From contig NZ_BATJ01000007.1 of the NCBI RefSeq assembly GCF_000467125.1, positions 124,001 through 188,000 on the forward strand: a stretch of 64,000 nt of DNA, written 5' to 3'. Made by a program: the position numbers and the translations under genes. This document shows positions 1-64,000 of this stretch, piece after piece; the stretch's first letter is position 1, and every line of letters begins with the position of its first letter. The stretch comes from Vibrio proteolyticus NBRC 13287. GTDB lineage: Bacteria; Pseudomonadota; Gammaproteobacteria; Enterobacterales; Vibrionaceae. The notes beneath the pieces are model-generated. The model did not search any database and was not told where the DNA came from. It saw nothing but the letters and a program-made list of their open reading frames with translations.

Positions 1-945
1 TTGTTAGTGCAAGGCATGGCAAAACTAGCAGGAGGGGAAGAGATTCGAATCAAAGTGAAAACCGACGAAACATTTGGCCCCGTGATCTTGCTTGGCCAAG
101 GTGGATCCGAGTGGGATGAGGCACTTGATGCAGAGGCGGCACTCCCCCCATTAAATATGACGCTGGCTCGCTATCTTATTGTGCGCGCAATTAAACGTGG
201 CAAAATCCGACTGCAAAAGCTGCCTGAACCAATGAATATCACTGGTCTATCAGAGTTTTTGGTCAGAATTTCGCAAATGGTAGTAGATTGCCCGGAAGTT
301 CATGAGCTGGATATACATCCAGTTCTGGCTAATGGAAATGATTTCATCATTCTGGACGCCGATCTTGTTCTGCAACGCTATCAAGGTGATGCGCAAACAA
401 AACTCGCTATACGCCCCTATCCCGTTGAATTTGAAGAACACGTGACATTGCGAGACGGCGACACAATATTAATTCGTCCGATCCTTCCGGAAGATGAACC
501 GGATCATGCAGCGTTTATTCATCGGGTGTCGAAAGAGGATTTATATAAGCGCTTTTTTTCCGATGTGGGCGAATTTAATCACGAAGCATTAGCGAATTTG
601 ACTCAAATCGATTATGACCGGGAAATGGCCTTTGTCGCTGTCGAGCATGATATCGAAGGGCACCCTTCGATTCTCGGCGTCTCCAGAGCACTGATTAATC
701 CTGAGAATACCGATGCTGAATTCGCGATATTGATTCGTTCCGATCTAAAAGGTAAAGGTCTCGGTAAGATACTGATGCGCAAGATCATTGATTACTGTCA
801 GAAAAAAGGTACCAAACAAATGTCGGGGATGACCATGCCATCGAACCGAGGCATGTTGATGTTGGCGCAGAAGATGGGATTTGCGCTGGACGTGCACTTT
901 GAGGATGGTACCGCCGATATGGTCTTGCCGTTAAATGCTGAATAG
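1..945 (+). CDS. Pat-type acyl-CoA synthetase/GNAT acetyltransferase, C-terminal part
   Basis: This is the 3' end of a large gene that begins before the window; no ribosome site is visible for the TTG at position 1. About 140 residues of an ATP-grasp/CoA-ligase-like segment are followed by a GNAT domain at roughly residues 155-310, with an acetyl-CoA binding loop (DLKGKGLGK). This order matches the YfiQ/Pat family, in which an inactive ADP-forming acyl-CoA synthetase half is fused to a lysine acetyltransferase. Known members acetylate acetyl-CoA synthetase and other metabolic enzymes in the cytoplasm. It converges on the LysR gene to its right. The family call is firm; its targets cannot be seen here. 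Confidence 0.85.
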   Translation: MLVQGMAKLAGGEEIRIKVKTDETFGPVILLGQGGSEWDEALDAEAALPPLNMTLARYLIVRAIKRGKIRLQKLPEPMNITGLSEFLVRISQMVVDCPEVHELDIHPVLANGNDFIILDADLVLQRYQGDAQTKLAIRPYPVEFEEHVTLRDGDTILIRPILPEDEPDHAAFIHRVSKEDLYKRFFSDVGEFNHEALANLTQIDYDREMAFVAVEHDIEGHPSILGVSRALINPENTDAEFAILIRSDLKGKGLGKILMRKIIDYCQKKGTKQMSGMTMPSNRGMLMLAQKMGFALDVHFEDGTADMVLPLNAE

Positions 946-962
946 AAAATTTAGGAAAGTCA

Positions 963-993
963 CCACCCCACTGTCGTTTTGACGCTGGGGTGG
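963..993. terminator. Possible hairpin between convergent genes
   Basis: CCACCCCA at 963-970 pairs with TGGGGTGG at 986-993 in the short gap between the acetyltransferase and the convergent LysR gene. There is no clear T-run on either side, so terminator function is inferred from position and stem strength only. Confidence 0.35.
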
Positions 994-1026
994 GTGGTAA
1001 TGTGTCAGGCAAAGACGCCGCAGAAT

Positions 1027-1914
1027 TCAGGCCAGTTTCCAATTTTTTTTCAGATACTGGATACACCAAGACTTTGCTTCACCAATTTTATTGCGTCGCC
1101 ATGCCAGAATAATTTCTATACCGGTTTCATCCGTATCCGCGATTTGCTTTAACTTTCCTTGTTCAATCAAGGGCTGAGCCACATGAGACGGCAAGGTTCC
1201 GATCCCCAGACCACCGGTCAGGGCTTCTATTTTGGCACTAAAACTGGTAACGGTCAGACGTGGCTGGCGCTGCAAAATGTTCACACTCATGGCGGGTTGT
1301 TCTCTGGCGGTATCCGCGATGGCGATCACACGATATTTTTCACGTGCTGTATCGTCAAACGGCCCCGAACGCTTATGCACATAATGATCGCTTGCTGCCA
1401 CCCAAATCATACTCATTTCACCGATAGTTTCGGCTTTCACATCATGGGGCAAAGAATCGATTCTTGGGCAAACCAGCAGGTCAGCGCGGCCCTCAGCCAG
1501 AGATTCCCAGCAGCCCGCCAGGATTTCCTCCTGTAAACGCACTCGTGTTTTGCTCACATTGCCTAACGCATCAACCATAGGGAAAAAGTTGTGAATCGGA
1601 ATGATGCCATCAAATGCGACGGTGATGTCGAGTTCCCAACCATTTGCCAGCACACTGGCATCATGCACCAGCTTTTCGGTTGCAGTCAGAATAGCCCGGC
1701 CCCGCTCAAGGATAAGCTTACCGGCGTCAGTAAAGCTCGCCCGATGTCCCGAACGATCAAAGATCATAATATCCAGATCTTGTTCAAGCTTTTGAATCTG
1801 ATAGCTCAAAGATGATGGGGCTCGATTAAGCTCTGTTGCTGCCGCAGCAAAACTTCCTCGCCTGTCGATAGCGTCAAGTATATGCAGTGCTTCAAGCGTA
1901 ATTGGACTTTGCAA
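1027..1914 (-). CDS. LysR-family regulator divergent from the heme receptor
   Basis: 295 residues, the usual LysR length. An N-terminal winged helix-turn-helix (about residues 5-65) is followed by a substrate-binding-type effector domain. The sequence resembles E. coli YhaJ, including the C-terminal AWRRNKIGEAKSWC stretch. The start is a TTG at 1914 preceded by AAGGAAG at good spacing. The gene is divergent from the heme receptor and shares a 248-base control region with it. In V. vulnificus the LysR-type regulator HupR is encoded divergently from the heme receptor hupA and activates it, so a HupR-like role is inferred from position. A YhaJ-like role in sensing aromatic compounds is the alternative. 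Confidence 0.85.
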   Translation of the reverse strand: MQSPITLEALHILDAIDRRGSFAAAATELNRAPSSLSYQIQKLEQDLDIMIFDRSGHRASFTDAGKLILERGRAILTATEKLVHDASVLANGWELDITVAFDGIIPIHNFFPMVDALGNVSKTRVRLQEEILAGCWESLAEGRADLLVCPRIDSLPHDVKAETIGEMSMIWVAASDHYVHKRSGPFDDTAREKYRVIAIADTAREQPAMSVNILQRQPRLTVTSFSAKIEALTGGLGIGTLPSHVAQPLIEQGKLKQIADTDETGIEIILAWRRNKIGEAKSWCIQYLKKNWKLA

Positions 1915-1948
1915 GTTCGGCTTCCTTATTGAGTGATCGATTATTTTA

Positions 1949-1964
1949 TGTGACTCTAATCACA
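1949..1964. promoter_or_regulatory. CRP-like site
   Basis: TGTGA-CTCTAA-TCACA is a perfect two-arm match to the CRP core TGTGA-N6-TCACA. It sits between the divergent LysR and heme receptor genes, 36 bases from the LysR start and about 200 from the receptor start. Either or both genes could be controlled. Confidence 0.7.
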
Positions 1965-2086
1965 CATATGACTTGGTTTTATACTTATAACTTATGACAT
2001 TCATTTTCTAAGTCAATGTAATAAAAGCAGATTACAGAATGTCAGTTCAAACTTAAAGAACAAATTTAGCCCTACGCAAATGCAAA

Positions 2087-2101
2087 CGATAGTAATTATC
2101 A
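2087..2101. promoter_or_regulatory. Fur-box-like site upstream of heme receptor
   Basis: CGATAGTAATTATCA matches the 7-1-7 Fur consensus TGATAAT-N-ATTATCA except at two positions. It lies 62 bases before the receptor start, where iron-replete Fur would block transcription. Fur control is known for Vibrio heme receptors. Confidence 0.7.
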
Positions 2102-2162
2102 TTTAGATCTAATAGAATGACGCCCGTTGTTTCTACCTGAATTGGATTTAAGGTAATTATAA

Positions 2163-4298
2163 ATGTATAAAAAATCATTGTTGTCTGCGTCAATTCTGAT
2201 CGCACTTTCTCCTTCAGCCTTCGCGGAAGACTACTCACTGTTTGATGAAGTTGTGGTTTCGGCAACCCGAACAGAACAAAACAAAAAGGATGTCTCCTCT
2301 TCCATTGAAACCGTTTCATCTGCTCAAATCGACGACACCCTAGCCACTGACCTCAAACAGGCGTTGCAATACACGCCTGGTGTCGAAGTGGAAGGTTCGG
2401 GCCGATTTGGCATTGCTGGTTTTAATATTCGTGGTGTTGAAGGCAGTCGTGTAAAAACTATGGTTGATGGCGTACAGCAACCTGTACCGTACAACCCTGG
2501 TGCCAGTGAACAACGCAAGTATCCCAATGCTATCGAAGTGGACACACTACAGAATATAGAGATCAATAAAGGCCCCTCTTCAACTCTATACGGTTCTGAT
2601 GCCATGGGAGGTGCGGTTCTGTTGAGAACCAAAAAACCTGATGATGTCTTAATCACCGACGGAAATGAGCATCGATTTGGGATCAAATCCGGTTACATGT
2701 CCGCCAATGAAGAATACAAAACCACACTTACCTGGGCGATGCGTCAGGACAAGTTAGAAACGTTGTTGATGGCAACATACGCTCAAGGCCACGAAACTGA
2801 AACACACAGCTCTGGAGCAGACATTGAAGGACCAGACAGAGGCGCCGCAAATCCGGCTGACAGTAAGCTTGGTAACCTCCTCGCTAAAGCATTTTACCAA
2901 GTGAATGATGACAACCGTGTCGGCCTGACGGTTGAGTATTACAACAAACGCTATGATGAAGATGAACTGAACTATAACGGCTATAGCATCATGCCTGGGT
3001 TCACGTATACGGATAACTACAATAAAGATACCAATGAACGACTGCGTGTTGGCTTCGAGCATCAGATGATGATGAACACACTGCTTGCTGACTTGCTAAA
3101 CTGGTCTGTTAACTATCAGGATTCGAGTTCACTGAATAAAAACTACGACACAACCCCTTTTAACGGTCGCCGTATGCGCGAACGAGAAGCCTCAGACAAA
3201 ACCGTCCAGTTTGACACTCAGCTGTCCAAACTGGTTGATATTCTGGGGAATGCACACGAGTTCACCTACGGCATGAATTACCTTTACAATCAGTTTGAGC
3301 TTGATAATACGGATCACAAACTCGATGCCGGTACCGTATCTCCCGGCAGCACAGGCATTCCCGATGCCAATGTCACGCAATGGGGTTTGTTTGTTCAGGA
3401 TCAGGCGTATTTCCTACAAGACAAGCTTATCCTGACCGCAGGCCTGCGTTATGACAACTTTAAGGCAGATCCTTCAACAGACGATGGTTACACAACCTCG
3501 TACAAGGCGAATAAAGACGATGCCTTTACCGGTCGTCTAGGATCGGTCTACCACTTGAATGATCAGCTTTCGGTATTTGGCCAGATCAGTCAGGGCTTTA
3601 AAGCACCGACTGTTTACGATCTTTACTACTTTTACAATCAAGGTGCGATCATCGAAGCCAACCCAGACCTGAAAGCAGAAAAAAGCCTGGCCTATGAAAT
3701 GGGTTTCCGTGGACAAAACCCGTCTGCCAACTTCGAAATTACCGCTTTCTATAATGATTACCGTGATTTCATTACGGAAGAAAAAACCGGTGAAGAAGGC
3801 GGAAAAGACGTCATCACGAAGAAGAACCTAGACGAAGTGCGCATTTACGGTGCGGAATTTAGCACCACTGTGCATTTAGACAGTGCATTTAACGCGCCAC
3901 AAGGAATGTATACACGGCTGTCCATAACCTATGCAGATGGTGAAGACAAAAAAACCGGCAACTCAATCAATAGCGTAGCCCCACTCACTGGTGTTGTAGG
4001 GCTTGGATTAGAGCGAGATAATTATGGCGCGATAGCGAACGTAAAAATGGTCGCCAGCAAAGATGACTGGCAATCTGAAGATAACCTGGATGTCGCGGGT
4101 TACACCACTGTGGATATGACCGGCTATTACAAACCGATGAAAGATCTGACACTGCGCGCTGGCTTGTTTAATGCTTTAGATAAGAAATACTGGCTGTACA
4201 ATGATGTATCAGGCACAGATAGCCACTCAACCTTCAGCAAAGACATTAAGTCGCAGCCGGGACGCAATTGGGGTATCTCGGTAGACTATCAATTCTGA
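2163..4298 (+). CDS. hutA: TonB-dependent heme/hemoglobin outer-membrane receptor (HutA/HupA type)
   Basis: 711 residues. The signal peptide is about residues 1-21 (ends SAFA), the TonB box DEVVVSATR is at 28-36, the plug domain runs to about residue 150, and the rest is a 22-strand barrel ending in Phe. The heme-receptor signature is visible as FKAP near residue 480 and NPDL near residue 499. It takes up heme across the outer membrane with energy from TonB-ExbBD. A Fur-like box, a CRP-like site and a divergent LysR gene lie upstream, the same arrangement as V. vulnificus hupR-hupA, so it could equally be named hupA. A strong terminator follows. Confidence 0.92.
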   Translation: MYKKSLLSASILIALSPSAFAEDYSLFDEVVVSATRTEQNKKDVSSSIETVSSAQIDDTLATDLKQALQYTPGVEVEGSGRFGIAGFNIRGVEGSRVKTMVDGVQQPVPYNPGASEQRKYPNAIEVDTLQNIEINKGPSSTLYGSDAMGGAVLLRTKKPDDVLITDGNEHRFGIKSGYMSANEEYKTTLTWAMRQDKLETLLMATYAQGHETETHSSGADIEGPDRGAANPADSKLGNLLAKAFYQVNDDNRVGLTVEYYNKRYDEDELNYNGYSIMPGFTYTDNYNKDTNERLRVGFEHQMMMNTLLADLLNWSVNYQDSSSLNKNYDTTPFNGRRMREREASDKTVQFDTQLSKLVDILGNAHEFTYGMNYLYNQFELDNTDHKLDAGTVSPGSTGIPDANVTQWGLFVQDQAYFLQDKLILTAGLRYDNFKADPSTDDGYTTSYKANKDDAFTGRLGSVYHLNDQLSVFGQISQGFKAPTVYDLYYFYNQGAIIEANPDLKAEKSLAYEMGFRGQNPSANFEITAFYNDYRDFITEEKTGEEGGKDVITKKNLDEVRIYGAEFSTTVHLDSAFNAPQGMYTRLSITYADGEDKKTGNSINSVAPLTGVVGLGLERDNYGAIANVKMVASKDDWQSEDNLDVAGYTTVDMTGYYKPMKDLTLRAGLFNALDKKYWLYNDVSGTDSHSTFSKDIKSQPGRNWGISVDYQF

Positions 4299-4309
4299 TA
4301 GCAGAAACA

Positions 4310-4337
4310 AAAAAGCCAGCGCAATGCTGGCTTTTTA
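4310..4337 (+). terminator. Rho-independent terminator of heme receptor
   Basis: AAAAGCCAGC, a GCAAT loop and GCTGGCTTTTT form a GC-rich hairpin with a T-run 12 bases after the receptor stop codon. Confidence 0.9.
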
Positions 4338-4365
4338 TTGTTTTCATTCGAAAGGAAAAGATAAA

Positions 4366-4506
4366 ATGATGAATGAAATCAATTATTTTGAGCTCGCCAT
4401 CTCTTTTTTAACCATCACAGCAGAAGCAATGATGAAAGCGATGATTAGACCTAGCTCCATGAGCAACACCTCAGTATGGACAGTAATATTAAGGGCTTCT
4501 AACTAG
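4366..4506 (+). CDS. Possible 46-residue small protein
   Basis: An ATG at 4366 follows AAAGGAAAAG, a plausible ribosome site, and opens a 46-codon frame just after the receptor terminator. The first half is hydrophobic (FELAISFLTITAEAMMKAMI) and could be one short membrane helix. I do not recognise it. Another reading is that this is noncoding sequence between the receptor terminator and the opposite-strand gene at 4659. Nothing else was seen in 4507-4658. Confidence 0.3.
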   Translation: MMNEINYFELAISFLTITAEAMMKAMIRPSSMSNTSVWTVILRASN

Positions 4507-4658
4507 AAACAAGGTTAGTCTAACACCTTTACAAAAATAAGATACCTGTTAACGAGATTTTTACGATTTTTATCGACGTAGATCAAAAAGCACTATGAGG
4601 TTCCTATTTTCAACATTTATCCTCTGGCAGAAGTCGCACAAAACGCTACAAAAATTAA

Positions 4659-4910
4659 CTATTTCATGGTGACTTTCCCGCCCACCATTTTAAAGGCAGG
4701 CGTCCCACGGATCAGAGTTTGCCGAGCAAATTCCAGTCCGCATCCCGGGCAGATACAAGGCATTTTTGTATAGTCATAAACAATTCGCTCAATAAAGCAC
4801 TTTACCAGCGCGCCCTTTCCCCCTTTCCGGTATTTATAAAGTTGGGTTTTGCATTGACTGCAAAAGATATTAACCGTTTTCGTTGGTTGTTTCTTGTTTG
4901 GCTTTGCCAT
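4659..4910 (-). CDS. 83-residue zinc-ribbon-like protein
   Basis: A small basic protein with two CxxC knuckles (CSQC near residue 17 and CPGC near residue 54) separated by a Lys/Gly-rich loop, typical of a zinc ribbon. I do not recognise a named family. Its ATG at 4910 lies inside the 3' end of the SgrR-like gene, overlapping it by 41 bases in another frame, which suggests translational coupling. The balance of Cys pairs and the length argue that it is a real gene. Its function is unknown; nucleic-acid binding is possible. Confidence 0.65.
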   Translation of the reverse strand: MAKPNKKQPTKTVNIFCSQCKTQLYKYRKGGKGALVKCFIERIVYDYTKMPCICPGCGLEFARQTLIRGTPAFKMVGGKVTMK

Positions 4911-6612
4911 CCAACTGCCCTCCCAATAGTTCCGGTTTTACCCATACCTGGCTGAAATCAAACCAACCAAGTGCGTTACATTTTGCATTTTGCAGAGAGC
5001 CACACTGATCTTTGCTGACTCCAAGCCAGCAATGAAACATAGGAACAATTTGCATCTGCTCGACCAGTGACTTCGCCAGCGCCTTAGCAGGAAAGAGCGT
5101 GTGTGCCTTCGCACGCCATTCATCCACCAGCGTCGACCAATATTCAAAATCCTCCGGTTTACTTAGAGCTTCTATATCACTGTAGTCGAGCAGCCAACCA
5201 GCTAACGCGTCGTCTCTGTGATTTGCGATCCCCATCGGTTTAATCCAGATATCTACATCTCGCGTATCTGCAACCGTCAGATCATATTTGATCAACTCCA
5301 CCTCGAGACGATCTCTTCGCAGAGTGCTCTCGATCAATTTAACCAATGTAGGAAACATCGGGTGTTGTCCGTGATAAGCAATGGTGATTTTCTTCACCCC
5401 TGGCGGCAAAACATTGTCGTCAGCCAGTGTTTGGTGATACCAGCCCGGTTTTAACCCGTGAGCAGGAAGTACCCCCAGCTCCACGATCTTGTCTTGCGGA
5501 AGCTGCCTGAACAGGTTAAGCGTATTGAGTTTATTACATAAGTACGATGCCCAGCTATCGTCCGCGGCGGCACCATTTTTCCGGTTCAACAACAGATAAG
5601 TACAACCAGGATCGAGGTCGACCTCGTCACTGAACGCATTCCCTTCCGGTTTAATCGGGCTGCTTAAACTTGGGAAAATCATGGACGAATGCACTTCATC
5701 AATCACCCAAACTTCCACACGGTCGAGCAATGGACGAAAACCGAAGTAGCTATCAAATGCCTGTAAAATCAGACGCTTTTCGTCATTTTGAATAACTTTA
5801 TACGGCCCTGTGCCAATCGGAAACTGATCAAAGTTTTCTGCTCGTTCAGATTCAGGAAGTAATATTTTGGCGCACGCTTCTGCCAACATAAGTGGTAAAG
5901 CATGATCTGGCTTGCTCAGATGGATATCGACAACCCACTCAGACGGTGAGTCAACGGTATCAATATGATCAAACAAGCGCGTGGTTTTTAATGTTTCGAA
6001 ATTACTTTTTATGACATCGACAGACAGCAGATGGCCGTTATGGAATCGCACCCCGGGCCGGATATAAAAACGCCAATGAATGGCGCTGATTTGCTCCCAG
6101 CTATGTGCTAAGTCGGGTTGTAACTGTTCGCTTTCGTCTAGGCGAGTCAACCCACTGAATATCTGACGGGCAATGTGTTGCTCTGAACGGCGCATTTGTT
6201 TGTACGGGTTCAGCATCGACAGTGGTCGGTAGTAAGGTAGCCTAACCACTTGTAAGCCTTCTTGATGCTGAACACCAAGATAGCTTTCAACAACCTGGGC
6301 CAATTTGGCTGGGTCGTCATCCAACACCCTCAAGGCCTGACCGATTTTTCCTTCTTCCAGGTAACGCCGCGCCAGGTTTTCACTGACATCCGTCCGACTA
6401 CGCTTAAAAATCAGTTGCGAGAGTTTTCCCCGTCCTGGAGAAGGATGCCACTCAATCCACCCTTCTTCCTCCATTTTGTTCAGTACGATACGGGCGTTAC
6501 GACGGGTACAAAACAGAATATCGGTAATTTCTTCCAACTGAACACCACAATCTTTTCCGTCATAGTGCTCAAATAAAGTCTCAAACTGGACTCTTAATCT
6601 TGGACTTCCCAT
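4870..6612 (-). CDS. sgrR: SgrR-family transcriptional regulator
   Basis: 580 residues. An N-terminal DNA-binding winged-helix region (about 1-110) is followed by a solute-binding-protein-like domain of the oligopeptide/nickel type (about 125-570). Matches to E. coli SgrR include HIARQIFSGLTR, IHWRFYIRPGVRFH and ALGWFDF near the C-terminus. E. coli SgrR senses sugar-phosphate stress and activates the small RNA SgrS; no SgrS-like gene was recognised here, and the gene upstream is unrelated. The ligand is therefore unknown. It overlaps the small zinc-ribbon gene at its 3' end. Confidence 0.85.
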   Translation of the reverse strand: MGSPRLRVQFETLFEHYDGKDCGVQLEEITDILFCTRRNARIVLNKMEEEGWIEWHPSPGRGKLSQLIFKRSRTDVSENLARRYLEEGKIGQALRVLDDDPAKLAQVVESYLGVQHQEGLQVVRLPYYRPLSMLNPYKQMRRSEQHIARQIFSGLTRLDESEQLQPDLAHSWEQISAIHWRFYIRPGVRFHNGHLLSVDVIKSNFETLKTTRLFDHIDTVDSPSEWVVDIHLSKPDHALPLMLAEACAKILLPESERAENFDQFPIGTGPYKVIQNDEKRLILQAFDSYFGFRPLLDRVEVWVIDEVHSSMIFPSLSSPIKPEGNAFSDEVDLDPGCTYLLLNRKNGAAADDSWASYLCNKLNTLNLFRQLPQDKIVELGVLPAHGLKPGWYHQTLADDNVLPPGVKKITIAYHGQHPMFPTLVKLIESTLRRDRLEVELIKYDLTVADTRDVDIWIKPMGIANHRDDALAGWLLDYSDIEALSKPEDFEYWSTLVDEWRAKAHTLFPAKALAKSLVEQMQIVPMFHCWLGVSKDQCGSLQNAKCNALGWFDFSQVWVKPELLGGQLDGKAKQETTNENG

Positions 6613-6689
6613 AAAGAGGAAAACTCACGTTAGTTATAATTTACTCTAGTTTCCTTATTTTAGTCCGGTTATGCAATAAGTGCCGGAAA

Positions 6690-6923
6690 TTACTCAATAT
6701 CACACCCGATCTCAGTGGCGATATCGCGCAGTTGTTGTTCGTTATCAAGCTTAATCGACCACTTGGTTTCACTCCCGACCGCAGAAATAACGTTCGCACC
6801 GCGTCCAATCAATTGAATCGCATCGGTTTGTGCATGCAATGTCGTTCGGTGATCGCCAGCCAGGCGGATAACCACTTCATGGACAGTCACAATAACTTTG
6901 CCAGATGAAAACTCAATGATCAT
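6690..6923 (-). CDS. DUF3389-like small protein
   Basis: 77 residues, acidic, predicted beta-rich, with no signal peptide or membrane segment. It resembles the short DUF3389 family of Vibrio and relatives, whose function is unknown. AAGGTG precedes the ATG. It begins two bases after the stop of the thioesterase gene, so the two are almost certainly co-transcribed and translationally coupled. The family assignment is from memory of its general pattern. Confidence 0.65.
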   Translation of the reverse strand: MIIEFSSGKVIVTVHEVVIRLAGDHRTTLHAQTDAIQLIGRGANVISAVGSETKWSIKLDNEQQLRDIATEIGCDIE

Positions 6924-6925
6924 AG

Positions 6926-7372
6926 TTACACCTTAAGTTGCTGTTTCGTGTTGCGAGTCTTTTTGACAGCAATAGTCAGACGACTGGTACACACCAAGCG
7001 ACTACGCTCATCAGTGATCTCAATTTGCCAAACCTGAGTCGACACACCGATGTGGATAGGTTTCGCAGTTCCAGTGACGTAACCAGATCGCATCGAACGA
7101 ATGTGGTTAGCATTAATATCCAACCCAACACAGTAATTGTCGTCATCCACACAGAAATTTGCAGCAACAGAGCCCAGCGTTTCAGCCAGTACAACCGATG
7201 CGCCGCCATGCAGCATTCCCAGAGGTTGATGAGTGAAATGACACACAGGCATCGTCGCAGAGATGCTTTCTTCACCGATGTCGGTGTAGACGATCTGAAG
7301 ATGCTCCATCATCGTATTTTTGTTTGTAGCGTTCAGACGTTCCAGACTGATAGGACGTTTCCAGATACTCAT
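6926..7372 (-). CDS. Hotdog-fold thioesterase, YdiI/MenI-like
   Basis: 148 residues, the full length of a PaaI/YdiI-type hotdog thioesterase. The typical GMLHGGASVVLAETLGS segment carries the catalytic acidic residue in the central helix, and HIGVSTQVWQIEI forms a late strand. Members hydrolyse acyl-CoA thioesters in the cytoplasm; MenI cleaves 1,4-dihydroxy-2-naphthoyl-CoA in menaquinone synthesis, but other YdiI-like enzymes have broad specificity. There are no men genes nearby, so the substrate is open. It is co-transcribed with the DUF3389-like gene. Confidence 0.85.
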   Translation of the reverse strand: MSIWKRPISLERLNATNKNTMMEHLQIVYTDIGEESISATMPVCHFTHQPLGMLHGGASVVLAETLGSVAANFCVDDDNYCVGLDINANHIRSMRSGYVTGTAKPIHIGVSTQVWQIEITDERSRLVCTSRLTIAVKKTRNTKQQLKV

Positions 7373-7456
7373 TCGTTTTGTCCGTCTTATGGTATTTCTG
7401 TCTATTCTAACAAGATGTTATGATTGTCCAAAAGTGAATTGCATATGGAGACTGCC

Positions 7457-8245
7457 ATGAAAACATGGACAAAGCTAGCGGTGTTGGCGGGAGCAGTAGG
7501 CTTGACTGCGTGCAGTGCCTCTCCAACTGGACGAAACCAAATATTGCTGTTTTCTGATCAAGATATGAGTTCGTTAGGCTCTCAATCATTCGAACAAATG
7601 AAACAGGATCAAAAGATCAGTAAAGATGCGAAGACCAATGCGTATGTCCAGTGTGTTGCGAAAGCGGTAACGTCTCAAGTTCCACCACAAGCCGGATTCC
7701 AAAACTGGGAAGTGGTCGTGTTTGACAGTGAACAGGTCAATGCATTTGCCCTCCCAGGGGGGAAAATCGGCGTATACACCGGGCTACTGGGCGTGGCTAA
7801 AAATGAAGACCAACTCGCCACCGTTATTGGCCATGAAATCGCCCACGTTTTGGCTGAGCATAGCAACGAAAGGCTGTCACAAAGCCAACTCGCTAACACC
7901 GGGTTGCAGATCACCAGCGTTGCTCTCGGCGCTTCCAATTACGCTCAGTACAAAGGATTAACGATGGCGGCACTCGGAGTTGGTGTTCAGTACGGTGTGA
8001 TCCTCCCTTATGGGCGGACTCAAGAGTCGGAAGCCGATGTAATGGGGTTGGATCTCATGGCCAAAGCGGGCTTCAATCCAAACCAAAGTATTGAATTATG
8101 GAAGAACATGGATAAAGCCTCGGGTGGTAAGCAGCCTCCGGAGCTGCTTTCAACACACCCTTCCCACAGTACACGAATTAAAGACTTACAGGATACAATC
8201 AAAAAGTTACCCGCGTATAATGTGTCGCATCCTAACTGCGGCTAG
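7457..8245 (+). CDS. M48-family metallopeptidase lipoprotein
   Basis: The ATG at 7457 gives a clean lipoprotein signal with lipobox LTAC, and TGGAG precedes it, so it is preferred over upstream TTG/ATG codons. The mature protein is an M48 zinc peptidase. HEIAH near residue 125 supplies two zinc ligands and a catalytic Glu, and ESEAD near residue 189 supplies the third ligand. It resembles the YcaL/LoiP/BepA-type periplasmic proteases that act on misfolded outer-membrane proteins. Cys followed by Ser suggests outer-membrane sorting. It ends at a bidirectional terminator facing the membrane protease gene. Confidence 0.88.
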   Translation: MKTWTKLAVLAGAVGLTACSASPTGRNQILLFSDQDMSSLGSQSFEQMKQDQKISKDAKTNAYVQCVAKAVTSQVPPQAGFQNWEVVVFDSEQVNAFALPGGKIGVYTGLLGVAKNEDQLATVIGHEIAHVLAEHSNERLSQSQLANTGLQITSVALGASNYAQYKGLTMAALGVGVQYGVILPYGRTQESEADVMGLDLMAKAGFNPNQSIELWKNMDKASGGKQPPELLSTHPSHSTRIKDLQDTIKKLPAYNVSHPNCG

Positions 8246-8247
8246 TC

Positions 8248-8278
8248 AAAAAAGGGAGCTGTCCGCTCCCTCTTTTTG
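8248..8278. terminator. Bidirectional terminator
   Basis: GGGAGC at 8254-8259 pairs with GCTCCC at 8265-8270, flanked by an A-run before and a T-run after. It serves both the M48 lipoprotein gene and the convergent site-2-type protease gene. Confidence 0.9.
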
Positions 8279-8279
8279 T

Positions 8280-9380
8280 TTACGTGCCAAGTATCTGCAT
8301 TGGCAGAGACAACAAAGCATCGCCCGTCGAAGCGAAATACCAAATAATGCCAACCAATGCGGCAACCAGCCCGATGTACCACACGGTGGAGACTATTTGG
8401 CCGTAACGATCCAGAGGTAATAGGTGACTATGGTGTCTCCCCCGCCACTCCAAAAAGATTTCGATGCTGCCCATGATCAGCAAAAAGCCAAATAGCGTCA
8501 GCCCCAGCGAATAGCTCAGTATTACACCTCCCACTGCGGCAAGCGCACAGATCACAATCCCGGCCACGCTATTCATTGAAAAACTGATACTTTTTAATAC
8601 ATGACCGCCATCAAGTGGCAAAATCGGCAGTAAATTAAACAGGTTTAAAAAAGCGTTAAACGTGGCAAGCCCAGCGAAAAACAGGTTGCCGGTAACCCAG
8701 TAGGCAACCATCAGCAACAGAGACAATATCAGGCCGAACAAAGGCCCCATAATGGAAATCACCACATCTTGCCAGCGTGTGTTAATTTTCTCATCTGATA
8801 ACGCCAGCCCACCCAGAAAAGGGACGAGATAGATGCCTTTGGTTTGCATACCAAAGTATTTCATGGCACGAATATGTCCGTATTCATGGAATACCAGACA
8901 CACGATTAACGCTAAAGCAAACTGAAAGGAAAATAACCAGGAATATGCCGCTAAGCTCGCGGAAGCGAGAACGACTTTAATCAATTTCGCGCTTTTCAGA
9001 GCTTTCATTCCCAGAGAAATCAGACCAATCAGACTAAAGCGTTTTTCGCTGGGTGGCGGTGTGTGCGGAGTCTGACGTTCAATGTCTTTTTCGTTTCTCG
9101 CGCCCTGGCATACTGTCTCTCCATTAACCGTCGCAGAATACTCAATATTGAAGGGTTGCCAATTCAAACTGACATCGACAGCACACACCAACTCGTGCTC
9201 CCCGGCAATCAGGTTAAATTGATGAAAACTCTGGTGTCCGCGCTCAGCATCCGCATTCAATTGAGAAACAAGATTGTTATCCCAAAAAAGTTGCTGCCAT
9301 CCGGCCATTGAGCCTTCCAGACGCAGAGACTTACCCAAAAATTCTGTTGAAAATAGTTCCAATGTCATCACTCTGGTCAT
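8280..9380 (-). CDS. Site-2-protease (M50) family membrane protein
   Basis: The C-terminal part has about six membrane helices with the M50 signature: FHEYGH near residue 163 (HExxH) and PLDGGH near residue 255 (the LDG motif with the Asp zinc ligand). The first 120 residues are soluble and unrelated to PDZ domains; they look like a beta-rich N-terminal sensor. The ATG at 9380 is chosen over a TTG 63 bases upstream because the M50 protein does not need the extra residues; the ribosome site (AAGTGGG) is modest. The substrate is unknown. It is likely a stand-alone intramembrane protease rather than RseP. Confidence 0.82.
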   Translation of the reverse strand: MTRVMTLELFSTEFLGKSLRLEGSMAGWQQLFWDNNLVSQLNADAERGHQSFHQFNLIAGEHELVCAVDVSLNWQPFNIEYSATVNGETVCQGARNEKDIERQTPHTPPPSEKRFSLIGLISLGMKALKSAKLIKVVLASASLAAYSWLFSFQFALALIVCLVFHEYGHIRAMKYFGMQTKGIYLVPFLGGLALSDEKINTRWQDVVISIMGPLFGLILSLLLMVAYWVTGNLFFAGLATFNAFLNLFNLLPILPLDGGHVLKSISFSMNSVAGIVICALAAVGGVILSYSLGLTLFGFLLIMGSIEIFLEWRGRHHSHLLPLDRYGQIVSTVWYIGLVAALVGIIWYFASTGDALLSLPMQILGT

Positions 9381-9614
9381 GTTTAACCCACTTATTATGC
9401 CTGTCGGTCCCTGTCTGGTAAAGCCAACCACAAAAAGTGACAACGCAACAAAAGGACAAGCATTTCATTATAAAACAGAGGGTTATTAGGCATAAATACT
9501 GAACGTATTTGTGTATTTTACGTAACAATCGCGTCGTAATCGTCCCAATACCCCTTTATTTTCTGTGCGTAAAGTGGATAATACCGCCTCACAATTTTTA
9601 TTAGGTGGGTAACT

Positions 9615-10187
9615 ATGTCTACTGAAACAACTCTATTAGAACGCTGTGGCTCAAAATGCGAACTGTGTGGTGCAGAATCTCCTCTTGCGCCATTTGTTGT
9701 CGCTCCACACTCTCAGATTACTGTCGATCATGCAGTGATACTGTGCGATACCTGTAAAGGTCAAATCGAAAACCCAGAAACGGTAGACGTAAACCACTGG
9801 CGCTGTCTGAACGACAGTATGTGGAGCCAGGAAGCTCCGGTACAAGTTATGGCATGGCGTCAGCTTAAGCGTCTAAGCGCTGCTGGTGAAGGCTGGGCGC
9901 AAGACTTGGTTGACATGATGTACATGGACGAAGAAGTTGCTAAATGGGCGGAGCAAGGTCTGGATGAAAACCAGGAAAAACCGCGTGATGTCAATGGCGC
10001 TGAACTGAAAAAAGGCGACGATGTTACTATCATCAAAGACCTGCCAATCAAAGGCTCAAGCCAGGTGATTAAACAAGGCACGGTTGTTCGCAACATCAAC
10101 GTTTCTGACACGGATCCAACCCATATTCAGGGCAAGGTGAACGGTCAGGCAATGTATGTCATTGCAGAATACTGCCGTAAGAAATAA
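9615..10187 (+). CDS. PhnA/YjdM-family protein
   Basis: 190 residues. The N-terminal zinc ribbon has CELC and CDTC pairs, and the C-terminal PhnA domain has the DVNGAELKKGDDVTIIKDL pattern. The family was named for proximity to phosphonate genes in E. coli, but most members are not shown to act on phosphonates, and no phn genes are present here. AGGTGGG precedes the ATG. It is monocistronic, ending in a tetraloop terminator. Confidence 0.88.
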   Translation: MSTETTLLERCGSKCELCGAESPLAPFVVAPHSQITVDHAVILCDTCKGQIENPETVDVNHWRCLNDSMWSQEAPVQVMAWRQLKRLSAAGEGWAQDLVDMMYMDEEVAKWAEQGLDENQEKPRDVNGAELKKGDDVTIIKDLPIKGSSQVIKQGTVVRNINVSDTDPTHIQGKVNGQAMYVIAEYCRKK

Positions 10188-10193
10188 TGTTTA

Positions 10194-10214
10194 AAAGGCG
10201 CTTCGGCGCCTTTC
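10194..10214 (+). terminator. TTCG-tetraloop terminator
   Basis: AAAGGCGC-TTCG-GCGCCTTT forms an 8-bp stem seven bases after the PhnA-like stop codon. Confidence 0.85.
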
Positions 10215-10539
10215 ATTCCAGCACGCTTCGCTTACCCCCCTCCGAACCGGACGAATTTCACCTGGATGAGTCAGTCAGACAACAATCACTGCGCCTTGTT
10301 ATTCCTTTTTTAACATAAACGGCTACTTCATCCTGCCGTTTTGTTGTTGTCGCCCCAAAGCGACAAAATCATGCTGAAAATGCATCCCTCTATTTTCACC
10401 GGCGTAAATCCATTCTGCGGCTCCAAGCGAAAACGTCACCCAAGCCAAAATAAATAGCTTTTTTGCTGTCCGTTCCCTTTCCTGTCGTCTCCAAAACAGA
10501 TTAAGACCGTCAGGGGTTTTGGCTTCGCTTTCAAATAAA
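10215..10539. other. Gene-free structured intergenic stretch, possible retroelement remnant
   Basis: No reading frame here is convincing. On the minus strand, around 10222-10262, there is a stretch (CGTCCGGTTCGGAGGGGGG) that resembles the 3' arm and flank of group II intron domain V, but the matching 5' arm is not present. Two tandem hairpins follow: AAACGGC/GCCGTTT at 10317-10341 and TGTCGC/GCGACA at 10348-10365. The rest shows nothing I can name. It may be a decayed mobile element, a Vibrio intergenic repeat or an untranslated RNA. Confidence 0.3.
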
Positions 10540-10567
10540 AAAACCAGCTCATTCGTGAGCTGGTTTT
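10540..10567 (-). terminator. Terminator of the DUF1127-like gene
   Basis: AAAACCAGCTCA-TTCG-TGAGCTGGTTTT; read on the minus strand the stem is followed by a run of seven Ts. It lies about 30 bases after the stop codon. Confidence 0.88.
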
Positions 10568-10596
10568 CGAGCTATCTATTGAGTCTGTCTGTGATA

Positions 10597-10785
10597 CTAA
10601 CGAGACAGGCCGATATCTCTTTGCAGGTGACCAGACAAATCACATGCGTGATAAGTACGTGGTGTATTGTCTACAAACAGAATATCCAGTAGATGTGCAA
10701 TCAGTCCTTTGAAGTTAACCGCGTAGGTTTTTTTGTCCATAGAGGTGCTTGCAGCGATTGTGCTTATTTGCATTGCTTGAGCCAT
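10597..10785 (-). CDS. 62-residue DUF1127-like protein
   Basis: The ATG at 10785 is preceded by GAGAGG and is chosen over an ATG 63 bases upstream. The C-terminal third (LSGHLQRDIGLSR) ends with the DIGLSR signature of DUF1127/YjiS-like small proteins. Some alpha-proteobacterial members bind RNA and affect phosphate or carbon metabolism; the role in Vibrio is unknown. Upstream, ATTAG-TTTTT-CTAAT at 10881-10895 forms a palindrome of the kind bound by LysR-type regulators. Its own terminator shows it is monocistronic. Confidence 0.65.
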   Translation of the reverse strand: MAQAMQISTIAASTSMDKKTYAVNFKGLIAHLLDILFVDNTPRTYHACDLSGHLQRDIGLSR

Positions 10786-11003
10786 AATTGCCTCTCGGTT
10801 CAAATAGTTAACTTGTTTTGATGGGATGAATTCTAGGCGATGTTTCATTGGTTAAAAAATGACAAAATTTCAAAAACAAGATTAGTTTTTCTAATGAAAC
10901 AATGTATTAACAGAGCGATTTTTTATTATCCTTAAAACATGAATAAGTATGACAAAATAACCGAAATCGCTTAATAAATTCTCACCCTGACAATTTGTGC
11001 CAA

Positions 11004-11046
11004 TAAGAGTTAACAAAACGGTTACAAGAAAATTTGTTAACTCTTA
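11004..11046. repeat. 14-bp perfect inverted repeat
   Basis: TAAGAGTTAACAAA at 11004-11017 is the exact inverse of TTTGTTAACTCTTA at 11033-11046, with a 15-base loop. A smaller ATTACC/GGTAAT hairpin lies at 11051-11071, immediately after the TerC stop codon. The stem is AT-rich and not followed by a T-run, so it could be an operator, an mRNA 3' stabiliser or a weak terminator. Confidence 0.6.
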
Positions 11047-11071
11047 ATAAATTACCATCAATACAGGTAAT

Positions 11072-12031
11072 CTACCTCTGCTGTTTGGCCGTTGCCTCAG
11101 CCTGATTCCGTTTGTCTTGGATCACCGATGCGATCACAGCAATCACCATGGTCACTAAGAGTACGGTCAGAGACAGAACGGTTGGAATCTCCCACTGAGT
11201 CCCGACCAAAAGCATCTTTACACCAATAAACATCATAATGAACGCCAACGCCGGTTTGAGATAAATAAACTTATCCATCATCCCCTGCAATACAAAATAC
11301 AGTGAACGCAACCCCAACAATGCAAATACGTTTGCCGCCAAAACCAGGAACGGTTCGCGGGTGACTGCAAAAATCGCCGGAATGGAATCCAGTGCAAACA
11401 TCACATCCATAAAGGCTATTACAACGACGACGATCATCATCGGTGTTACCATCCACGTCCCCTGCTCTTTAGTCCATAGCGCATTACCACGAAAGTCACT
11501 GGATACATGGGCAAACTTTCGTATCAGTTTTTCTGGCATTGGGCTGAGTTCTTCCTCACCTTTATCTATCGCCAGTTGAATACCTGTCCAAATCAGGAAG
11601 GCGGCAAACACATAAAGAAGCCAGTGATAGTCAGCCAGTAACTGAGCACCTACGGCAATCATGAGCGCTCTCAGGCAAAGTGCACCAACTACACCCCATA
11701 ACAACGCACGCGGACACAGAGATTCAGGTACAGAGTATTGATGGAAAATAATCGCAAATACAAACAAGTTGTCGACGCTGAGTGACTTCTCTAGCAGATA
11801 GCCAGTAATGAAGGATACCGTGGCTTTTTCAGCTGAATAATTGCTGCCCGGCGCATAGAGATCCCAGAACAAATAAATGCTAGCGGCAAACAGGAACGCC
11901 AGAAGAAACCAGAACACACTCCAGACAACCGCTCTGCGAATGGTGATTTTTCCACCACGCGTCTGCCAGACGTCAAGCGATACGAGGAAGAGAGTCAATA
12001 GGCCGAAGCCCAGATAGGTCATTGGGGTCAT
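11072..12031 (-). CDS. alx: TerC/Alx-family membrane protein, likely manganese exporter
   Basis: 319 residues with about nine membrane helices. The acidic membrane motifs of the family are visible: EKSLSVDNLFVFA near residue 80 and FMDVMFALDSIPA near residue 210. E. coli Alx exports manganese and is controlled by a yybP-ykoY riboswitch that also responds to pH. AAAGGAGG precedes the ATG at 12031. A yybP-ykoY-like leader lies directly upstream, which supports a manganese role rather than tellurite resistance alone. Confidence 0.9.
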   Translation of the reverse strand: MTPMTYLGFGLLTLFLVSLDVWQTRGGKITIRRAVVWSVFWFLLAFLFAASIYLFWDLYAPGSNYSAEKATVSFITGYLLEKSLSVDNLFVFAIIFHQYSVPESLCPRALLWGVVGALCLRALMIAVGAQLLADYHWLLYVFAAFLIWTGIQLAIDKGEEELSPMPEKLIRKFAHVSSDFRGNALWTKEQGTWMVTPMMIVVVVIAFMDVMFALDSIPAIFAVTREPFLVLAANVFALLGLRSLYFVLQGMMDKFIYLKPALAFIMMFIGVKMLLVGTQWEIPTVLSLTVLLVTMVIAVIASVIQDKRNQAEATAKQQR

Positions 12032-12127
12032 GAGTCCTCCTTTGAGCGGAAGGATCCTGTTGGTGTAATCAACCGAGTTCAGAAACCGTCCGCAAACAAC
12101 AATGGCTGATCAAACACGATCAACCTT

Positions 12128-12250
12128 GATTGCGTTGGTCTCGTCGAAACCACGTACTCAAAGAGACGAAGTTTATACTTACCGGATAGACAGAGGCCTA
12201 ACGAGATGACGATAAGTAAACCAGAGGCGACTACTCCCCAAACAGGGCGA
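12128..12250 (-). ncRNA. yybP-ykoY-type manganese riboswitch leader
   Basis: Read on the minus strand, the segment upstream of the TerC gene starts with TTGGGGAGTAG and ends with ACGAGACCAACGCAA. These are the two conserved blocks of the yybP-ykoY aptamer, separated by variable hairpins. Known members bind Mn2+ and control TerC/Alx and MntP genes. About 95 bases separate the aptamer from the start codon, enough for an expression platform. The call is from motif recognition; a covariance search was not run. Confidence 0.8.
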
Positions 12251-12287
12251 ATTCTAATCCTCCGATGGCTTTACGTCTATGAAAAAA

Positions 12288-12320
12288 TCAAAAAGGAGCA
12301 AGATTTCCTGCTCCTTTTTC
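12288..12320. terminator. Bidirectional-looking terminator
   Basis: AAAAAGGAGCA at 12290-12300 pairs with TGCTCCTTTTT at 12309-12319. On the minus strand it ends the transcript of the small membrane ORF and nucleotidase gene, before the TerC leader begins. Confidence 0.85.
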
Positions 12321-12352
12321 ATTAGGACAAAGATAAGATGAATTGTTGTTAA

Positions 12353-12448
12353 TCAGATACCACCCATTGGTACCAGATAAACTAAGGCTGACCAGACACC
12401 GACCCATGTTACTACCAGAGCTATGTCAATCCAGTCGCGTCTCCACAT
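12353..12448 (-). CDS. 31-residue single-helix membrane protein
   Basis: An ATG at 12448 is preceded by CCGGAGGAAAT, a near-perfect ribosome site, and opens a 31-codon frame. The N-terminus is basic (MWRRDW), residues about 7-27 form one hydrophobic helix with three Trp, and the end is PMGGI. It lies 78 bases after the stop codon of the nucleotidase gene and just before a strong terminator, so it fits as the last gene of that transcript. I do not recognise the family. The ribosome site, helix and terminator together make a real gene likely. Confidence 0.65.
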   Translation of the reverse strand: MWRRDWIDIALVVTWVGVWSALVYLVPMGGI

Positions 12449-12526
12449 ATTTCCTCCGGTCATTCAGACAGTTCCTGATGAAATGAAACGCCGATCTAAC
12501 CAGAGCAACAAGCGTGCCAGACTAGG

Positions 12527-14263
12527 TTATTTAATCACCACCTCAGTTTTGTCCTTTCTGTTTAGCTTGGTTGGCTCTACACTTAACAGCTCAATAAAAC
12601 AATCCGCCATCGACACGCATGTGACCAGGCCATCGCCCTTCATGTTCAGTAATGCTTCATAGCCTTCCTTGCCCTTCATGGTATAAGCCGATGAAGTGCC
12701 GCGATAAAGCTTATCATATTCAATAGCTTGCCAACCTACGTTCGGCGAGTATAGCTTTAGATTGCAAATACGTTTTCCGGCTTCAGCGTTGGCATCATAC
12801 TCGTAACTCAGATTAAACGTATAAGGGTACGAACCCGAACCAGTTCCTTCCACACCATTGTTAGTCGCATTATTGATGGCTCCTTCCAGCGCAGCGGCAA
12901 CATCACGTCCTAGAACTTCGTATACACCGATCGGAACGGCAAACGGCAGTAACTTTCCGGCAATATCGGCAACCGAGACGTCACCGGCATTCAGCGAGTT
13001 ACGCACCCCTCCAGCATTATGAATCGCGAACTGTACGTTCATTCCCCGCTGGTTCATGGCGAAGTGGAACGATTCTGCCACCAGAGGAGCCAACTGGCTC
13101 GGACCTTTATCATCTGGAATCCGCACATGCCGGAGCATGTCATCCGCGGTAGCAATGATTTGTTGCTGCAGTTTGCGTACGCGTGGAATGTATTTGTCCA
13201 GCAGGATCCCCTGAACGGTTTTATCTTTCTTGCACACGACGACGTTAGGATGGTTATTAAGATAATCACACGCCGCATGATGCGTTTCATCATCGCCGGT
13301 TTCACTCATGCTAGCGTCCAAAAATAATCGACGTCCCAACAACAATTCGTTCTGACCGTGAAATGCAGCAACTCGCCCGCTTGCATCAAAATCAATCATG
13401 CAATGACCGATGCTTAATGCATGATATCCGGCCTGTACAACATACGTATCGTTGATGCGAACACCGTATTCATCGTCTTTTTCAAGGCCAATGTCACTGA
13501 AATCGCCTTGAAGGCGGTGACTGTGGCCACCGACGATCAAGGATATCCCGTTCACTACCTCAGCCAGAGCCAAATCGGCGTCGTAGCCAAGATGGCTTAA
13601 AAGGATAATTTTATTGATGCCTTGTGCGTTGATCGCAGCAACCGTTCTTTTGGCCGTTTCGGTTGCATCAACAAAAGGTGTATCTGAATCCGGGTTAGAA
13701 ATGCCCACCATTTTGTCGAGGGACAAACCAAAAATAGCGACCTTTTCGCCGTCAATATCTTTCGTTATCCAATCGGCCGTTGCTGTGTGTGGTTGATAAC
13801 TGTGAACGCGCGGATGAGAACCTATTGTGGCAGCCTTACTCGGGCTTTCGTTGCTCAGATCCCAGTTGCCCGCTAGAAAAGGAAAACGGATACGTTCAAC
13901 AAAATGCGCGACTGGTTCATTTCCCATATCCAGCTCATGATTTCCCAGTGTCATCGCGTCAATATTTAACGCATTGAGCATGTCGGCATTCGCCTTACCT
14001 TTAAACAGCGAAAAATACAGTGTCCCCTGGAAACAGTCCCCAGCATGCAGGAAAAGGAAACCGCGTTTCATCCGCACAGCATCATCACGAAGCTGACCCA
14101 CGCGTGTGGCGATACGGGCAAAACCACCTGCACTGACATATGGATGAATGCGTTGACCGTGGATGGTCAGGTCTAACTGCAGTGACGTTGGTTCAAAATA
14201 GGAATGGGTGTCATTAATGTGTGCCAGTGTCAATCTCACCGGTTTATTGCTTTTTTGTGTCAT
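12527..14263 (-). CDS. 5'-nucleotidase/UshA-family metallophosphatase without signal peptide
   Basis: 578 residues. The N-terminal metallophosphoesterase domain carries the metal-binding motifs HINDTH, GDCFQG, GNHELD and GGHSH. The C-terminal 5'-nucleotidase substrate domain (about 370-570) includes HNAGGVRNSL. The family splits nucleotides, UDP-sugars or NAD. Most relatives are exported, but here the protein begins directly with MTQKSNKPVRLTLAHINDTH and no signal peptide or plausible upstream start is seen, so a cytoplasmic location is inferred. The substrate is unknown. Confidence 0.85.
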   Translation of the reverse strand: MTQKSNKPVRLTLAHINDTHSYFEPTSLQLDLTIHGQRIHPYVSAGGFARIATRVGQLRDDAVRMKRGFLFLHAGDCFQGTLYFSLFKGKANADMLNALNIDAMTLGNHELDMGNEPVAHFVERIRFPFLAGNWDLSNESPSKAATIGSHPRVHSYQPHTATADWITKDIDGEKVAIFGLSLDKMVGISNPDSDTPFVDATETAKRTVAAINAQGINKIILLSHLGYDADLALAEVVNGISLIVGGHSHRLQGDFSDIGLEKDDEYGVRINDTYVVQAGYHALSIGHCMIDFDASGRVAAFHGQNELLLGRRLFLDASMSETGDDETHHAACDYLNNHPNVVVCKKDKTVQGILLDKYIPRVRKLQQQIIATADDMLRHVRIPDDKGPSQLAPLVAESFHFAMNQRGMNVQFAIHNAGGVRNSLNAGDVSVADIAGKLLPFAVPIGVYEVLGRDVAAALEGAINNATNNGVEGTGSGSYPYTFNLSYEYDANAEAGKRICNLKLYSPNVGWQAIEYDKLYRGTSSAYTMKGKEGYEALLNMKGDGLVTCVSMADCFIELLSVEPTKLNRKDKTEVVIK

Positions 14264-14562
14264 ATTCTTTCTCTTTTATTCCATTCCATCCTAGCGCACC
14301 GATCATGACAGAATCGTGACTTTTATGAAACGAGGATGCAAAGAAATTTATTTAAGCAGACGACTGACTGTATAACACCGACGTGCATCACAAGGTTCTG
14401 TGAGCTAAATATCTGCTTATATTGATTTTTTCAATTATGCTTAATAGTAAGCAACTAACTTGCTGTAAATGAACGTTGACATCGAGCGTGCCTTCTTTTT
14501 TTGCATCTCACCCGTCTCAGCGCCTTCGTTCGCAGCTCCCCGGAACAGCAAGGAATGTCAGT

Positions 14563-16194
14563 ATGCAGTTAGATAGAGTAGAAATTTCAGGATTCCGTGG
14601 CATTCGTCGCCTGTCATTGTCGTTTGATGAGTTGACGACATTGATTGGCGAAAACACCTGGGGCAAGTCATCCTTGCTCGACGCCCTGTCCGTCGCACTG
14701 CCAGCGGATGGCGAACTTTATCAATTTGAGATGATGGATTTTCATGTCGATTACTCGATTTCACATCCTCAAACCCAGCATCTGCAAATTGTACTCAGCC
14801 TGATCGCCAGCGACAGGCATGAGTTGAAAGCCGGTCGATATCGAAGAATCAAACCATTGTGGGTCGAAGATCAAGACGGAAATCACCGGATTTACTACCG
14901 GATCAGTGCATCAAGAAACTTGTATGACATTACCACCACCTACGCGTTCCTAGATGCCAAAGGCAATCCCAAATCGTTACACCATGCTGACAAACTGGCA
15001 AAAGAGTTGATGAGCTTACATCCGGTGATTCGCTTGCGCGACTCACGCCGCTTTGATCGCCCAATCAGCTCCACTGACCCGGTTAACGCGCGTGTTGAAA
15101 AACGCATCAATAACACGTGTCGACGACTAATGGCGATTCCCGGACACGTGAACAAAGGCGAAATGAAAAGCAGTCTCGCATCGATGAACTCATTGATTGA
15201 GCACTACTTCTCTTTCAAAAGTCAAAGTCGTAAAAACCCGAGAAAACAACGGGACGGTGTGTTCTTCACTTCTTCGCCCAGCGACAGCAATCTAAGTAAA
15301 ATTGTTGAAGAAACTCGCAACAAGCAGACCCGGCTGCTGTTAATGGGGCTGCTGAATGCTTATCTGCAAGCCAAAGGGCCCAATGATTTGCGTCGCTGCG
15401 CGCGGCCGCTATTGATTATTGAAGACCCAGAAGGCCGGCTTCACCCGACTCACCTGGCACGCGCCTGGAGTTTGCTGCAACTTCTGCCCATGCAAAAAAT
15501 TCTGACCACCAACAGTGCCGATTTACTGCGTCAGTTGCCTTTGAATTCGATCCGGCGCCTGGTTCGTCAGTCAGACAGGACCGTCGCGACTTATTTGCCC
15601 ACTCAACGGTTAGGCAAAGACGAATTGCGCCGCATCGGATTCCACATCCGCTTTCATCGCTCGGGCGCTCTGTTCGCCCGATGCTGGTTACTGGTTGAAG
15701 GTGAAACCGAAGTCTGGCTTTTTAACGAACTGGCGAATCAATGTGGTTACAACCTGGCAGCAGAAGGAGTACAAATCATTGAATTTGCCCAATCCGGGTT
15801 AAAATCTCTAATCAAGGTCGCAAAAGCCTTTGGCATTGACTGGCACGTGGTGACCGACGGTGACCCGGCAGGTAAAAAATACGCGCATACGGTCAGAAAC
15901 ATGCTGGGGCATGATCAGGAACGTCACCGGTTGACTGAGCTGCCGGACAAAGACATCGAACACTATTTATACGCCCACGGATTTGAAAATTTCTTCAAAG
16001 ACATGGTGAAGATCCCGCACGACCATCCGATCCCAGCCAAAAAAGTGGTCACTCGGGTGCTCAAGAAGCACGCCAAACCGGATCTGGCTCTGGCCATCGT
16101 GTCGCATTGTGAAGAACGTGGCATGGAATGCATCCCACTTTTACTGCGCTGGACGCTTAAACGAGTCATTACCATGGCAAACGGCAACACTTAA
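14563..16194 (+). CDS. YbjD-like AAA ATPase with TOPRIM domain (OLD family)
   Basis: 543 residues from the ATG at 14563, which follows AAGGA; a TTG 87 bases upstream is rejected because homologous sequence begins at MQLDRVEISGFRG. The Walker A motif is GENTWGKSS (residues 29-37), followed by a short coiled insertion and a Walker B-like LLIIEDPEGRLHP. The C-terminal TOPRIM domain has WLLVEGETE and DGDPAG. OLD-family proteins are ATP-dependent nucleases. E. coli YbjD is about the same length and is chromosomal and uncharacterised. There is no Gabija-type helicase partner beside it, so a defence role is not supported by context. Confidence 0.85.
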   Translation: MQLDRVEISGFRGIRRLSLSFDELTTLIGENTWGKSSLLDALSVALPADGELYQFEMMDFHVDYSISHPQTQHLQIVLSLIASDRHELKAGRYRRIKPLWVEDQDGNHRIYYRISASRNLYDITTTYAFLDAKGNPKSLHHADKLAKELMSLHPVIRLRDSRRFDRPISSTDPVNARVEKRINNTCRRLMAIPGHVNKGEMKSSLASMNSLIEHYFSFKSQSRKNPRKQRDGVFFTSSPSDSNLSKIVEETRNKQTRLLLMGLLNAYLQAKGPNDLRRCARPLLIIEDPEGRLHPTHLARAWSLLQLLPMQKILTTNSADLLRQLPLNSIRRLVRQSDRTVATYLPTQRLGKDELRRIGFHIRFHRSGALFARCWLLVEGETEVWLFNELANQCGYNLAAEGVQIIEFAQSGLKSLIKVAKAFGIDWHVVTDGDPAGKKYAHTVRNMLGHDQERHRLTELPDKDIEHYLYAHGFENFFKDMVKIPHDHPIPAKKVVTRVLKKHAKPDLALAIVSHCEERGMECIPLLLRWTLKRVITMANGNT

Positions 16195-16212
16195 GGTTGG
16201 CAAGCACCGAGC

Positions 16213-16241
16213 AAAAAAAGGCACTCCATCATGGAGTGCCT
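16213..16241 (-). terminator. Terminator of DUF1097 gene
   Basis: GGCACTCCAT at 16220-16229 pairs with ATGGAGTGCC at 16231-16240; on the minus strand the stem is followed by seven Ts. It also lies just after the YbjD-like stop codon and may stop both. Confidence 0.85.
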
Positions 16242-16302
16242 GTATCTAATATAATTGCAATGTGCTGATACAAATCAATCGGGGGTTAACCTCAAGCTGC
16301 CC

Positions 16303-16797
16303 TCACTGAGATTGCGTCTCAGCGACTACCTTTGAGCTCACTTTAGGTTGGGTTGATTTCTGGTGTAACCACAATCCTGAGGCTTTCATTAGATAACCAA
16401 ACAGGCCACCTAGCAGCAGGGACGGCACCACAAGTTGCCAATCACCGCCAGCTGCGAATGTGGCACACGAACCAATAAACGTGCCCGGGATATACCCAAG
16501 CCAGGCTTGCTTAGCCTGAATACACATAAAGAAAGCCACAATCGCGGTAATCACATAACCCAGAATTTCCAGGCTGATATACTGCGACGATTTGATGATC
16601 ACGATTGCCCAAAACACCCCCGTCATGTTGGTGAGCAGGCTTTCGCCCAAACCTTTCAGTCCACTATTTGGTGTAGCAAAGTAACTAGTGCAGCCCAGAA
16701 ACCCAGCCCAGGAAAGTAAGCCCAATGACACAGCTATCCATCCCCAAACACCAGATAAAATTCCGGTAGTTAACGAAATAGCAACCAGTGTATTCAT
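16303..16797 (-). CDS. DUF1097 inner-membrane protein
   Basis: 164 residues from the ATG at 16797, which is preceded by GAGGAA; an upstream start adding 32 residues is rejected because these lack the family pattern. Five or so membrane helices with Gly-rich turns match DUF1097/YcdZ, an uncharacterised inner-membrane family. It is followed by its own terminator. The gap 16798-17063 contains the promoter region and nothing else that I can identify. Confidence 0.75.
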   Translation of the reverse strand: MNTLVAISLTTGILSGVWGWIAVSLGLLSWAGFLGCTSYFATPNSGLKGLGESLLTNMTGVFWAIVIIKSSQYISLEILGYVITAIVAFFMCIQAKQAWLGYIPGTFIGSCATFAAGGDWQLVVPSLLLGGLFGYLMKASGLWLHQKSTQPKVSSKVVAETQSQ

Positions 16798-17063
16798 ATA
16801 TTCCTCGCGTGTGCCAACGACCCCATCAGGCCTGTGCAACATCAGTGAATCAAGCGAGAATATTAAAACCAAATCGAACAACTTTCCTGACAAAGATCAC
16901 AATTAGAATTCAATTCGGACATAGGTTTTCATCATTATGTCTACGCAAACGTTTATTCAACATTTATCGTTATAAATATCGTATTCGAATCCATGACATG
17001 AATTGCAAATGGCTTCCATCAATTTTTTTGATGAATGGATACGCGGTGGTTATTACCCCCAAC

Positions 17064-17969
17064 TTACAACACTGTAGGCTGCCCTTTCATCATTCTTAAA
17101 CCTTCCCGTTTGATGCATTCAGCTAACGGGTTTTCAGCCATGTCCGAGCGCCAAATGAACGACAGGGTTCGTTCCATATCCAACTCAGGAACGTTAAGCG
17201 CGACCAGTTGGCCACTGTGAATAAATTTGGCTACATCCAGATAAGGCAAACAGGTCAGATAGGGGCCGTTGGCAACCAGAGAGCGCAGCACCGGTACGTG
17301 CTCGTATTCACGCCAGACATCCAAATCTTCAATCAAATGATGGATTGAGCTGTCAAAGACTTTGCGCGTACCAGAACCATGCTCACGCAACACCCATTTG
17401 GCTTGCTCGAGCTGTGCCAGACTGACCGTTTCTCGTTTGGCAAACGGGTGATGCGCAGATGCGACAACCGTAAGATGGTCGCGACACCACACCATTTGAT
17501 GGAGGCGATTATCATCGCATCGCCCTTCTATCACGCCGAGATCGTATTTGTAGTCCAATACCCCCTGAATCACACCATTGGTGCTTTTCACTCCGAGAGA
17601 AATGCGCATTTCAGGAAAGTCATTATCAATAATACTGATGAGGTCAGGCACCAGATGTTCCGCTGGTGTCTGGCTGGCGCCCAGACGAATTTCACCACTG
17701 AGTAAGTGCTGCTCGTAGAACCCCATTTCGATCTGCTGGGCGTCTTGTAATAATCGTTTAGCTTTAGGTCGTAGCCACATCCCCCAATGCGTCAGCGCCA
17801 TTTGTTTGCCCTGACGTTCGAACAGGGGCCGTCCGAGCATTTTTTCCAGTTGGGCAAGCGACATACTGGTCGCCGATTGTGTCAGTGCAAGCTTGTCTGC
17901 GGCTTGGCTGACGCTGCCTGTATCTGCGACGGCATCAAATACTGCAAGTTGTTTTAATGAGTACCGCAC
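17064..17969 (-). CDS. LysR-family regulator (YeiE-like), divergent from focA-CBS
   Basis: 301 residues. The helix-turn-helix lies at about residues 3-62 (GSVSQAADKLALTQSATSMS), followed by an effector-binding domain. It starts with GTG at 17969 behind AAGGA. The overall pattern resembles YeiE-type LysR proteins. It is divergent from the FocA-CBS gene, and the shared 200-base region contains several palindromes of LysR-site type, so control of the transporter and of itself is the natural inference. The effector is unknown; formate or a related one-carbon signal would fit the neighbour. Confidence 0.83.
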   Translation of the reverse strand: MRYSLKQLAVFDAVADTGSVSQAADKLALTQSATSMSLAQLEKMLGRPLFERQGKQMALTHWGMWLRPKAKRLLQDAQQIEMGFYEQHLLSGEIRLGASQTPAEHLVPDLISIIDNDFPEMRISLGVKSTNGVIQGVLDYKYDLGVIEGRCDDNRLHQMVWCRDHLTVVASAHHPFAKRETVSLAQLEQAKWVLREHGSGTRKVFDSSIHHLIEDLDVWREYEHVPVLRSLVANGPYLTCLPYLDVAKFIHSGQLVALNVPELDMERTLSFIWRSDMAENPLAECIKREGLRMMKGQPTVL

Positions 17970-18004
17970 TGTCCATCCTTTTCCGTTGGTGATTTGACCT
18001 TGTT

Positions 18005-18092
18005 CTCATGCCTGATCATGAGCAAACGGTTTCATTGTAAGGTGAAAATCACCTATATCAATAATTTTGATAAGGTTTTTAAACATTATCAA
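18005..18092. promoter_or_regulatory. Stacked palindromes in the LysR/focA control region
   Basis: Four inverted repeats lie in 88 bases: CTCATG-N6-CATGAG (18005-18022), AGGTGA-AAA-TCACCT (18040-18054), TATCAA-N5-TTGATA (18056-18072) and TTGATAA-N12-TTATCAA (18067-18092). The last two share an arm. They are candidates for sites of the divergent LysR regulator and possibly an oxygen regulator. Function is inferred from position only. Confidence 0.5.
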
Positions 18093-18167
18093 TTTTACCT
18101 CTATCGCTTCCCATCCTAATCTGCTCTGGCAAACGGACATAATGTCTTGTTTGAAAAGGAGGTAATA

Positions 18168-18215
18168 ATGAAAAATAGATTAGGGAGTGCGTATGTCGAC
18201 CACCCAATCCAATAA
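18168..18215 (+). CDS. Possible 15-residue leader peptide overlapping focA
   Basis: The best ribosome site in the region, AAAAGGAGGTAATA, leads not to the transporter but to an ATG at 18168. This opens a 15-codon frame (MKNRLGSAYVDHPIQ) ending in TAA at 18213-18215, 23 bases inside the transporter gene and in another frame. The transporter ATG at 18193 has only GGGAG close by. Translation of the leader could feed ribosomes to the transporter start by coupling. No run of regulatory codons is seen, so classical attenuation is unlikely. Confidence 0.45.
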   Translation: MKNRLGSAYVDHPIQ

Positions 18216-19644
18216 CATCCAGTTGTTTTCTCCATCAGAGATGATGGCTGAAGCAGAAAAATTCGCGATCAGCAAGGCAAAAAAAACCAGCGGTATGACG
18301 CTGAGTTTAGCGGTGATGGCCGGTGCTTTTATCGGCCTGGCATTTCTTTTCTATATCACGGTGACGACAGGCAGTGGGAACGCTGGCTGGGGGCTAACTC
18401 GTCTGGTTGGCGGGCTGGCATTCAGCATGGGCTTGATACTGATTGTCATTTGTGGCGGTGAATTGTTTACCAGTTCCGTCCTCTCCTCGATTTCCTGGGC
18501 CAACAAGCAGATTAGCCTGCGCAAAATGCTGTCTATCTGGGGGAAGGTCTATCTGGGAAATTTCATCGGTGCAATGGCGCTGCTGTTTATCGTCTCAGGT
18601 GCCGGGTTGTATCAGATGGATCATGGTCAATGGGGTCTGAATGCGCTCAATATTGCCCAGCACAAATTGCACCACACCACTCTGGAAGCCTTTTTTCTTG
18701 GCGTCTTATGTAACCTGTTGGTGTGTCTGGCAATATGGCTGACCTTCAGCTCGGCTAACGCAATGACAAAAGCGGCGATGACCATTATGCCAGTGGCAAT
18801 GTTTGTCTCCAGTGGTTTTGAACACTGTGTCGCCAATATGTTCATGATCCCACTTGGCATTACCATTCATGCCTTTGCACCTGAAAGTTTCTGGGCGCAA
18901 CTGGGCCTTGAAGCAATGCAGTTTCAGGATCTAACCGTAGCGAACTTTATTACCGCCAATCTTATCCCGGTGACGTTTGGAAACATCGTAGGGGGCGCGG
19001 TTTTAGTCGGCTTAGCCAACTGGAGTATTTATCGACGACCGCAATTAAAGTCCGCGACCATCACACCTATCAGCACGACCACGACTATCACATCAGAAAA
19101 GGAAACCATTATGAGCTCAGAAGTTTCAGTCCGTGACATCATGAACATCCACCCTATCACGCTGAGCGCAGACATGCCGGTACCAGAAGCGATTGATAGC
19201 CTGCTCGATACGCATTTAACCAGCGCGCCAGTATGTGACGTGCAAGGACGATTAGTCGGCTTCTTTTCAGCACACGATGTCATGGTTGATCTGTGGTGCC
19301 AGGATTACATTCCACAAAAAGACCAGAAAGTTGTCGACCTGATGTCGCGAGATGTGATTGCAGTCAATGCAAATGACCGCCTGGTCGATGTTGTGGAATT
19401 CATGTGCATCGACAAAGAGCAGTTATACCCGACAAGCAGTATGGGCATCGCCACTCGCCTGACATCATTATCGTTGGAAGAGCGAGCTAAAGCGATGAAA
19501 GTCAGTAAACCGCAGTTGCTGCCTGTGCTGGACGATGGTGAGTTTGTTGGCGTGGTAACCCGTGAGCATGTATTGGCCGCACTACGACCCGTTTATGGCG
19601 AACGAGTTCAGCACCAAAGTGAAACCAAACTCGAACTGGCTTAA
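18193..19644 (+). CDS. FocA-like formate/nitrite channel fused to a CBS-domain pair
   Basis: 483 residues from the ATG at 18193 (a GTG two codons earlier is possible). Residues about 30-280 are a six-helix FNT channel; GGELFTSSVL holds the pore Thr and FEHCVANMF the central His of FocA. A Thr/Ser-rich linker (about 285-308) leads to two CBS domains (about 310-365 and 380-475), the second with an insertion of about 30 residues. CBS pairs usually bind adenine nucleotides, so gating by energy state is inferred. An internal ATG at 19111 (Met307) has AAAAGGAAA upstream and could yield a separate CBS protein. Confidence 0.88.
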   Translation: MSTTQSNNIQLFSPSEMMAEAEKFAISKAKKTSGMTLSLAVMAGAFIGLAFLFYITVTTGSGNAGWGLTRLVGGLAFSMGLILIVICGGELFTSSVLSSISWANKQISLRKMLSIWGKVYLGNFIGAMALLFIVSGAGLYQMDHGQWGLNALNIAQHKLHHTTLEAFFLGVLCNLLVCLAIWLTFSSANAMTKAAMTIMPVAMFVSSGFEHCVANMFMIPLGITIHAFAPESFWAQLGLEAMQFQDLTVANFITANLIPVTFGNIVGGAVLVGLANWSIYRRPQLKSATITPISTTTTITSEKETIMSSEVSVRDIMNIHPITLSADMPVPEAIDSLLDTHLTSAPVCDVQGRLVGFFSAHDVMVDLWCQDYIPQKDQKVVDLMSRDVIAVNANDRLVDVVEFMCIDKEQLYPTSSMGIATRLTSLSLEERAKAMKVSKPQLLPVLDDGEFVGVVTREHVLAALRPVYGERVQHQSETKLELA

Positions 19645-19676
19645 CCGATTTTTGGTTGGGAAATAAGTCGCTTAAC

Positions 19677-19703
19677 CAAAAAAGCCCCCGCAATGCGGGG
19701 GCT
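19677..19703 (-). terminator. Terminator of cybB-yceI operon
   Basis: AGCCCCCGC at 19683-19691 pairs with GCGGGGGCT at 19695-19703; on the minus strand a T-run follows. It lies 20 bases after the YceI stop and also separates it from the convergent focA-CBS gene. Confidence 0.88.
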
Positions 19704-19723
19704 ACTTGACAAAGCAAAATGCG

Positions 19724-20293
19724 TTATTGTTTCACGCCTTCCACATGCAGTTCCATGTCTACGTAGCTCGAATCACCCATTACTGCAATATTGAAATCTG
19801 CCAGTTCAAGACGGGTGGTGCCGTAGAAGCCTGCACGCTCACCGCCCCATGGATCTTTACCTGCCCCCACAAAGTGTGCATTGATTGTGATTGGTTTTGT
19901 TTGGCCATGCAGAGTCAGATCACCCATAACATCTAAGTTGCCATCACCTTTATCAATCACTTTCGTGCTGGTGAATGTTGCTGATGGGAATTTACCTGCA
20001 TCAATAAAGTCTGAGCTACGGATGTGTTTATCACGCTCAGCATGATTAGAATCCAGGCTGCTGGTGTCGACCGTTACATTGACTTTAGAGGCTGCAATAT
20101 TCGCTGGATCGTAAGAAAAATCGCCTTCAAACTTGTTAAAACGACCTTTGATAAAGCTGTAGCCAAGATGGCTGACTTTAAAGTTAACCGACGCGTGAGC
20201 GCCCTTTGAATCAATTACATAATCCGCTGCGCTTGCACCAAAAGGCAGTGCAACTGCCATAGCCAATCCGGTAGCAATTAACGTTTTTTTCAT
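19724..20293 (-). CDS. YceI-family periplasmic lipid-binding protein
   Basis: 189 residues: a signal peptide (about 1-22, ending ASA) followed by a YceI beta-barrel beginning ADYVIDSKGAHASVNFKVSH. The family holds polyisoprenoid lipids or quinone-like molecules in a lipocalin-like barrel. Its ATG overlaps the stop of the cytochrome b561 gene by four bases, the usual cybB-yceI pairing, so the two act together in the envelope, possibly with isoprenoid quinone as the common partner. Confidence 0.92.
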   Translation of the reverse strand: MKKTLIATGLAMAVALPFGASAADYVIDSKGAHASVNFKVSHLGYSFIKGRFNKFEGDFSYDPANIAASKVNVTVDTSSLDSNHAERDKHIRSSDFIDAGKFPSATFTSTKVIDKGDGNLDVMGDLTLHGQTKPITINAHFVGAGKDPWGGERAGFYGTTRLELADFNIAVMGDSSYVDMELHVEGVKQ

Positions 20294-20829
20294 TTCGAAG
20301 CTCCTATCATTTTGCGTAGCGTGTTGTCTTTATCAATAAAGTGATGTTTGAGTGCCGCGACAGCATGCAGCGCGGCCAGTAAAATCAGAGCCCAGGCAGC
20401 GTAATAATGAATGGTACCGGCAGTATCTGCCTGACCTTCAAAAAACGCCCCCGCTCCTGGGACGGTAAACCAGTTAAATACATCGATTCCGCGACCATCT
20501 TCTGTCGAGATCAGATAGCCAGAAATAAAGATAACCAGCAGCAATAAATAAATCGCACTGTGGGCCAGCTTAGCCAGGATAACCTCGTAAGCTTTGCCCT
20601 CCACCTTTGGAGACAAAGTTACATGCTTCCAGACGATCCGGAAAATTGTGACCGCCGCTAATATGATACCAACCGACTTATGCCAGTGAGGTGCAGTTTT
20701 GTACCATTGACTGTAGTAAGTCAGATCAACCATCCACAAACCAACAGCAAACATACCAATGATGACGGCCGCTGATATCCAGTGGATTGCCCGTACCATC
20801 GCGTTATAGTTTTTAACTTCTGTACTCAT
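20290..20829 (-). CDS. Cytochrome b561
   Basis: 179 residues with four membrane helices and the paired His residues for two b-type hemes: AIHWISA near residue 15, HWHKSVG near residue 48, AALHAVAALKHHF near the end. Family members oxidise ubiquinol and pass electrons, in some cases to superoxide. It is the first gene of the operon with yceI. A bulged 11-bp inverted repeat lies 26 bases upstream of the start. Confidence 0.9.
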   Translation of the reverse strand: MSTEVKNYNAMVRAIHWISAAVIIGMFAVGLWMVDLTYYSQWYKTAPHWHKSVGIILAAVTIFRIVWKHVTLSPKVEGKAYEVILAKLAHSAIYLLLLVIFISGYLISTEDGRGIDVFNWFTVPGAGAFFEGQADTAGTIHYYAAWALILLAALHAVAALKHHFIDKDNTLRKMIGASK

Positions 20830-20854
20830 TTTTAGTTTCCAAAATGTGCCCAGC

Positions 20855-20896
20855 GCCGAATGAGAATGTCTATCATAGCGATTTATCTCATTGGCG
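20855..20896. promoter_or_regulatory. Inverted repeat in the cybB promoter region
   Basis: CGCC-G-AATGAGA at 20855-20865 is the inverse of TCTCATTGGCG at 20886-20896 apart from one bulged G, with a 20-base loop. It sits just before cybB and could be an operator or a 5'-UTR hairpin. In 20897-21105 nothing else stands out apart from AT-rich promoter-like sequence. Confidence 0.5.
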
Positions 20897-21105
20897 TAAC
20901 ACAGTATTTACCAATATTTACAATGTGGGAATATTAGTAACCTGAATAAGTTATTCAAATATTTCGAACAACTTTTCGCTCACTTGTGACAAGCCTAGAT
21001 AGATCAACGAAAGGCCAATAATATTAACAAGTTAATCACTATTGTTTTTGTCTCTCATCTAAGAAAAAACCGCAGTCAAACATGTAACAAAGCGTTACAT
21101 CATGG

Positions 21106-21360
21106 TTAATACTTCGAATCTTTCTCGATCGAATAAAAGTCATCGCTGATGTCCAACATTCTACGTTCCAGAGCACTCTTCGCATCCGAAACGCCCTTGT
21201 TATAAAACGCTGGCGCCAGTTCTTTGTTGATAAAGTCCACCAGAAAAAGCGCATCGAACTGTCCCAGTTCAGTATCGCACTCGGATTCAAGGAAGCGTTG
21301 CAGTGCTTCTGCCATGGCTTGTTTTTGTTCGTGGGTAAATTCAATCTCTGACATGCTCAT
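21106..21360 (-). CDS. DUF2164 family protein
   Basis: 84 residues, acidic, helical. It matches the DUF2164 pattern, with EFTHEQKQAMAEALQRFLE at the start and GVSDAKSALERRMLDISDDF near the end. The function is unknown. An ATG two codons downstream is an equally possible start. It stands alone on its strand. Confidence 0.8.
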   Translation of the reverse strand: MSMSEIEFTHEQKQAMAEALQRFLESECDTELGQFDALFLVDFINKELAPAFYNKGVSDAKSALERRMLDISDDFYSIEKDSKY

Positions 21361-21507
21361 TCTCTCTTAATGTGTAACGAAGGCTCTCTATTTTTCGCCT
21401 ATCGGCTAAGTGATCAATTGACCCAATCCTAACAGTTTTCAGTCAGCAACTTGGACATAAGCGGGTTTGAATAACAAAAATTCGTGATGTAAATAACGGG
21501 AAAGATC

Positions 21508-21645
21508 ATGAAGTTGCGAAATTTAGACGAGTGGTTTGAAATTTTTATGGTACGCTTTGCTGATATTGAGCATTGTGCTCATTTCGAGGAGATATGCGTT
21601 GCTACTGGATGTGCTGATTCAAAGTGTGAACGAATTTCAGGCTGA
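21508..21645 (+). CDS. Possible 45-residue Cys-rich upstream ORF
   Basis: The ATG at 21508 is preceded by GGGAAAG at good spacing and opens 45 codons with four Cys residues (about 23, 30, 35, 40). It overlaps the start of the next gene by 47 bases in another frame and contains that gene's ribosome site. It may be a leader that couples translation, or a chance frame. I do not recognise it. Confidence 0.3.
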   Translation: MKLRNLDEWFEIFMVRFADIEHCAHFEEICVATGCADSKCERISG

Positions 21646-22234
21646 CTGCATGGCGTTGTGCGAAAAACATTACCCAACCATACATAACGGTGGAATGAGT
21701 GAACATCACTTGGGGCTTGCCTTTGCCAGACGCCTTTCTCGTACGCTCCATGAGTTTGGTCACGGTTGCGAATACGCACCAATGGACATTCATCAGAACA
21801 ACGATCTTCCCCACCATTACCGCGTCAGCTCAGATGCCGGCACCGTCTGGGTCCTGACCTCTCATCTGGTCAGTGCTGGAAACGGCTGTCGACACAAATT
21901 AATGAAACAAATTGGTTTATGGCAGCAGGAATACGGCTACGCCATTCAACCCAACGATTTATTGCTGCTGCTTTCCGATCATTGGATCAGCCGCAGTAAA
22001 CAGAGCCGAGAACTTCTGCATTGGTGGACAGGACAACTGCCGGATGAACTTGACGACTACAACGCACAAGGAATCAGCCTGTACGAAAGTGACTCACTGC
22101 TGTCACAGATGCTTGAAGCGCAATACGCGCTTAGCCCCTACTACATTAAATTTTCTCATCCTTTGAAACGTTCCAACAATCAACAACTCGTGCGTAAATA
22201 CATCCAACTTTACGCCGTGATTCAATGGAACTGA
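21599..22234 (+). CDS. Hypothetical 211-residue protein with an HEFGH motif
   Basis: I do not recognise a family. The start is taken as TTG at 21599 because GAGGAG lies 7 bases upstream; the ATG at 21594 is in another frame and too close to that site. There is no clear signal peptide. Residues about 50-55 read LHEFGHG, which fits the HExxH zinc-protease pattern, but no third ligand can be assigned, so this may be chance. The second half is Leu- and Trp-rich and predicted helical. The lipase-like gene follows 67 bases downstream on the same strand and could be co-transcribed. Confidence 0.6.
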   Translation: MLLDVLIQSVNEFQADCMALCEKHYPTIHNGGMSEHHLGLAFARRLSRTLHEFGHGCEYAPMDIHQNNDLPHHYRVSSDAGTVWVLTSHLVSAGNGCRHKLMKQIGLWQQEYGYAIQPNDLLLLLSDHWISRSKQSRELLHWWTGQLPDELDDYNAQGISLYESDSLLSQMLEAQYALSPYYIKFSHPLKRSNNQQLVRKYIQLYAVIQWN

Positions 22235-22301
22235 TTTGTCATCAATCTTTCATGTGACGGTGTGACACTTAAGCCTAAGTCGATAAATTCAGGCAGGTTA
22301 A

Positions 22302-23090
22302 GTGAAAAAGCTCAAACGTTACCAATATGAGCGCTACGCCGTCCTATGCAATCTTGCTTACCAACGAGTCTTCAAACAAACCCGCTATGGTTTTTCTCCC
22401 ACCGGACAGCGGATCATCAATAACCGATTCGGCAAAACCTACATTCGCGTTCTCTGGAGCAAAGAATCCGACGAAGTCATTATTGTCATTAAAGGTTCGC
22501 ATAATATTTGGGACTGGCTACTCAATCTGGTGATGTGGAAGAAGCACTGTCGAAACTTTGGCTTGAGTTACCCCATTCACGCTGGCTTCCACTATTTGCT
22601 GACCCAAGAAAGTTTGCCAGCGCACAAAAACGACACCTTGGGTTTATCAGTTTTCGAGCGAGTGATGAGTATTGTCACTCCGTTGATTGAGCAAGGAAAG
22701 CGAGTCTCTGTTACTGGGCACTCGTCCGGTGGCGCAATAGGTTGTGTGATAGCCGACTACATTGAGCATCACTACCCGAAAGTGATTAAACGGGTTGTTA
22801 CTTTTGGACAACCGGCTATTGGCGGTCTGCGCTTTAAACGACGTTATCTGTTAAGTCACAAAACTTATCGGGTATGCTGCGATCTCGATATCGTTACCTT
22901 TCTCCCTCCACTTCCTTTTTTCTACTGGCACGTCGGTAAAATTCTCTGGCTATACAACGGGCGGATTTACGAAAATACCCCAACACTGATACGACTAGGG
23001 CGCTCTCTCGGCTCCTGGCTGATTCGTCCGTTTTCATATCACTTAATGTCAAAATACATCCGGAATAAAGATTTCTTTGATGAAAGGTAG
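22302..23090 (+). CDS. Class 3 lipase-like alpha/beta hydrolase
   Basis: 262 residues from a GTG at 22302 behind AGGCAGG. The nucleophile elbow is GHSSGG near residue 143, within VSVTGHSSGGAIGCVIADYIE, followed by VVTFGQPAIGG; this is the fungal/plant class 3 lipase pattern. A catalytic Asp (DIVTFLPP near 198) and a late His are plausible. There is no signal peptide, so the substrate may be intracellular or membrane lipid. The 23091-23385 gap holds no gene I can support. Confidence 0.83.
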   Translation: MKKLKRYQYERYAVLCNLAYQRVFKQTRYGFSPTGQRIINNRFGKTYIRVLWSKESDEVIIVIKGSHNIWDWLLNLVMWKKHCRNFGLSYPIHAGFHYLLTQESLPAHKNDTLGLSVFERVMSIVTPLIEQGKRVSVTGHSSGGAIGCVIADYIEHHYPKVIKRVVTFGQPAIGGLRFKRRYLLSHKTYRVCCDLDIVTFLPPLPFFYWHVGKILWLYNGRIYENTPTLIRLGRSLGSWLIRPFSYHLMSKYIRNKDFFDER

Positions 23091-23385
23091 CGTGTTGCCT
23101 CATTCCACTATGATCCAAATCTCGTTTTTGAGACTTAATTACAAACACATCAAAACCTCTGCAGCACGATGAAGGCATTCGCTGTATGATTAAGTTATTC
23201 ATATATCAATACAATCACCTGATAAAAATTCATCACTCTTGCTTATAATCTCAAACATAAGACAAAAAGAGTGAACGTTAAGAAAATGTTTTGCGTAAGA
23301 TGAACGTAACCATAAATGGAATTGCTGGGTTACCGAACGTCAGACTTTATGTGAATAAACTTTAACTCATTAGTGATTTGGTCAA

Positions 23386-24177
23386 ATGCTACTTGCCACT
23401 CGAAAACAGATTTTGCAGTACTTGTTTGTTGATGCTCAGGGACAGTTTTACGCGATATACAATGGACTGCGTGTGTCTAGCGTGTTTCAACCGATCTTCG
23501 ATAAACATTTAAATGTTGTCGGCGTCGAAGCGCTGGCAAGAATCCACACGCTGACTGGCGAGTGCATGATGCCAGACACGATTTTTCTTGGCGAAGAAAC
23601 CAACACGGAAGACAAAATCAATCTGGAATGCCTTTCTCGTGTCGTGCACATTCGCAACTATAGCCTCTCGACGTATAGAAATGTCGCCCTGTTTATTAAT
23701 ATGCTTCCCGCAGCCAGCGAACGATATGCGTATACCGACATTGAGTGCACTCTTCTGGCTAAGCGGCTAAAAGAACTCCAAATCGATGCCAGCAACATTG
23801 TGATGGAAATCATCGAAGCAAAATCTGAATCGGACGATCTGCTACAAAACGCCCTTCAGCGTATGCATGAGTATGGATTTAATATTGCAATCGACGATTA
23901 CGGCGTCGAAGAGTCCAACGAGTATCGACTCAATCTGTTAAACCCACAGATCGTTAAGCTAGATCGCAGCCTGATGCAAGATTACGTGAACGGAACACAA
24001 TCTCCATTGTTAAACGCGTTGACCACCATCCGCAATAAAGGCGCGAAGATCGTGGTAGAGGGCATTGAAACAGAAGCGCAGTTCAACGCCATGCGAGGCC
24101 TGAATATCGACATGTTGCAAGGCTACTACCTGGCTGAACCACAAGCCATCGTTCAAGGGCTCCAGCACGTCGGTTAA
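23386..24177 (+). CDS. EAL-domain protein with altered loop 6
   Basis: 263 residues, almost wholly an EAL domain. The EAL motif is VEALARI, and the metal and substrate residues MEIIE, IDDYG, VKLDR, VEGIE and QGYYLAEP are all present. The loop-6 motif, normally DDFGTGYSS, is DDYGVEESN. Loop 6 positions metal and supports dimerisation, so cyclic-di-GMP phosphodiesterase activity is uncertain. No sensor domain or membrane segment precedes it. The ribosome site before the ATG is weak. Confidence 0.85.
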   Translation: MLLATRKQILQYLFVDAQGQFYAIYNGLRVSSVFQPIFDKHLNVVGVEALARIHTLTGECMMPDTIFLGEETNTEDKINLECLSRVVHIRNYSLSTYRNVALFINMLPAASERYAYTDIECTLLAKRLKELQIDASNIVMEIIEAKSESDDLLQNALQRMHEYGFNIAIDDYGVEESNEYRLNLLNPQIVKLDRSLMQDYVNGTQSPLLNALTTIRNKGAKIVVEGIETEAQFNAMRGLNIDMLQGYYLAEPQAIVQGLQHVG

Positions 24178-24349
24178 TAATATCTAAATAGTAAAAACGT
24201 CTCTTTTACTCTGCCTCTTCGTTCAGTCTGGGCGTTGTGTCATTTTGATCAACTTAGCACTTTTTTATTGACACTTAAATCATCATTAACATTTCCCCTA
24301 CCTCATTGAATCATCTTCACTTCTGAGTGTTAACACATTGGTTAATTTC

Positions 24350-24363
24350 TTGTTTTAGATCAT
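24350..24363 (+). promoter_or_regulatory. FNR-like site upstream of dcuC
   Basis: TTGTT-TTAG-ATCAT matches 8 of 10 conserved positions of the FNR consensus TTGAT-N4-ATCAA, about 105 bases before the dcuC start. E. coli dcuC is FNR-activated, so this is plausible. The rest of 24178-24349 shows only AT-rich promoter-like sequence. Confidence 0.4.
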
Positions 24364-24467
24364 GACAAGTTTAAGTAGCTCTCGTGCTACAAAACGCTTT
24401 TCTGTACATTTCGAGTCACAGTTTGAAACATTTTATTTATCATTTTCAGAATCTAACGGAGATATCT

Positions 24468-25835
24468 ATGCTGGAGCTCTTGATTGGATTAGTAGTGACT
24501 GTGGCTGTCGGCTACTTCATCGTGAAAGGCTATAAGCCTGCCGGTGTCCTGCTAACCGCTGGTGTATTACTGCTTATTCTTACCGGAATTATCGGCCATA
24601 CCGTTTTACCTGACTCCATTCAGTCTACGGGCAACATGCTGACCGATTCACTGGAGTACGTGAAATATATGCTCCAATACCGTGGTGGCGGTTTAGGCAT
24701 GCAGATCATGTTACTGTGCGGTTTCGCGTCTTACATGACCCATATCGGCGCCAACAACGTGGTGGTGAAGCAGTTTTCGAAACCATTGTCGGTCATCAAA
24801 TCTCCATATATCCTGCTTGTTGCTGCCTATATCGTGGCTTGTTTAATGTCCCTGGCCGTCAGCTCTGCGACGGGTCTCGGTGTGCTTTTGATGGCGACTC
24901 TGTTCCCAATGATGACTGCAATGGGCATTTCCCGTCCTGCGGCTGTGGCCGTGTGCGCCTCACCGGCGGCAATCATCTTATCGCCGACATCAGGTGATGT
25001 AGTTATCGCAGCGGAGAAATCCGGTCTGGCTCTGCATGTTTTTGCCGTGGAAACCGTATTGCCTGTCTCCATTTGCGCCATCATCGTGATGGCTATTGCG
25101 GCGTTCTTTTGGAACCAGTATCTGGACAAAAAAGACAATTCACTAATGGAGCGCATTGATGTCTCTGAAATTGAAGTCAATGCACCAGCCTACTATGCGG
25201 CTCTGCCTTTTCTTCCTATTATTGGCGTGTTCGTCTTTAATGGGGAGACTATCAAAGGCCTCTATCTTGACATCTATACCATCGTCGTTTTGTCGATTTT
25301 CATTGGTGCGCTAGTCGACTTTGTCACCAAACGTTTTGATGGACAAAAAACCCTCGACGACCTGGAATCTTGCTATCAGGGTATGGCGGATGCCTTCAAA
25401 GGTGTGGTCATGCTGTTAGTAGCTGCCGGGGTGTTTGCACAAGGCCTGATGTCTATCGGAGCTATTGACAACTTGCTTCATCTGGCAGAAACCGCCGGCG
25501 CTGGTGGAGTGGCTCTGATGCTGATCCTCACAGCCCTGACGGTGGCCGCAGCCATCGCCACTGGATCGGGTAATGCTCCTTTTTACGCATTTGTCGAACT
25601 GGCACCATCGCTGGCGGCCAAAATGGGCCTGAACCCTGCTTTTTTGATTATTCCAATGCTGCAAGCTTCGAATCTGGGCCGAACCATTTCCCCCGTGTCC
25701 GGTGTTGTGGTTGCCACGTCCGGTATGGGTCAAGTCAGCCCGTTTGAGGTCGTGAAACGTACTTCTGTACCCGTATTGTGCGGACTGGCCACTGTGATTA
25801 TCGGTACTATGGTTCTCGTACCGATGTACGTCTAA
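24468..25835 (+). CDS. dcuC: Anaerobic C4-dicarboxylate transporter DcuC
   Basis: 455 residues with about 12 membrane helices, the full DcuC length. The start is the ATG at 24468, with GGAG eight bases upstream, rather than a farther upstream codon that would add 28 non-family residues. DcuC exchanges or exports succinate and takes up fumarate during anaerobic growth. Its placement next to narQP and nap fits a respiratory cluster. A terminator shared with narP follows. Confidence 0.9.
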   Translation: MLELLIGLVVTVAVGYFIVKGYKPAGVLLTAGVLLLILTGIIGHTVLPDSIQSTGNMLTDSLEYVKYMLQYRGGGLGMQIMLLCGFASYMTHIGANNVVVKQFSKPLSVIKSPYILLVAAYIVACLMSLAVSSATGLGVLLMATLFPMMTAMGISRPAAVAVCASPAAIILSPTSGDVVIAAEKSGLALHVFAVETVLPVSICAIIVMAIAAFFWNQYLDKKDNSLMERIDVSEIEVNAPAYYAALPFLPIIGVFVFNGETIKGLYLDIYTIVVLSIFIGALVDFVTKRFDGQKTLDDLESCYQGMADAFKGVVMLLVAAGVFAQGLMSIGAIDNLLHLAETAGAGGVALMLILTALTVAAAIATGSGNAPFYAFVELAPSLAAKMGLNPAFLIIPMLQASNLGRTISPVSGVVVATSGMGQVSPFEVVKRTSVPVLCGLATVIIGTMVLVPMYV

Positions 25836-25859
25836 ATCACGTAACAACAAACAAAAAAA

Positions 25860-25886
25860 CAAAGGCGCTCATTGAGCGCCTTTTCT
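25860..25886. terminator. Bidirectional terminator between dcuC and narP
   Basis: AAAGGCGCTCA at 25861-25871 pairs with TGAGCGCCTTT at 25873-25883, with an A-run before and Ts after. It separates two convergent genes. Confidence 0.88.
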
Positions 25887-25901
25887 GTTTCTATCCGATG
25901 T

Positions 25902-26534
25902 TTACTTCACGTCACCATAACGTTCCAGATACAGCACCGTCGCCGCAGTACGAGAAGGAACCCGTAGCTTTTTGAGCAAACTCTTCATGTGTACTTTCAC
26001 GGTCGATTCCGATATGAAAAGGCGATCTGCAATTTGTTTATTTCGGTATCCACGTGCGACTTCTTGCAGGATCTGAGTCTCACGCTCGGTCAACGAGTCA
26101 AAAATATCTTCGCGGCCTTCGCTGTCACTCAGGTATCTGGCAACTTCCTGACTGTAGGCTTTATCGCCCCCAACCGCCTGTATAAGCAGTTCAATCAGTT
26201 CATCGGGCTCGGTGTCTTTGAGTAAATAGCCATCTGCTCCGGCTTTAACCAGAGCTTCAATATCCGCGGGACTGTCAGAGACCGTCAGGATCACGATACT
26301 CGCATCAGAGCCATCCGCTCTGAGCGCTTTAAGCGTATCCAGACCAGACATCCCTTTCATATTAAGGTCAAGCAATATCAACTCAGGTTCAACCTCATGA
26401 GCCAGTGCAATTGCATCCGCCCCGTTACTAGCTTCAGCTACGACACTGAAGTCGTCTTCAAATTCGAGTAATTGTTTGATCCCACGACGCATCAGCGGGT
26501 GATCATCAACCAACATTACGTTACACACTGTCAA
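25902..26534 (-). CDS. narP: Nitrate/nitrite response regulator NarP
   Basis: 210 residues. The receiver domain (about 5-120) has the acidic pair VDDHP and the phospho-acceptor Asp in LILLDLNMKGMSG; Lys lies in YLLKDTEP. The C-terminal LuxR-type helix-turn-helix (about 145-205) includes LTERETQILQEVARG. The start is a TTG at 26534 behind AAGGAAG, overlapping the end of narQ by 14 bases. NarP controls nap and related operons; a matching 7-2-7 site is present upstream of napF. Confidence 0.9.
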   Translation of the reverse strand: MTVCNVMLVDDHPLMRRGIKQLLEFEDDFSVVAEASNGADAIALAHEVEPELILLDLNMKGMSGLDTLKALRADGSDASIVILTVSDSPADIEALVKAGADGYLLKDTEPDELIELLIQAVGGDKAYSQEVARYLSDSEGREDIFDSLTERETQILQEVARGYRNKQIADRLFISESTVKVHMKSLLKKLRVPSRTAATVLYLERYGDVK

Positions 26535-28245
26535 ACTTTGCTTCCTTTGAACGTTGATAAGTTAATACGACTTCACAACCCTGATCTGGCGAAGAGTGGA
26601 CTTTCAGCTCACCATTAAGCCGGTTCGCACGCTCTTGCATGATGCTCATGCCGTAGTGGTTAATTTTTTCATTGTGCTCGCTCATGCCAACACCGTCATC
26701 TTTCACTGACACCGTGACAACGTCACCCAACGCTAAACACCTCACTTGAATGCAGGAGGCATTCGCATGTTTAATGGCATTGATTGTGGCTTCACGAATC
26801 AGTTGTAGAAGGTGCACCTGATGGTGTACATCCAAATCGACCGAAGACAGTTCATTCGTCAGTTGGATCTGAGCGCTGGTCTGTTCGTTTAACTGCTCAA
26901 GCATCTCTTGCAGTGCCTGGCCGAATGTACCTTCTTTTATAGTCAGGCGAAACGTCGTTAAGAGCTCGCGGAGCTGGGTATACGCAGAAGACAAACCGGT
27001 ATCTAACTCGCCGATAACCAGCGTTGTTTTCGGCGTAAATTCGCTGTGCGGCAGTTTGTTGATCACTTTTTTCAGTAGAGCAACCTGGATTTTGAGATAC
27101 GACAATGATTGCGCCAGAGAGTCGTGTAACTCCCTTGCAATCGTCGCCCGCTCTTCCATTAGCAACAGCTGTTCGGCCTGACGCTGTGCGTGATTGTAAT
27201 ACACCGCGCGGGATAAGATCTGGACGAAGTTATCAATCAGCGCTTTGTCCGGACAGGGCAGCCCGTATTCCCATTGCAAGGTTCCTAAATGATGTTCGTC
27301 TAAAGACAACGCCTTCTGCTCGACGTTCTCACCATAAAAAGCGCCTTCTTCCAGGATCAGATTTTTCTCTCCGGGTTCTTCAATTTCAATTCTGACCCCG
27401 GTGATACCTTCAATGCTGACAATATGACGCAATATTGCCTGGAAGTTGTCGACGCTGATGCGTGCCGCCGTCAATTCTTGTGATGAGTTGTACAATACTT
27501 TCAGAGACTGGTTGGCGTGTTGTAACTTGTGCGTTTTCTCATTCACCGCTTGCTCGAGGCCACGGTATAACTTACCCAGCTCTGCGGCCATTCGGTTAAA
27601 CGTTCGAGCCAGAATGCCCATTTCATTACTGCTCGATTCATCCAGCGAAACATCAAACGAACGTGATTGGATCTGTTCACTGGCCGCGACCAATGATTTC
27701 AACGGGCTCACTATTTCACTGCGGATGAAATCAACAACAAAAATGCTGACCAACAAAACTGCACCTAATCCAAGGCCACCCACCCAAGCCAGATTGATCA
27801 GCTTTTTCTCTGAATATTCTTGAAGTTTGAAGACAAAAGCATCGATCTGAGTGACAAAACCCGCAACCAGAACAAGATACTGATCCCGGCCATCGCCATC
27901 CAGCACAGCTTTCAATTCGTGCCAACGAACGATCAGTCGATAATAATCCTGAGTGATGTCGTCGGGAACATACCACTTCTGTAAGGCTTTCATCGAACTG
28001 GAATAGATCGAACGCTCGAACTGGAAAATATGGTACTGATAGTTATCAGATTGACTCTGTATATCATGAGCCAGACGATAGCTTTGCATCCGCATAGAGC
28101 CGGCCACGTTCACCGCTTCGGCATCATTCAGGCTCGAAGCCAAGGTAATAATTGCAAAGCTGGTTGTCGCAACGGACAGCAGCAGAATCAACAGCATGGC
28201 CTTTGCTATAGTACTGGTTACCGACTTTTGTACTTGACCTCTCAA
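26521..28245 (-). CDS. narQ: Nitrate/nitrite sensor kinase NarQ
   Basis: 574 residues. Two membrane helices (about 13-36 and 149-172) flank the periplasmic sensor, whose AVNVAGSMRMQSYRLA is the conserved P-box that binds nitrate and nitrite. A HAMP linker, a GAF-like region and a HisKA_3 kinase follow, with ARELHDSLAQSL holding the phospho-His and DDGVGM the ATP-binding site. A TTG start at 28245 follows GAGGTG. It is co-transcribed with narP and divergent from napF. Confidence 0.92.
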   Translation of the reverse strand: MRGQVQKSVTSTIAKAMLLILLLSVATTSFAIITLASSLNDAEAVNVAGSMRMQSYRLAHDIQSQSDNYQYHIFQFERSIYSSSMKALQKWYVPDDITQDYYRLIVRWHELKAVLDGDGRDQYLVLVAGFVTQIDAFVFKLQEYSEKKLINLAWVGGLGLGAVLLVSIFVVDFIRSEIVSPLKSLVAASEQIQSRSFDVSLDESSSNEMGILARTFNRMAAELGKLYRGLEQAVNEKTHKLQHANQSLKVLYNSSQELTAARISVDNFQAILRHIVSIEGITGVRIEIEEPGEKNLILEEGAFYGENVEQKALSLDEHHLGTLQWEYGLPCPDKALIDNFVQILSRAVYYNHAQRQAEQLLLMEERATIARELHDSLAQSLSYLKIQVALLKKVINKLPHSEFTPKTTLVIGELDTGLSSAYTQLRELLTTFRLTIKEGTFGQALQEMLEQLNEQTSAQIQLTNELSSVDLDVHHQVHLLQLIREATINAIKHANASCIQVRCLALGDVVTVSVKDDGVGMSEHNEKINHYGMSIMQERANRLNGELKVHSSPDQGCEVVLTYQRSKEAKFDSV

Positions 28246-28339
28246 GCCACACCTCTATTCCACGAACACTTCGACTTATTATTTACCATATTCCTAAGTA
28301 AATATGGGCACAATATGTGATCACTCTCTCCGGAATTTA

Positions 28340-28353
28340 TTGATCCAAAACAA
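28340..28353 (+). promoter_or_regulatory. FNR-like site upstream of napF
   Basis: TTGAT-CCAA-AACAA differs at one position from TTGAT-N4-ATCAA. It lies 29 bp (centre to centre) upstream of the NarP-type operator. The 9-bp greater spacing than in E. coli napF makes the call moderate. Confidence 0.5.
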
Positions 28354-28367
28354 CATTGCATCCTAAT

Positions 28368-28383
28368 TACCTCTTAGGGGGTA
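28368..28383. promoter_or_regulatory. NarP/NarL 7-2-7 operator of napF
   Basis: TACCTCT-TA-GGGGGTA is an inverted pair of NarP heptamers (consensus TACYYMT) with the 2-base spacing that NarP requires. It lies in the narQ-napF intergenic region, 109 bases before the napF start. Confidence 0.8.
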
Positions 28384-28491
28384 TTTATACGAATATGGCA
28401 AAAACTACAATTTGTGTATGGATAAATGACAATTTGTTAATGAGAAATGTGAACTAGACTTTAGTTAAGTTTCTCTATCGCAGGTGGATTA

Positions 28492-28974
28492 GTGGTCGAT
28501 CTTTCAAAAAGACGCTTTTTTTCACGCAGAGACATCAACGAGCAGACGCTTCGCCTCCCTTGGTTAATTGATAATCAGGTGTTTGTAGACGGCTGTACAC
28601 GCTGCGGAAAATGCGTAAGTGCTTGTGAAACTCAAATCATCAAGATTGGCGATGGTGGTTACCCCAGCGTGGATTTCACCTTCGGCGAATGCACATTTTG
28701 TTATCAGTGTGCCGAAGCATGTCCTGAACCCCTGTTTAATGCCAAAGATGTACAGCCTTGGAATGCAAAAGCCACCATCACAGAGCAGTGTCTGGCAAAA
28801 CAAAATGTCGATTGTCGGAGCTGTGGCGATCTCTGCGATCCCATGGCTATCAAGTTTAAACCTGAAATCGGCCGGGTGTCACAGCCGATATTGGATCTGT
28901 CTGAATGTAATGGTTGTGGCGCGTGCGTCTCTGTCTGCCCGACTTCAGCAATCAATGTGAGCAATATTTTATAA
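28492..28974 (+). CDS. napF: Ferredoxin-type protein NapF
   Basis: 160 residues with Cys clusters for iron-sulfur centres: CTRCGKCVSAC, CTFCYQCAEAC, CRSCGDLC and CNGCGACVSVC. The protein is cytoplasmic and helps mature or feed NapA before export. It starts with GTG at 28492. It is the first gene of napFDABC, under the FNR-like and NarP-like sites upstream. Confidence 0.93.
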   Translation: MVDLSKRRFFSRRDINEQTLRLPWLIDNQVFVDGCTRCGKCVSACETQIIKIGDGGYPSVDFTFGECTFCYQCAEACPEPLFNAKDVQPWNAKATITEQCLAKQNVDCRSCGDLCDPMAIKFKPEIGRVSQPILDLSECNGCGACVSVCPTSAINVSNIL

Positions 28975-28992
28975 AAAATACGAGAGCAATTT

Positions 28993-29298
28993 ATGTCACT
29001 AAATGAAGTGCACATTTCAAGCTTGGTGGTCCATGCCCTACCGGAAGACCTGGAAACCGTCAAAACACAAATCGCGGCGTTTGAAAACGCAGAGATTTAT
29101 GGTGACAGCCCGGAAGGCAAAATTGTCGTGGTGTTAGAAACCGAAAACCAGGGTTTTGTCACTGACACGATAGATGCCATTAACAACTTACCAAACGTCC
29201 TGAGCGCGGTGCTGGTTTATCACCAGATTGAAACCAACCTGGGCGACACGGATTCTGACACTGGAACGCAAATTTCCCAAATTGAGGGTGAAGTATGA
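28993..29298 (+). CDS. napD: NapA maturation chaperone NapD
   Basis: 101 residues, ferredoxin-like fold, beginning with [17 protein letters not shown] as in the NapD family. It binds the twin-arginine signal of NapA and delays export until the molybdenum cofactor is inserted. Its stop overlaps the napA start by four bases (ATGA), giving coupled translation. Confidence 0.93.
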
Positions 29299-31784
29299 AA
29301 ATGACAAGACGTGCGTTTGTGAAAGCAAACGCAGCCGCTTCGGCAGCGGCCGTGGCAGGCATTACACTGCCAGCTTCCGCGACCAACCTGATTGCAAGCT
29401 CCGACCAAACAAAGATCCATTGGGACAAAGCGCCTTGTCGATTCTGCGGTACCGGCTGCTCTGTTTTGGTCGGTACTCAAAACGGCCGTGTTGTGGCAAC
29501 ACAGGGGGACCCTGAAGCGCCCGTCAATAAAGGCCTGAACTGTATCAAAGGTTACTTCCTGTCGAAGATCATGTACGGTCAAGATCGACTGACTCAGCCA
29601 CTGCTTCGCATGAAGGATGGCAAGTACAGTAAAGACGGTGATTTCGAGCCTGTGTCCTGGGATACCGCTTTTGATGTCATGGCTGAAAAATGGAAAGCGT
29701 CCCTGAAGAAAAAGGGCCCAACGAGTGTTGGTATGTTCGGTTCTGGTCAGTGGACCGTGATGGAGGGTTACGCGGCATCGAAATTAATGAAAGCGGGCTT
29801 TCGTTCGAATAATATCGACCCTAACGCTCGTCACTGTATGGCCTCTGCCGTGGTTGGCTTTATGCGTACATTCGGTATTGATGAACCCATGGGCTGCTAC
29901 GACGACTTCGAAAACGCAGATGCATTCGTGCTGTGGGGTTCAAACATGGCTGAGATGCACCCGGTCCTGTGGACACGAATCACTGACCGTCGTCTGAGCT
30001 ACCCGCACGTTCGTGTCAACGTTCTATCTACCTATTACCACCGTTCGTTTGAGTTAGCGGATCATGGCTACATTTTCCATCCACAGTCTGACCTGGCGAT
30101 CGCTAACTTTATTGCCAACTACATCATTCAAAACGATGCGGTTAACTGGGACTTTGTCAACAAACATACCCATTTCAAACAGGCTCAAACCGACATCGGT
30201 TACGGACTGCGCGATAACGACCCTCTACAGCAAAAAGCAAAACACCCGAACTCGGGCGACATGTTTGACATGTCCTTTGAGGAATACAAAAAGTCAGTAG
30301 CTCCCTATACCGCAGAAAAAGCGTCTGAAATGTCTGGCGTGTCGACAGACAAACTGATCGCTCTGGCCAAACAGTACGCCGATCCTGACACTAAAGTAAT
30401 GTCACTGTGGACAATGGGCATGAACCAGCACACTCGCGGTGTCTGGATGCAAAGCCTGGTGTATAACCTGCATCTGCTCACCGGAAAAATCGCTACTCCG
30501 GGTAATAGTCCATTCTCACTGACTGGTCAGCCGTCAGCATGTGGTACTGCCCGTGAAGTCGGAACGTTCGCACACCGTCTGCCAGCGGATATGGTTGTCG
30601 CCAACCCGAAACACCGTGAAATTGCCGAAAAGATTTGGAAATTGCCGGAAGGCACTATCCCGCCGAAACCGGGATTCCATGCCGTATTACAGGACCGCAT
30701 GCTCAACGATGGCGTCCTGAACTGTTACTGGGTTCAGTGTAATAACAACCTGCAAGCAGGTCCGAACATCAATACGGAGCGTTTACCTGGTTACCGTCAT
30801 CCCGATAACTTTATCGTGGTTTCGGATCCGTATCCGACCGCAACGGCTCAGGCTGCGGATTTGATTCTGCCGACGGCGATGTGGGTAGAAAAAGAAGGTG
30901 CCTACGGTAACGCTGAGCGTCGTACCCAAGCCTGGTATCAGCAAGTCGAGACCATTGGTGACGCAAAATCGGATCTTTGGCAGCTCATGGAGTTCGCTAA
31001 GCGCTTTAAGATAGAAGAAGTGTGGCCTGAAGAATTACTGGCCAAGAAACCGGAGTATCGCGGAAAAACCATGTACGACGTACTCTACCGCAATGGTCAG
31101 GTGGATGCCTTCCCTATTGAGGAAGCACGCGAATTAAACGATGACGCACACCATTTTGGGTTCTACGTGCAAAAAGGCCTGTTTGAGGAATACGCCACCT
31201 TTGGGCGTGGCCATGGTCACGATCTGGCTCCTTACGACCGTTACCATCAAGTGCGCGGCCTACGCTGGCCTGTGGTGGATGGTAAGGAAACCAAGTGGCG
31301 ATTTAAAGAAGGTTCCGACCCATACGCGAAAAAAGGCAGCGATTGGGACTTTTACGGCAAACCGGATGGTAAAGCCTGGATTATCTCCGCGCCATACGAA
31401 GCGCCGCCGGAAGTGCCTGATGCAGAATACGACCTGTGGTTATGTACTGGCCGCGTGCTTGAACACTGGCATACCGGCACCATGACTCGTCGTGTTCCCG
31501 AATTGTATAAAGCCTTCCCTGACGCAGTCTGCTTTATGCATCACGACGACGCCGTTGCACGAGGCCTGCGCCGCGGCGATGAAGTTCTGATTTCGAATAA
31601 ACGGGGTGAAGTGCGGGCTCGGGTTGAAACTCGTGGGCGCAACAAACCACCTAAAGGCCTTGTCTTTGTGCCGTTCTTTGACGCACGCATTCTGATTAAC
31701 AAATTGATTCTTGACGCAACGGATCCACTATCGAAGCAAACCGACTTTAAGAAGTGTCCGGTCAAAATCACCAAAGTGGCTTAA
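29295..31784 (+). CDS. napA: Periplasmic nitrate reductase catalytic subunit NapA
   Basis: 829 residues. The twin-arginine signal is TRRAFVK at residues 4-10 with a hydrophobic stretch to about residue 30. The [4Fe-4S] ligands are Cys48, Cys51, Cys55 and Cys83. Cys181 in ARHCMAS is the molybdenum ligand. It reduces nitrate to nitrite in the periplasm, receiving electrons from NapC through NapB. All key residues are intact. Confidence 0.97.
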
Positions 31785-31858
31785 CCCCCACTCTTTGAAT
31801 GTACAGGCTGCGAAAGCAGCCTGGTTAAAGAATTGAGCCATCAGGCGGAGAATCAAAA

Positions 31859-32314
31859 ATGAAAAAACTACTTGTTGCACTGATATCTGTAGGCGCTGTG
31901 ATCACCGGTATTGCACAAGCCGAGTTGGATAACCCCGGCGGCGTGGGCGGAGTCGCATCACTAAGAGGAACTACCTTACTGGAAGAGACTCGTCCCGCAG
32001 ACGCGATGAAGAAATACCCTCGTGAGCAAGCACTGGAAAGTGATTACGTTTACCAGCCACCGTTGATTCCACACAACATTCGCAACTATGAAGTATCACT
32101 GAATGCGAATAAGTGCCTTTCATGTCACAGCTGGAAGAATGCGAGTGAAATGGGCGCAACCAAGATCAGTGTGACCCACTTCGTTAACCGTGAAGATGCG
32201 GTGCTGGCCGACGTGTCGCCTCGCCGCTATTTCTGCCTTCAGTGTCACGTACCTCAGGCAGACGCAAAACCTCTGGTCAAAAATGAATATGAACGCGTTG
32301 ATTCGCTTCGCTAA
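31859..32314 (+). CDS. napB: Diheme cytochrome NapB
   Basis: 151 residues: a signal peptide (about 1-20, ending AQA) and two c-type heme sites, CLSCH near residue 87 and CLQCH near residue 125, with distal His residues upstream. It is the small electron-transfer subunit that passes electrons to NapA. GGAG precedes the ATG. Confidence 0.95.
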   Translation: MKKLLVALISVGAVITGIAQAELDNPGGVGGVASLRGTTLLEETRPADAMKKYPREQALESDYVYQPPLIPHNIRNYEVSLNANKCLSCHSWKNASEMGATKISVTHFVNREDAVLADVSPRRYFCLQCHVPQADAKPLVKNEYERVDSLR

Positions 32315-32342
32315 CTCAGGCATCGACTAAAAGAGGCGATTT

Positions 32343-32918
32343 ATGAAACTACTTAAAGCGTTTTGGAAGAGACTGACAAGCCCGAGTAAAGCTGCCGTTG
32401 GTATTGTGCTTTTCATGGGGTTTGCTGGTGGTCTTCTGTTCTGGGGCGCGTTCAACACCGGGATGGAAGCGACCAACACCGAAGAATTCTGTTCTGGCTG
32501 TCACGCACCGATTGTGGCGGAGATTCAGGAAACTATTCACTACTCGAACCGTTCCGGCGTACGTGCGATTTGTTCTGATTGCCACGTGCCGCATGAATGG
32601 ACAGATAAGATCGTGCGTAAAGTTCAGGCATCTAAAGAACTGTTCGCATGGGCCATTGGTACCATTGATACTCCTGAGAAATTCAAGGCACGCCGTGCTC
32701 ATCTCGCAGAACGTGAATGGGCAAGACTGAAAAAGAACGATTCTCTTGAATGTCGCAACTGTCACCAGTTCGAGTACATGGATTTCTCCGAACAGAGTTC
32801 ACGTAGCGCCAAACAACACTCAACCGCTCTGGCATCTGGTGAAAAGACCTGTGTAGACTGCCATAAAGGTATCGCACACAACTTACCAGACATGCATGGC
32901 GTTGAAGGCTGGGAATAA
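32343..32918 (+). CDS. napC: Tetraheme quinol dehydrogenase NapC
   Basis: 191 residues with one N-terminal membrane helix (about 17-38) and four heme sites: CSGCH, CSDCH, CRNCH and CVDCH. It is anchored in the inner membrane, oxidises quinol and passes electrons to NapAB. There is no napGH pair, so NapC is the sole quinol route in this operon. The small 44-residue protein follows 11 bases downstream. Confidence 0.95.
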   Translation: MKLLKAFWKRLTSPSKAAVGIVLFMGFAGGLLFWGAFNTGMEATNTEEFCSGCHAPIVAEIQETIHYSNRSGVRAICSDCHVPHEWTDKIVRKVQASKELFAWAIGTIDTPEKFKARRAHLAEREWARLKKNDSLECRNCHQFEYMDFSEQSSRSAKQHSTALASGEKTCVDCHKGIAHNLPDMHGVEGWE

Positions 32919-32929
32919 GGAGAACCTGA

Positions 32930-33064
32930 ATGAGTACATTAGAATCAGTTATCTGGCACGTTCTCGGTTACAGCGCAATGCCTGTGATCATCCTTAGTGG
33001 CTTTGCCGCCGTCGCTGTGATTTGTATCTGGCTGCTTTCCATGTGGAAAGACAAAGAATCCTGA
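32930..33064 (+). CDS. 44-residue single-helix protein of nap loci (TIGR02808-like)
   Basis: The ATG at 32930 follows AAGGAG, 11 bases after the napC stop. The protein is 44 residues with a single hydrophobic helix (about 13-37, containing MPVIILSGFAAVAVICIWLL) and a charged end KDKES. This fits the TIGR02808 family, described as a tiny one-helix protein found beside periplasmic nitrate reductase genes in Vibrio and Photobacterium. Its role is unknown; helping NapC assemble in the membrane is a reasonable guess. Confidence 0.85.
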   Translation: MSTLESVIWHVLGYSAMPVIILSGFAAVAVICIWLLSMWKDKES

Positions 33065-33072
33065 GTCAGAAT

Positions 33073-33101
33073 AAAAAAGCCACCGTTGAGGTGGCTTTTT
33101 T
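33073..33101. terminator. Bidirectional terminator of nap operon and galE
   Basis: AAAAAAGCCACC, a GTTGA loop and GGTGGCTTTTTT form a strong hairpin with A- and T-runs on both sides. Confidence 0.92.
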
Positions 33102-33108
33102 GTGCGTG

Positions 33109-34125
33109 TTATTTGTCTGGGTAGCCCTGCGGGTTTTGCGACTGCCAACGCCAGGTGTCTTGTGTCATCTCGTCCAGAGAGCGTGTCGCTTTCCAGCCCA
33201 ATTCGGCTTCTGCTTTAGCCGGGTCGGCCCAACATTCTGCGATGTCTCCAGGACGGCGATCCGTCAGTTGATACGGAACCGACTTACCTGAAGCCTGTTC
33301 GAACGCGTGGACCATCTCCAGAACACTATAACCGTTACCTGTTCCTAAGTTATAGGTGTGTAGCCCTGCCTTATCACCGACACGTTGCAGAGCCGCTACG
33401 TGGCCATCGGCCAGATCCATTACATGAATGTAGTCACGCACACCGGTACCGTCTTTGGTTGGATAGTCACTACCAAACACAGATAAGCATTCTCTGCGCC
33501 CGACGGCGACCTGAGAAACAAACGGCATCAGGTTATTTGGGATCCCCTGAGGATCTTCTCCCAGATGACCGCTTGGATGCGAGCCCACTGGGTTGAAATA
33601 ACGCAGTAAAGTAATGCTCCAGTCCGGATTCGCCTGTTGGAAATCCGTCAGACACTCCTCTACCATCAATTTGCTGCGCCCGTAAGGATTGGTCGCGCTG
33701 GTCGGGAAGTCTTCCGTGATCGGCACTGTTGCCGGATCGCCGTATACCGTGGCAGATGAACTGAACACCAGGGATTTCACACCGGCTTTGCGCATAGCAT
33801 CAACCAGAACCAGCGTCCCATTCACATTGTTATCGTAATACTCCAGTGGTTTTTCAACCGACTCACCCACCGCTTTGAGCCCGGCAAAGTGGATCACGGC
33901 CTCAATCGCGTGTGCTTTTAAGAGTTCGACTAACAGCGCTTTATCACGAATATCGCCCTGAACGAACTTTGGAGTCATTCCCGCTTCTGCACCGATACGC
34001 GGCAGTACACTGGCTTTACTATTGTACAGATTGTCCAAAATGACCGGAGTCATTCCCGCTTCAATCATCTGAATGCAGGTATGGCTACCGATGTAACCCA
34101 TACCACCTGTCACTAGTACTTTCAT
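33109..34125 (-). CDS. galE: UDP-glucose 4-epimerase GalE
   Basis: 338 residues from the ATG at 34125, exactly the E. coli GalE length; a TTG four codons upstream is also open. The NAD-binding motif is GGMGYIGSH, the catalytic triad includes SSSATVYG and YGRSKLMVE (YxxxK), and DYIHVMDLADGH is typical. It interconverts UDP-glucose and UDP-galactose for galactose use and surface polysaccharides. There are no other gal genes beside it. Confidence 0.95.
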   Translation of the reverse strand: MKVLVTGGMGYIGSHTCIQMIEAGMTPVILDNLYNSKASVLPRIGAEAGMTPKFVQGDIRDKALLVELLKAHAIEAVIHFAGLKAVGESVEKPLEYYDNNVNGTLVLVDAMRKAGVKSLVFSSSATVYGDPATVPITEDFPTSATNPYGRSKLMVEECLTDFQQANPDWSITLLRYFNPVGSHPSGHLGEDPQGIPNNLMPFVSQVAVGRRECLSVFGSDYPTKDGTGVRDYIHVMDLADGHVAALQRVGDKAGLHTYNLGTGNGYSVLEMVHAFEQASGKSVPYQLTDRRPGDIAECWADPAKAEAELGWKATRSLDEMTQDTWRWQSQNPQGYPDK

Positions 34126-34187
34126 TCTGTTTTCCAACTGACGAATTTGAAAGGTATTTTAGAGGTTTTCTTACTGTATGCAACGCA

Positions 34188-36143
34188 TCAGGCTAAAACC
34201 AATCGACCTTTGCCCTGCATTTTGGCCCGATACATGGCGGCATCGGCTTTCTTCAGAATGCTATCCAGCGTCTCATTACCATGCTCCACATAATACACCC
34301 CCACGCTTGACCCTACATGTAAAGTTTGGCCTTGGTACACAACGGGCTCACGAAACAGCTGCAATAAACGTTTGGCCAGCTTGATGGTATTTTCCCGATC
34401 AGTATGATTCACAATAATGACAAACTCATCGCCCGACAAACGAGAGACGAGGTCGTGCGCACGCACTTGAGACAACAACCGTTCGGAGATCTGCTTTAAT
34501 ACCGCATCCCCCGCATCATGACCAAAAGTATCGTTGACCGCTTTAAAACCATCCAGGTCCAAATACAGAACACCAAATCCTTGGTGCTCGGAGAAATTCG
34601 CCAGCAGCTCATCGACAATCCGGCACAACTGAGCACGATTCCCCAACCCGGTCAGAGAGTCATGGTGCGCGAGATACTCCAGCCGTTCCATCTCTTTGGT
34701 GCTCGACAGATCAGAAAAGATAAACACTAAATCATACGCGGAGCTGCTTTCATGATTTTGAATCAGATTCACTTTGACAAACATGGGGATCAGGCGACCA
34801 TCGATGTGCTTTTCCCAGATCTCCCCTTGCCACAGGCCGTACTCAAACGCAGCATCCGTTATGGTTGGCATCAAAGAGGTCAGTTGATGCCAGTCCATCA
34901 CCTCGCCGGGAGGCTTGCCCAGAACAGTGTTTTGATGGTATCCCAACATACGACTGAAGGCCGGATTCACCATGGTGATGACACCATCATGATCCAGCAC
35001 CATCAATCCGTCGTGACTGTTTTCAAACACGCCAGCCGCCAGCCTCTGCCGTGCGCGGTGCGCTTCTTCCTCAGTGACATCCTGAATCGCAAACAGCATC
35101 TGCTCCGATCGGGAAAGTACCCGACACGACACCTGAAGTAAGATTTTCCGAGACAGCAGATCAGTCACCCACACCAGTTCATCATCAAAGGTTTTGCCAC
35201 AATTCAAAGCATCATCGAACAAGCTGCAATCTGGAACCCGAAACAGATCCATCAGACAGGCGTTCTGGATGACATCATCGGTACAACTGAAGACTTCACG
35301 ACTCGCTGCATTGTGGTGAACGATTTCCCCCTTGCGATTAACAACCAATAAGGCGTGTTGAACGGTCTCGATTACTTCATTGGCAAACGCTTTTTCCACT
35401 TCCAGTTTATCCAACGCAAACGTCACGCGTTTTTCGTGCTGACCTAATCTTTCCACCATGGTGTTGAACGCCGTGAACAGCTCACCGATCTGGTCGTTTG
35501 ACTCTGGGTACAACATAATTCGACGACTGCGATTATCAATGAAGTCCCCCATGGCGCGATTCAGCGCAAAGACTGGATGCACAATGTATTTTTGTACTGT
35601 CAGGTAGAGCACAACACTCGCGACGATCATCAAGGTCAAAAACAGCACACTGTTTTCCACAGCCGTTCGATAGAGCAGCTTCAGGGAATCCTTAGATATG
35701 GCCATTTTCAAGACCGCGATGCTCTTTTCCCCCCACTGAATTTGAATAGCGGAATAGATGCAATTTTGGCCGATATGAATACCACTGGTTAGGCCGGACA
35801 ATTGCCGTTCATCTTCTTGGCTAAACTTGAAACCTGGACTGACGTAGCTGGCAAACAGTTGCCCTGAGCGAGTAAACAGCTTTACGCCCAGTACGTCTGG
35901 GTCGGCATTGAACGCGGACAGGGCTAACTGAGCAGCCAAGCTGTCTTCTGAATACAAAGAGGTATGCAGATTATGCGCAATGCCACCAGCCAGGACGGTC
36001 ACTCGCTCAATAAGATTGGTCTCTTCGCGCTGGAGGCTCAATCTGAACATATAAACTTGAGACGCGAAAAAAATCACTCCTGTAAAAACGATAATTGGCA
36101 GAACCAATTTGTTCCTGAGCGAGAGTTGGTTGAGTAACTTCAT
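34188..36143 (-). CDS. Membrane sensor with HAMP, PAS and GGDEF domains
   Basis: 651 residues. Two membrane helices (about 12-30 and 160-180) flank a periplasmic sensor; then HAMP, two PAS domains (about 255-355 and 365-475) and a diguanylate cyclase domain. The active-site motif is SGDEF, a tolerated form of GGDEF. Five residues before it is RAHD, the inhibitory I-site (RxxD). It probably makes cyclic-di-GMP and is subject to product feedback. The signal is unknown. It lies alone, downstream of a 370-base gap. Confidence 0.9.
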   Translation of the reverse strand: MKLLNQLSLRNKLVLPIIVFTGVIFFASQVYMFRLSLQREETNLIERVTVLAGGIAHNLHTSLYSEDSLAAQLALSAFNADPDVLGVKLFTRSGQLFASYVSPGFKFSQEDERQLSGLTSGIHIGQNCIYSAIQIQWGEKSIAVLKMAISKDSLKLLYRTAVENSVLFLTLMIVASVVLYLTVQKYIVHPVFALNRAMGDFIDNRSRRIMLYPESNDQIGELFTAFNTMVERLGQHEKRVTFALDKLEVEKAFANEVIETVQHALLVVNRKGEIVHHNAASREVFSCTDDVIQNACLMDLFRVPDCSLFDDALNCGKTFDDELVWVTDLLSRKILLQVSCRVLSRSEQMLFAIQDVTEEEAHRARQRLAAGVFENSHDGLMVLDHDGVITMVNPAFSRMLGYHQNTVLGKPPGEVMDWHQLTSLMPTITDAAFEYGLWQGEIWEKHIDGRLIPMFVKVNLIQNHESSSAYDLVFIFSDLSSTKEMERLEYLAHHDSLTGLGNRAQLCRIVDELLANFSEHQGFGVLYLDLDGFKAVNDTFGHDAGDAVLKQISERLLSQVRAHDLVSRLSGDEFVIIVNHTDRENTIKLAKRLLQLFREPVVYQGQTLHVGSSVGVYYVEHGNETLDSILKKADAAMYRAKMQGKGRLVLA

Positions 36144-36512
36144 TGTTGTTTTAAAGGCCCCCGGGCGTGTCTGGCAGACACTTAGCAGGCAAACCTCGCC
36201 CGATTAAACTTCCATTTTCAATCGTAAATTATTGATTCTTTATTTTGCCTGACGCCGCGGCCCTGCCGTTTACGGCAGAATTAAATGATGACAGCAAACT
36301 TGTCGTACTGTTCTCAATTTGGTTTGCAAGCCATTTCCATTGCTGCAACGACATGAGATTCTCAACACTCGTATGTGTTGAGCATCATGAAACTGAGCTA
36401 TTATTTCATTGAATAGTATCAAATTATAGAAAAAGCATACCTTACGCTTAATAAACCGATTGAATAATGAAACAGATCACCCTTTGGACCAGATTTATGA
36501 TGGTGAACATCA
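36144..36512. other. Intergenic control region before pxpABC with two hairpins
   Basis: There is no gene here. CTCAACAC-TCGTAT-GTGTTGAG (36361-36382) is a perfect 8-bp inverted repeat, 130 bases before pxpA, and is a candidate operator. CTGCCGT-TT-ACGGCAG (36263-36278) is a tight hairpin without a T-run. The divergent sensor gene and pxpA both must have promoters here. GGTGA before the pxpA ATG is its ribosome site. Confidence 0.5.
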
Positions 36513-37253
36513 ATGACTAAATCCACGCTGACCCTGAACTGCGATATGGGCGAAAGTTTTGGCCCCTGGAAAATGGGCTGTGATGACAAAGTCATGCCCT
36601 GGATTGACATGGCCAACATTGCCTGCGGCTTTCACGCTTCAGACCCACATGTAATGAGCCAAACAATCGACCTCGCGATCCGACATGGCGTACAAGTCGG
36701 TGCACACCCTGGATATCCGGATCTGCAGGGCTTTGGCCGTCGATCCATTAGCTACCCGACCAACGAGTTAAGTGAGATGCTGATTTATCAGATTGGCGCA
36801 CTGAAAGCGTTGTGTGAAAGTAAGAACACCGAAGTCAGCTATGTGAAGCCACATGGCGCGCTCTACCATGACATGATGAAAGATCTGGCTATTTTTGAAG
36901 CCGTCGTGGATGCCGTGTCATGCTTTAATGTCCCACTGATGATCCTGGCGACCTCTGACAGTCAGGCGTTTTTTGACATCGCGGACAAATACGAAGTGCC
37001 TTTATTATTCGAAGCGTTTGCTGATAGAGCCTACCTGGGTAATGGCTCATTGTGCCCTCGCTCAGAAAGCGGCGCAGTGCTAACACGCGAAGAAGACATC
37101 ATAAATCAGGTACGTCAGATCGCACGTTACGCGAAAGTCACCAGTAAAGATGGTTTTGTCGTCCCGATAGAAGCCGACACCATTTGCGTGCACGGCGATA
37201 ACGAATCATCAGCCGGACTGATTGCCAAAATTCGTCAGGCCCTAGAGGAGTAA
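36513..37253 (+). CDS. pxpA: 5-oxoprolinase subunit PxpA (LamB/YcsF family)
   Basis: 246 residues. The start TLNCDMGESFGPWKMG is the LamB/YcsF signature, and PHGALYHDM holds metal/active-site residues. PxpA cleaves ATP-activated 5-oxoproline (pyroglutamate) to glutamate together with PxpBC. It is the first gene of pxpABC, and the next gene starts after a four-base gap. Confidence 0.93.
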   Translation: MTKSTLTLNCDMGESFGPWKMGCDDKVMPWIDMANIACGFHASDPHVMSQTIDLAIRHGVQVGAHPGYPDLQGFGRRSISYPTNELSEMLIYQIGALKALCESKNTEVSYVKPHGALYHDMMKDLAIFEAVVDAVSCFNVPLMILATSDSQAFFDIADKYEVPLLFEAFADRAYLGNGSLCPRSESGAVLTREEDIINQVRQIARYAKVTSKDGFVVPIEADTICVHGDNESSAGLIAKIRQALEE

Positions 37254-37257
37254 CAGA

Positions 37258-37962
37258 TTGGATTTCGATTACCGAATAGAACCTATCGCAGAATGCAGCA
37301 TTCTGATTGTATTCGAACACGAACCCAATGCTGAAACGTCTCAGTTAGTGCGTTGCGTCAGTGACGCACTACAGGCAGAACTGGCAGAGTGGTTGATGAA
37401 CATTACCCCCTCATACAACACCATTCTGATTGATTACTTACCGCACCGCATTTCTATCTTTGATTTCTGTACCAGGACAGAAACTTTGATCAATTCTCTC
37501 CAGCCACAACTGAACGCGCACAGCGATACAATTGAGCTTCCGGCTTACTACGATCTATCCGTCGGGCCGGACTTAACACTTTATTTCGACAGAGGTTTGT
37601 CACTCGAGGATGTGATTCGCCTTCATTCGGACAAGCAATATACGGTCGGAGCGATTGGTTTTGCGCCCGGTTTTGCGTTTTTGACCGAAGTCGATCCGCA
37701 GTTAAAGCTCCCCAGAAAAGACACGCCACGCCTGTCACTGCCTAAAGGCAGCATCGCGATCGCTGAAAAACAAACCGCAGTGTATCCCGACAGTTCGCCC
37801 GGAGGGTGGAACATCATCGGCAACTGCCCACTGGTGCTTTATTCCCCTAACCAAGAACCGATGATTCCGTTCACTGTTGGTCAGAAAGTGCGATTCAAAC
37901 CCATTAGCCAAGCCGAATTCATCGAACTGGGTGGCACTATCCACAAGGAAGATTTTGTATGA
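37258..37962 (+). CDS. pxpB: 5-oxoprolinase subunit PxpB (KipI family)
   Basis: 234 residues. The start is TTG at 37258 with GAGGAG seven bases upstream. The C-terminal cyclophilin-like domain has AIGFAPGFAFLTEVD, RLSLPKGSIAIA and SPGGWNIIG, as in KipI/PxpB. In B. subtilis KipI inhibits a sporulation kinase; in most bacteria the pair with PxpC is an ATP-dependent part of 5-oxoprolinase. It overlaps pxpC by four bases. Confidence 0.93.
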   Translation: MDFDYRIEPIAECSILIVFEHEPNAETSQLVRCVSDALQAELAEWLMNITPSYNTILIDYLPHRISIFDFCTRTETLINSLQPQLNAHSDTIELPAYYDLSVGPDLTLYFDRGLSLEDVIRLHSDKQYTVGAIGFAPGFAFLTEVDPQLKLPRKDTPRLSLPKGSIAIAEKQTAVYPDSSPGGWNIIGNCPLVLYSPNQEPMIPFTVGQKVRFKPISQAEFIELGGTIHKEDFV

Positions 37963-38894
37963 GACACCGCCCTCACCTAGAGGTGAAAAAGCCCGGTCAA
38001 TTAACTCTGGTTCAAGACTTTGGTCGTTACGGCGTCACACAGATCGGTATTGTTCCCGGAGGCCCAGTGGATGACTACGCCTACAGTTGGGCAAATCATT
38101 TACTGGATAACGACATCAACTGTGCCGCGCTGGAAATCACATTGGGTCAGGCCGAATTCGTTGCGCAAGACAAATGCCAGTTGGCATTATGTGGCGGAGA
38201 CTTACAGGCCAAACTGGATGGAGTTCGCTTACCCAACTGGTCGGTATTCATAATGCGCCGTGGGCAAACACTCAGCTTTGGTTTGCCTAAAAATGGCTTG
38301 CGAGCATACTTAGCCATCAAAGGCGGATTCGATGTTCCGTTGCAACTGGGCAGCTGCGCGACAGTGGCCAAAGATAAACTGGGGGGTCTACATTCTAATG
38401 GCCGGGCGCTGGAAAAAGGTGATCAACTGTACTTTCACGAGCACCGCTGCAATACGCCACTGAGAGAGGTGTCTTTTCGCTTTCAACCCAACTACAACTT
38501 ACCGATCACGTTACGCGTGATTGAAAGCTATCAATTTGATCAGTTCGACAATGACGCCAAAAACGCAATGTACCAACGTACATTCCAGATCAGCCAGCAT
38601 TGCAGCCGGATGGGCTATCGCCTGACAGGCAGCACAATCCCTGCGCCTCAGCACGCGATACTCAGTGAAGGGATTGCTTTAGGGGCGATTCAGGTGCCCC
38701 CGGATGGGCAACCGATCGTGCTGTTAAACGATCGACAAACCATCGGTGGGTACCCCAAAATCGGCTGTGTAGCCAGAATTGATCTTCCCCGCCTTGCACA
38801 GGCGAAGCCAGGTCAGTCGGTGAGTTTCACACCAGGCGATTTACTGGGACTGCAAGATGCCTGGTGCAAGTGGGCTAAGTTTTTTGGTTATTGA
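37959..38894 (+). CDS. pxpC: 5-oxoprolinase subunit PxpC (KipA family)
   Basis: 311 residues, carboxyltransferase-like, with LTLVQDFGRYGVTQIGIVPGG near the start and LLNDRQTIGGYPKIG near the end. It forms the complex with PxpA and PxpB. Its last 20 bases overlap the 3' end of the convergent FAD oxidoreductase gene, so no terminator separates them and antisense interaction is possible. Confidence 0.93.
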   Translation: MRHRPHLEVKKPGQLTLVQDFGRYGVTQIGIVPGGPVDDYAYSWANHLLDNDINCAALEITLGQAEFVAQDKCQLALCGGDLQAKLDGVRLPNWSVFIMRRGQTLSFGLPKNGLRAYLAIKGGFDVPLQLGSCATVAKDKLGGLHSNGRALEKGDQLYFHEHRCNTPLREVSFRFQPNYNLPITLRVIESYQFDQFDNDAKNAMYQRTFQISQHCSRMGYRLTGSTIPAPQHAILSEGIALGAIQVPPDGQPIVLLNDRQTIGGYPKIGCVARIDLPRLAQAKPGQSVSFTPGDLLGLQDAWCKWAKFFGY

Positions 38895-40344
38895 TCCCAA
38901 CCACTTTAGCCAGCGCAGACGGATAACCTCGCTGCTCCGCCAGAACGATCGCCTGGTTTTCGATGGCATCTGCCGTTAACGACAGAGACACCGGGTGCAA
39001 TGCTTCAATAGAAGCCGTATCGCCATCATCCAATTGCCAGTGCTGCACGAGTTTTCGCGCCGCTTCTAATGCAGATGAACCCTTAACCACCTCCAGTCTG
39101 GCATACCCGTTGGCTTCAAACGTTACATCCGCAGCTCGCAAAGTCGCATCATCCCCGGGAATCTGCTGCGCGCCGTACAAAGGTTTTCCCATTGGCGTCG
39201 CTGTCTGGTATCTGGGAATAAACTGAGCCACGTGTTCAATCGCGCGCACGCTGCGACGTTCGCTGATATCTTCCAACCAACCGGTGTCCATTTTGCGTTG
39301 CAACTCAAGGGGCAACTGTGGTTGAGAAGAAGTGGTGGAGGATCCAACCAAGCCGTTTTTAAACAGCGTGATCTCTTCTGTCATGCCATGCAACTGGAAC
39401 ACGTTGTCAGCGTATGGCGTCAGTTGCGCCATGCCTTTTGACGTGCCTCTTGGACCATGAAAAATCACTTCGGGCCACTGTTCTTCACACTGTGGCCACT
39501 GCGTAACATACGCGGCTTTAAATTCCACCAGCCTTTTGCGTTTAAACCCGGCCTGATCGTCCAACTTTCCAGTTTCGTATCCGCAGGCATTGACCAGATA
39601 GTCGGCCTTAAGTTGGAATACGTTGTCTTGAGTATCTTTACACGTCAGGCGCCACTCTTGGCCATCATGGCTTGCGCTTATCAAACGCGTATTCAGTTGA
39701 ACATCACAATGTGGCATCTGGTCAAAAGCCAGTGTCGCAGTCGCAGCTAAACGAAATACACTCCAACCAAATTCGTTGACCATCACTACTGGAAACTTGA
39801 GTTGCTCCAGATCCACTCGTTTAGCAAACGGGATCATCCATTCATCAAATGTGATCGGACATTTCGGCTGAACCTGTTGTTTCAGAGCCAACAGCTCTGA
39901 TTTTTCATAAACTCGATAATAGTCTTCAGGATCGCCTAGAACTCGATTGGCTTCGTTCTGTTCGACCAACTCACGGTAGGAATCAGCAACCACTGTCAAC
40001 CTCGGCAAGAGCTCTTCTGGCTGACCGCCATCACTGTGTGGTACCGCAATAATTGTTGGCCTCACATTCAGTGTATGTCGATACAAGCGTACAGATTCGA
40101 TGGACTGCTTTAACAGTTCGATGCACTGCTGCTGGGAGATTTCTCGATAGAGGTTGCCCCCAGCATGCAAATGACAGATCGGTGGTCCGTTGACTAATCC
40201 ATCACTTTTTTCGATCAGTGAGACACGCACACCTCTTTCTGCCAGGTGCAGTGCTGCGGTTGCTCCGGCAACACCTCCACCGATCACGGCGACGTGTGCA
40301 GGCGATGTATGTTTACTTAGGTGAGACATTAAAACTGCTGACAC
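38875..40344 (-). CDS. FAD-dependent oxidoreductase (DAO-like)
   Basis: 489 residues from a GTG at 40344; an ATG five codons later (40329) is an equal candidate. The dinucleotide-binding motif is VAVIGGGVAGATAALHLAERG near residue 18. The rest is a D-amino-acid-oxidase-like fold with YLVNACGYETG and a C-terminal FAD-binding end (ALEAARKLVQHW). There is no signal peptide. The substrate is not known. It is convergent with pxpABC by 20 overlapping bases, so a link with amino-acid metabolism is possible but not shown. Confidence 0.78.
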   Translation of the reverse strand: MSAVLMSHLSKHTSPAHVAVIGGGVAGATAALHLAERGVRVSLIEKSDGLVNGPPICHLHAGGNLYREISQQQCIELLKQSIESVRLYRHTLNVRPTIIAVPHSDGGQPEELLPRLTVVADSYRELVEQNEANRVLGDPEDYYRVYEKSELLALKQQVQPKCPITFDEWMIPFAKRVDLEQLKFPVVMVNEFGWSVFRLAATATLAFDQMPHCDVQLNTRLISASHDGQEWRLTCKDTQDNVFQLKADYLVNACGYETGKLDDQAGFKRKRLVEFKAAYVTQWPQCEEQWPEVIFHGPRGTSKGMAQLTPYADNVFQLHGMTEEITLFKNGLVGSSTTSSQPQLPLELQRKMDTGWLEDISERRSVRAIEHVAQFIPRYQTATPMGKPLYGAQQIPGDDATLRAADVTFEANGYARLEVVKGSSALEAARKLVQHWQLDDGDTASIEALHPVSLSLTADAIENQAIVLAEQRGYPSALAKVVGINNQKT

Positions 40345-40505
40345 TCAAATTCTGCCGATATTCTAAAGCCTTTATGCCATTAAAAAAATCACATTTTTTT
40401 CGCGTCTTTAGTTCAGATATATTTCAGTTGCAAGACGTAAAAATTAAAAAAAAGGCTTGACGGACATATTTGCCAGAGGCGTTTTTTTAACCATGTGAAT
40501 AACAA

Positions 40506-40552
40506 AACTGGCCAAAAGTCCGTAGTTATTGGGCTAGGACAAATGGCCAGTT
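40506..40552. repeat. Imperfect 16-bp inverted repeat
   Basis: The arm AACTGGCCAAAAGTCC (40506-40521) matches the inverse of GGACAAATGGCCAGTT (40537-40552) except for three central bases, with a 15-base loop. It lies between the FAD oxidoreductase start and the ABC permease stop, next to the DnaA-box cluster. Confidence 0.65.
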
Positions 40553-40601
40553 ATCTACAGTTTGAGTTATCCCATAGCTTATCCACTGTTTTTGTGGATA
40601 A
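40551..40601. promoter_or_regulatory. Cluster of DnaA-box-like motifs
   Basis: Four motifs lie in 51 bases: TTATCTACA (40551-40559), TTATCCCAT (40567-40575), TTATCCACT (40579-40587) and, on the other strand, a perfect TTATCCACA (40593-40601). The last two form an inverted pair that can also fold as a hairpin. The gap 40345-40625 contains no gene. Confidence 0.5.
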
Positions 40602-40625
40602 CTAGAAAAACATCCCCGACTTGAC

Positions 40626-43070
40626 TTAACTAAACTCTTTATTTACAGGGGTTAATAGCCTTTTTATTAAACTACTCACCACCACAAAAAGTGTGCAAAA
40701 AGTAGCCAGAGGCAACATTAACCACATGGAAAGGTGCAGCGCTGGGGACAATTCAAACCCAAATTTCATCACACCGGCGACAACCAGCTCCGAACCGAAA
40801 CTGGCAACCACACCTGCAATCAACGCCATCAATCCATACTCCGCCCAGATAGTGCGTGTCACCCGTTTTTTACTCGCACCTAACGTCCGGTAGAGGCGAA
40901 TTTCGTCTTGGCGTTGTGACAAACTCAGCCGCAGCAGAGTGAAAATCAGTAACAGCCCAGCCACTACACCAATAGCCGCAAGCAAAGTTGTCGACCAGAC
41001 AATCTGTGTTAATAACTGCTGGATTTTGGCCCCCATGCTGCGAATATCCATCAGGCTAACCGTGGGATGATTGCGCGACAATGACGTGACCAACGCATCA
41101 TGCTGTTGATCAATCCGGAAGCTGACCAACCAGGTGGCCGGAATGCTGCTCAGCACATCCGGAGTGAAAATGAAGTAAAAATTAGGCTTCATGTCTCGCC
41201 ATTCCACATGACGGATTGAGTTAACTCTGGCGCTGAGCGTTTGCCCGTTAATGACAAACGTTAGTTCATCACCAAGCATCAATCCCAAATCAGTCGCCAC
41301 ATCAGACTCTACCGAAACCCCATTTTCATCCGTCCACTCCCCTTGTAATAAGTCGTTGTGCTCAGGCACATCGTCTGCCCAGGTAAAGTTAATTTCACGA
41401 CGCAAGGCATCACTTGCCTCCCCACCATTGGCGACTTGTTTGGCGTCTTCGCCATTTACTTTCGATAAGCGTCCGCGAATAATCGGATAGGCTTCTGAGC
41501 GGTCGACACTCGCGCTATCGAGGGTGTTGAGGTAAGCGTCTTTTTCGTAAGCAGCGATGTTCAATGCAAATGCGTTGGGGGCATCAGGAGGAATGGTTCG
41601 CTGCCAATCGCTAAGCAAATCTGTGCGAACCAGCCACATAACCGCCAGCAACATCAGTGACAGGGCCAGTGCGCCAAACTGAACACCGGAAGACAGAGAG
41701 GATCGGTTGATGCGGCTTAGCGCCAGTTTAAACGATGTCGACAATGGCAGACGCGTCAGGCTACGGGTCACCAACACCGACAGTATCCCCAGCACAATGA
41801 ACAACACTAAAATACCCAGCAGTACAATCCACACCAAACGATTGTCGCTGTAGGCGTAAACCATTGGCAGCAGAGGAACCAGTATCAGCCAGGCATAACG
41901 CCGGTTGGTTTTGTCATCAGCCTGAGGTTGCATCACATTGACCGCGTTGATATTCAGCAACGACAGCAACGGGATGCCAAGTGCCGGAACAGCAATCAAC
42001 ACACTGGCCCCAATCGCCAACAGCGCCGGTACCATTCCATACCCCGGCAGCGGATTGGGCAACAAATCCGTTAGAGGTATGCGCAGGAGAACTTCAAGTA
42101 ATATGCCAATGATGATGCCAAAGACAGAAGCAATCAAAGACAGAATCAGTACCTGGGTTGACAACCAACGCCGAATCCAGCGGCGGCTTGCCCCGAGACT
42201 TTTCAACATAGCAATGGTCTTTTTCCTGGTCGAAACGTAATGCTGACACGTGAGTACCAGTGTCGTAGCGGCCATAATCACCACTATCGCCACCGTCAGT
42301 GACAGATACTGTTCGGTACGCTGGAATACTTCGTTGGTCCGACTGGCTGAGTTCTGATCGCGCCAGCGATCGCTCGGTGTTAACGTTGATGACGCTTTGA
42401 GTGTTTCAATTTGCTCATCCGTACCATTAACAAACAAACTGTAACGAACTCGACTTCCCAGTTGCACAGCACCGGTCTTCTCCACATCGGCCTGATTGAT
42501 CAACACCGCCGGCATCTGCTGAAACGGGTTGAAGCTCAAGCCTGGCTCTTCAACGATACGGCCTGTTATCACAAAATCGGCGTCACCTAACGTGACCTTG
42601 TCACCAATGGTGACCTCAAGCAGATTGAATACCCGTTCATCAAGCCACAACTCGCCTGGCTTGACATGTTGGCGCTCTATTTTCCCGTCCGACAAACGCA
42701 TCTCACCGTGCAAGGGATAATTTTCTTGCACTGCTTTTACGGTTACCAACTGCATGGCCTGTTCACTAAAAGCCATGGTGGCAAAGCGTGTCATAACAGA
42801 GGTGTTCAGTTGCTGATTTCGTGCCGCCGCCTGCAACGCTGGTGGAACTGGATTGGCGCTGACGTAAACACTGTCTGCGGTTAACGCTTCTTTCCCCTGT
42901 TTTACAACCACCTGTTCCATGCGTTCTGCCAGAGCAGACAAAGCAAAAATACAGGCGATGATTAAGGTCAACGCGACTGAAATGGGCCACAACTGTCCAT
43001 GGCGGATTTCATTCCAGCTCCACGACCAGATACGTCTATTGGACTGATTCACCGTGCCAGACATACTCAT
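40626..43070 (-). CDS. FtsX-type ABC transporter permease (YbbP-like)
   Basis: 814 residues with a YbbP-like layout: one N-terminal helix, an extracytoplasmic MacB-like domain, and two FtsX permease units totalling about ten helices. It has no solute-binding motif. With the ATPase YbbA it probably acts as a mechanotransmission-type ABC system handling envelope lipids or lipoproteins rather than as a simple pump. The ATG overlaps the ybbA stop by four bases. Confidence 0.87.
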   Translation of the reverse strand: MSMSGTVNQSNRRIWSWSWNEIRHGQLWPISVALTLIIACIFALSALAERMEQVVVKQGKEALTADSVYVSANPVPPALQAAARNQQLNTSVMTRFATMAFSEQAMQLVTVKAVQENYPLHGEMRLSDGKIERQHVKPGELWLDERVFNLLEVTIGDKVTLGDADFVITGRIVEEPGLSFNPFQQMPAVLINQADVEKTGAVQLGSRVRYSLFVNGTDEQIETLKASSTLTPSDRWRDQNSASRTNEVFQRTEQYLSLTVAIVVIMAATTLVLTCQHYVSTRKKTIAMLKSLGASRRWIRRWLSTQVLILSLIASVFGIIIGILLEVLLRIPLTDLLPNPLPGYGMVPALLAIGASVLIAVPALGIPLLSLLNINAVNVMQPQADDKTNRRYAWLILVPLLPMVYAYSDNRLVWIVLLGILVLFIVLGILSVLVTRSLTRLPLSTSFKLALSRINRSSLSSGVQFGALALSLMLLAVMWLVRTDLLSDWQRTIPPDAPNAFALNIAAYEKDAYLNTLDSASVDRSEAYPIIRGRLSKVNGEDAKQVANGGEASDALRREINFTWADDVPEHNDLLQGEWTDENGVSVESDVATDLGLMLGDELTFVINGQTLSARVNSIRHVEWRDMKPNFYFIFTPDVLSSIPATWLVSFRIDQQHDALVTSLSRNHPTVSLMDIRSMGAKIQQLLTQIVWSTTLLAAIGVVAGLLLIFTLLRLSLSQRQDEIRLYRTLGASKKRVTRTIWAEYGLMALIAGVVASFGSELVVAGVMKFGFELSPALHLSMWLMLPLATFCTLFVVVSSLIKRLLTPVNKEFS

Positions 43071-43741
43071 GCTTCCTCCAACCGACCTGACTGGATATGC
43101 AGTCGGCGGTCACAGCGCTGGGCAAGATTGATATCGTGGGTAACCAGAACCAGCGTTGTGCCGTGTTGTTGGTTGAGGTCGAAAAGTAACTCGATAACTT
43201 TGGCTGCGGTTTTCTGATCCAGGTTGCCAGTAGGCTCATCCGCAAACAGAATCTTAGGCTGAATCATGAACGCCCGTGCCAGAGCAACACGTTGTTGTTC
43301 ACCACCCGAAAGTTGCGATGGTGAATGATCCATCCGATGTTCCAATCCAACAGAACACAGCAGTTCCCGTGCACGCTCAGTGTCTTCTTCTTCACCTTTG
43401 AGCAAACACGGCAATGTTACGTTCTCCAGCGCCGTTAAGCTCGGAATTAACAGGAAGCTCTGAAACACGAAACCGACGGACTGACTGCGGATTGCCGCTC
43501 TGGCCTCATCGTCTAGTTGCGACAAAGACTGCCCCAACAATTCAACGTCTCCACCGGTCGCTGTATCTAATCCGGCCAACAATGTCATTAGGGTCGATTT
43601 TCCTGCGCCTGACGTTCCGACAATCGCCACACTCTCACCATTTTTAATGTCCAGATTTATGTCGGTTAAGATTGTTAAACTTTCCTGTTTAGTGGAGACT
43701 ACTTTACTAAGAGACTCAGCTTTAATAACGGATGTTTGCAT
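43067..43741 (-). CDS. ybbA: ABC transporter ATPase YbbA
   Basis: 224 residues of the LolD/MacB class: Walker A GTSGAGKST near residue 42, signature LSGGEQQR, Walker B ILFADEP and H-loop VTHD. It pairs with the FtsX-type permease. Its start codon overlaps the start codon of tesA on the other strand, and its ribosome site AAGGAAAG lies within tesA. This divergent ybbA-tesA pairing is also known in E. coli. Confidence 0.9.
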   Translation of the reverse strand: MQTSVIKAESLSKVVSTKQESLTILTDINLDIKNGESVAIVGTSGAGKSTLMTLLAGLDTATGGDVELLGQSLSQLDDEARAAIRSQSVGFVFQSFLLIPSLTALENVTLPCLLKGEEEDTERARELLCSVGLEHRMDHSPSQLSGGEQQRVALARAFMIQPKILFADEPTGNLDQKTAAKVIELLFDLNQQHGTTLVLVTHDINLAQRCDRRLHIQSGRLEEA

Positions 43742-44342
43742 GATTCGACTACTTTCCTTGATTTTTATTCTGATATTTTCGGTTCAAACGCGTGCTGAAA
43801 CACTGTTAATTCTGGGCGACAGCCTCAGTGCAGGCTATCAAATGCCTATTGAAAAAGCATGGCCCAGCTTGTTACCGGATGTGTTGGTACAAAAAGGCAA
43901 ACCGGTCGATGTGATCAATGGCAGCATCTCTGGTGACACCACGGGAAACGGTCTCGCCCGATTGCCACAACTGCTGGATCAGCATAAGCCTGATAGTGTG
44001 TTGATCGAGCTCGGCGCCAATGACGGGCTGCGTGGTTTCGCTCCCCCTATCATTAAGCAGAATCTCAACACCATTATTGATACCATAGAAGCCGCTGGTG
44101 CAACGCCTATTCTGATGCAAATTCACGTTCTGCCTAACTATGGCAAACGCTATACCCAAGCGTTTTCCGGTATTTACCCTGAGCTGGCCACTGATCGCTC
44201 GGTAGCGTTGATCCCGTTTTTCCTCGAAGGCATCATCACCAGTAATCCACAGTGGATTATGGATGATGGCCTGCACCCAAAACCTGAAGCTCAGTCCTGG
44301 ATTGCCGAATTTGTCGCAGATTCAATCGTCGATTTACTCTAA
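43740..44342 (+). CDS. tesA: Acyl-CoA thioesterase I/protease I/lysophospholipase L1 TesA
   Basis: 200 residues from the ATG at 43740. A signal peptide (about 1-20, ending TRA) is followed by the SGNH hydrolase motifs: GDSLSAGYQ with the catalytic Ser, GxND as GANDGL, and DDGLHP with the Asp-His pair. It is a periplasmic esterase active on acyl thioesters and lysophospholipids. An upstream frame adding 31 residues is antisense to ybbA and is rejected because the signal peptide starts here. Confidence 0.93.
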   Translation: MIRLLSLIFILIFSVQTRAETLLILGDSLSAGYQMPIEKAWPSLLPDVLVQKGKPVDVINGSISGDTTGNGLARLPQLLDQHKPDSVLIELGANDGLRGFAPPIIKQNLNTIIDTIEAAGATPILMQIHVLPNYGKRYTQAFSGIYPELATDRSVALIPFFLEGIITSNPQWIMDDGLHPKPEAQSWIAEFVADSIVDLL

Positions 44343-44440
44343 GCCTGACTATTTAATGGTTTAGCTCAATAAACTTTACGCAACTTTACGCTATGTTGTG
44401 TACTTATCCTGATCACTTACACCGGGCAGGTGCACAACAT

Positions 44441-45628
44441 ATGATGATTGAACCTATTATTCAGGGCGTGGTTGCACGTTCCGCTCATCCATCCGGCTGC
44501 GAACAAGCCGTTCTTCAACAAATTCAATACGTAAAATCTGCCAAACCGATCGCCCACGGCCCGAAGCGCGTTCTGATTCTCGGCGCATCATCCGGCTTCG
44601 GGCTGGCGGCACGCATTGCGCTGACTTTCGGCGCGAATGCTGACACCATCGGCGTCTCTTTTGAGCGTGGCCCGTCAGATAAAGGCGTTGGCAGTGCTGG
44701 CTGGTACAACAATCATTTCTTTAAACAACACGCAGAAAAAGAAGGCCGGATTGCCATCAATATAAACGGTGATGCCTTTTCCCAGCAGGTAAGAAACGAA
44801 GTGATTGAAGCCATCGAAACCTATTTTGAAGGCGAAGTTGATTTGGTGATATACAGCCTTGCAACCGGAGTTCGACCAAATCCAGAGACTGGCGAGCTCT
44901 GGCGTTCGGCGATTAAGCCGATTGGCGAACCGGTGTCGGGATCGTCGATTTTGTTGGAAAACGATCAATGGATCGATTCTAAGTTGGAGCCCGCTTCAGA
45001 GAAGGAAATCGAAGCCACCATTAAAGTCATGGGAGGCGAAGACTGGGAAGATTGGATTGATACGCTGATCAATAATGACTCCATCGCCGAGGGGTGCAAA
45101 ACCATCGCCTTCTCCTATATTGGCCCCGAGGTCACACACTCTATTTACCTCGACGGCACACTGGGCCGTGCCAAGGTCGACCTGCACCAAACCAGTCACT
45201 CGCTCAATCTAAAACTGGCAAACTATAACGGTGGCGCTTATGCCACGGTGTGTAAGGCCCTAGTCACCAAAGCAAGCGTGTTTATCCCAGGTCTTAGCCC
45301 TTACATGATTGCCTTGTACAAAGTCATGAAAGAAAAAGGAACCCATGAAGGCTGTATCGAACAAATGCACCGCCTGTTTGAGGAAAAACTCTACTGCCGG
45401 GCTGGTGTTCCGGTCGACGGAGAACGGCTGGTGAGAATGGATGACTGGGAGTTAAATCCCGATACGCAGGAAAAAGTTCGTGCACTCCTTGGCAAACTCA
45501 ACCAGAGCAACTTCCAACAGCTTGGTGACTATGCCGGATATAAACAGGAGTTCCTGCGCCTGAACGGCTTTGGTTTTGAGCAAGTGGATTACAATCAGGA
45601 TGTCGATCTCACCGCGTTTACGGATTGA
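44441..45628 (+). CDS. fabV: Enoyl-ACP/trans-2-enoyl-CoA reductase FabV
   Basis: 395 residues. The start is the ATG at 44441 (an adjacent ATG at 44444 is possible), aligning with the MIxP start of known FabV. The NADH motif is LGASSGFGLAAR, and the active-site Tyr-x8-Lys is visible as YLDGTLGRAK. FabV carries out the last reduction in fatty-acid elongation and is naturally tolerant of triclosan. It is monocistronic with a strong terminator. Confidence 0.95.
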   Translation: MMIEPIIQGVVARSAHPSGCEQAVLQQIQYVKSAKPIAHGPKRVLILGASSGFGLAARIALTFGANADTIGVSFERGPSDKGVGSAGWYNNHFFKQHAEKEGRIAININGDAFSQQVRNEVIEAIETYFEGEVDLVIYSLATGVRPNPETGELWRSAIKPIGEPVSGSSILLENDQWIDSKLEPASEKEIEATIKVMGGEDWEDWIDTLINNDSIAEGCKTIAFSYIGPEVTHSIYLDGTLGRAKVDLHQTSHSLNLKLANYNGGAYATVCKALVTKASVFIPGLSPYMIALYKVMKEKGTHEGCIEQMHRLFEEKLYCRAGVPVDGERLVRMDDWELNPDTQEKVRALLGKLNQSNFQQLGDYAGYKQEFLRLNGFGFEQVDYNQDVDLTAFTD

Positions 45629-45678
45629 TACGCTTTATTAATCTCATCTCAATGCTGAGACTTGACCAATTCCTTGTG

Positions 45679-45706
45679 TGCCCCACCTCAAAGTGGGGCA
45701 TTTTTT
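45679..45706 (+). terminator. Terminator of fabV
   Basis: TGCCCCAC, a CTCAAA loop and GTGGGGCATTTTTT form a textbook hairpin and T-run 50 bases after the fabV stop. Confidence 0.92.
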
Positions 45707-45825
45707 CGTACATTATTGTCAATCTCTATAATAATTAAATAAAAAAGCAGCCCGTTATTACTTGACGTTTTAGTCGTAACATCTGGTGCACGGAAGCACG
45801 GTTTGGCCGCAACAAGGAAGAATGT

Positions 45826-47739
45826 ATGTCAAAAATCAATACTCGCGAGTTATCGATCCCTTCGGAGATGCTCAGCGGCTGGCAGACGATCGTCAATTTG
45901 CTTGCTGACATTGTTGAAGTTCCCTCAGCCTTGGTCATGCGTATCCATGATCAGCATATCGAAGTGTTTTCTAGCAGCAGCAATACCACCAATCCCTATA
46001 AAACAGGAGACTCTGATTCATTAGGACAAGGTTTGTACTGTGAAACGGTAATAAACGAGCAGCGTGAACTCTTGGTTCCGAACGCTCTGTCTGATCCCGA
46101 GTGGCGTGATAACCCCGATGTAGCGCTCGGTATGATTGCCTATTGTGGCATTCCGATAAACTGGCCAGACAATTCACCGTTTGGCACCATTTGCGTGCTG
46201 GATACCCAAGAAAACCACTTCAACGAGCTCTACCGCCAACTGCTGGCGAGCTTTCGTGACTCAATCGAATCTCAACTCACGACCGTCTACCAGAAAGAGA
46301 AACTCCAGGTGTTAAATGAAGAGTTACGCTCTAGGGTCGACACCAGAACAAAAGACTTAGTCGATCTGAACTATTCACTGAATCAGGAGATTGACCGCCG
46401 ACGAGCTGCAGAGCAGGAGGTCGCTTACCGAAAACGACATGATATGGGGACTGGTTTTCTCAACCGAAAAGCACTCGAAGCCGAGCTGGATACCCAGCTG
46501 AAAAGCGCGGATCAGAAAATCAAACCATTAGCGCTGATCCACATCGGCTTCACCAATGCACGACGTGTACAGTCCAAATACAGTTATTCCATCTGGGAAA
46601 AGGTGCTGGTGCAGTATCGGGAACGCCTGGGTGACCTTTCTCAGTACGAAGCCATTACGGCGCGACCGACCTCTACCGATATCGTTCTGGTTGTAAAAAG
46701 TCAGCATCTGGACGACAGCTTACACCGCTTATGTCTGGCGCTGGTGGAACTGGGGTATCAGGAATTTGAGGTGGACGGCGAACAACTGCTACTCCACTCT
46801 TTCATCGGGATTGCCAAAGCCACGCCGGGCATCAACGGCACAACCCTACTCAAACACGCTACAGAGGCAATGCTGTCGTGTAAAGATTCGGGGCATAAGT
46901 ACAGCTTTTACTCACAGGATCTGTCCGCTTCACAGTCACACATCAGCCAGCTCGAGGGTTACCTTCTGCAAGCGGTACGCAACGACGACCTGCTACTCTA
47001 TTTTCAACCTAAAGTATCCCCCGTCACACATCGCTGGTCCGGAGCGGAAGCGCTACTGCGCTGGAAGCACCCGATTCTAGGGGATATCAGTAATGAAACA
47101 TTGATTCATATGGCGGAGCAAAATGGGTTAATTTTTGAAGTCGGCAACTTTGTATTACGGGCTGCGATCGAAAAAGCCGCCGAATGGGCTCCTCGTATCG
47201 ATGACTTCAAGCTGGCGGTGAATATCTCTGCCATGCAATTGAAAAATCCATTGTTTGCAGAGCAGGTCAACGAACTGCTGCATACGTATCAGCTTCCCGC
47301 TCATTATCTGGAACTCGAAGTGACCGAAAGCAGCTTAATTGCAGACGAACATGTGGCCCAAAACAGCTTAGAAGCGTTGCACCAACTAGGAGTGACATTG
47401 TCACTTGATGACTTCGGCACCGGTTATTCCTCTTTCAACTATCTGAAAAAATTCCCTTTTGACGCCATTAAAATCGACAAGAGCTTTATGCAGCAGTTGG
47501 ACAGTAGTGATGATGACAAAGAGATCGTCCGTTCTATCGTCAACGTCGCAAAGAAACTTGAGCTGAAAGTGACCGTCGAAGGCATCGAAAGTCAGCAGCA
47601 TGAGCAGTTTATTATTGAAGAAGGCTGCGACTTTGGTCAGGGCTATTTTTATGGGTTACCCATGCCTTATGATGAATTTGAAGCCTGCCTGAACAACCAA
47701 AATTACACTGGTAGCATTGAAATTCGTTACCCACAATAG
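45826..47739 (+). CDS. GAF, degenerate GGDEF and EAL domain phosphodiesterase
   Basis: 637 residues, soluble. A GAF domain (about 15-155) and a coiled coil (about 160-205) lead to a GGDEF-like domain whose motif is replaced by RPTSTDIV, so no cyclase activity is expected. The EAL domain (about 380-625) has all key motifs: EALLRW, NISAMQL, EVTESS, DDFGTGYSS, KIDKSF and VEGIES. It most likely hydrolyses cyclic-di-GMP under GAF control. AAGGAAG precedes the ATG. Confidence 0.9.
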   Translation: MSKINTRELSIPSEMLSGWQTIVNLLADIVEVPSALVMRIHDQHIEVFSSSSNTTNPYKTGDSDSLGQGLYCETVINEQRELLVPNALSDPEWRDNPDVALGMIAYCGIPINWPDNSPFGTICVLDTQENHFNELYRQLLASFRDSIESQLTTVYQKEKLQVLNEELRSRVDTRTKDLVDLNYSLNQEIDRRRAAEQEVAYRKRHDMGTGFLNRKALEAELDTQLKSADQKIKPLALIHIGFTNARRVQSKYSYSIWEKVLVQYRERLGDLSQYEAITARPTSTDIVLVVKSQHLDDSLHRLCLALVELGYQEFEVDGEQLLLHSFIGIAKATPGINGTTLLKHATEAMLSCKDSGHKYSFYSQDLSASQSHISQLEGYLLQAVRNDDLLLYFQPKVSPVTHRWSGAEALLRWKHPILGDISNETLIHMAEQNGLIFEVGNFVLRAAIEKAAEWAPRIDDFKLAVNISAMQLKNPLFAEQVNELLHTYQLPAHYLELEVTESSLIADEHVAQNSLEALHQLGVTLSLDDFGTGYSSFNYLKKFPFDAIKIDKSFMQQLDSSDDDKEIVRSIVNVAKKLELKVTVEGIESQQHEQFIIEEGCDFGQGYFYGLPMPYDEFEACLNNQNYTGSIEIRYPQ

Positions 47740-47811
47740 CATCATCTCCTTTACTCACCGGGCGGTGATTCCTATAATCCCCGCCTTTCTCCATCTTACC
47801 AGGCAGTCATC

Positions 47812-49470
47812 ATGGATCAGTTAACCGCGACCCTGAAAAAAATAGAAAAACAAAACTACCGCGCCTATCAACAAATCAAAGGTGAATATGACTTCGGCGA
47901 CTTTCGTCTGTTCATCGATTACGTCCAGGGCGATCCGTATGCTTCAGCGTCGCGCCTACGCGCTCTTCGCGCCTGGCCCCTTACCGGACTGGAGTGGCTT
48001 CTGGATGAGTCTCCTGCCTATCAGATGGCCGCCCGCGACTTTATTGCCCGCAGTTTCGCTGAATTTGCTAAGCAGGAAAACAGTGTCAGCATCGCACTGA
48101 CCGGACAAACTGTACTGGATAACACCGCGGTATTGTTTACCGAAGAAGGCATAGAGCTGCGTTTTCGTCTTAACCTGCCCGCTGAAGGCCGCAGTGTTCT
48201 GGGTAAGAAAGCCAATAACATTCTCACATTCCATTTGCCTAAGTTTCTTCGCCGCGCCACGTTGGAGCGAGAGCTTGATAAAGTAGCACTGATCCAACAT
48301 TGTGAGGTGGTTGAAGATCAGGAAGCCCTGCGTGCTCAGTTAGACGAACATGATCTCGCTGCGTTCGTAGGGAACGGCAGTGTTCTGCCTCGTGTCGCTG
48401 GTAACTGCGATCTACCGATGAAAGAAGCCGTGGCGTTTGTGTCGCCTCAAGCACTTCAAATCGAACTTGATACGCCGAATCAAGGGAAAATACTCGGCAT
48501 GGGCATTCCGAAGGGCATCACACTGATTGTCGGTGGTGGTTTTCACGGTAAGTCGACGTTGCTGAATGCCATAGAGAGATCCATTTACAACCACATTCCG
48601 GGTGACGGTCGTGAACGTATTGTTACGGATTACAATGCAATGAAAATCCGTGCGGAAGATGGCCGGTGCGTTCACCACCTCAACCTCTCAAACTACATCA
48701 ATCATCTGCCGATGGACAAAGACACCGCGGACTTCACCACACAAGATGCATCCGGTTCAACGTCACAGGCGGCCTGGCTTCAAGAGTCCATCGAGTCCGG
48801 CGCCTCCACTCTGCTGATTGATGAAGATACGTCTGCGACAAACTTCATGATCCGCGACGAACGGATGCAGGCTCTGGTGGCGAAAGGTGATGAGCCAATA
48901 ACCCCTCTGGTTGATCGTATCGGGCAATTACGTGATGAGCTCGATATCTCAACCATTATCGTTATGGGTGGCTCTGGTGATTACTTGGATGTGGCCGATA
49001 CCGTAATACAAATGCACGACTATCAGGCTGTTGACGTCACAGAAAAAGCACAGCAAGTCATCAAGCAACACCCGACCATGCGTCACAACGAATGTGAGAC
49101 ACCGCTGGACACGTTCCGCCCACGCGCGTTAAACCGCGCCAATTTACAGGCCATTCTGGCAGACGGCAAGTTTCGCATTAACGCTAAGGGGAAAGACTCA
49201 TTGCGTTTTGGCAAAGAGTTCACGGATTTATCTGCACTTGAGCAGTTAGAATCGGCCAATGAAGTGAACGCCATTGGTTGGCTGTGGTTCCAGTTAGCGC
49301 AGCTCCCTGGCTGGTCAGAAAATCCTGCTAAAGAGCTGGCAGCAATGCTACATAGCACACAGTGGTACAGCATTATTCCAAATCACGGCGATCTGGCACG
49401 CCCTCGTGTTCTGGATACCATGGCCGCGCTCAACCGAATGCGTAAATCTCAATTCAAACCGGCTAAATAA
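47812..49470 (+). CDS. ABC-class predicted ATPase (PF09818/COG3044)
   Basis: 552 residues. The Walker A motif is GGGFHGKST near residue 246, within LIVGGGFHGKSTLLNAIERS, and STLLIDEDTSATNFM serves as Walker B. It has the broad conservation and length of the family annotated as ABC-class ATPase, which lacks membrane partners and has no settled function. A terminator follows, but the next gene starts close by. Confidence 0.88.
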   Translation: MDQLTATLKKIEKQNYRAYQQIKGEYDFGDFRLFIDYVQGDPYASASRLRALRAWPLTGLEWLLDESPAYQMAARDFIARSFAEFAKQENSVSIALTGQTVLDNTAVLFTEEGIELRFRLNLPAEGRSVLGKKANNILTFHLPKFLRRATLERELDKVALIQHCEVVEDQEALRAQLDEHDLAAFVGNGSVLPRVAGNCDLPMKEAVAFVSPQALQIELDTPNQGKILGMGIPKGITLIVGGGFHGKSTLLNAIERSIYNHIPGDGRERIVTDYNAMKIRAEDGRCVHHLNLSNYINHLPMDKDTADFTTQDASGSTSQAAWLQESIESGASTLLIDEDTSATNFMIRDERMQALVAKGDEPITPLVDRIGQLRDELDISTIIVMGGSGDYLDVADTVIQMHDYQAVDVTEKAQQVIKQHPTMRHNECETPLDTFRPRALNRANLQAILADGKFRINAKGKDSLRFGKEFTDLSALEQLESANEVNAIGWLWFQLAQLPGWSENPAKELAAMLHSTQWYSIIPNHGDLARPRVLDTMAALNRMRKSQFKPAK

Positions 49471-49489
49471 CACTCGCTGGAATTAAAAC

Positions 49490-49515
49490 GCCGATGTGTC
49501 AGCATCGGCTTTTTT
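49490..49515 (+). terminator. Terminator after the ABC-class ATPase
   Basis: GCCGATG at 49490-49496 pairs with CATCGGC at 49503-49509, followed by six Ts. It lies 14 bases before the next gene's start. Confidence 0.85.
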
Positions 49516-49528
49516 GCAAGGACACAAG

Positions 49529-50053
49529 ATGCCATTTTCGCTGACTACGTCACGTCTGATATTACGAGATTTCACTCCAGATGACCGAGATACTTTTATC
49601 GCCCAGTGCCAACATCCGCACTACCAGCGGTTCTATCATCCTTCAGACCTTACTCAGGACGCCCTGACAACGAGAGTCGCTGAGTTTATCAACGAAGCGA
49701 CAATGACGCCACGCTCCCGCTATCATTTGGCCATTGTCGAGAAGGCAAGCCAACGACTGATTGGGGTTGCAGGCATGCGCCTAGAAGACAACGCCAACGC
49801 CGCTATTGGATTTGGCCTTAATGTTAATGAACACGGTAAAGAGTATGCGTTTGAAGCGATGACTACGTTGCTGGAATTTGGTATCGCCAGTTATGGCATT
49901 AAGCGCATTTACGCTGACACTTTGGTGGAGAATCGACCGGCGGTTATGCTGTGTCAGCGTTTAGGATTAATAGAGTTTGAACTAAGTGATCAGCCCGACA
50001 TATTACGGGGCACTAACGTCCAGCCAGTGCGATTGTTCGGCTCAGTACTCTGA
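49529..50053 (+). CDS. GNAT acetyltransferase, RimJ/RimL-like
   Basis: 174 residues from the ATG at 49529, which follows CAAGG. The start SLTTSRLILRDFTPDDRD is the RimJ/RimL-like opening; later parts include GFGLNVNEHGKEYAFEAM and NRPAVMLCQRLG. It acetylates an amino group of an unknown substrate. The 3' end overlaps the convergent J-domain gene by 12 bases. Confidence 0.85.
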   Translation: MPFSLTTSRLILRDFTPDDRDTFIAQCQHPHYQRFYHPSDLTQDALTTRVAEFINEATMTPRSRYHLAIVEKASQRLIGVAGMRLEDNANAAIGFGLNVNEHGKEYAFEAMTTLLEFGIASYGIKRIYADTLVENRPAVMLCQRLGLIEFELSDQPDILRGTNVQPVRLFGSVL

Positions 50054-50665
50054 ACGGAGAACATTCCAGGCAGAGCAAAGGATCCGAAACTGCTCACTGT
50101 TGCCGTTCTCACGATCGGGATGCCATTTTAAAGCCAGCTTTCGCCAGCGTTTCCGTATTTCGGCCGAAGTGGCGTCCAGCGGTAAGTCAAATAATCTCAG
50201 CGCTTTAGCTTTATCCAGATTCCCGATTTCTTTACTACCAACAAAATCCCGGTAGCGGGTCCAGAATTCATTCAGCAGGCGTTTGACTTCCCCTTCTTCC
50301 GCTTCATAGTTGTGCCAGTCACTGTAATACTCACGCAATGGGTCTTCCATGTCGATCACATGCCCTGACGAGCGAAAAACGTAGGTCAATTCAATGTCCA
50401 TGGCTTCCACTTGCAGCCACTGTCGCGGATAGAGTGTTTCCTGCAGTTGATACAAAGCGTTCATCATCAGGAAATTACGCTTAAACAGGTCTTTCTCCGG
50501 AGAAGAATCCAATACCGGCATCAATTCCAGTTCACTTAAACACGCAGCTAACGTGTGTACTTTCCAGCCCTGGGGCTGCTCTTTCAACACTTCCAGAATA
50601 GGCCACAGTAGTGGATTCTCGATTTCGTGTATAAATTGTTCCGAAAGTTGATGCTGTTCAGTCAT
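50042..50665 (-). CDS. DnaJ-related protein with C-terminal J domain
   Basis: 207 residues. The first 140 match the DNAJ-related N-terminal region seen in Vibrio and relatives; the last 60 form a J domain with HPD in LALKWHPDRENG. The J domain at the C-terminus is unusual for DnaJ proteins. It should stimulate DnaK for an unknown client. It has a 12-base tail overlap with the acetyltransferase gene. Confidence 0.85.
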   Translation of the reverse strand: MTEQHQLSEQFIHEIENPLLWPILEVLKEQPQGWKVHTLAACLSELELMPVLDSSPEKDLFKRNFLMMNALYQLQETLYPRQWLQVEAMDIELTYVFRSSGHVIDMEDPLREYYSDWHNYEAEEGEVKRLLNEFWTRYRDFVGSKEIGNLDKAKALRLFDLPLDATSAEIRKRWRKLALKWHPDRENGNSEQFRILCSAWNVLRSEY

Positions 50666-50761
50666 AGTCGAATGCTTGATCCTTAAGTCGTCGCTCTCTC
50701 ACTATAGGATCAAAATTCACCAGATTCAGCCACATGGAACAAAGGAATTGATCTCTGCGAC

Positions 50762-50784
50762 AAAAAAGCCAGCTTTCGCTGGCT
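50762..50784 (-). terminator. Terminator of the dioxygenase gene
   Basis: On the minus strand AGCCAGC-GAAA-GCTGGCTTTTTT forms a GAAA-loop hairpin with a T-run right after the stop codon. Confidence 0.9.
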
Positions 50785-50794
50785 CGTTGCTTGA

Positions 50795-51634
50795 TTAGAT
50801 AACGCCCAGCTCACGCAGACGCTCCATCAGGTAGCTGTGCGCGGTATAGCGTTCAGACAGAACCACGTCTGGTTTTGGGTGCAAGAACAGAGGCAATGAA
50901 ATACGCGATTTCTCCTGACGTTCACCCGTCGGATTGATCACTCGGTGTGTCGTGCTTGGGAAATAACCACCGGACGCTTCCTGAAGCATATCTCCGATGT
51001 TGATGATCAGATTACCGAAATCACATGGCACATCAATCCACTCACCTTCCTGGCTTTTAACTTGCAGACCCGGCTCGTTAGCGGCTGGCAGAACTGTCAA
51101 CAAGTTGATGTCTTCATGAGCAGCGGCACGAATCGCACCAGGCTCCTCATCACCACTCATTGGTGGGTAGTGCAGAATACGCAACAACGTTTTGTCACTG
51201 CCATTGATCATCTCTGATAAAGCCACAGAGAACTTCTCTTGCACGTCTTTCGGCGCATGTGCTTCAACCCAGCTCAGCAGAGTCTGGGCAAATTCATTCG
51301 CACGCTGGTAGTAGTCCAGAATCTGAGCTTTTAGCTCTTCAGGAATCTGCCCCCAAGGGTACACATGAAAGTACTCTTTAATGTCTTTGACCGAATGCCC
51401 CTTAGCCACTTCAGAGACACTTGGTGGAAAGTAGCCATCTTGGGTATCAACGTTAAATTGGAATTCATTTTTGCGTTCTGAACTAAAAAACTCGTACCAA
51501 TTCTGATAGATAGACTCAACCAGTTCTTGTGGGATTGGGTGATTTTTCAGAACACCGAATCCGGTTTCACGTAGTGATTTGACAAATTGCTCCGCCGCAT
51601 CTTCGGCAAGGTAATCGACAGTTTCCAGTTTCAT
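50795..51634 (-). CDS. Isopenicillin-N-synthase-like 2-oxoglutarate/Fe(II) dioxygenase
   Basis: 279 residues from the ATG at 51634; an upstream frame adding 22 residues is rejected as it is not family-like. The iron ligands are the HED of AAHEDINLL and the His of STTHRVINP, and the 2-oxoglutarate contact is the RIS of SRISLPLF. The N-terminal DIOX domain is present. The substrate is unknown; related proteins act on small metabolites. The ribosome site is weak. Confidence 0.87.
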   Translation of the reverse strand: MKLETVDYLAEDAAEQFVKSLRETGFGVLKNHPIPQELVESIYQNWYEFFSSERKNEFQFNVDTQDGYFPPSVSEVAKGHSVKDIKEYFHVYPWGQIPEELKAQILDYYQRANEFAQTLLSWVEAHAPKDVQEKFSVALSEMINGSDKTLLRILHYPPMSGDEEPGAIRAAAHEDINLLTVLPAANEPGLQVKSQEGEWIDVPCDFGNLIINIGDMLQEASGGYFPSTTHRVINPTGERQEKSRISLPLFLHPKPDVVLSERYTAHSYLMERLRELGVI

Positions 51635-51853
51635 GACTTTACTATTTGTTATTAATGGCTTTGAGCGGCTGATAATAGATACCCACCGTTTGTAAATCAA
51701 ACTTTAATGAAATGCTGAAGTTTAATTGTGAAATTATTGAGCGATCTTCGATGTTTTCAACAGCAATCGTTTACGTCGTGTGGAAAAACACACAATTGAA
51801 CAACGTTCGATTGTGTGTCATGCTTCTGTGAATGGATAAAGGCAGGAGCCACT

Positions 51854-52471
51854 ATGTCATCAACCAATTCCACTGTATTACCGTTCAAAAACAACAGAAC
51901 TCTTCTTATATTGACGCTTCTTTACGGGGTGTTATTTATCTTCAGTGCTATTGAGCCTTCTTCACGTGCGGTATGGGTAGCTGAAATCGTCCCTGCTGTG
52001 CTCATTCTTGGCGGCATCTATGCGCTCTCACAGCAATTCCGTTTTAGTGACACTGCTTATGTGATGATGTTTATCTGGCTGGCACTGCATACTATTGGCG
52101 CAAAATACACCTTCGCTGAAGTCCCCTTTGACTGGTTCAATCAGTTAATTGGCTCAGAAAGGAATAACTTTGACCGCGTGGCTCACTTCTCTATTGGCCT
52201 GTATGCTTATCCCATTGCTGAATACTTAATCAGAAATAAGCATTGCAAACCTGTGTTGGCTGGCTTTTTTGGTTTGTTCGCGATCATGAGTGTTGCAGCT
52301 GGCTATGAAATCATCGAATGGTGGTATGCGACTGTTGCTGGCGGGGATGAAGGCATCGCTTTTCTGGGGTCTCAAGGCGACATTTGGGATGCTCAAAAGG
52401 ACATGCTGTGTGACACATTGGGCGCGATCACATCGTTGTGCATCATGATCGCGCAATCCCGGTTTCGCTAA
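51854..52471 (+). CDS. DUF2238 (YjdF-like) inner-membrane protein
   Basis: 205 residues from the ATG at 51854, with AGGAG eight bases upstream. About six membrane helices and the conserved segments FDRVAHFSIGLYAYPIAEY, GYEIIEWW and DIWDAQKDMLCDTLG mark the YjdF/DUF2238 family of unknown function. The tail overlaps the convergent cutA gene by four bases. Confidence 0.85.
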   Translation: MSSTNSTVLPFKNNRTLLILTLLYGVLFIFSAIEPSSRAVWVAEIVPAVLILGGIYALSQQFRFSDTAYVMMFIWLALHTIGAKYTFAEVPFDWFNQLIGSERNNFDRVAHFSIGLYAYPIAEYLIRNKHCKPVLAGFFGLFAIMSVAAGYEIIEWWYATVAGGDEGIAFLGSQGDIWDAQKDMLCDTLGAITSLCIMIAQSRFR

Positions 52472-52791
52472 ACCTGCGTATTGGCCTGTAACCAGCTTAA
52501 ATAAGGATTGAAGCCATCGATAATCGGCACTTGTACGATCTGCGGAACTTCGTATTCATGAACCGCTAACACTTCCCGTTCAAGTGCCTCATAACATGCA
52601 CAACGTGTTTTAATCACCATCAATATCTCGTCATCACGACATACAGCACCTTCCCAAACATAATGACTGTTGATAGGAATCGTTTGGATGCATGCCGCCA
52701 GTTGATGGCGCAACAAACTCTCGATGATCTGATCGGCGTTTTGGTGATTGTTGACTGTGGTCAGAACAATACAGAATTTTTCAGATTCCAT
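52468..52791 (-). CDS. cutA: Divalent-cation tolerance protein CutA
   Basis: 107 residues from the ATG at 52791, chosen over one two codons upstream because GGAGG is better spaced. The core matches CutA1, with LTTVNNHQNADQIIESLL, LAACIQTIPINSHYVWEG, and VPIIDGFNPYLSWL at the end. CutA is a trimer of PII-like fold linked to copper tolerance, although its role is still debated. The tail overlaps the YjdF-like gene by four bases. Confidence 0.93.
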   Translation of the reverse strand: MESEKFCIVLTTVNNHQNADQIIESLLRHQLAACIQTIPINSHYVWEGAVCRDDEILMVIKTRCACYEALEREVLAVHEYEVPQIVQVPIIDGFNPYLSWLQANTQV

Positions 52792-53020
52792 CTTCATTCC
52801 CTCCGATTGGCACGCCTTTCATCACAGGCGTGGTAAATTTTTCGATCTAATGGTGATTGCGGCTCTGCGTTTGCATAAATACCACACTATTAATTATGAA
52901 TTGGCTCTCAAAGTACACAAATAAGATTATCAATATAACTCCGCATTAAACCTGATCATCTATGATGGTCAGGCATAACAAAAAACATTTCTATCTATTA
53001 TTTGCTTGCTGAGACGATTT

Positions 53021-53236
53021 ATGAACACACCAAAAACCAATGCAAACGCAACATTGTGCTGCCCTTTATGCGAAAGTGAAGAATTTCTGATTTCGGAAAA
53101 CAGTCACAATATGCTATGCGCTCACTGTGGCTCCTTTCTGCAAAATATCAACCAGATCCATCGCACGGTCAGTAATTCAGGGGTAACTTCAGCTTCAACC
53201 AACTACATTCACAACACCAACTGCACGTCACACTGA
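53021..53236 (+). CDS. 71-residue zinc-knuckle protein
   Basis: The start is the ATG at 53021 rather than a codon 15 bases earlier. Residues CPLC (about 14-17) and CAHC (about 34-37) form a compact four-Cys zinc ribbon; the tail is Ser/Thr/Asn-rich and looks disordered. I do not recognise a family. The ribosome site is weak (GAGACG). A terminator follows directly, which supports a real transcript. Confidence 0.5.
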   Translation: MNTPKTNANATLCCPLCESEEFLISENSHNMLCAHCGSFLQNINQIHRTVSNSGVTSASTNYIHNTNCTSH

Positions 53237-53255
53237 AACTGCACTGGCGGAAAAC

Positions 53256-53292
53256 AATAAAGCCAAACTGATTCGCAGCTTGGCTTTATTTT
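53256..53292. terminator. Bidirectional terminator
   Basis: AATAAAGCCAA at 53256-53266 pairs with TTGGCTTTATT at 53280-53290. It separates the zinc-knuckle gene from the convergent HAD gene. Confidence 0.75.
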
Positions 53293-53296
53293 CGCG

Positions 53297-53944
53297 TTAT
53301 AACCATTGGGAGATATCCCTAAGATTGTCGATCGCGTGAACGGTGTGTGAGTACGTTCTGGAGTGTGGTCCGAGTAACTGCAATGTCCTCACGCCAGCGC
53401 GCAGCCCGGCCTCCAACCCCTTCGGCGTATCATCGATATATAAGCACTCTTCCAGCGTAAAACCCATATTCATCGCAGAGTAACGAATGAGGTCTGGTTC
53501 CGGCTTCCAGCTATTGGTATCAAACGCAGAAAACACTTTACCTTCAAAATACGGCATTAACCCCGTCAAAATCAGGGCATGCTTGGTCTTTTCCTGAGGG
53601 CCGTTGGTAGCAACACAGTACTCAATGTGTCTGGAATCGAGCATCTGAAGAATGTCCTGAGCGCCATCCATCGCCTTAAGGCCGTGCTCAAAAAGCTTTT
53701 GAACTTCATCACGATAAAGAGGTTCCAGAACATCAATGGACACCTGAAGATTCAAATGATCACGTGTTTGAGCCAAAATATCCGCCAGCTTGCCCCCCTC
53801 AAAATTCGCCAGAGCATCTTCGTAGCGATATCGGGCACCAAAACTGTTAAACACATTGACCAGCGCCTCGCAGCACAATTTTTCACTATCGACTAACGTG
53901 CCATCACAATCAAAAATGACACATTTCACCTTTTTTTTATGCAT
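53297..53944 (-). CDS. HAD-family phosphatase, YieH-like
   Basis: 215 residues. HAD motif I is FDCDGTLVDSE near residue 10, motif II is in CVATNGP, motif III is the Lys of SWKPEPD and motif IV is YIDDTPKG; a helical cap follows motif I. The pattern is of the beta-phosphoglucomutase/YieH type that dephosphorylates small sugar phosphates. The substrate is not determined by sequence. Confidence 0.87.
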   Translation of the reverse strand: MHKKKVKCVIFDCDGTLVDSEKLCCEALVNVFNSFGARYRYEDALANFEGGKLADILAQTRDHLNLQVSIDVLEPLYRDEVQKLFEHGLKAMDGAQDILQMLDSRHIEYCVATNGPQEKTKHALILTGLMPYFEGKVFSAFDTNSWKPEPDLIRYSAMNMGFTLEECLYIDDTPKGLEAGLRAGVRTLQLLGPHSRTYSHTVHAIDNLRDISQWL

Positions 53945-54080
53945 TTAAGTCACCTAAGCTGCTAACGCTAAATTCGATAATAGGTGCTAATAGCCATGCA
54001 TAAAGGATCCAGTTAACAGAAATAGTGTATTGCTCGGCGTGAATGACAAAAGTTCAGACAATATCACTCTTTCTCATTCA

Positions 54081-54599
54081 TCAAGTATCAGCTTGTTCGA
54101 TGTAAACGGTTTTCCCACTCTGGGGTAGCTGGCATTTTTGTGCCACGGAATACGCAAAAGCCTGAGCCAGTTGGGCATCGTTTCCTTGTGCTACCACATC
54201 AGAAATCAATGATGCCGACTCTTGTTGCGTAACAATAGCGCACGCGACAGGTTCACCAGACAGAAAGCCAAGGTAAAGGTCACACGGTGAGGAGTAGATA
54301 ATTTGGGTGAAAAATTCGATCGTCAAAGCCTGTTCCTGCTCCCCTTCCCAAACCTGCGCCTGAAGCAAAGCAAACATCACCGTGAGGCGGTGAAAGTCGA
54401 CCAGGAAAACGTCTTGCTCCGGAAACAGTGTGCTTCCTGCGAATTCATCCTGGCTCAATTCGTGGTAGGTAAATAATGCGGCTCGTTTTTGATAAAGAGA
54501 GTGACCGGCAAGGCTTTCCTGAGTAGGAAATTCAACATCGATCTGACTGGCAAGCCAGTTATTTTTGAGTTCGGCGATAGCCTGCACAGAAGTTGCCAT
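54081..54599 (-). CDS. Hypothetical 172-residue protein, weakly GNAT-like
   Basis: I do not recognise a family. There is no signal peptide or membrane segment. The segment LYLGFLSGEPVACAIVT reads like the beta4 strand of a GNAT fold, and the following SLISDVVAQG like beta5, but no acetyl-CoA loop is seen. It is acidic. It is divergent from the CreA-like lipoprotein gene, with 139 bases between them. Confidence 0.6.
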   Translation of the reverse strand: MATSVQAIAELKNNWLASQIDVEFPTQESLAGHSLYQKRAALFTYHELSQDEFAGSTLFPEQDVFLVDFHRLTVMFALLQAQVWEGEQEQALTIEFFTQIIYSSPCDLYLGFLSGEPVACAIVTQQESASLISDVVAQGNDAQLAQAFAYSVAQKCQLPQSGKTVYIEQADT

Positions 54600-54738
54600 T
54601 GTCAGTCATCCCAAGTAAGGCTTAAAATCATGCAGGCAGCATACCACCCCGTATGTGATGAGCAAGCAGTTATTTTCTAAGCGTTTCTTTGTCTGAACAA
54701 ACTGCTATCATGGGTAAAAACATTGACAGGAAAAAGAA

Positions 54739-55212
54739 ATGCTAAAGAAAATCACCCTGATGTCTATGATTTCGCTCGGGCTGGCTGGCTGTAGTGGTGA
54801 CGAGGTTGGTGACGTCAGCCTGGGATTATTCACGATGAAAGACATTAAACTTAACTACCTCCAGGACCCTATCGTCAGTGGCGTGACTTGCCACGTCGCC
54901 TCCATTGAAGCCGACTTGAGCCTGGCAGATCCTTCAGACAGTTCGATTTCCTGTCGTCAGACTGGTGAAATCACCCCGGAAATGATTGCTGAGATAGACA
55001 AATCCGCTTCCGGTGAAGTGGTATTTAAAAAATCAAAAAGCATCTTTTTTAAAAGTATGAAAATCAGACGTATTCTGGACGCGCAAAATCAAACTCTGAT
55101 GTATATCTCCTATTCGACCAAAGAAACATCCGGCAGCTTCAAGCATAGCTTGTCGACCGTGCCGTTATGGGGAACCAAAGCTTACGGCGCGTACACAACA
55201 GATAAGAAATAA
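54739..55212 (+). CDS. CreA-family lipoprotein
   Basis: 157 residues. The lipobox is LAGC near residue 18. The family marks are GVTCHVASIEADLSLADPSD, SISCRQTGEI and PLWGTKAYG, with two conserved Cys in the mature part that could form a disulfide. CreA is a periplasmic protein of unknown role; many relatives have a cleavable signal, whereas this one has a clear lipobox. AGGAAAAAG precedes the ATG. Confidence 0.83.
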   Translation: MLKKITLMSMISLGLAGCSGDEVGDVSLGLFTMKDIKLNYLQDPIVSGVTCHVASIEADLSLADPSDSSISCRQTGEITPEMIAEIDKSASGEVVFKKSKSIFFKSMKIRRILDAQNQTLMYISYSTKETSGSFKHSLSTVPLWGTKAYGAYTTDKK

Positions 55213-55332
55213 TCAACCAGAATCTAAGAATGCGACGACTGCTCACGTTGTCGCCTTTTTATGTAATAAAGATGAAAACTATCTATTCTTTGTGTGATAT
55301 GATGCGGCAAAATTTTCAACCTCACTGACAAC

Positions 55333-56637
55333 ATGAAGTTTCCCGGACAGCGCAAATCTAAGCACTACTTCCCTACTCACGCCCGCGATCCAATCTTAAA
55401 CCAAGCTCGACAAGCACCTAAATTATATCGACCTTTTATTGTCGGCGTCGGCCAGACAATCGTAGACATTGAAGCACGCGTTGATGACGAGTTCCTAAAT
55501 AAATACGAACTGAGTAAAGGGCACTCTCTGGTTCTGGAAGAAAGCAAAGCGGACGATCTCTATGACGAACTGGTTGAGCGTGGATTGATCACACATCAGT
55601 ATCCGGGAGATACCATAGGTAACACTCTGCACAACTACTCTGTGTTGGCTGACAGCAAATCGGTTCTGCTTGGTGTAATGTCAAAGAATATCGAGGTTGG
55701 GTCTTTTGCGTATCGGTATCTTTGTCGTACTTCGTCACGTATGAACCTCAACCACCTGCAAATGGTGGACGGCCCAATCGGGCGTTGTTATACCCTGATT
55801 TCTGAAGACGGGGAACGTACCTTCGCGATCAACGAAGGTCATATGAACCAACTGCGTCCGGACAGCATTCCTGAAGAAGTCTTTGATAAAGCCTCAGCCC
55901 TGGTGGTTTCTTCATATTTGATGCGAGGAAAACCAGAAGACCCGATGCCAGCAGCCGTCGCACGTGCCATCGACATCGCTAAACAGAAAAACGTACCTGT
56001 CGTCCTGACGCTTGGCACTAAGTACGTGATCGAAGGCAATGAAAAATGGTGGCAGGACTACATCAAAGAAAACATCACCATTGTGGCGATGAATGAAGAA
56101 GAAGGTCACGCGCTGACTGGCGAGAAGACGCCATTGCTGGCTGCAAATAAAGCGCTGGACTGGGTCGATCTGGTGCTGTGTACCGCAGGCCCAGATGGCC
56201 TCTATATGGCAGGTTTTACAGACAAATCAGCACTGCGCGAAACTGAGCTACCGATCCTTGAAGGACCTATTGCCAGCTTCAACCAGTTCGAGTTCAGTCG
56301 CGCGATGCGTGAGTCGGATTGTCAGCACCCGCAACGGGTTTATTCTCACATCGGGCCATACTTAGGCGGACCTTTAGAGATCAAAAACACCAATGGTGCC
56401 GGTGATGCGGCATTGTCAGCCTTGTTACACGATATGGCCGCCAACAGCTTTCACCTTAGGAACGTGCCTAACTCATCGAAACACGATCACACCTACCTGA
56501 CCTACTCATCGTTGTCGCAGATTTGTAAATACGCCAACCGAGTCAGCTATGAAGTACTCACCCAGCACTCTCCTCGCCTGTCGCGCGCCCTTCCTGAGCG
56601 AGAAGACAGTCTGGAAGAAGCCTACTGGGATCGCTGA
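55333..56637 (+). CDS. gsk: Inosine-guanosine kinase Gsk
   Basis: 434 residues, the normal Gsk length, of the PfkB/ribokinase superfamily. The N-terminal KFPGQRKSKHYFP and the C-terminal anion-hole motif NTNGAGDAALSALLHD (GAGD with the catalytic Asp) are characteristic. It phosphorylates inosine and guanosine to IMP and GMP for purine salvage. Confidence 0.95.
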   Translation: MKFPGQRKSKHYFPTHARDPILNQARQAPKLYRPFIVGVGQTIVDIEARVDDEFLNKYELSKGHSLVLEESKADDLYDELVERGLITHQYPGDTIGNTLHNYSVLADSKSVLLGVMSKNIEVGSFAYRYLCRTSSRMNLNHLQMVDGPIGRCYTLISEDGERTFAINEGHMNQLRPDSIPEEVFDKASALVVSSYLMRGKPEDPMPAAVARAIDIAKQKNVPVVLTLGTKYVIEGNEKWWQDYIKENITIVAMNEEEGHALTGEKTPLLAANKALDWVDLVLCTAGPDGLYMAGFTDKSALRETELPILEGPIASFNQFEFSRAMRESDCQHPQRVYSHIGPYLGGPLEIKNTNGAGDAALSALLHDMAANSFHLRNVPNSSKHDHTYLTYSSLSQICKYANRVSYEVLTQHSPRLSRALPEREDSLEEAYWDR

Positions 56638-56647
56638 TATCAAACAC

Positions 56648-56680
56648 AAAAAAACCCACCACCGGCGGGTTTTTCTTTAT
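56648..56680. terminator. Bidirectional-looking terminator after gsk
   Basis: An A-run, ACCCACC, a short loop, GGCGGGT and a T-run form a hairpin with one A-C mismatch between the convergent gsk and retropepsin-like genes. Confidence 0.8.
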
Positions 56681-56693
56681 TCATCAATATCGG

Positions 56694-57374
56694 TTACTTG
56701 GTTTGTTTTGGTTGAACAAACTTACGGCTGACATCCACGACAGCGACATCATTGAAGAAACTTCTACCGAGTAACAACGGAAACGCCAGATGGGTTCTAT
56801 CTGCCAACGTGAACTCCGTCTTTTGTTTTAAGTCACCAATCTGGATCCAGGCAGCGACAACCGCACGTTTTTGAGATTCATCGCTACTGGACTGCTTAAT
56901 CTTAACCCAACGTTCAACTGGCAAAGCAAGCTCTTTGCTCTTGAGCTTGTCATGCTCAATTTTAAACTTAACCCATTCTTTGCCATCGCGTTCAAAAGGG
57001 ATCACGTCAATAGCACTGATGGATGAAGTCGTTGCGCCGGTATCGATTCTCGCTTTAAAGAACTCGGTCAAACCAGGAACATATACCCATTCCTGCTCGC
57101 CCAGAATCAGTTTTCCATCCGATGTCTTCTTCGGTAGCGGTTTTGGCTTAGGTTTCACTTCCTGAGGCTTCACCTCAGGTTCAACCTTCTCGGTTTTAAC
57201 CTCTTCCTTTGGTTGGGTTTCCGGTTGAACCACTTCTGATGTGGTTACCTCCGTTTTGGGGTTCTCAACCTTAGGCTGTGTTTCCGGCTCCACTGGAACT
57301 TGACTGGTTGTCGTACAGGCGACCATACCACCGCACAACATTAGTGGTAATAACAATTTCCATGGTTTGTTCAT
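56694..57374 (-). CDS. Retropepsin-like (Zn_protease/RimK-linked family) lipoprotein
   Basis: 226 residues. A signal with a VAC lipobox (Cys about residue 20) is followed by a 65-residue Pro/Glu/Lys/Thr-rich linker with repeated QPK and EVKPK units, then a PF05618-type aspartic protease fold (about 90-220) with RIDTGATTSSIS, whose DTGAT is the retropepsin-type catalytic motif. Family members are often called ATP-dependent zinc proteases, but the fold is that of retropepsins. The linker would hold the domain away from the membrane. The substrate is unknown. Confidence 0.85.
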   Translation of the reverse strand: MNKPWKLLLPLMLCGGMVACTTTSQVPVEPETQPKVENPKTEVTTSEVVQPETQPKEEVKTEKVEPEVKPQEVKPKPKPLPKKTSDGKLILGEQEWVYVPGLTEFFKARIDTGATTSSISAIDVIPFERDGKEWVKFKIEHDKLKSKELALPVERWVKIKQSSSDESQKRAVVAAWIQIGDLKQKTEFTLADRTHLAFPLLLGRSFFNDVAVVDVSRKFVQPKQTK

Positions 57375-57392
57375 TCAAATACCCGATAGTAA

Positions 57393-58577
57393 TTATTTTG
57401 AAACGCTCACAATGGCACTGGCAACATAAGGGATGTGTTTCTCGGTCAGGCCGGCGATGTTAATTCGGCCATCTCCCACACCGTAAATCCCATATTCTTC
57501 ACGCAGTTGTGCCATCTGTTCTGGTGTAAATCCTAGCACAGTGAACATGCCTTTGTGTGACTCAATAAAGTCGAACTGAGCCGTTGCATGAACGTTACGA
57601 AGCTCTTCACACAGTGAATGGCGTAGCGCCACAAGACGTTGTTGCATACTACTGAGTTCCGCTTTCCACACTTGGGTCAGCTTATCATCCTGCAGGATAG
57701 TTTTAACCAGGGCGGCACCATGATCCGGTGGCATCGTGTAGGTGGCGCGTGCCAGCGTCAACAGTTTACCTTTGGCGTTGGCAACATCCACATGGTTTTT
57801 ACCCACCACGATAGCCGCACCAGTCCGTTCGCGATACAAGCCAAAGTTCTTGGAGCAGGATGTAGTGATCATCATCTCCTCCACATTGTCGGCCATGTAT
57901 CGCAACCCTTTTGCGTCCTCTTCCAAACCATCACCAAATCCTTGGTAGGCAATATCGACAAATGGCATGAAGCCTTTAATTATCGACAGTTTGGTGATCT
58001 CCTGCCACGCAGCAAAGTCAATATCTGCGCCAGTTGGGTTATGACAGCAGCCATGCAGCAAAACCACATCATTTGGCCCTGCTTTAGACAGATCGTCCAG
58101 CATGCGCGCCACGTCGACCTGCTTGGTTTCCGGGCTAAAATAGTGATAGAACTTCACTTTCAGGCCAGCGGCTTCCATCACGGGTTTGTGATTCACATAA
58201 CTTGGATTCGAAATCCACACTGTGGTATCAGGCTGGGCCACTTTCATTAAGTCTCCCAACATACGCAGCGCGCCACTGGCACCAGGTGTTTGGATTGCGG
58301 CGACACGATCCATCGCAGCTGTGCCCGATAACAGCAAATTGACCATCGACTGGTTAAACTCTTCACAACCAGCAAGACCGACATAGGATTTTGTGGTTTG
58401 TGTAGCAACAACGATGTCCTGAGCCTGCTTAATCGCTTCCATCACCGGTGTTTCGCCGGCACTGTTTTTATACACGCCGATACCGAGATCGACCTTGTCT
58501 GGTCGAGGATCATTCCGGTAAGCCACAGAAAGAGAAAGAATAGGATCAAGTGCTGGTGTTGGTAAATGTGAAAACAT
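57393..58577 (-). CDS. Aromatic amino acid aminotransferase (TyrB/AspC family)
   Basis: 394 residues from the ATG at 58577, aligning with the MF start of TyrB. The PLP-binding Lys is in TTSCSKNFGLYRERTG near residue 245, with GCCHNPTGAD before it and RINIAGL at the C-terminus. It transfers amino groups between aromatic or aspartate-type amino acids and 2-oxoglutarate. Whether it favours aromatic acids or aspartate cannot be settled by eye. Confidence 0.9.
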   Translation of the reverse strand: MFSHLPTPALDPILSLSVAYRNDPRPDKVDLGIGVYKNSAGETPVMEAIKQAQDIVVATQTTKSYVGLAGCEEFNQSMVNLLLSGTAAMDRVAAIQTPGASGALRMLGDLMKVAQPDTTVWISNPSYVNHKPVMEAAGLKVKFYHYFSPETKQVDVARMLDDLSKAGPNDVVLLHGCCHNPTGADIDFAAWQEITKLSIIKGFMPFVDIAYQGFGDGLEEDAKGLRYMADNVEEMMITTSCSKNFGLYRERTGAAIVVGKNHVDVANAKGKLLTLARATYTMPPDHGAALVKTILQDDKLTQVWKAELSSMQQRLVALRHSLCEELRNVHATAQFDFIESHKGMFTVLGFTPEQMAQLREEYGIYGVGDGRINIAGLTEKHIPYVASAIVSVSK

Positions 58578-58660
58578 GAAAGTCACAACCCTTTGAAATT
58601 CAAGTAGTGACTCACGTTAACACTTGTTCATAAAAATTCGAAGCGAAAATTCTTATCCGA

Positions 58661-59131
58661 TTAAAATTCGGTGAACTTGTGGATGATTTGGTTGGAACTG
58701 CCACGCCATTGCAAAGATGGGTCTGCTTTATCCTGTTCAAATCGCCCATCGACCAGCACGTCGATGTATGAGGCAACCTCTTTCTGAGCATCGTTTAACT
58801 CTTGCAACGTGTATCCGGTCCACATCCAGATATCTTTGCTAGGACATTCCTTCCTGACGCGCTTAACAAGCTTAAGCACAGCAGAAACATTAGCAGGGTG
58901 AAGCGGATCCCCACCTGATAGTGACAAGCCACGTCGCTTTATCCGCGTATCGTTCAGATCATTAATGATCCGATCTTCGGCTTGCTGAGTAAACGCGCTA
59001 CCAGCATCGAGCTTTTGCGTTGATTGATTGTAGCATCCACGGCATTGATGCACGCATCCTGAAACAAACAGCGTACAGCGTGTCCCGGGACCATTCACCA
59101 CATCAACGGCGTAATATTGGCAATAATTCAT
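58661..59131 (-). CDS. nrdG: Anaerobic ribonucleotide reductase activase NrdG
   Basis: 156 residues. It is a radical-SAM enzyme with the Cys26-x3-Cys30-x2-Cys33 cluster motif (CVHQCRGC) and the later SLSGGDPLHPANV typical of NrdG. It uses SAM and a [4Fe-4S] cluster to make the glycyl radical on NrdD. It follows nrdD with a 54-base gap that contains a strong hairpin. Confidence 0.95.
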   Translation of the reverse strand: MNYCQYYAVDVVNGPGTRCTLFVSGCVHQCRGCYNQSTQKLDAGSAFTQQAEDRIINDLNDTRIKRRGLSLSGGDPLHPANVSAVLKLVKRVRKECPSKDIWMWTGYTLQELNDAQKEVASYIDVLVDGRFEQDKADPSLQWRGSSNQIIHKFTEF

Positions 59132-59147
59132 TGTTATTCTCTGCGTC

Positions 59148-59176
59148 GCACTGCCGGAGACATGCCCCGGCAGTGC
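59148..59176 (-). other. Hairpin between nrdD and nrdG
   Basis: GCACTGCCGG at 59148-59157 pairs exactly with CCGGCAGTGC at 59167-59176, loop 9 bases. There is no T-run, so it is more likely an mRNA processing or stability element setting the NrdD to NrdG ratio than a full terminator. Confidence 0.65.
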
Positions 59177-59185
59177 ATGTCCGGA

Positions 59186-61306
59186 TTAAAGGTGTTTCAC
59201 CCGACGTTTCACTTCTTCCTGTTTGCCAAAGTTAAACGGACGCGCATCCGGGCTTCCCAGATAACCGCACACACGACGTGTTACCGACACTTTAGAAGAG
59301 TCATGATTACCGCACTTCGGACAAGTAAACCCCTTGCTGGTGCAGTCGAACTCGCCGGTGTAACCGCACTCATAACACTCATCGATTGGTGTATTGGTGC
59401 CATAGTAAGGCACTCGGGTATAGCTGTAATCCCAAACGTTTTCTAATGCCTCGACGTTCTGCTGCATGTTCGGGAATTCGCCGTAGCAAATAAATCCACC
59501 GCTGGAAATTGGCGGATACGGTAACTCGAAGTCGATCTTATCGTACGGATTGACTTTCTTTTCCACATCAAGATGGAAGCTGTTGGTGTAATAACCTTTG
59601 TCTGTGACGCCTTCAATGACACCAAACTCTTTGGCATCGATACGGCAAAAGCGATTGCACAAGTTCTCGCTGGGTGTGCCGTACAGGCTAAACCCATAAC
59701 CTGTCTCATCCGCCCATTGATTCACGGCCTGTTTAAGTCGCGTAATGATGGCCACCGCTTTGTCGCGCAGCTCTGCGTCATCGTACACATGTGTCTGATT
59801 ACTATAGAGCGCATTAATGGTTTCATGAACGCCGATGTAGCCAAGAGAAATAGATGCTCGGCCATGCTTGAAGATATCCGCAATGGTGTCTTCTGCTTTG
59901 AGCCGAACTCCGCATGCCCCTTCCATATACAGAATCGGGGCCACGCGGGCACGTACGTTCTCCAGGCGACTGATGCGAGTCTCCAGTGCACGTCGTGCCA
60001 GTTTAAGTTTAGTATCCAGTAACTCGTAAAAACGGTGTTCGTCGCCCTGAGCCTGAATCGCGATACGCGGCAAATTGAGGCTCACTACCCCGAGATTATT
60101 ACGCCCTTCATGGACCAGCTCACCATTCTCTTCATAAGTTCCAAGAAAACTGCGGCACCCCATCGGCGTTTTAAACGATCCGGTCACTTCAACAACCTTG
60201 TCATAGTTAAGGATATCCGGGTACATCCGCTTGCTGGCGCATTCAAGTGCAAGCTGTTTGATGTCGTAATTGGCATCGCCTGATTTGTGGTTCAGTCCAT
60301 CTTTGATTGCGAAAACCAGTTTCGGGAAAACAGCTGTTTTTCGGTTTTTACCTAAACCCGCAATGCGGTTTTTCAAAATAGACTGTTGGATCAGACGTGA
60401 AGCCCAGCTCGTCCCCAGACCAAAGCCAAACGTAACGAACGGTGTTTGCCCGTTAGCGGTATGCAGCGTGTTTACTTCGTACTCCAGTGACTGGAAAGCG
60501 TCAAAACACTCTTTCTCCGTGCGTGCGTCTGCAAACGCTTGAGGATCGTGAATATCCCACTCTTGCGCAATTTTCAGATGTTTTTTATGGCTGGCGACAA
60601 CATAGGGCTCAAGAACCTCATCAATCCGGTTGATGGTGGTACCACCGTAAATGTGGCTGGCAACCTGAGCAATGATCTGTGCAGTCACCGCCGTGGCAGT
60701 TGAAATTGACTTAGGTGTGTCGATCTCTGCGTTGCCCATTTTGAAACCGTGGGTCAGCATCCCTTTCAAATCGATCAGCATGCAGTTAAACATCGGGAAG
60801 AATGGGGCATAATCCAGATCGTGGTAATGCAAGTCGCCCTCTTCGTGGGCCTGAACAACATCGCGTGGCAGAATGTGTGTCTTCGCATAATGCTTCGCAA
60901 CAATCCCAGCCAATAGGTCACGTTGAGTCGGGATCACTTTACCATCTTTGTTTGCGTTCTCGTTGATCAGGTCAACATTACTTTCTTCAATAAGCCCTTC
61001 AATTTCCCGTGTCAGTGCACTTTGCTTTTCTCGCGCAATGTCACGATCGTGACGATACTCAATGTAAGAACGGGCCAGTTGTTTATACAGCCCTTGCATT
61101 AACTCATTTTCGACCCGATTCTGGATATCATGAATATGAACTTCATCGTATTCTTTAAGCTGTAACTCGACCGCTAACGCAACATTCAGTGCGTAAATCG
61201 CGATTTCTTTATCGACATTTTCCGCCGCGGCTTCCACTGCTGCCTGAATGCGGTCCCTGCTGAACGGAGCTCTTGAGCCGTCGCGCTTAATTACGATTGG
61301 TTTCAC
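59186..61306 (-). CDS. nrdD: Anaerobic ribonucleoside-triphosphate reductase NrdD
   Basis: 706 residues. An N-terminal ATP-cone (about 1-95, starting PIVIKRDGSRAPFSRDRI) is the allosteric domain. The Cys-rich zinc site CYECGYTGEFDC with TCPKCG comes before the C-terminal glycyl-radical motif RVCGYLGSPDARPF. It makes dNTPs from NTPs without oxygen. Promoter sites of FNR and NrdR type lie upstream. The ATG at 61306 has GGAG close by. Confidence 0.97.
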   Translation of the reverse strand: MKPIVIKRDGSRAPFSRDRIQAAVEAAAENVDKEIAIYALNVALAVELQLKEYDEVHIHDIQNRVENELMQGLYKQLARSYIEYRHDRDIAREKQSALTREIEGLIEESNVDLINENANKDGKVIPTQRDLLAGIVAKHYAKTHILPRDVVQAHEEGDLHYHDLDYAPFFPMFNCMLIDLKGMLTHGFKMGNAEIDTPKSISTATAVTAQIIAQVASHIYGGTTINRIDEVLEPYVVASHKKHLKIAQEWDIHDPQAFADARTEKECFDAFQSLEYEVNTLHTANGQTPFVTFGFGLGTSWASRLIQQSILKNRIAGLGKNRKTAVFPKLVFAIKDGLNHKSGDANYDIKQLALECASKRMYPDILNYDKVVEVTGSFKTPMGCRSFLGTYEENGELVHEGRNNLGVVSLNLPRIAIQAQGDEHRFYELLDTKLKLARRALETRISRLENVRARVAPILYMEGACGVRLKAEDTIADIFKHGRASISLGYIGVHETINALYSNQTHVYDDAELRDKAVAIITRLKQAVNQWADETGYGFSLYGTPSENLCNRFCRIDAKEFGVIEGVTDKGYYTNSFHLDVEKKVNPYDKIDFELPYPPISSGGFICYGEFPNMQQNVEALENVWDYSYTRVPYYGTNTPIDECYECGYTGEFDCTSKGFTCPKCGNHDSSKVSVTRRVCGYLGSPDARPFNFGKQEEVKRRVKHL

Positions 61307-61337
61307 TTTTTCTCCTTACCCCAGCATGCTCGCAGAG

Positions 61338-61346
61338 TTATCCACA
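61338..61346. promoter_or_regulatory. DnaA box in the nrdD leader
   Basis: TTATCCACA is an exact DnaA 9-mer, 32 bases before the nrdD start codon. DnaA control of nrdAB is known in E. coli; action here is an inference and the match could be chance. Confidence 0.45.
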
Positions 61347-61349
61347 AAC

Positions 61350-61396
61350 ACACCATATAGGGTGATTTCTTATCTAACTACCACAATATATTGTGG
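61350..61396. promoter_or_regulatory. Pair of NrdR boxes upstream of nrdD
   Basis: ACACCATATAGGGTGA (61350-61365) and CCACAATATATTGTGG (61381-61396) match the NrdR box consensus. Their centres are 31 bp apart, three helical turns, as seen in most NrdR-controlled promoters. NrdR represses nrd genes when dNTPs are ample. Confidence 0.85.
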
Positions 61397-61427
61397 CGTA
61401 TTTAACGAGAACGACCACTGAAAAGTA

Positions 61428-61441
61428 TTGATGTAGATCAA
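61428..61441. promoter_or_regulatory. Perfect FNR-type site upstream of nrdD
   Basis: TTGAT-GTAG-ATCAA is an exact match to the FNR consensus, about 120 bases before the nrdD start and upstream of the NrdR boxes. It would raise nrdDG expression without oxygen. Confidence 0.85.
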
Positions 61442-61599
61442 CCAAAACAGACGGGAGATTAAGAACAAATCGATCTTATTGCGCGTGATCTCAATTGAAA
61501 AAGAAACTGTGAAAATTCAATTTTTTCCCATATTTGAACTTGATTTTTTGCGAGAGTTGCTAGGATAAGGAACACAGACATCAGAAGGGTGTATCAAGT

Positions 61600-62499
61600 A
61601 TGAAAACGACTATTTTTCGTTCATTTTTATCGGCAGCGATACTATTTGGCTTCTCACTTCCTGCTACTGCTCAATCAGTCGCTGTGACGTCTTGGAATAT
61701 CGAATGGCTATCCAGTAATCCGTCGCCGTCCGTGACAGAGTCCCAACGTGGCGAAGAGGACTTCAAACAGCTTGCGAATCATTTTCGTCAATTCACACCC
61801 GGGATCCTGGCATTTCAGGAGGTGAATGATTATGGCGCTATCAATCGCGTGGTCGGTGATGATTACCAGTTGGTGATGTCAGACCGTTCCGAGTCCGGAA
61901 ACGGGCGCTTTCAGTTTAGCGACATCAATCAATATACAGGGTTTGCGATTAAGCGCGGTATTCCGTTCACTAATGTGAAAGATGTCCGGCTGGACAAAGG
62001 CCAAAGTAGCAAACTCCGATTTGCAACTTACGTGATTCTTTATCCAGATTCAAATCGCCCCGTACATGCGTTGTCCGTTCATCTGAAGGCTGGTTGCAGC
62101 GGCGCTTACCAAAATGAGCGAGAATGCCGTATTCTTAATTCTCAGGCCAAAGCGCTCAACACGTGGATTTTGGATCGAACCCGTACTGGCCAGCCATACC
62201 TGATTATGGGAGATTTCAATCACAATCTGGCTTATCAGGGGGATTGGTTTTGGTCGACCTTAGTGAAAGGTTTGGATGATGAACCTACATTGACGACACG
62301 CTACACCAAAGCAGAATGTAAGGTTCGCTCCAACAAAGACCCTAAACGCACTCATCAGTTTAGATCCTTGATCGATCACATTATTGCCAGTCCGGATTTC
62401 GATGCCGGGCCGGCAAAACAAAATACGTTTAGCAGTGAGGATGTACTCAAATTTAAACTGAGCGATCATTGCCCTGTCAGCACCCAACTGAAATGGTAA
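61600..62499 (+). CDS. Secreted endonuclease/exonuclease/phosphatase-family protein
   Basis: 299 residues. The signal peptide is about 1-24 (ending ATA). The DNase I-like fold is shown by TSWNIEWL, FQEVND, HLKAGC, MGDFNHN and the C-terminal SDHCPV. Four Cys in the mature part may form disulfides. It may be an extracellular nuclease or phosphodiesterase; the family is broad. The start follows AGAAGGG. Confidence 0.87.
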   Translation: MKTTIFRSFLSAAILFGFSLPATAQSVAVTSWNIEWLSSNPSPSVTESQRGEEDFKQLANHFRQFTPGILAFQEVNDYGAINRVVGDDYQLVMSDRSESGNGRFQFSDINQYTGFAIKRGIPFTNVKDVRLDKGQSSKLRFATYVILYPDSNRPVHALSVHLKAGCSGAYQNERECRILNSQAKALNTWILDRTRTGQPYLIMGDFNHNLAYQGDWFWSTLVKGLDDEPTLTTRYTKAECKVRSNKDPKRTHQFRSLIDHIIASPDFDAGPAKQNTFSSEDVLKFKLSDHCPVSTQLKW

Positions 62500-62502
62500 C
62501 GG

Positions 62503-62525
62503 CTCTGCCGGGTCTCCCGGCAGAG
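62503..62525. terminator. Hairpin after the secreted nuclease-family gene
   Basis: CTCTGCCGGG-TCT-CCCGGCAGAG is a perfect 10-bp stem four bases after the stop codon. There is no T-run, so it may be a weak terminator or an mRNA end block. Confidence 0.55.
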
Positions 62526-62650
62526 GTCATCAGCTAGCTCCGCTTCTTCATCACCGAGTAATAGAACACTGATATCGAATTGTGAACATAGGTGGTCCTC
62601 CCCGAATCACATCCACGTGTGTCAGGTTATGTCATCTGAGCGGGTGCGTT

Positions 62651-63088
62651 TTATACTTTCTTGAACGTCAGCATCCAATGCATCGCTCCAATCCCCACCA
62701 TCATTGCGATAAAAAATGTCCATACCCCAGGGTTACCTAACGCCAGACTCGATACTGCGGGACCTGGGCAAATTCCAGCCACTCCCCAACCGACACCAAA
62801 TAATGCCGCTCCTCTCAGAAGATTCGCATCAATACGCTTATTGTCTGGCACACAAAATGTGTGAGCCATCACTGGCGCCGATGTGTTTCGAATCGCAAAG
62901 AAGTACGCTGGCATGAAGACCATCAAGGCGCCCCCCATCACGAATATCAGACTGGGATCCCACTCGCCAGCAACATCTAAAAAGCCGATCACTTTGGCCG
63001 GATCAGCCATGCCTGATATCACCATGCCTAACCCAAACAACATACCGGAAACCCCAGCAGCCAACCGAAACAACACTTTGTTCATCAT
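62651..63088 (-). CDS. YeeE/YedE-family permease subunit (DUF6691/PmpB-like)
   Basis: 145 residues from the ATG at 63088 (63085 also possible); a longer frame overlapping the upstream gene is rejected. Four to five membrane helices contain the Gly-rich GMLFGLGMVISGM and GVGWGVAGICPGPA motifs with a conserved Cys of the YeeE/YedE sulfur transporters. With the next protein it forms a split thiosulfate- or persulfide-type permease. It is the last gene of the arsR-led operon. Confidence 0.88.
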   Translation of the reverse strand: MMNKVLFRLAAGVSGMLFGLGMVISGMADPAKVIGFLDVAGEWDPSLIFVMGGALMVFMPAYFFAIRNTSAPVMAHTFCVPDNKRIDANLLRGAALFGVGWGVAGICPGPAVSSLALGNPGVWTFFIAMMVGIGAMHWMLTFKKV

Positions 63089-63107
63089 CAAGAATACTCT
63101 CTTATTC

Positions 63108-63527
63108 TCATACGACGTGAAGACGAATAAACACCGTGACACCGGCCACCAGCATGAACGTCATCGTAGCCACAATAGAACGCCGTGATAAACGACCGAT
63201 CCCACAAATGCCATGCCCGCTGGTACAGCCATTCCCCAACCGAGTACCCAAACCGACCAACAAGCCAGCCGCCACCAACATCAAAGTGCTGTAGTTAAAT
63301 TCGTCTGGCGCGTGCTCAGCATAGGCCAGAGCGCCAAGGAATCCACCTGCAACCATACCGACGATAAACATCAATCGCCATGAAAAATCTTCGTGCTTTG
63401 GCGTTAATAGCCCTTTCAAAATGCCACTAATACCAGCAATTTTACCGTTCACTAGTAACAGCATCGTGGCCGAAACGCCCAATAGCACGCCACCTGCTAA
63501 TGATTCCCATGGAAAAGAAAATGACAT
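63108..63527 (-). CDS. YeeE/YedE-family permease subunit (PmpA-like)
   Basis: 139 residues from the ATG at 63527, which has AAGGAG nine bases upstream; a TTG 27 bases earlier is rejected. About four membrane helices, with GVSATMLLLVNGKIAGISGI and LGTRLGNGCTSGHGICG, the family's conserved Cys-containing segment. Pairs like this, next to a BigR-type regulator, are described as PmpAB sulfur-compound permeases in other proteobacteria. Confidence 0.88.
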   Translation of the reverse strand: MSFSFPWESLAGGVLLGVSATMLLLVNGKIAGISGILKGLLTPKHEDFSWRLMFIVGMVAGGFLGALAYAEHAPDEFNYSTLMLVAAGLLVGLGTRLGNGCTSGHGICGIGRLSRRSIVATMTFMLVAGVTVFIRLHVV

Positions 63528-63544
63528 GACTTCACACTCCTTCA

Positions 63545-63865
63545 CTACTGACAAAACACGCTGTGCAAACTGGTGATCAGGTGCGAGATTCTGGGATCCG
63601 CTAAGGAATAAAACACCTGTTGCGACTCTTTTCTCGCCTGAATCATCTGATGCTTTCTCAATACCGTGAGATGCTGAGAAAACGCAGACTGACTGAGCGA
63701 TGAGTTCTTCTGCAACTGACCCGCCCCGACTTCACCTTGCGTTAACTGGCACAACACCATAAGCCGCTCAGGATGCGCCATAATTTTGAGCAGCTCAGCC
63801 ACTTCCTCAACGTTTGATTTCATTTGATCAATGTTGGCTGTATCCATAGAAGGTCTCATACTCAT
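63545..63865 (-). CDS. ArsR-family persulfide-type regulator (BigR/HlyU-like)
   Basis: 106 residues (alternative ATGs two and six codons downstream). The winged helix contains SLSQSAFSQHLTVLRKH. Cys39 in VLCQL and Cys105 at VFCQ are placed as the two redox Cys of BigR, SqrR and Vibrio HlyU, which form a disulfide or tetrasulfide with reactive sulfur. It lacks the arsenic-binding CxC motif. It leads the operon with two YeeE/YedE permeases, so it probably represses them until sulfane sulfur appears. Confidence 0.87.
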   Translation of the reverse strand: MSMRPSMDTANIDQMKSNVEEVAELLKIMAHPERLMVLCQLTQGEVGAGQLQKNSSLSQSAFSQHLTVLRKHQMIQARKESQQVFYSLADPRISHLITSLHSVFCQ

Positions 63866-63907
63866 ACGACTTATTTAGATGTTACTAATAAATGAAACTT
63901 AGTCAAT

Positions 63908-63933
63908 ACTAAATTAGCATTAACAGATTTAGT
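63908..63933. promoter_or_regulatory. Candidate operator of the ArsR-type regulator
   Basis: ACTAAAT-N12-ATTTAGT is a perfect 7-bp inverted repeat 43 bases upstream of the regulator start, in an AT-rich region. Nothing else was identified between 63866 and the window end. Confidence 0.55.
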
Positions 63934-64000
63934 AATATTTACATTAGACTTTGCTAAAATTTAATCTTATAGTAAACGCGTCATCCAGTGTATGGGATAC

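Follow-up and report, generated by a model that had tools for sequence, protein, structure and literature searches.

Channels of the FNT family are pentamers, and Bateman modules (CBS pairs) usually dimerise; where transport proteins such as MgtE, OpuCA and CorC/CNNM carry a CBS pair, the transporters act as dimers. The closest described relative of the gene analysed here, which we call focA-CBS, is the formate channel FocA (TIGR04060; PDB 3kcu, 3kly and 9g49), with which it has in common the channel part, the pore residues and a class score above the cut-off. According to the available text of PMC5572259, the FocA proteins of E. coli and V. cholerae stop soon after TM6, whereas FocA-CBS continues with a linker and a CBS pair; here the kind of module that MgtE, OpuCA and CorC/CNNM carry as dimers is joined to a channel whose family forms pentamers. 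Its CBS part resembles the Bateman modules AcuB, CBSX1/CBSX2 and MJ0922 in fold and in the ligand motif of CBS1, but differs from them in a conserved CBS2 insertion of its own (~30 residues) and in being joined to a channel. E. coli FocA is thought to be controlled by PflB from the cytoplasmic face (PMC12559229, in the text available), and a cytoplasmic sensor at that face is therefore reasonable. In a survey of the FNT family (PMC5525234) the longest C-terminal segments belong to FocA and YfdC-alpha, and the term 'CBS' is absent from its main text; because these segments are the longest, the surveyed set may include fused members that passed unremarked. We found no paper on FNT–CBS proteins in the literature searched, which was judged by title and was largely without subscription papers.

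A second set of precedents concerns translation. Like focA-CBS, the genes for SctQ/YscQ, HrcQ and the CTP1L endolysin have an in-frame internal start; their products, as the available text of the reports describes (PMC4295842, PMC4777826 and PMC8553256), include a short C-terminal form that binds the long one. These proteins are neither channels nor bearers of CBS domains, and the short product of focA-CBS is a predicted one. Internal translation and a CBS domain occurred together in none of the matches listed in our literature search.

The features of the locus are collected in Table 1; the window referred to throughout is the whole 64-kb (64,000-nucleotide) stretch of DNA that was analysed. 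An in-frame GTG (18187) lies ahead of the ATG assigned to focA-CBS.

Table 1. Features of the focA-CBS locus (positions in the window)
Feature	Positions	Strand	Basis or remark
Divergent LysR regulator, YeiE-like	17064..17969	-	far under YeiE cut-off (226.1 vs. 480 bits)
Candidate LysR operator (TATCAA/TTGATA half-sites in repeat, with TATCAATTTTAC at the end)	18056..18098		sequence reading
Strong SD AAAAGGAGG (18154-18162) and 15-codon leader ORF (ATG18168)	18154..18215	+	runs across the channel start, out of frame with it
FocA-CBS fusion gene, 483 aa	18193..19644	+	ATG18193 to TAA19644
FocA-type formate channel part, residues 1-282	18193..19038	+	TIGR04060 score, 9g49 structure match, residue conservation
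Thr/Ser-rich linker, residues ~290-306	19060..19110	+	little mRNA structure predicted
Internal ribosome site: AAGGA 19099-19103, 7-nt spacer, ATG 19111-19113	19099..19113	+	sequence, comparative evidence
Predicted free CBS-pair protein, 177 aa	19111..19644	+	Bateman fold in model; product inferred
CBS1, GxxSxxD ligand motif G356, S359, D362	19129..19284	+	Pfam, residue conservation
CBS2	19327..19596	+	AlphaFold model; missed by Pfam
Conserved CBS2 insertion (DKEQLYPTSSMGIATRLTSLSLEERAKAMKVSK), residues ~407-439	19411..19509	+	residue conservation
Terminator-like hairpin between focA-CBS and yceI	19683..19703	-	hairpin prediction listed on minus strand

Pfam assigned residues 16-277 of the 483-aa protein to FNT and gave a single CBS match at 313-364. 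The protein passed the TIGR04060 cut-off of the FocA class (368.4 vs. 290.1 bits) and did not reach that of the stricter NF008069 (319.9 vs. 440); by sequence, its best solved relatives are the 3kly and 3kcu chains. The full-length model (mean pLDDT 76.4, pTM 0.56) had as its top structure match the cryo-EM structure of full-length E. coli FocA, 9g49 (TM 0.93, by target). We checked 18 E. coli-equivalent channel positions in 76 relatives, including F75, F90 and F202, which we take to be pore-lining; 14 positions never vary, and at 13 of these the residue is that of E. coli; the position of D88 is an invariant Glu and that of S210 is either C or S. T91, H209, K156, N172, N213 and N262 (E. coli numbering; pore-lining assignments from the available text of PMC9380403 and PMC5525234) are identical in 76/76. 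After TM6, where Y-L-R/K would be expected of the FocA class, this protein has Y-R-R (Y in 50/76, R in 49/76 and R/K in 62/76 relatives). Judged from its sequence, the channel part is a FocA-class formate channel with intact pore residues, for which formate passage as a homopentamer is predicted. Two further FNT genes are present in the same genome.

The model of the CBS module (mean pLDDT 78.7, falling below 50 at module residues 104-118, within the insertion) contains two CBS folds when compared with AcuB, CBSX2 and MJ0922, of which Pfam detects one. Its first four structure matches had Z scores of 15.5-16.3 and rmsd values of 1.7-2.4 over 124-127 residues; the fold is close to AcuB with AMP/ADP and to CBSX2 with AMP, and the CBS domains of OpuCA, CorC and MtCorB are also among the matches. 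The module is conserved among relatives, so that the first condition named for refuting the original prediction does not hold. The ligand motif of CBS1 is kept (G356 invariant, S359 in 76/76 and D362 in 75/76), while that of CBS2 has no conserved aspartate (T/S456 in 66/76, D at 459 in just 24/76). W368, D407, P413, R431, P440, P444 and G453 are invariant in the same 76 relatives, and within the CBS2 insertion G418 (75/76) and T421 (71/76) nearly so; since D407, P413 and R431 never vary and G418 and T421 rarely do, we regard the insertion as constrained. In a 274-genome search of the class, the nearest outside relatives of the CBS part were stand-alone CBS pairs lacking this insertion; pairs of this kind (138 and 153 aa) are encoded by the source genome itself and also outside the family, elsewhere in the order. 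The retained CBS1 motif and the AcuB/CBSX2-like fold of the model make nucleotide gating plausible. The architecture that the original prediction had read from this DNA, an FNT channel carrying a CBS pair on a Thr/Ser-rich linker, with an insertion in the second CBS, is confirmed, and it recurs across the family.

Among 150 genomes sampled from the family, 99, counted by hand and including the source genome, carry full-length FocA-CBS (a match in a single open frame that begins close to the start and reaches at least residue 461, at a threshold of 1e-90). It was absent from the 368 other genomes of a class sample (n=369); 18 of these matched the channel part at 1e-20, none of them past query residue 320. 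The titles of the best 80 of 195 loci named Vibrio, Photobacterium (4) and a 'Vibrionales bacterium' (1). From 170 relatives we set aside eight that were too short or broken (L109, L117, L118, L119, L120, L124, L125 and L126) and removed 46 near-duplicates from the remaining 162, leaving 116, of which 76 are in A1 and 75 in A2. At the equivalent locus, flanked by LysR, YceI, cytochrome b561 and the OLD-like gene, L117 and L118 have a FocA without the CBS part, which can therefore be missing there. Relatives in which channel and sensor are separate genes were sought and not found: L117, L118, L217 and L218 have FocA alone, and no CBS part was seen downstream in the available stretch, which is short for L217 and L218, and no separate CBS gene was seen in L119, L120, L219, L220 and L222, which match in at least two frames, or in L109, L125 and L126. 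The last three are shortened by a frame change inside the CBS2 insertion, and two of them are seemingly one contig.

It had further been proposed that the junction carries a start signal followed by ATG 19111. In this DNA, AAAAGGAAA occupies 19097-19105, upstream of that ATG. Codons were aligned for 78 relatives and later for 116; the linker mostly reads K-E/D-x-x-M with Lys encoded by AAG, so that AAGGA, 7 nt and ATG follow one another. A canonical SD core with ATG was present at the joint in 102/116 relatives and failed in 14/116; a looser joint pattern (ATG or TTG) was present in 112/116, the exceptions being L101, L133 and L134, which have almost no anti-SD pairing at the joint, and L112, in which the pairing remains moderate at -4.1, ATA replaces ATG and the canonical core is absent. 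Eight others have weak joint SDs (-2.9 to -3.5 kcal/mol). Codon 303 encodes Lys in 98 relatives, 93 of which use AAG, vs. 721/2244 Lys codons across the alignment, and when only Lys codons before a GAN codon are compared, AAG accounts for 93/94 at the joint, 34/295 elsewhere in the same genes and 13/89 in the ORFs of the window. In 100 rounds of synonymous resampling of the 94 sequences with Met at the joint column, a strong SD (duplex at or below -5) arose on average in 31.5 sequences and never in more than 43, vs. 93 of 94 observed. The other 19 Met columns had no comparable SD excess over synonymous resampling (0.05 at most, vs. 0.65 at the joint), and an in-frame internal Met with an SD core was found in 4 of 357 cases in the ORFs of the window, the joint Met presumably being one of them.

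Because the sequences are related, Fisher values for the AAG contrast overstate their independence, and we regard as more telling the lineages in which the SD is built from other residues: CGGAGG in L129 and L192, TTGGAG in L121-L123 and GAGGA in L183. L182 retains AAGGAGG before a TTG start. In 94 sequences, little mRNA structure is predicted at the joint, with a mean of -1.97 kcal/mol per 45 nt vs. -7.06 in the background; this is partly expected from the composition of the linker and may reflect nothing else. Two other approaches were set aside. A scan for SDs by energy alone was insufficient, as Met79, in a Gly-rich helix, scored a mean of -6.26 vs. -6.46 at the joint, although it had no SD excess over synonymous resampling. 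The turnover of AAA and AAG on the tree was indecisive, since Lys286 and Lys314 were equally slow even though AAA is the usual codon there.

The pattern at the joint could have arisen in two other ways. The K-E-x-x-M residues could be a protein motif, e.g. a protease or partner site, with the nucleotide pattern as its by-product, and K and M are indeed conserved while the rest of the linker varies; yet the extreme part of the signal is a choice among synonymous codons, and the SD persists in several lineages whose residues at the joint differ (S-E-A-T-M, L-E-H-A-M and E-D-I-N-M), which leaves this reading highly improbable. Alternatively, SD and ATG could be the relic of focA and CBS genes that merged, with the full fusion as the sole product now. 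The stand-alone CBS pairs described above are in keeping with such an origin, as is the position of the internal ATG, where a stand-alone CBS protein would start. A relic should decay, whereas the joint SD is kept, with AAG at 93/94 Lys-GAN joints, or rebuilt from other codons, and three of the four start-less relatives (L101, L133 and L134; L112 being the fourth) have hardly any pairing; we therefore consider a mere relic improbable. AAG bias, synonymous resampling and SDs made from other residues together count against both readings. These comparisons indicate that the internal start is under selection and in places rebuilt, rather than a fresh relic, and the original prediction that two genes had merged needs amending to this extent: the fusion stands, and is family-wide, while its start signal is no recent leftover.

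Since joint SD and ATG are under selection, with the SD in places rebuilt from other residues, a free 177-aa CBS protein is likely, and the channel-sensor and the free sensor are probably both made from one message, as had been suggested for this locus; the comparative evidence supports this predicted product. The internal start is kept in the frame-broken L219, L220 and L222 and in the shortened L109, and absent from the frame-broken paralogs L119 and L120; the frame-broken L124 has no start by the joint pattern. In L219, L220 and L222 the broken frame lies in the channel part, the internal SD and ATG precede an open CBS part, and sequencing error is possible.

We think it rather likely that this single gene, with two in-frame starts, encodes a FocA-class channel whose C-terminal Bateman ligand sensor tunes formate flux. 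Translation from the first start would give the membrane-bound channel-sensor, and initiation at the second, where linker and CBS part meet, would give just the sensor module. This module would bind an adenine nucleotide or a related ligand and tune formate flux, and the free form could either partner the tethered module as a subunit or act as a soluble competitor. The presence of the free protein in cells, the ligand of the module and the effect on flux are the parts of this explanation that we infer. With a pentameric channel and a module of a usually dimerising kind, five pairs could be completed by free modules, which would reconcile the five-fold channel with two-fold CBS dimers; that they do so, forming five hetero-dimers under the pentamer, with the ratio of long to short products and the bound nucleotide setting the gate, is a more tentative proposal and on balance somewhat unlikely.

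The CBS module might instead not gate the channel, serving another kind of sensing or a platform for assembly or tethering (e.g. of LysR or an enzyme), with the free form cytosolic. LysR is missing from the available stretch in three of the four start-less relatives vs. 7 of the 112 with a start (counts that ignore relatedness, L112 and L182 having been assigned by hand), and the conserved CBS2 insertion has no known role, both of which would fit such a platform. Direct control is favored by the fusion at the channel's cytoplasmic face and by the intact ligand motif, and other CBS-bearing transporters (MgtE, ClC and OpuA) are under direct CBS control; we hold a non-gating module to be unlikely. 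If a gating sensor is indeed present, it would be the first of nucleotide type built into an FNT channel, as far as the literature searched goes, and focA-CBS would show clearly how a single reading frame can supply a membrane channel together with its soluble partner. It becomes testable how cells match the export of formate to their energy state, and in what way a dimerising sensor serves a pentamer; were the pairing of free and tethered modules true, opening of the formate channel would read the energy state of the cell through internally initiated subunits. Gene models with one protein each may conceal a second protein throughout a bacterial family.

Upstream of focA-CBS, the divergent LysR gene that had been noted at the outset recurs widely, lying upstream and opposite in 122/140 loci and downstream in 5. 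The half-sites between the two genes likely form a LysR operator, and we treat them as a candidate: TATCAATTTTAC lies within 300 nt upstream in 79/116 relatives, and in the window it has one match, at 18087-18098, vs. 0.45 expected at no more than one mismatch, which is not significant. In 64/116 relatives an out-of-frame ATG preceded by an SD lies 23-28 nt before the channel start (at 25 nt in 46) and opens an ORF of 8-16 aa that runs over this start, vs. a mean of 0.32 in base-shuffled upstream regions. Such a leader ORF possibly provides translational coupling, which would place three starts on one message.

YceI follows in 83/140 loci and cytochrome b561 in 81, figures in which loci with short flanks cannot show all neighbors. 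A gene for a DUF2813/OLD-like ATPase with TOPRIM lies near the locus (14476-16194, plus strand), and is upstream on the same strand in 74/140 loci. In other lineages some of the neighbors point to formate metabolism, which fits a formate channel. The neighbor of L182 matches the C-terminal part of a formate dehydrogenase alpha subunit, from profile position 286 on (439.7 bits vs. a cut-off of 666.25), and those of the broken copy L119 match SelD (545.1 vs. 299), HydN (123.5 vs. 260) and hydrogenase-4 subunit B (630.5 vs. 667), SelD alone exceeding its cut-off. The stretch 669-5697 of L119 thus resembles a formate-hydrogenlyase locus: the frame-broken FocA-CBS paralog, which has no internal start, is flanked by selD and by genes resembling those for HydN and hydrogenase-4. 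Formate genes are not invariably adjacent to focA-CBS, since the neighbors of L104 look flagellar by eye.
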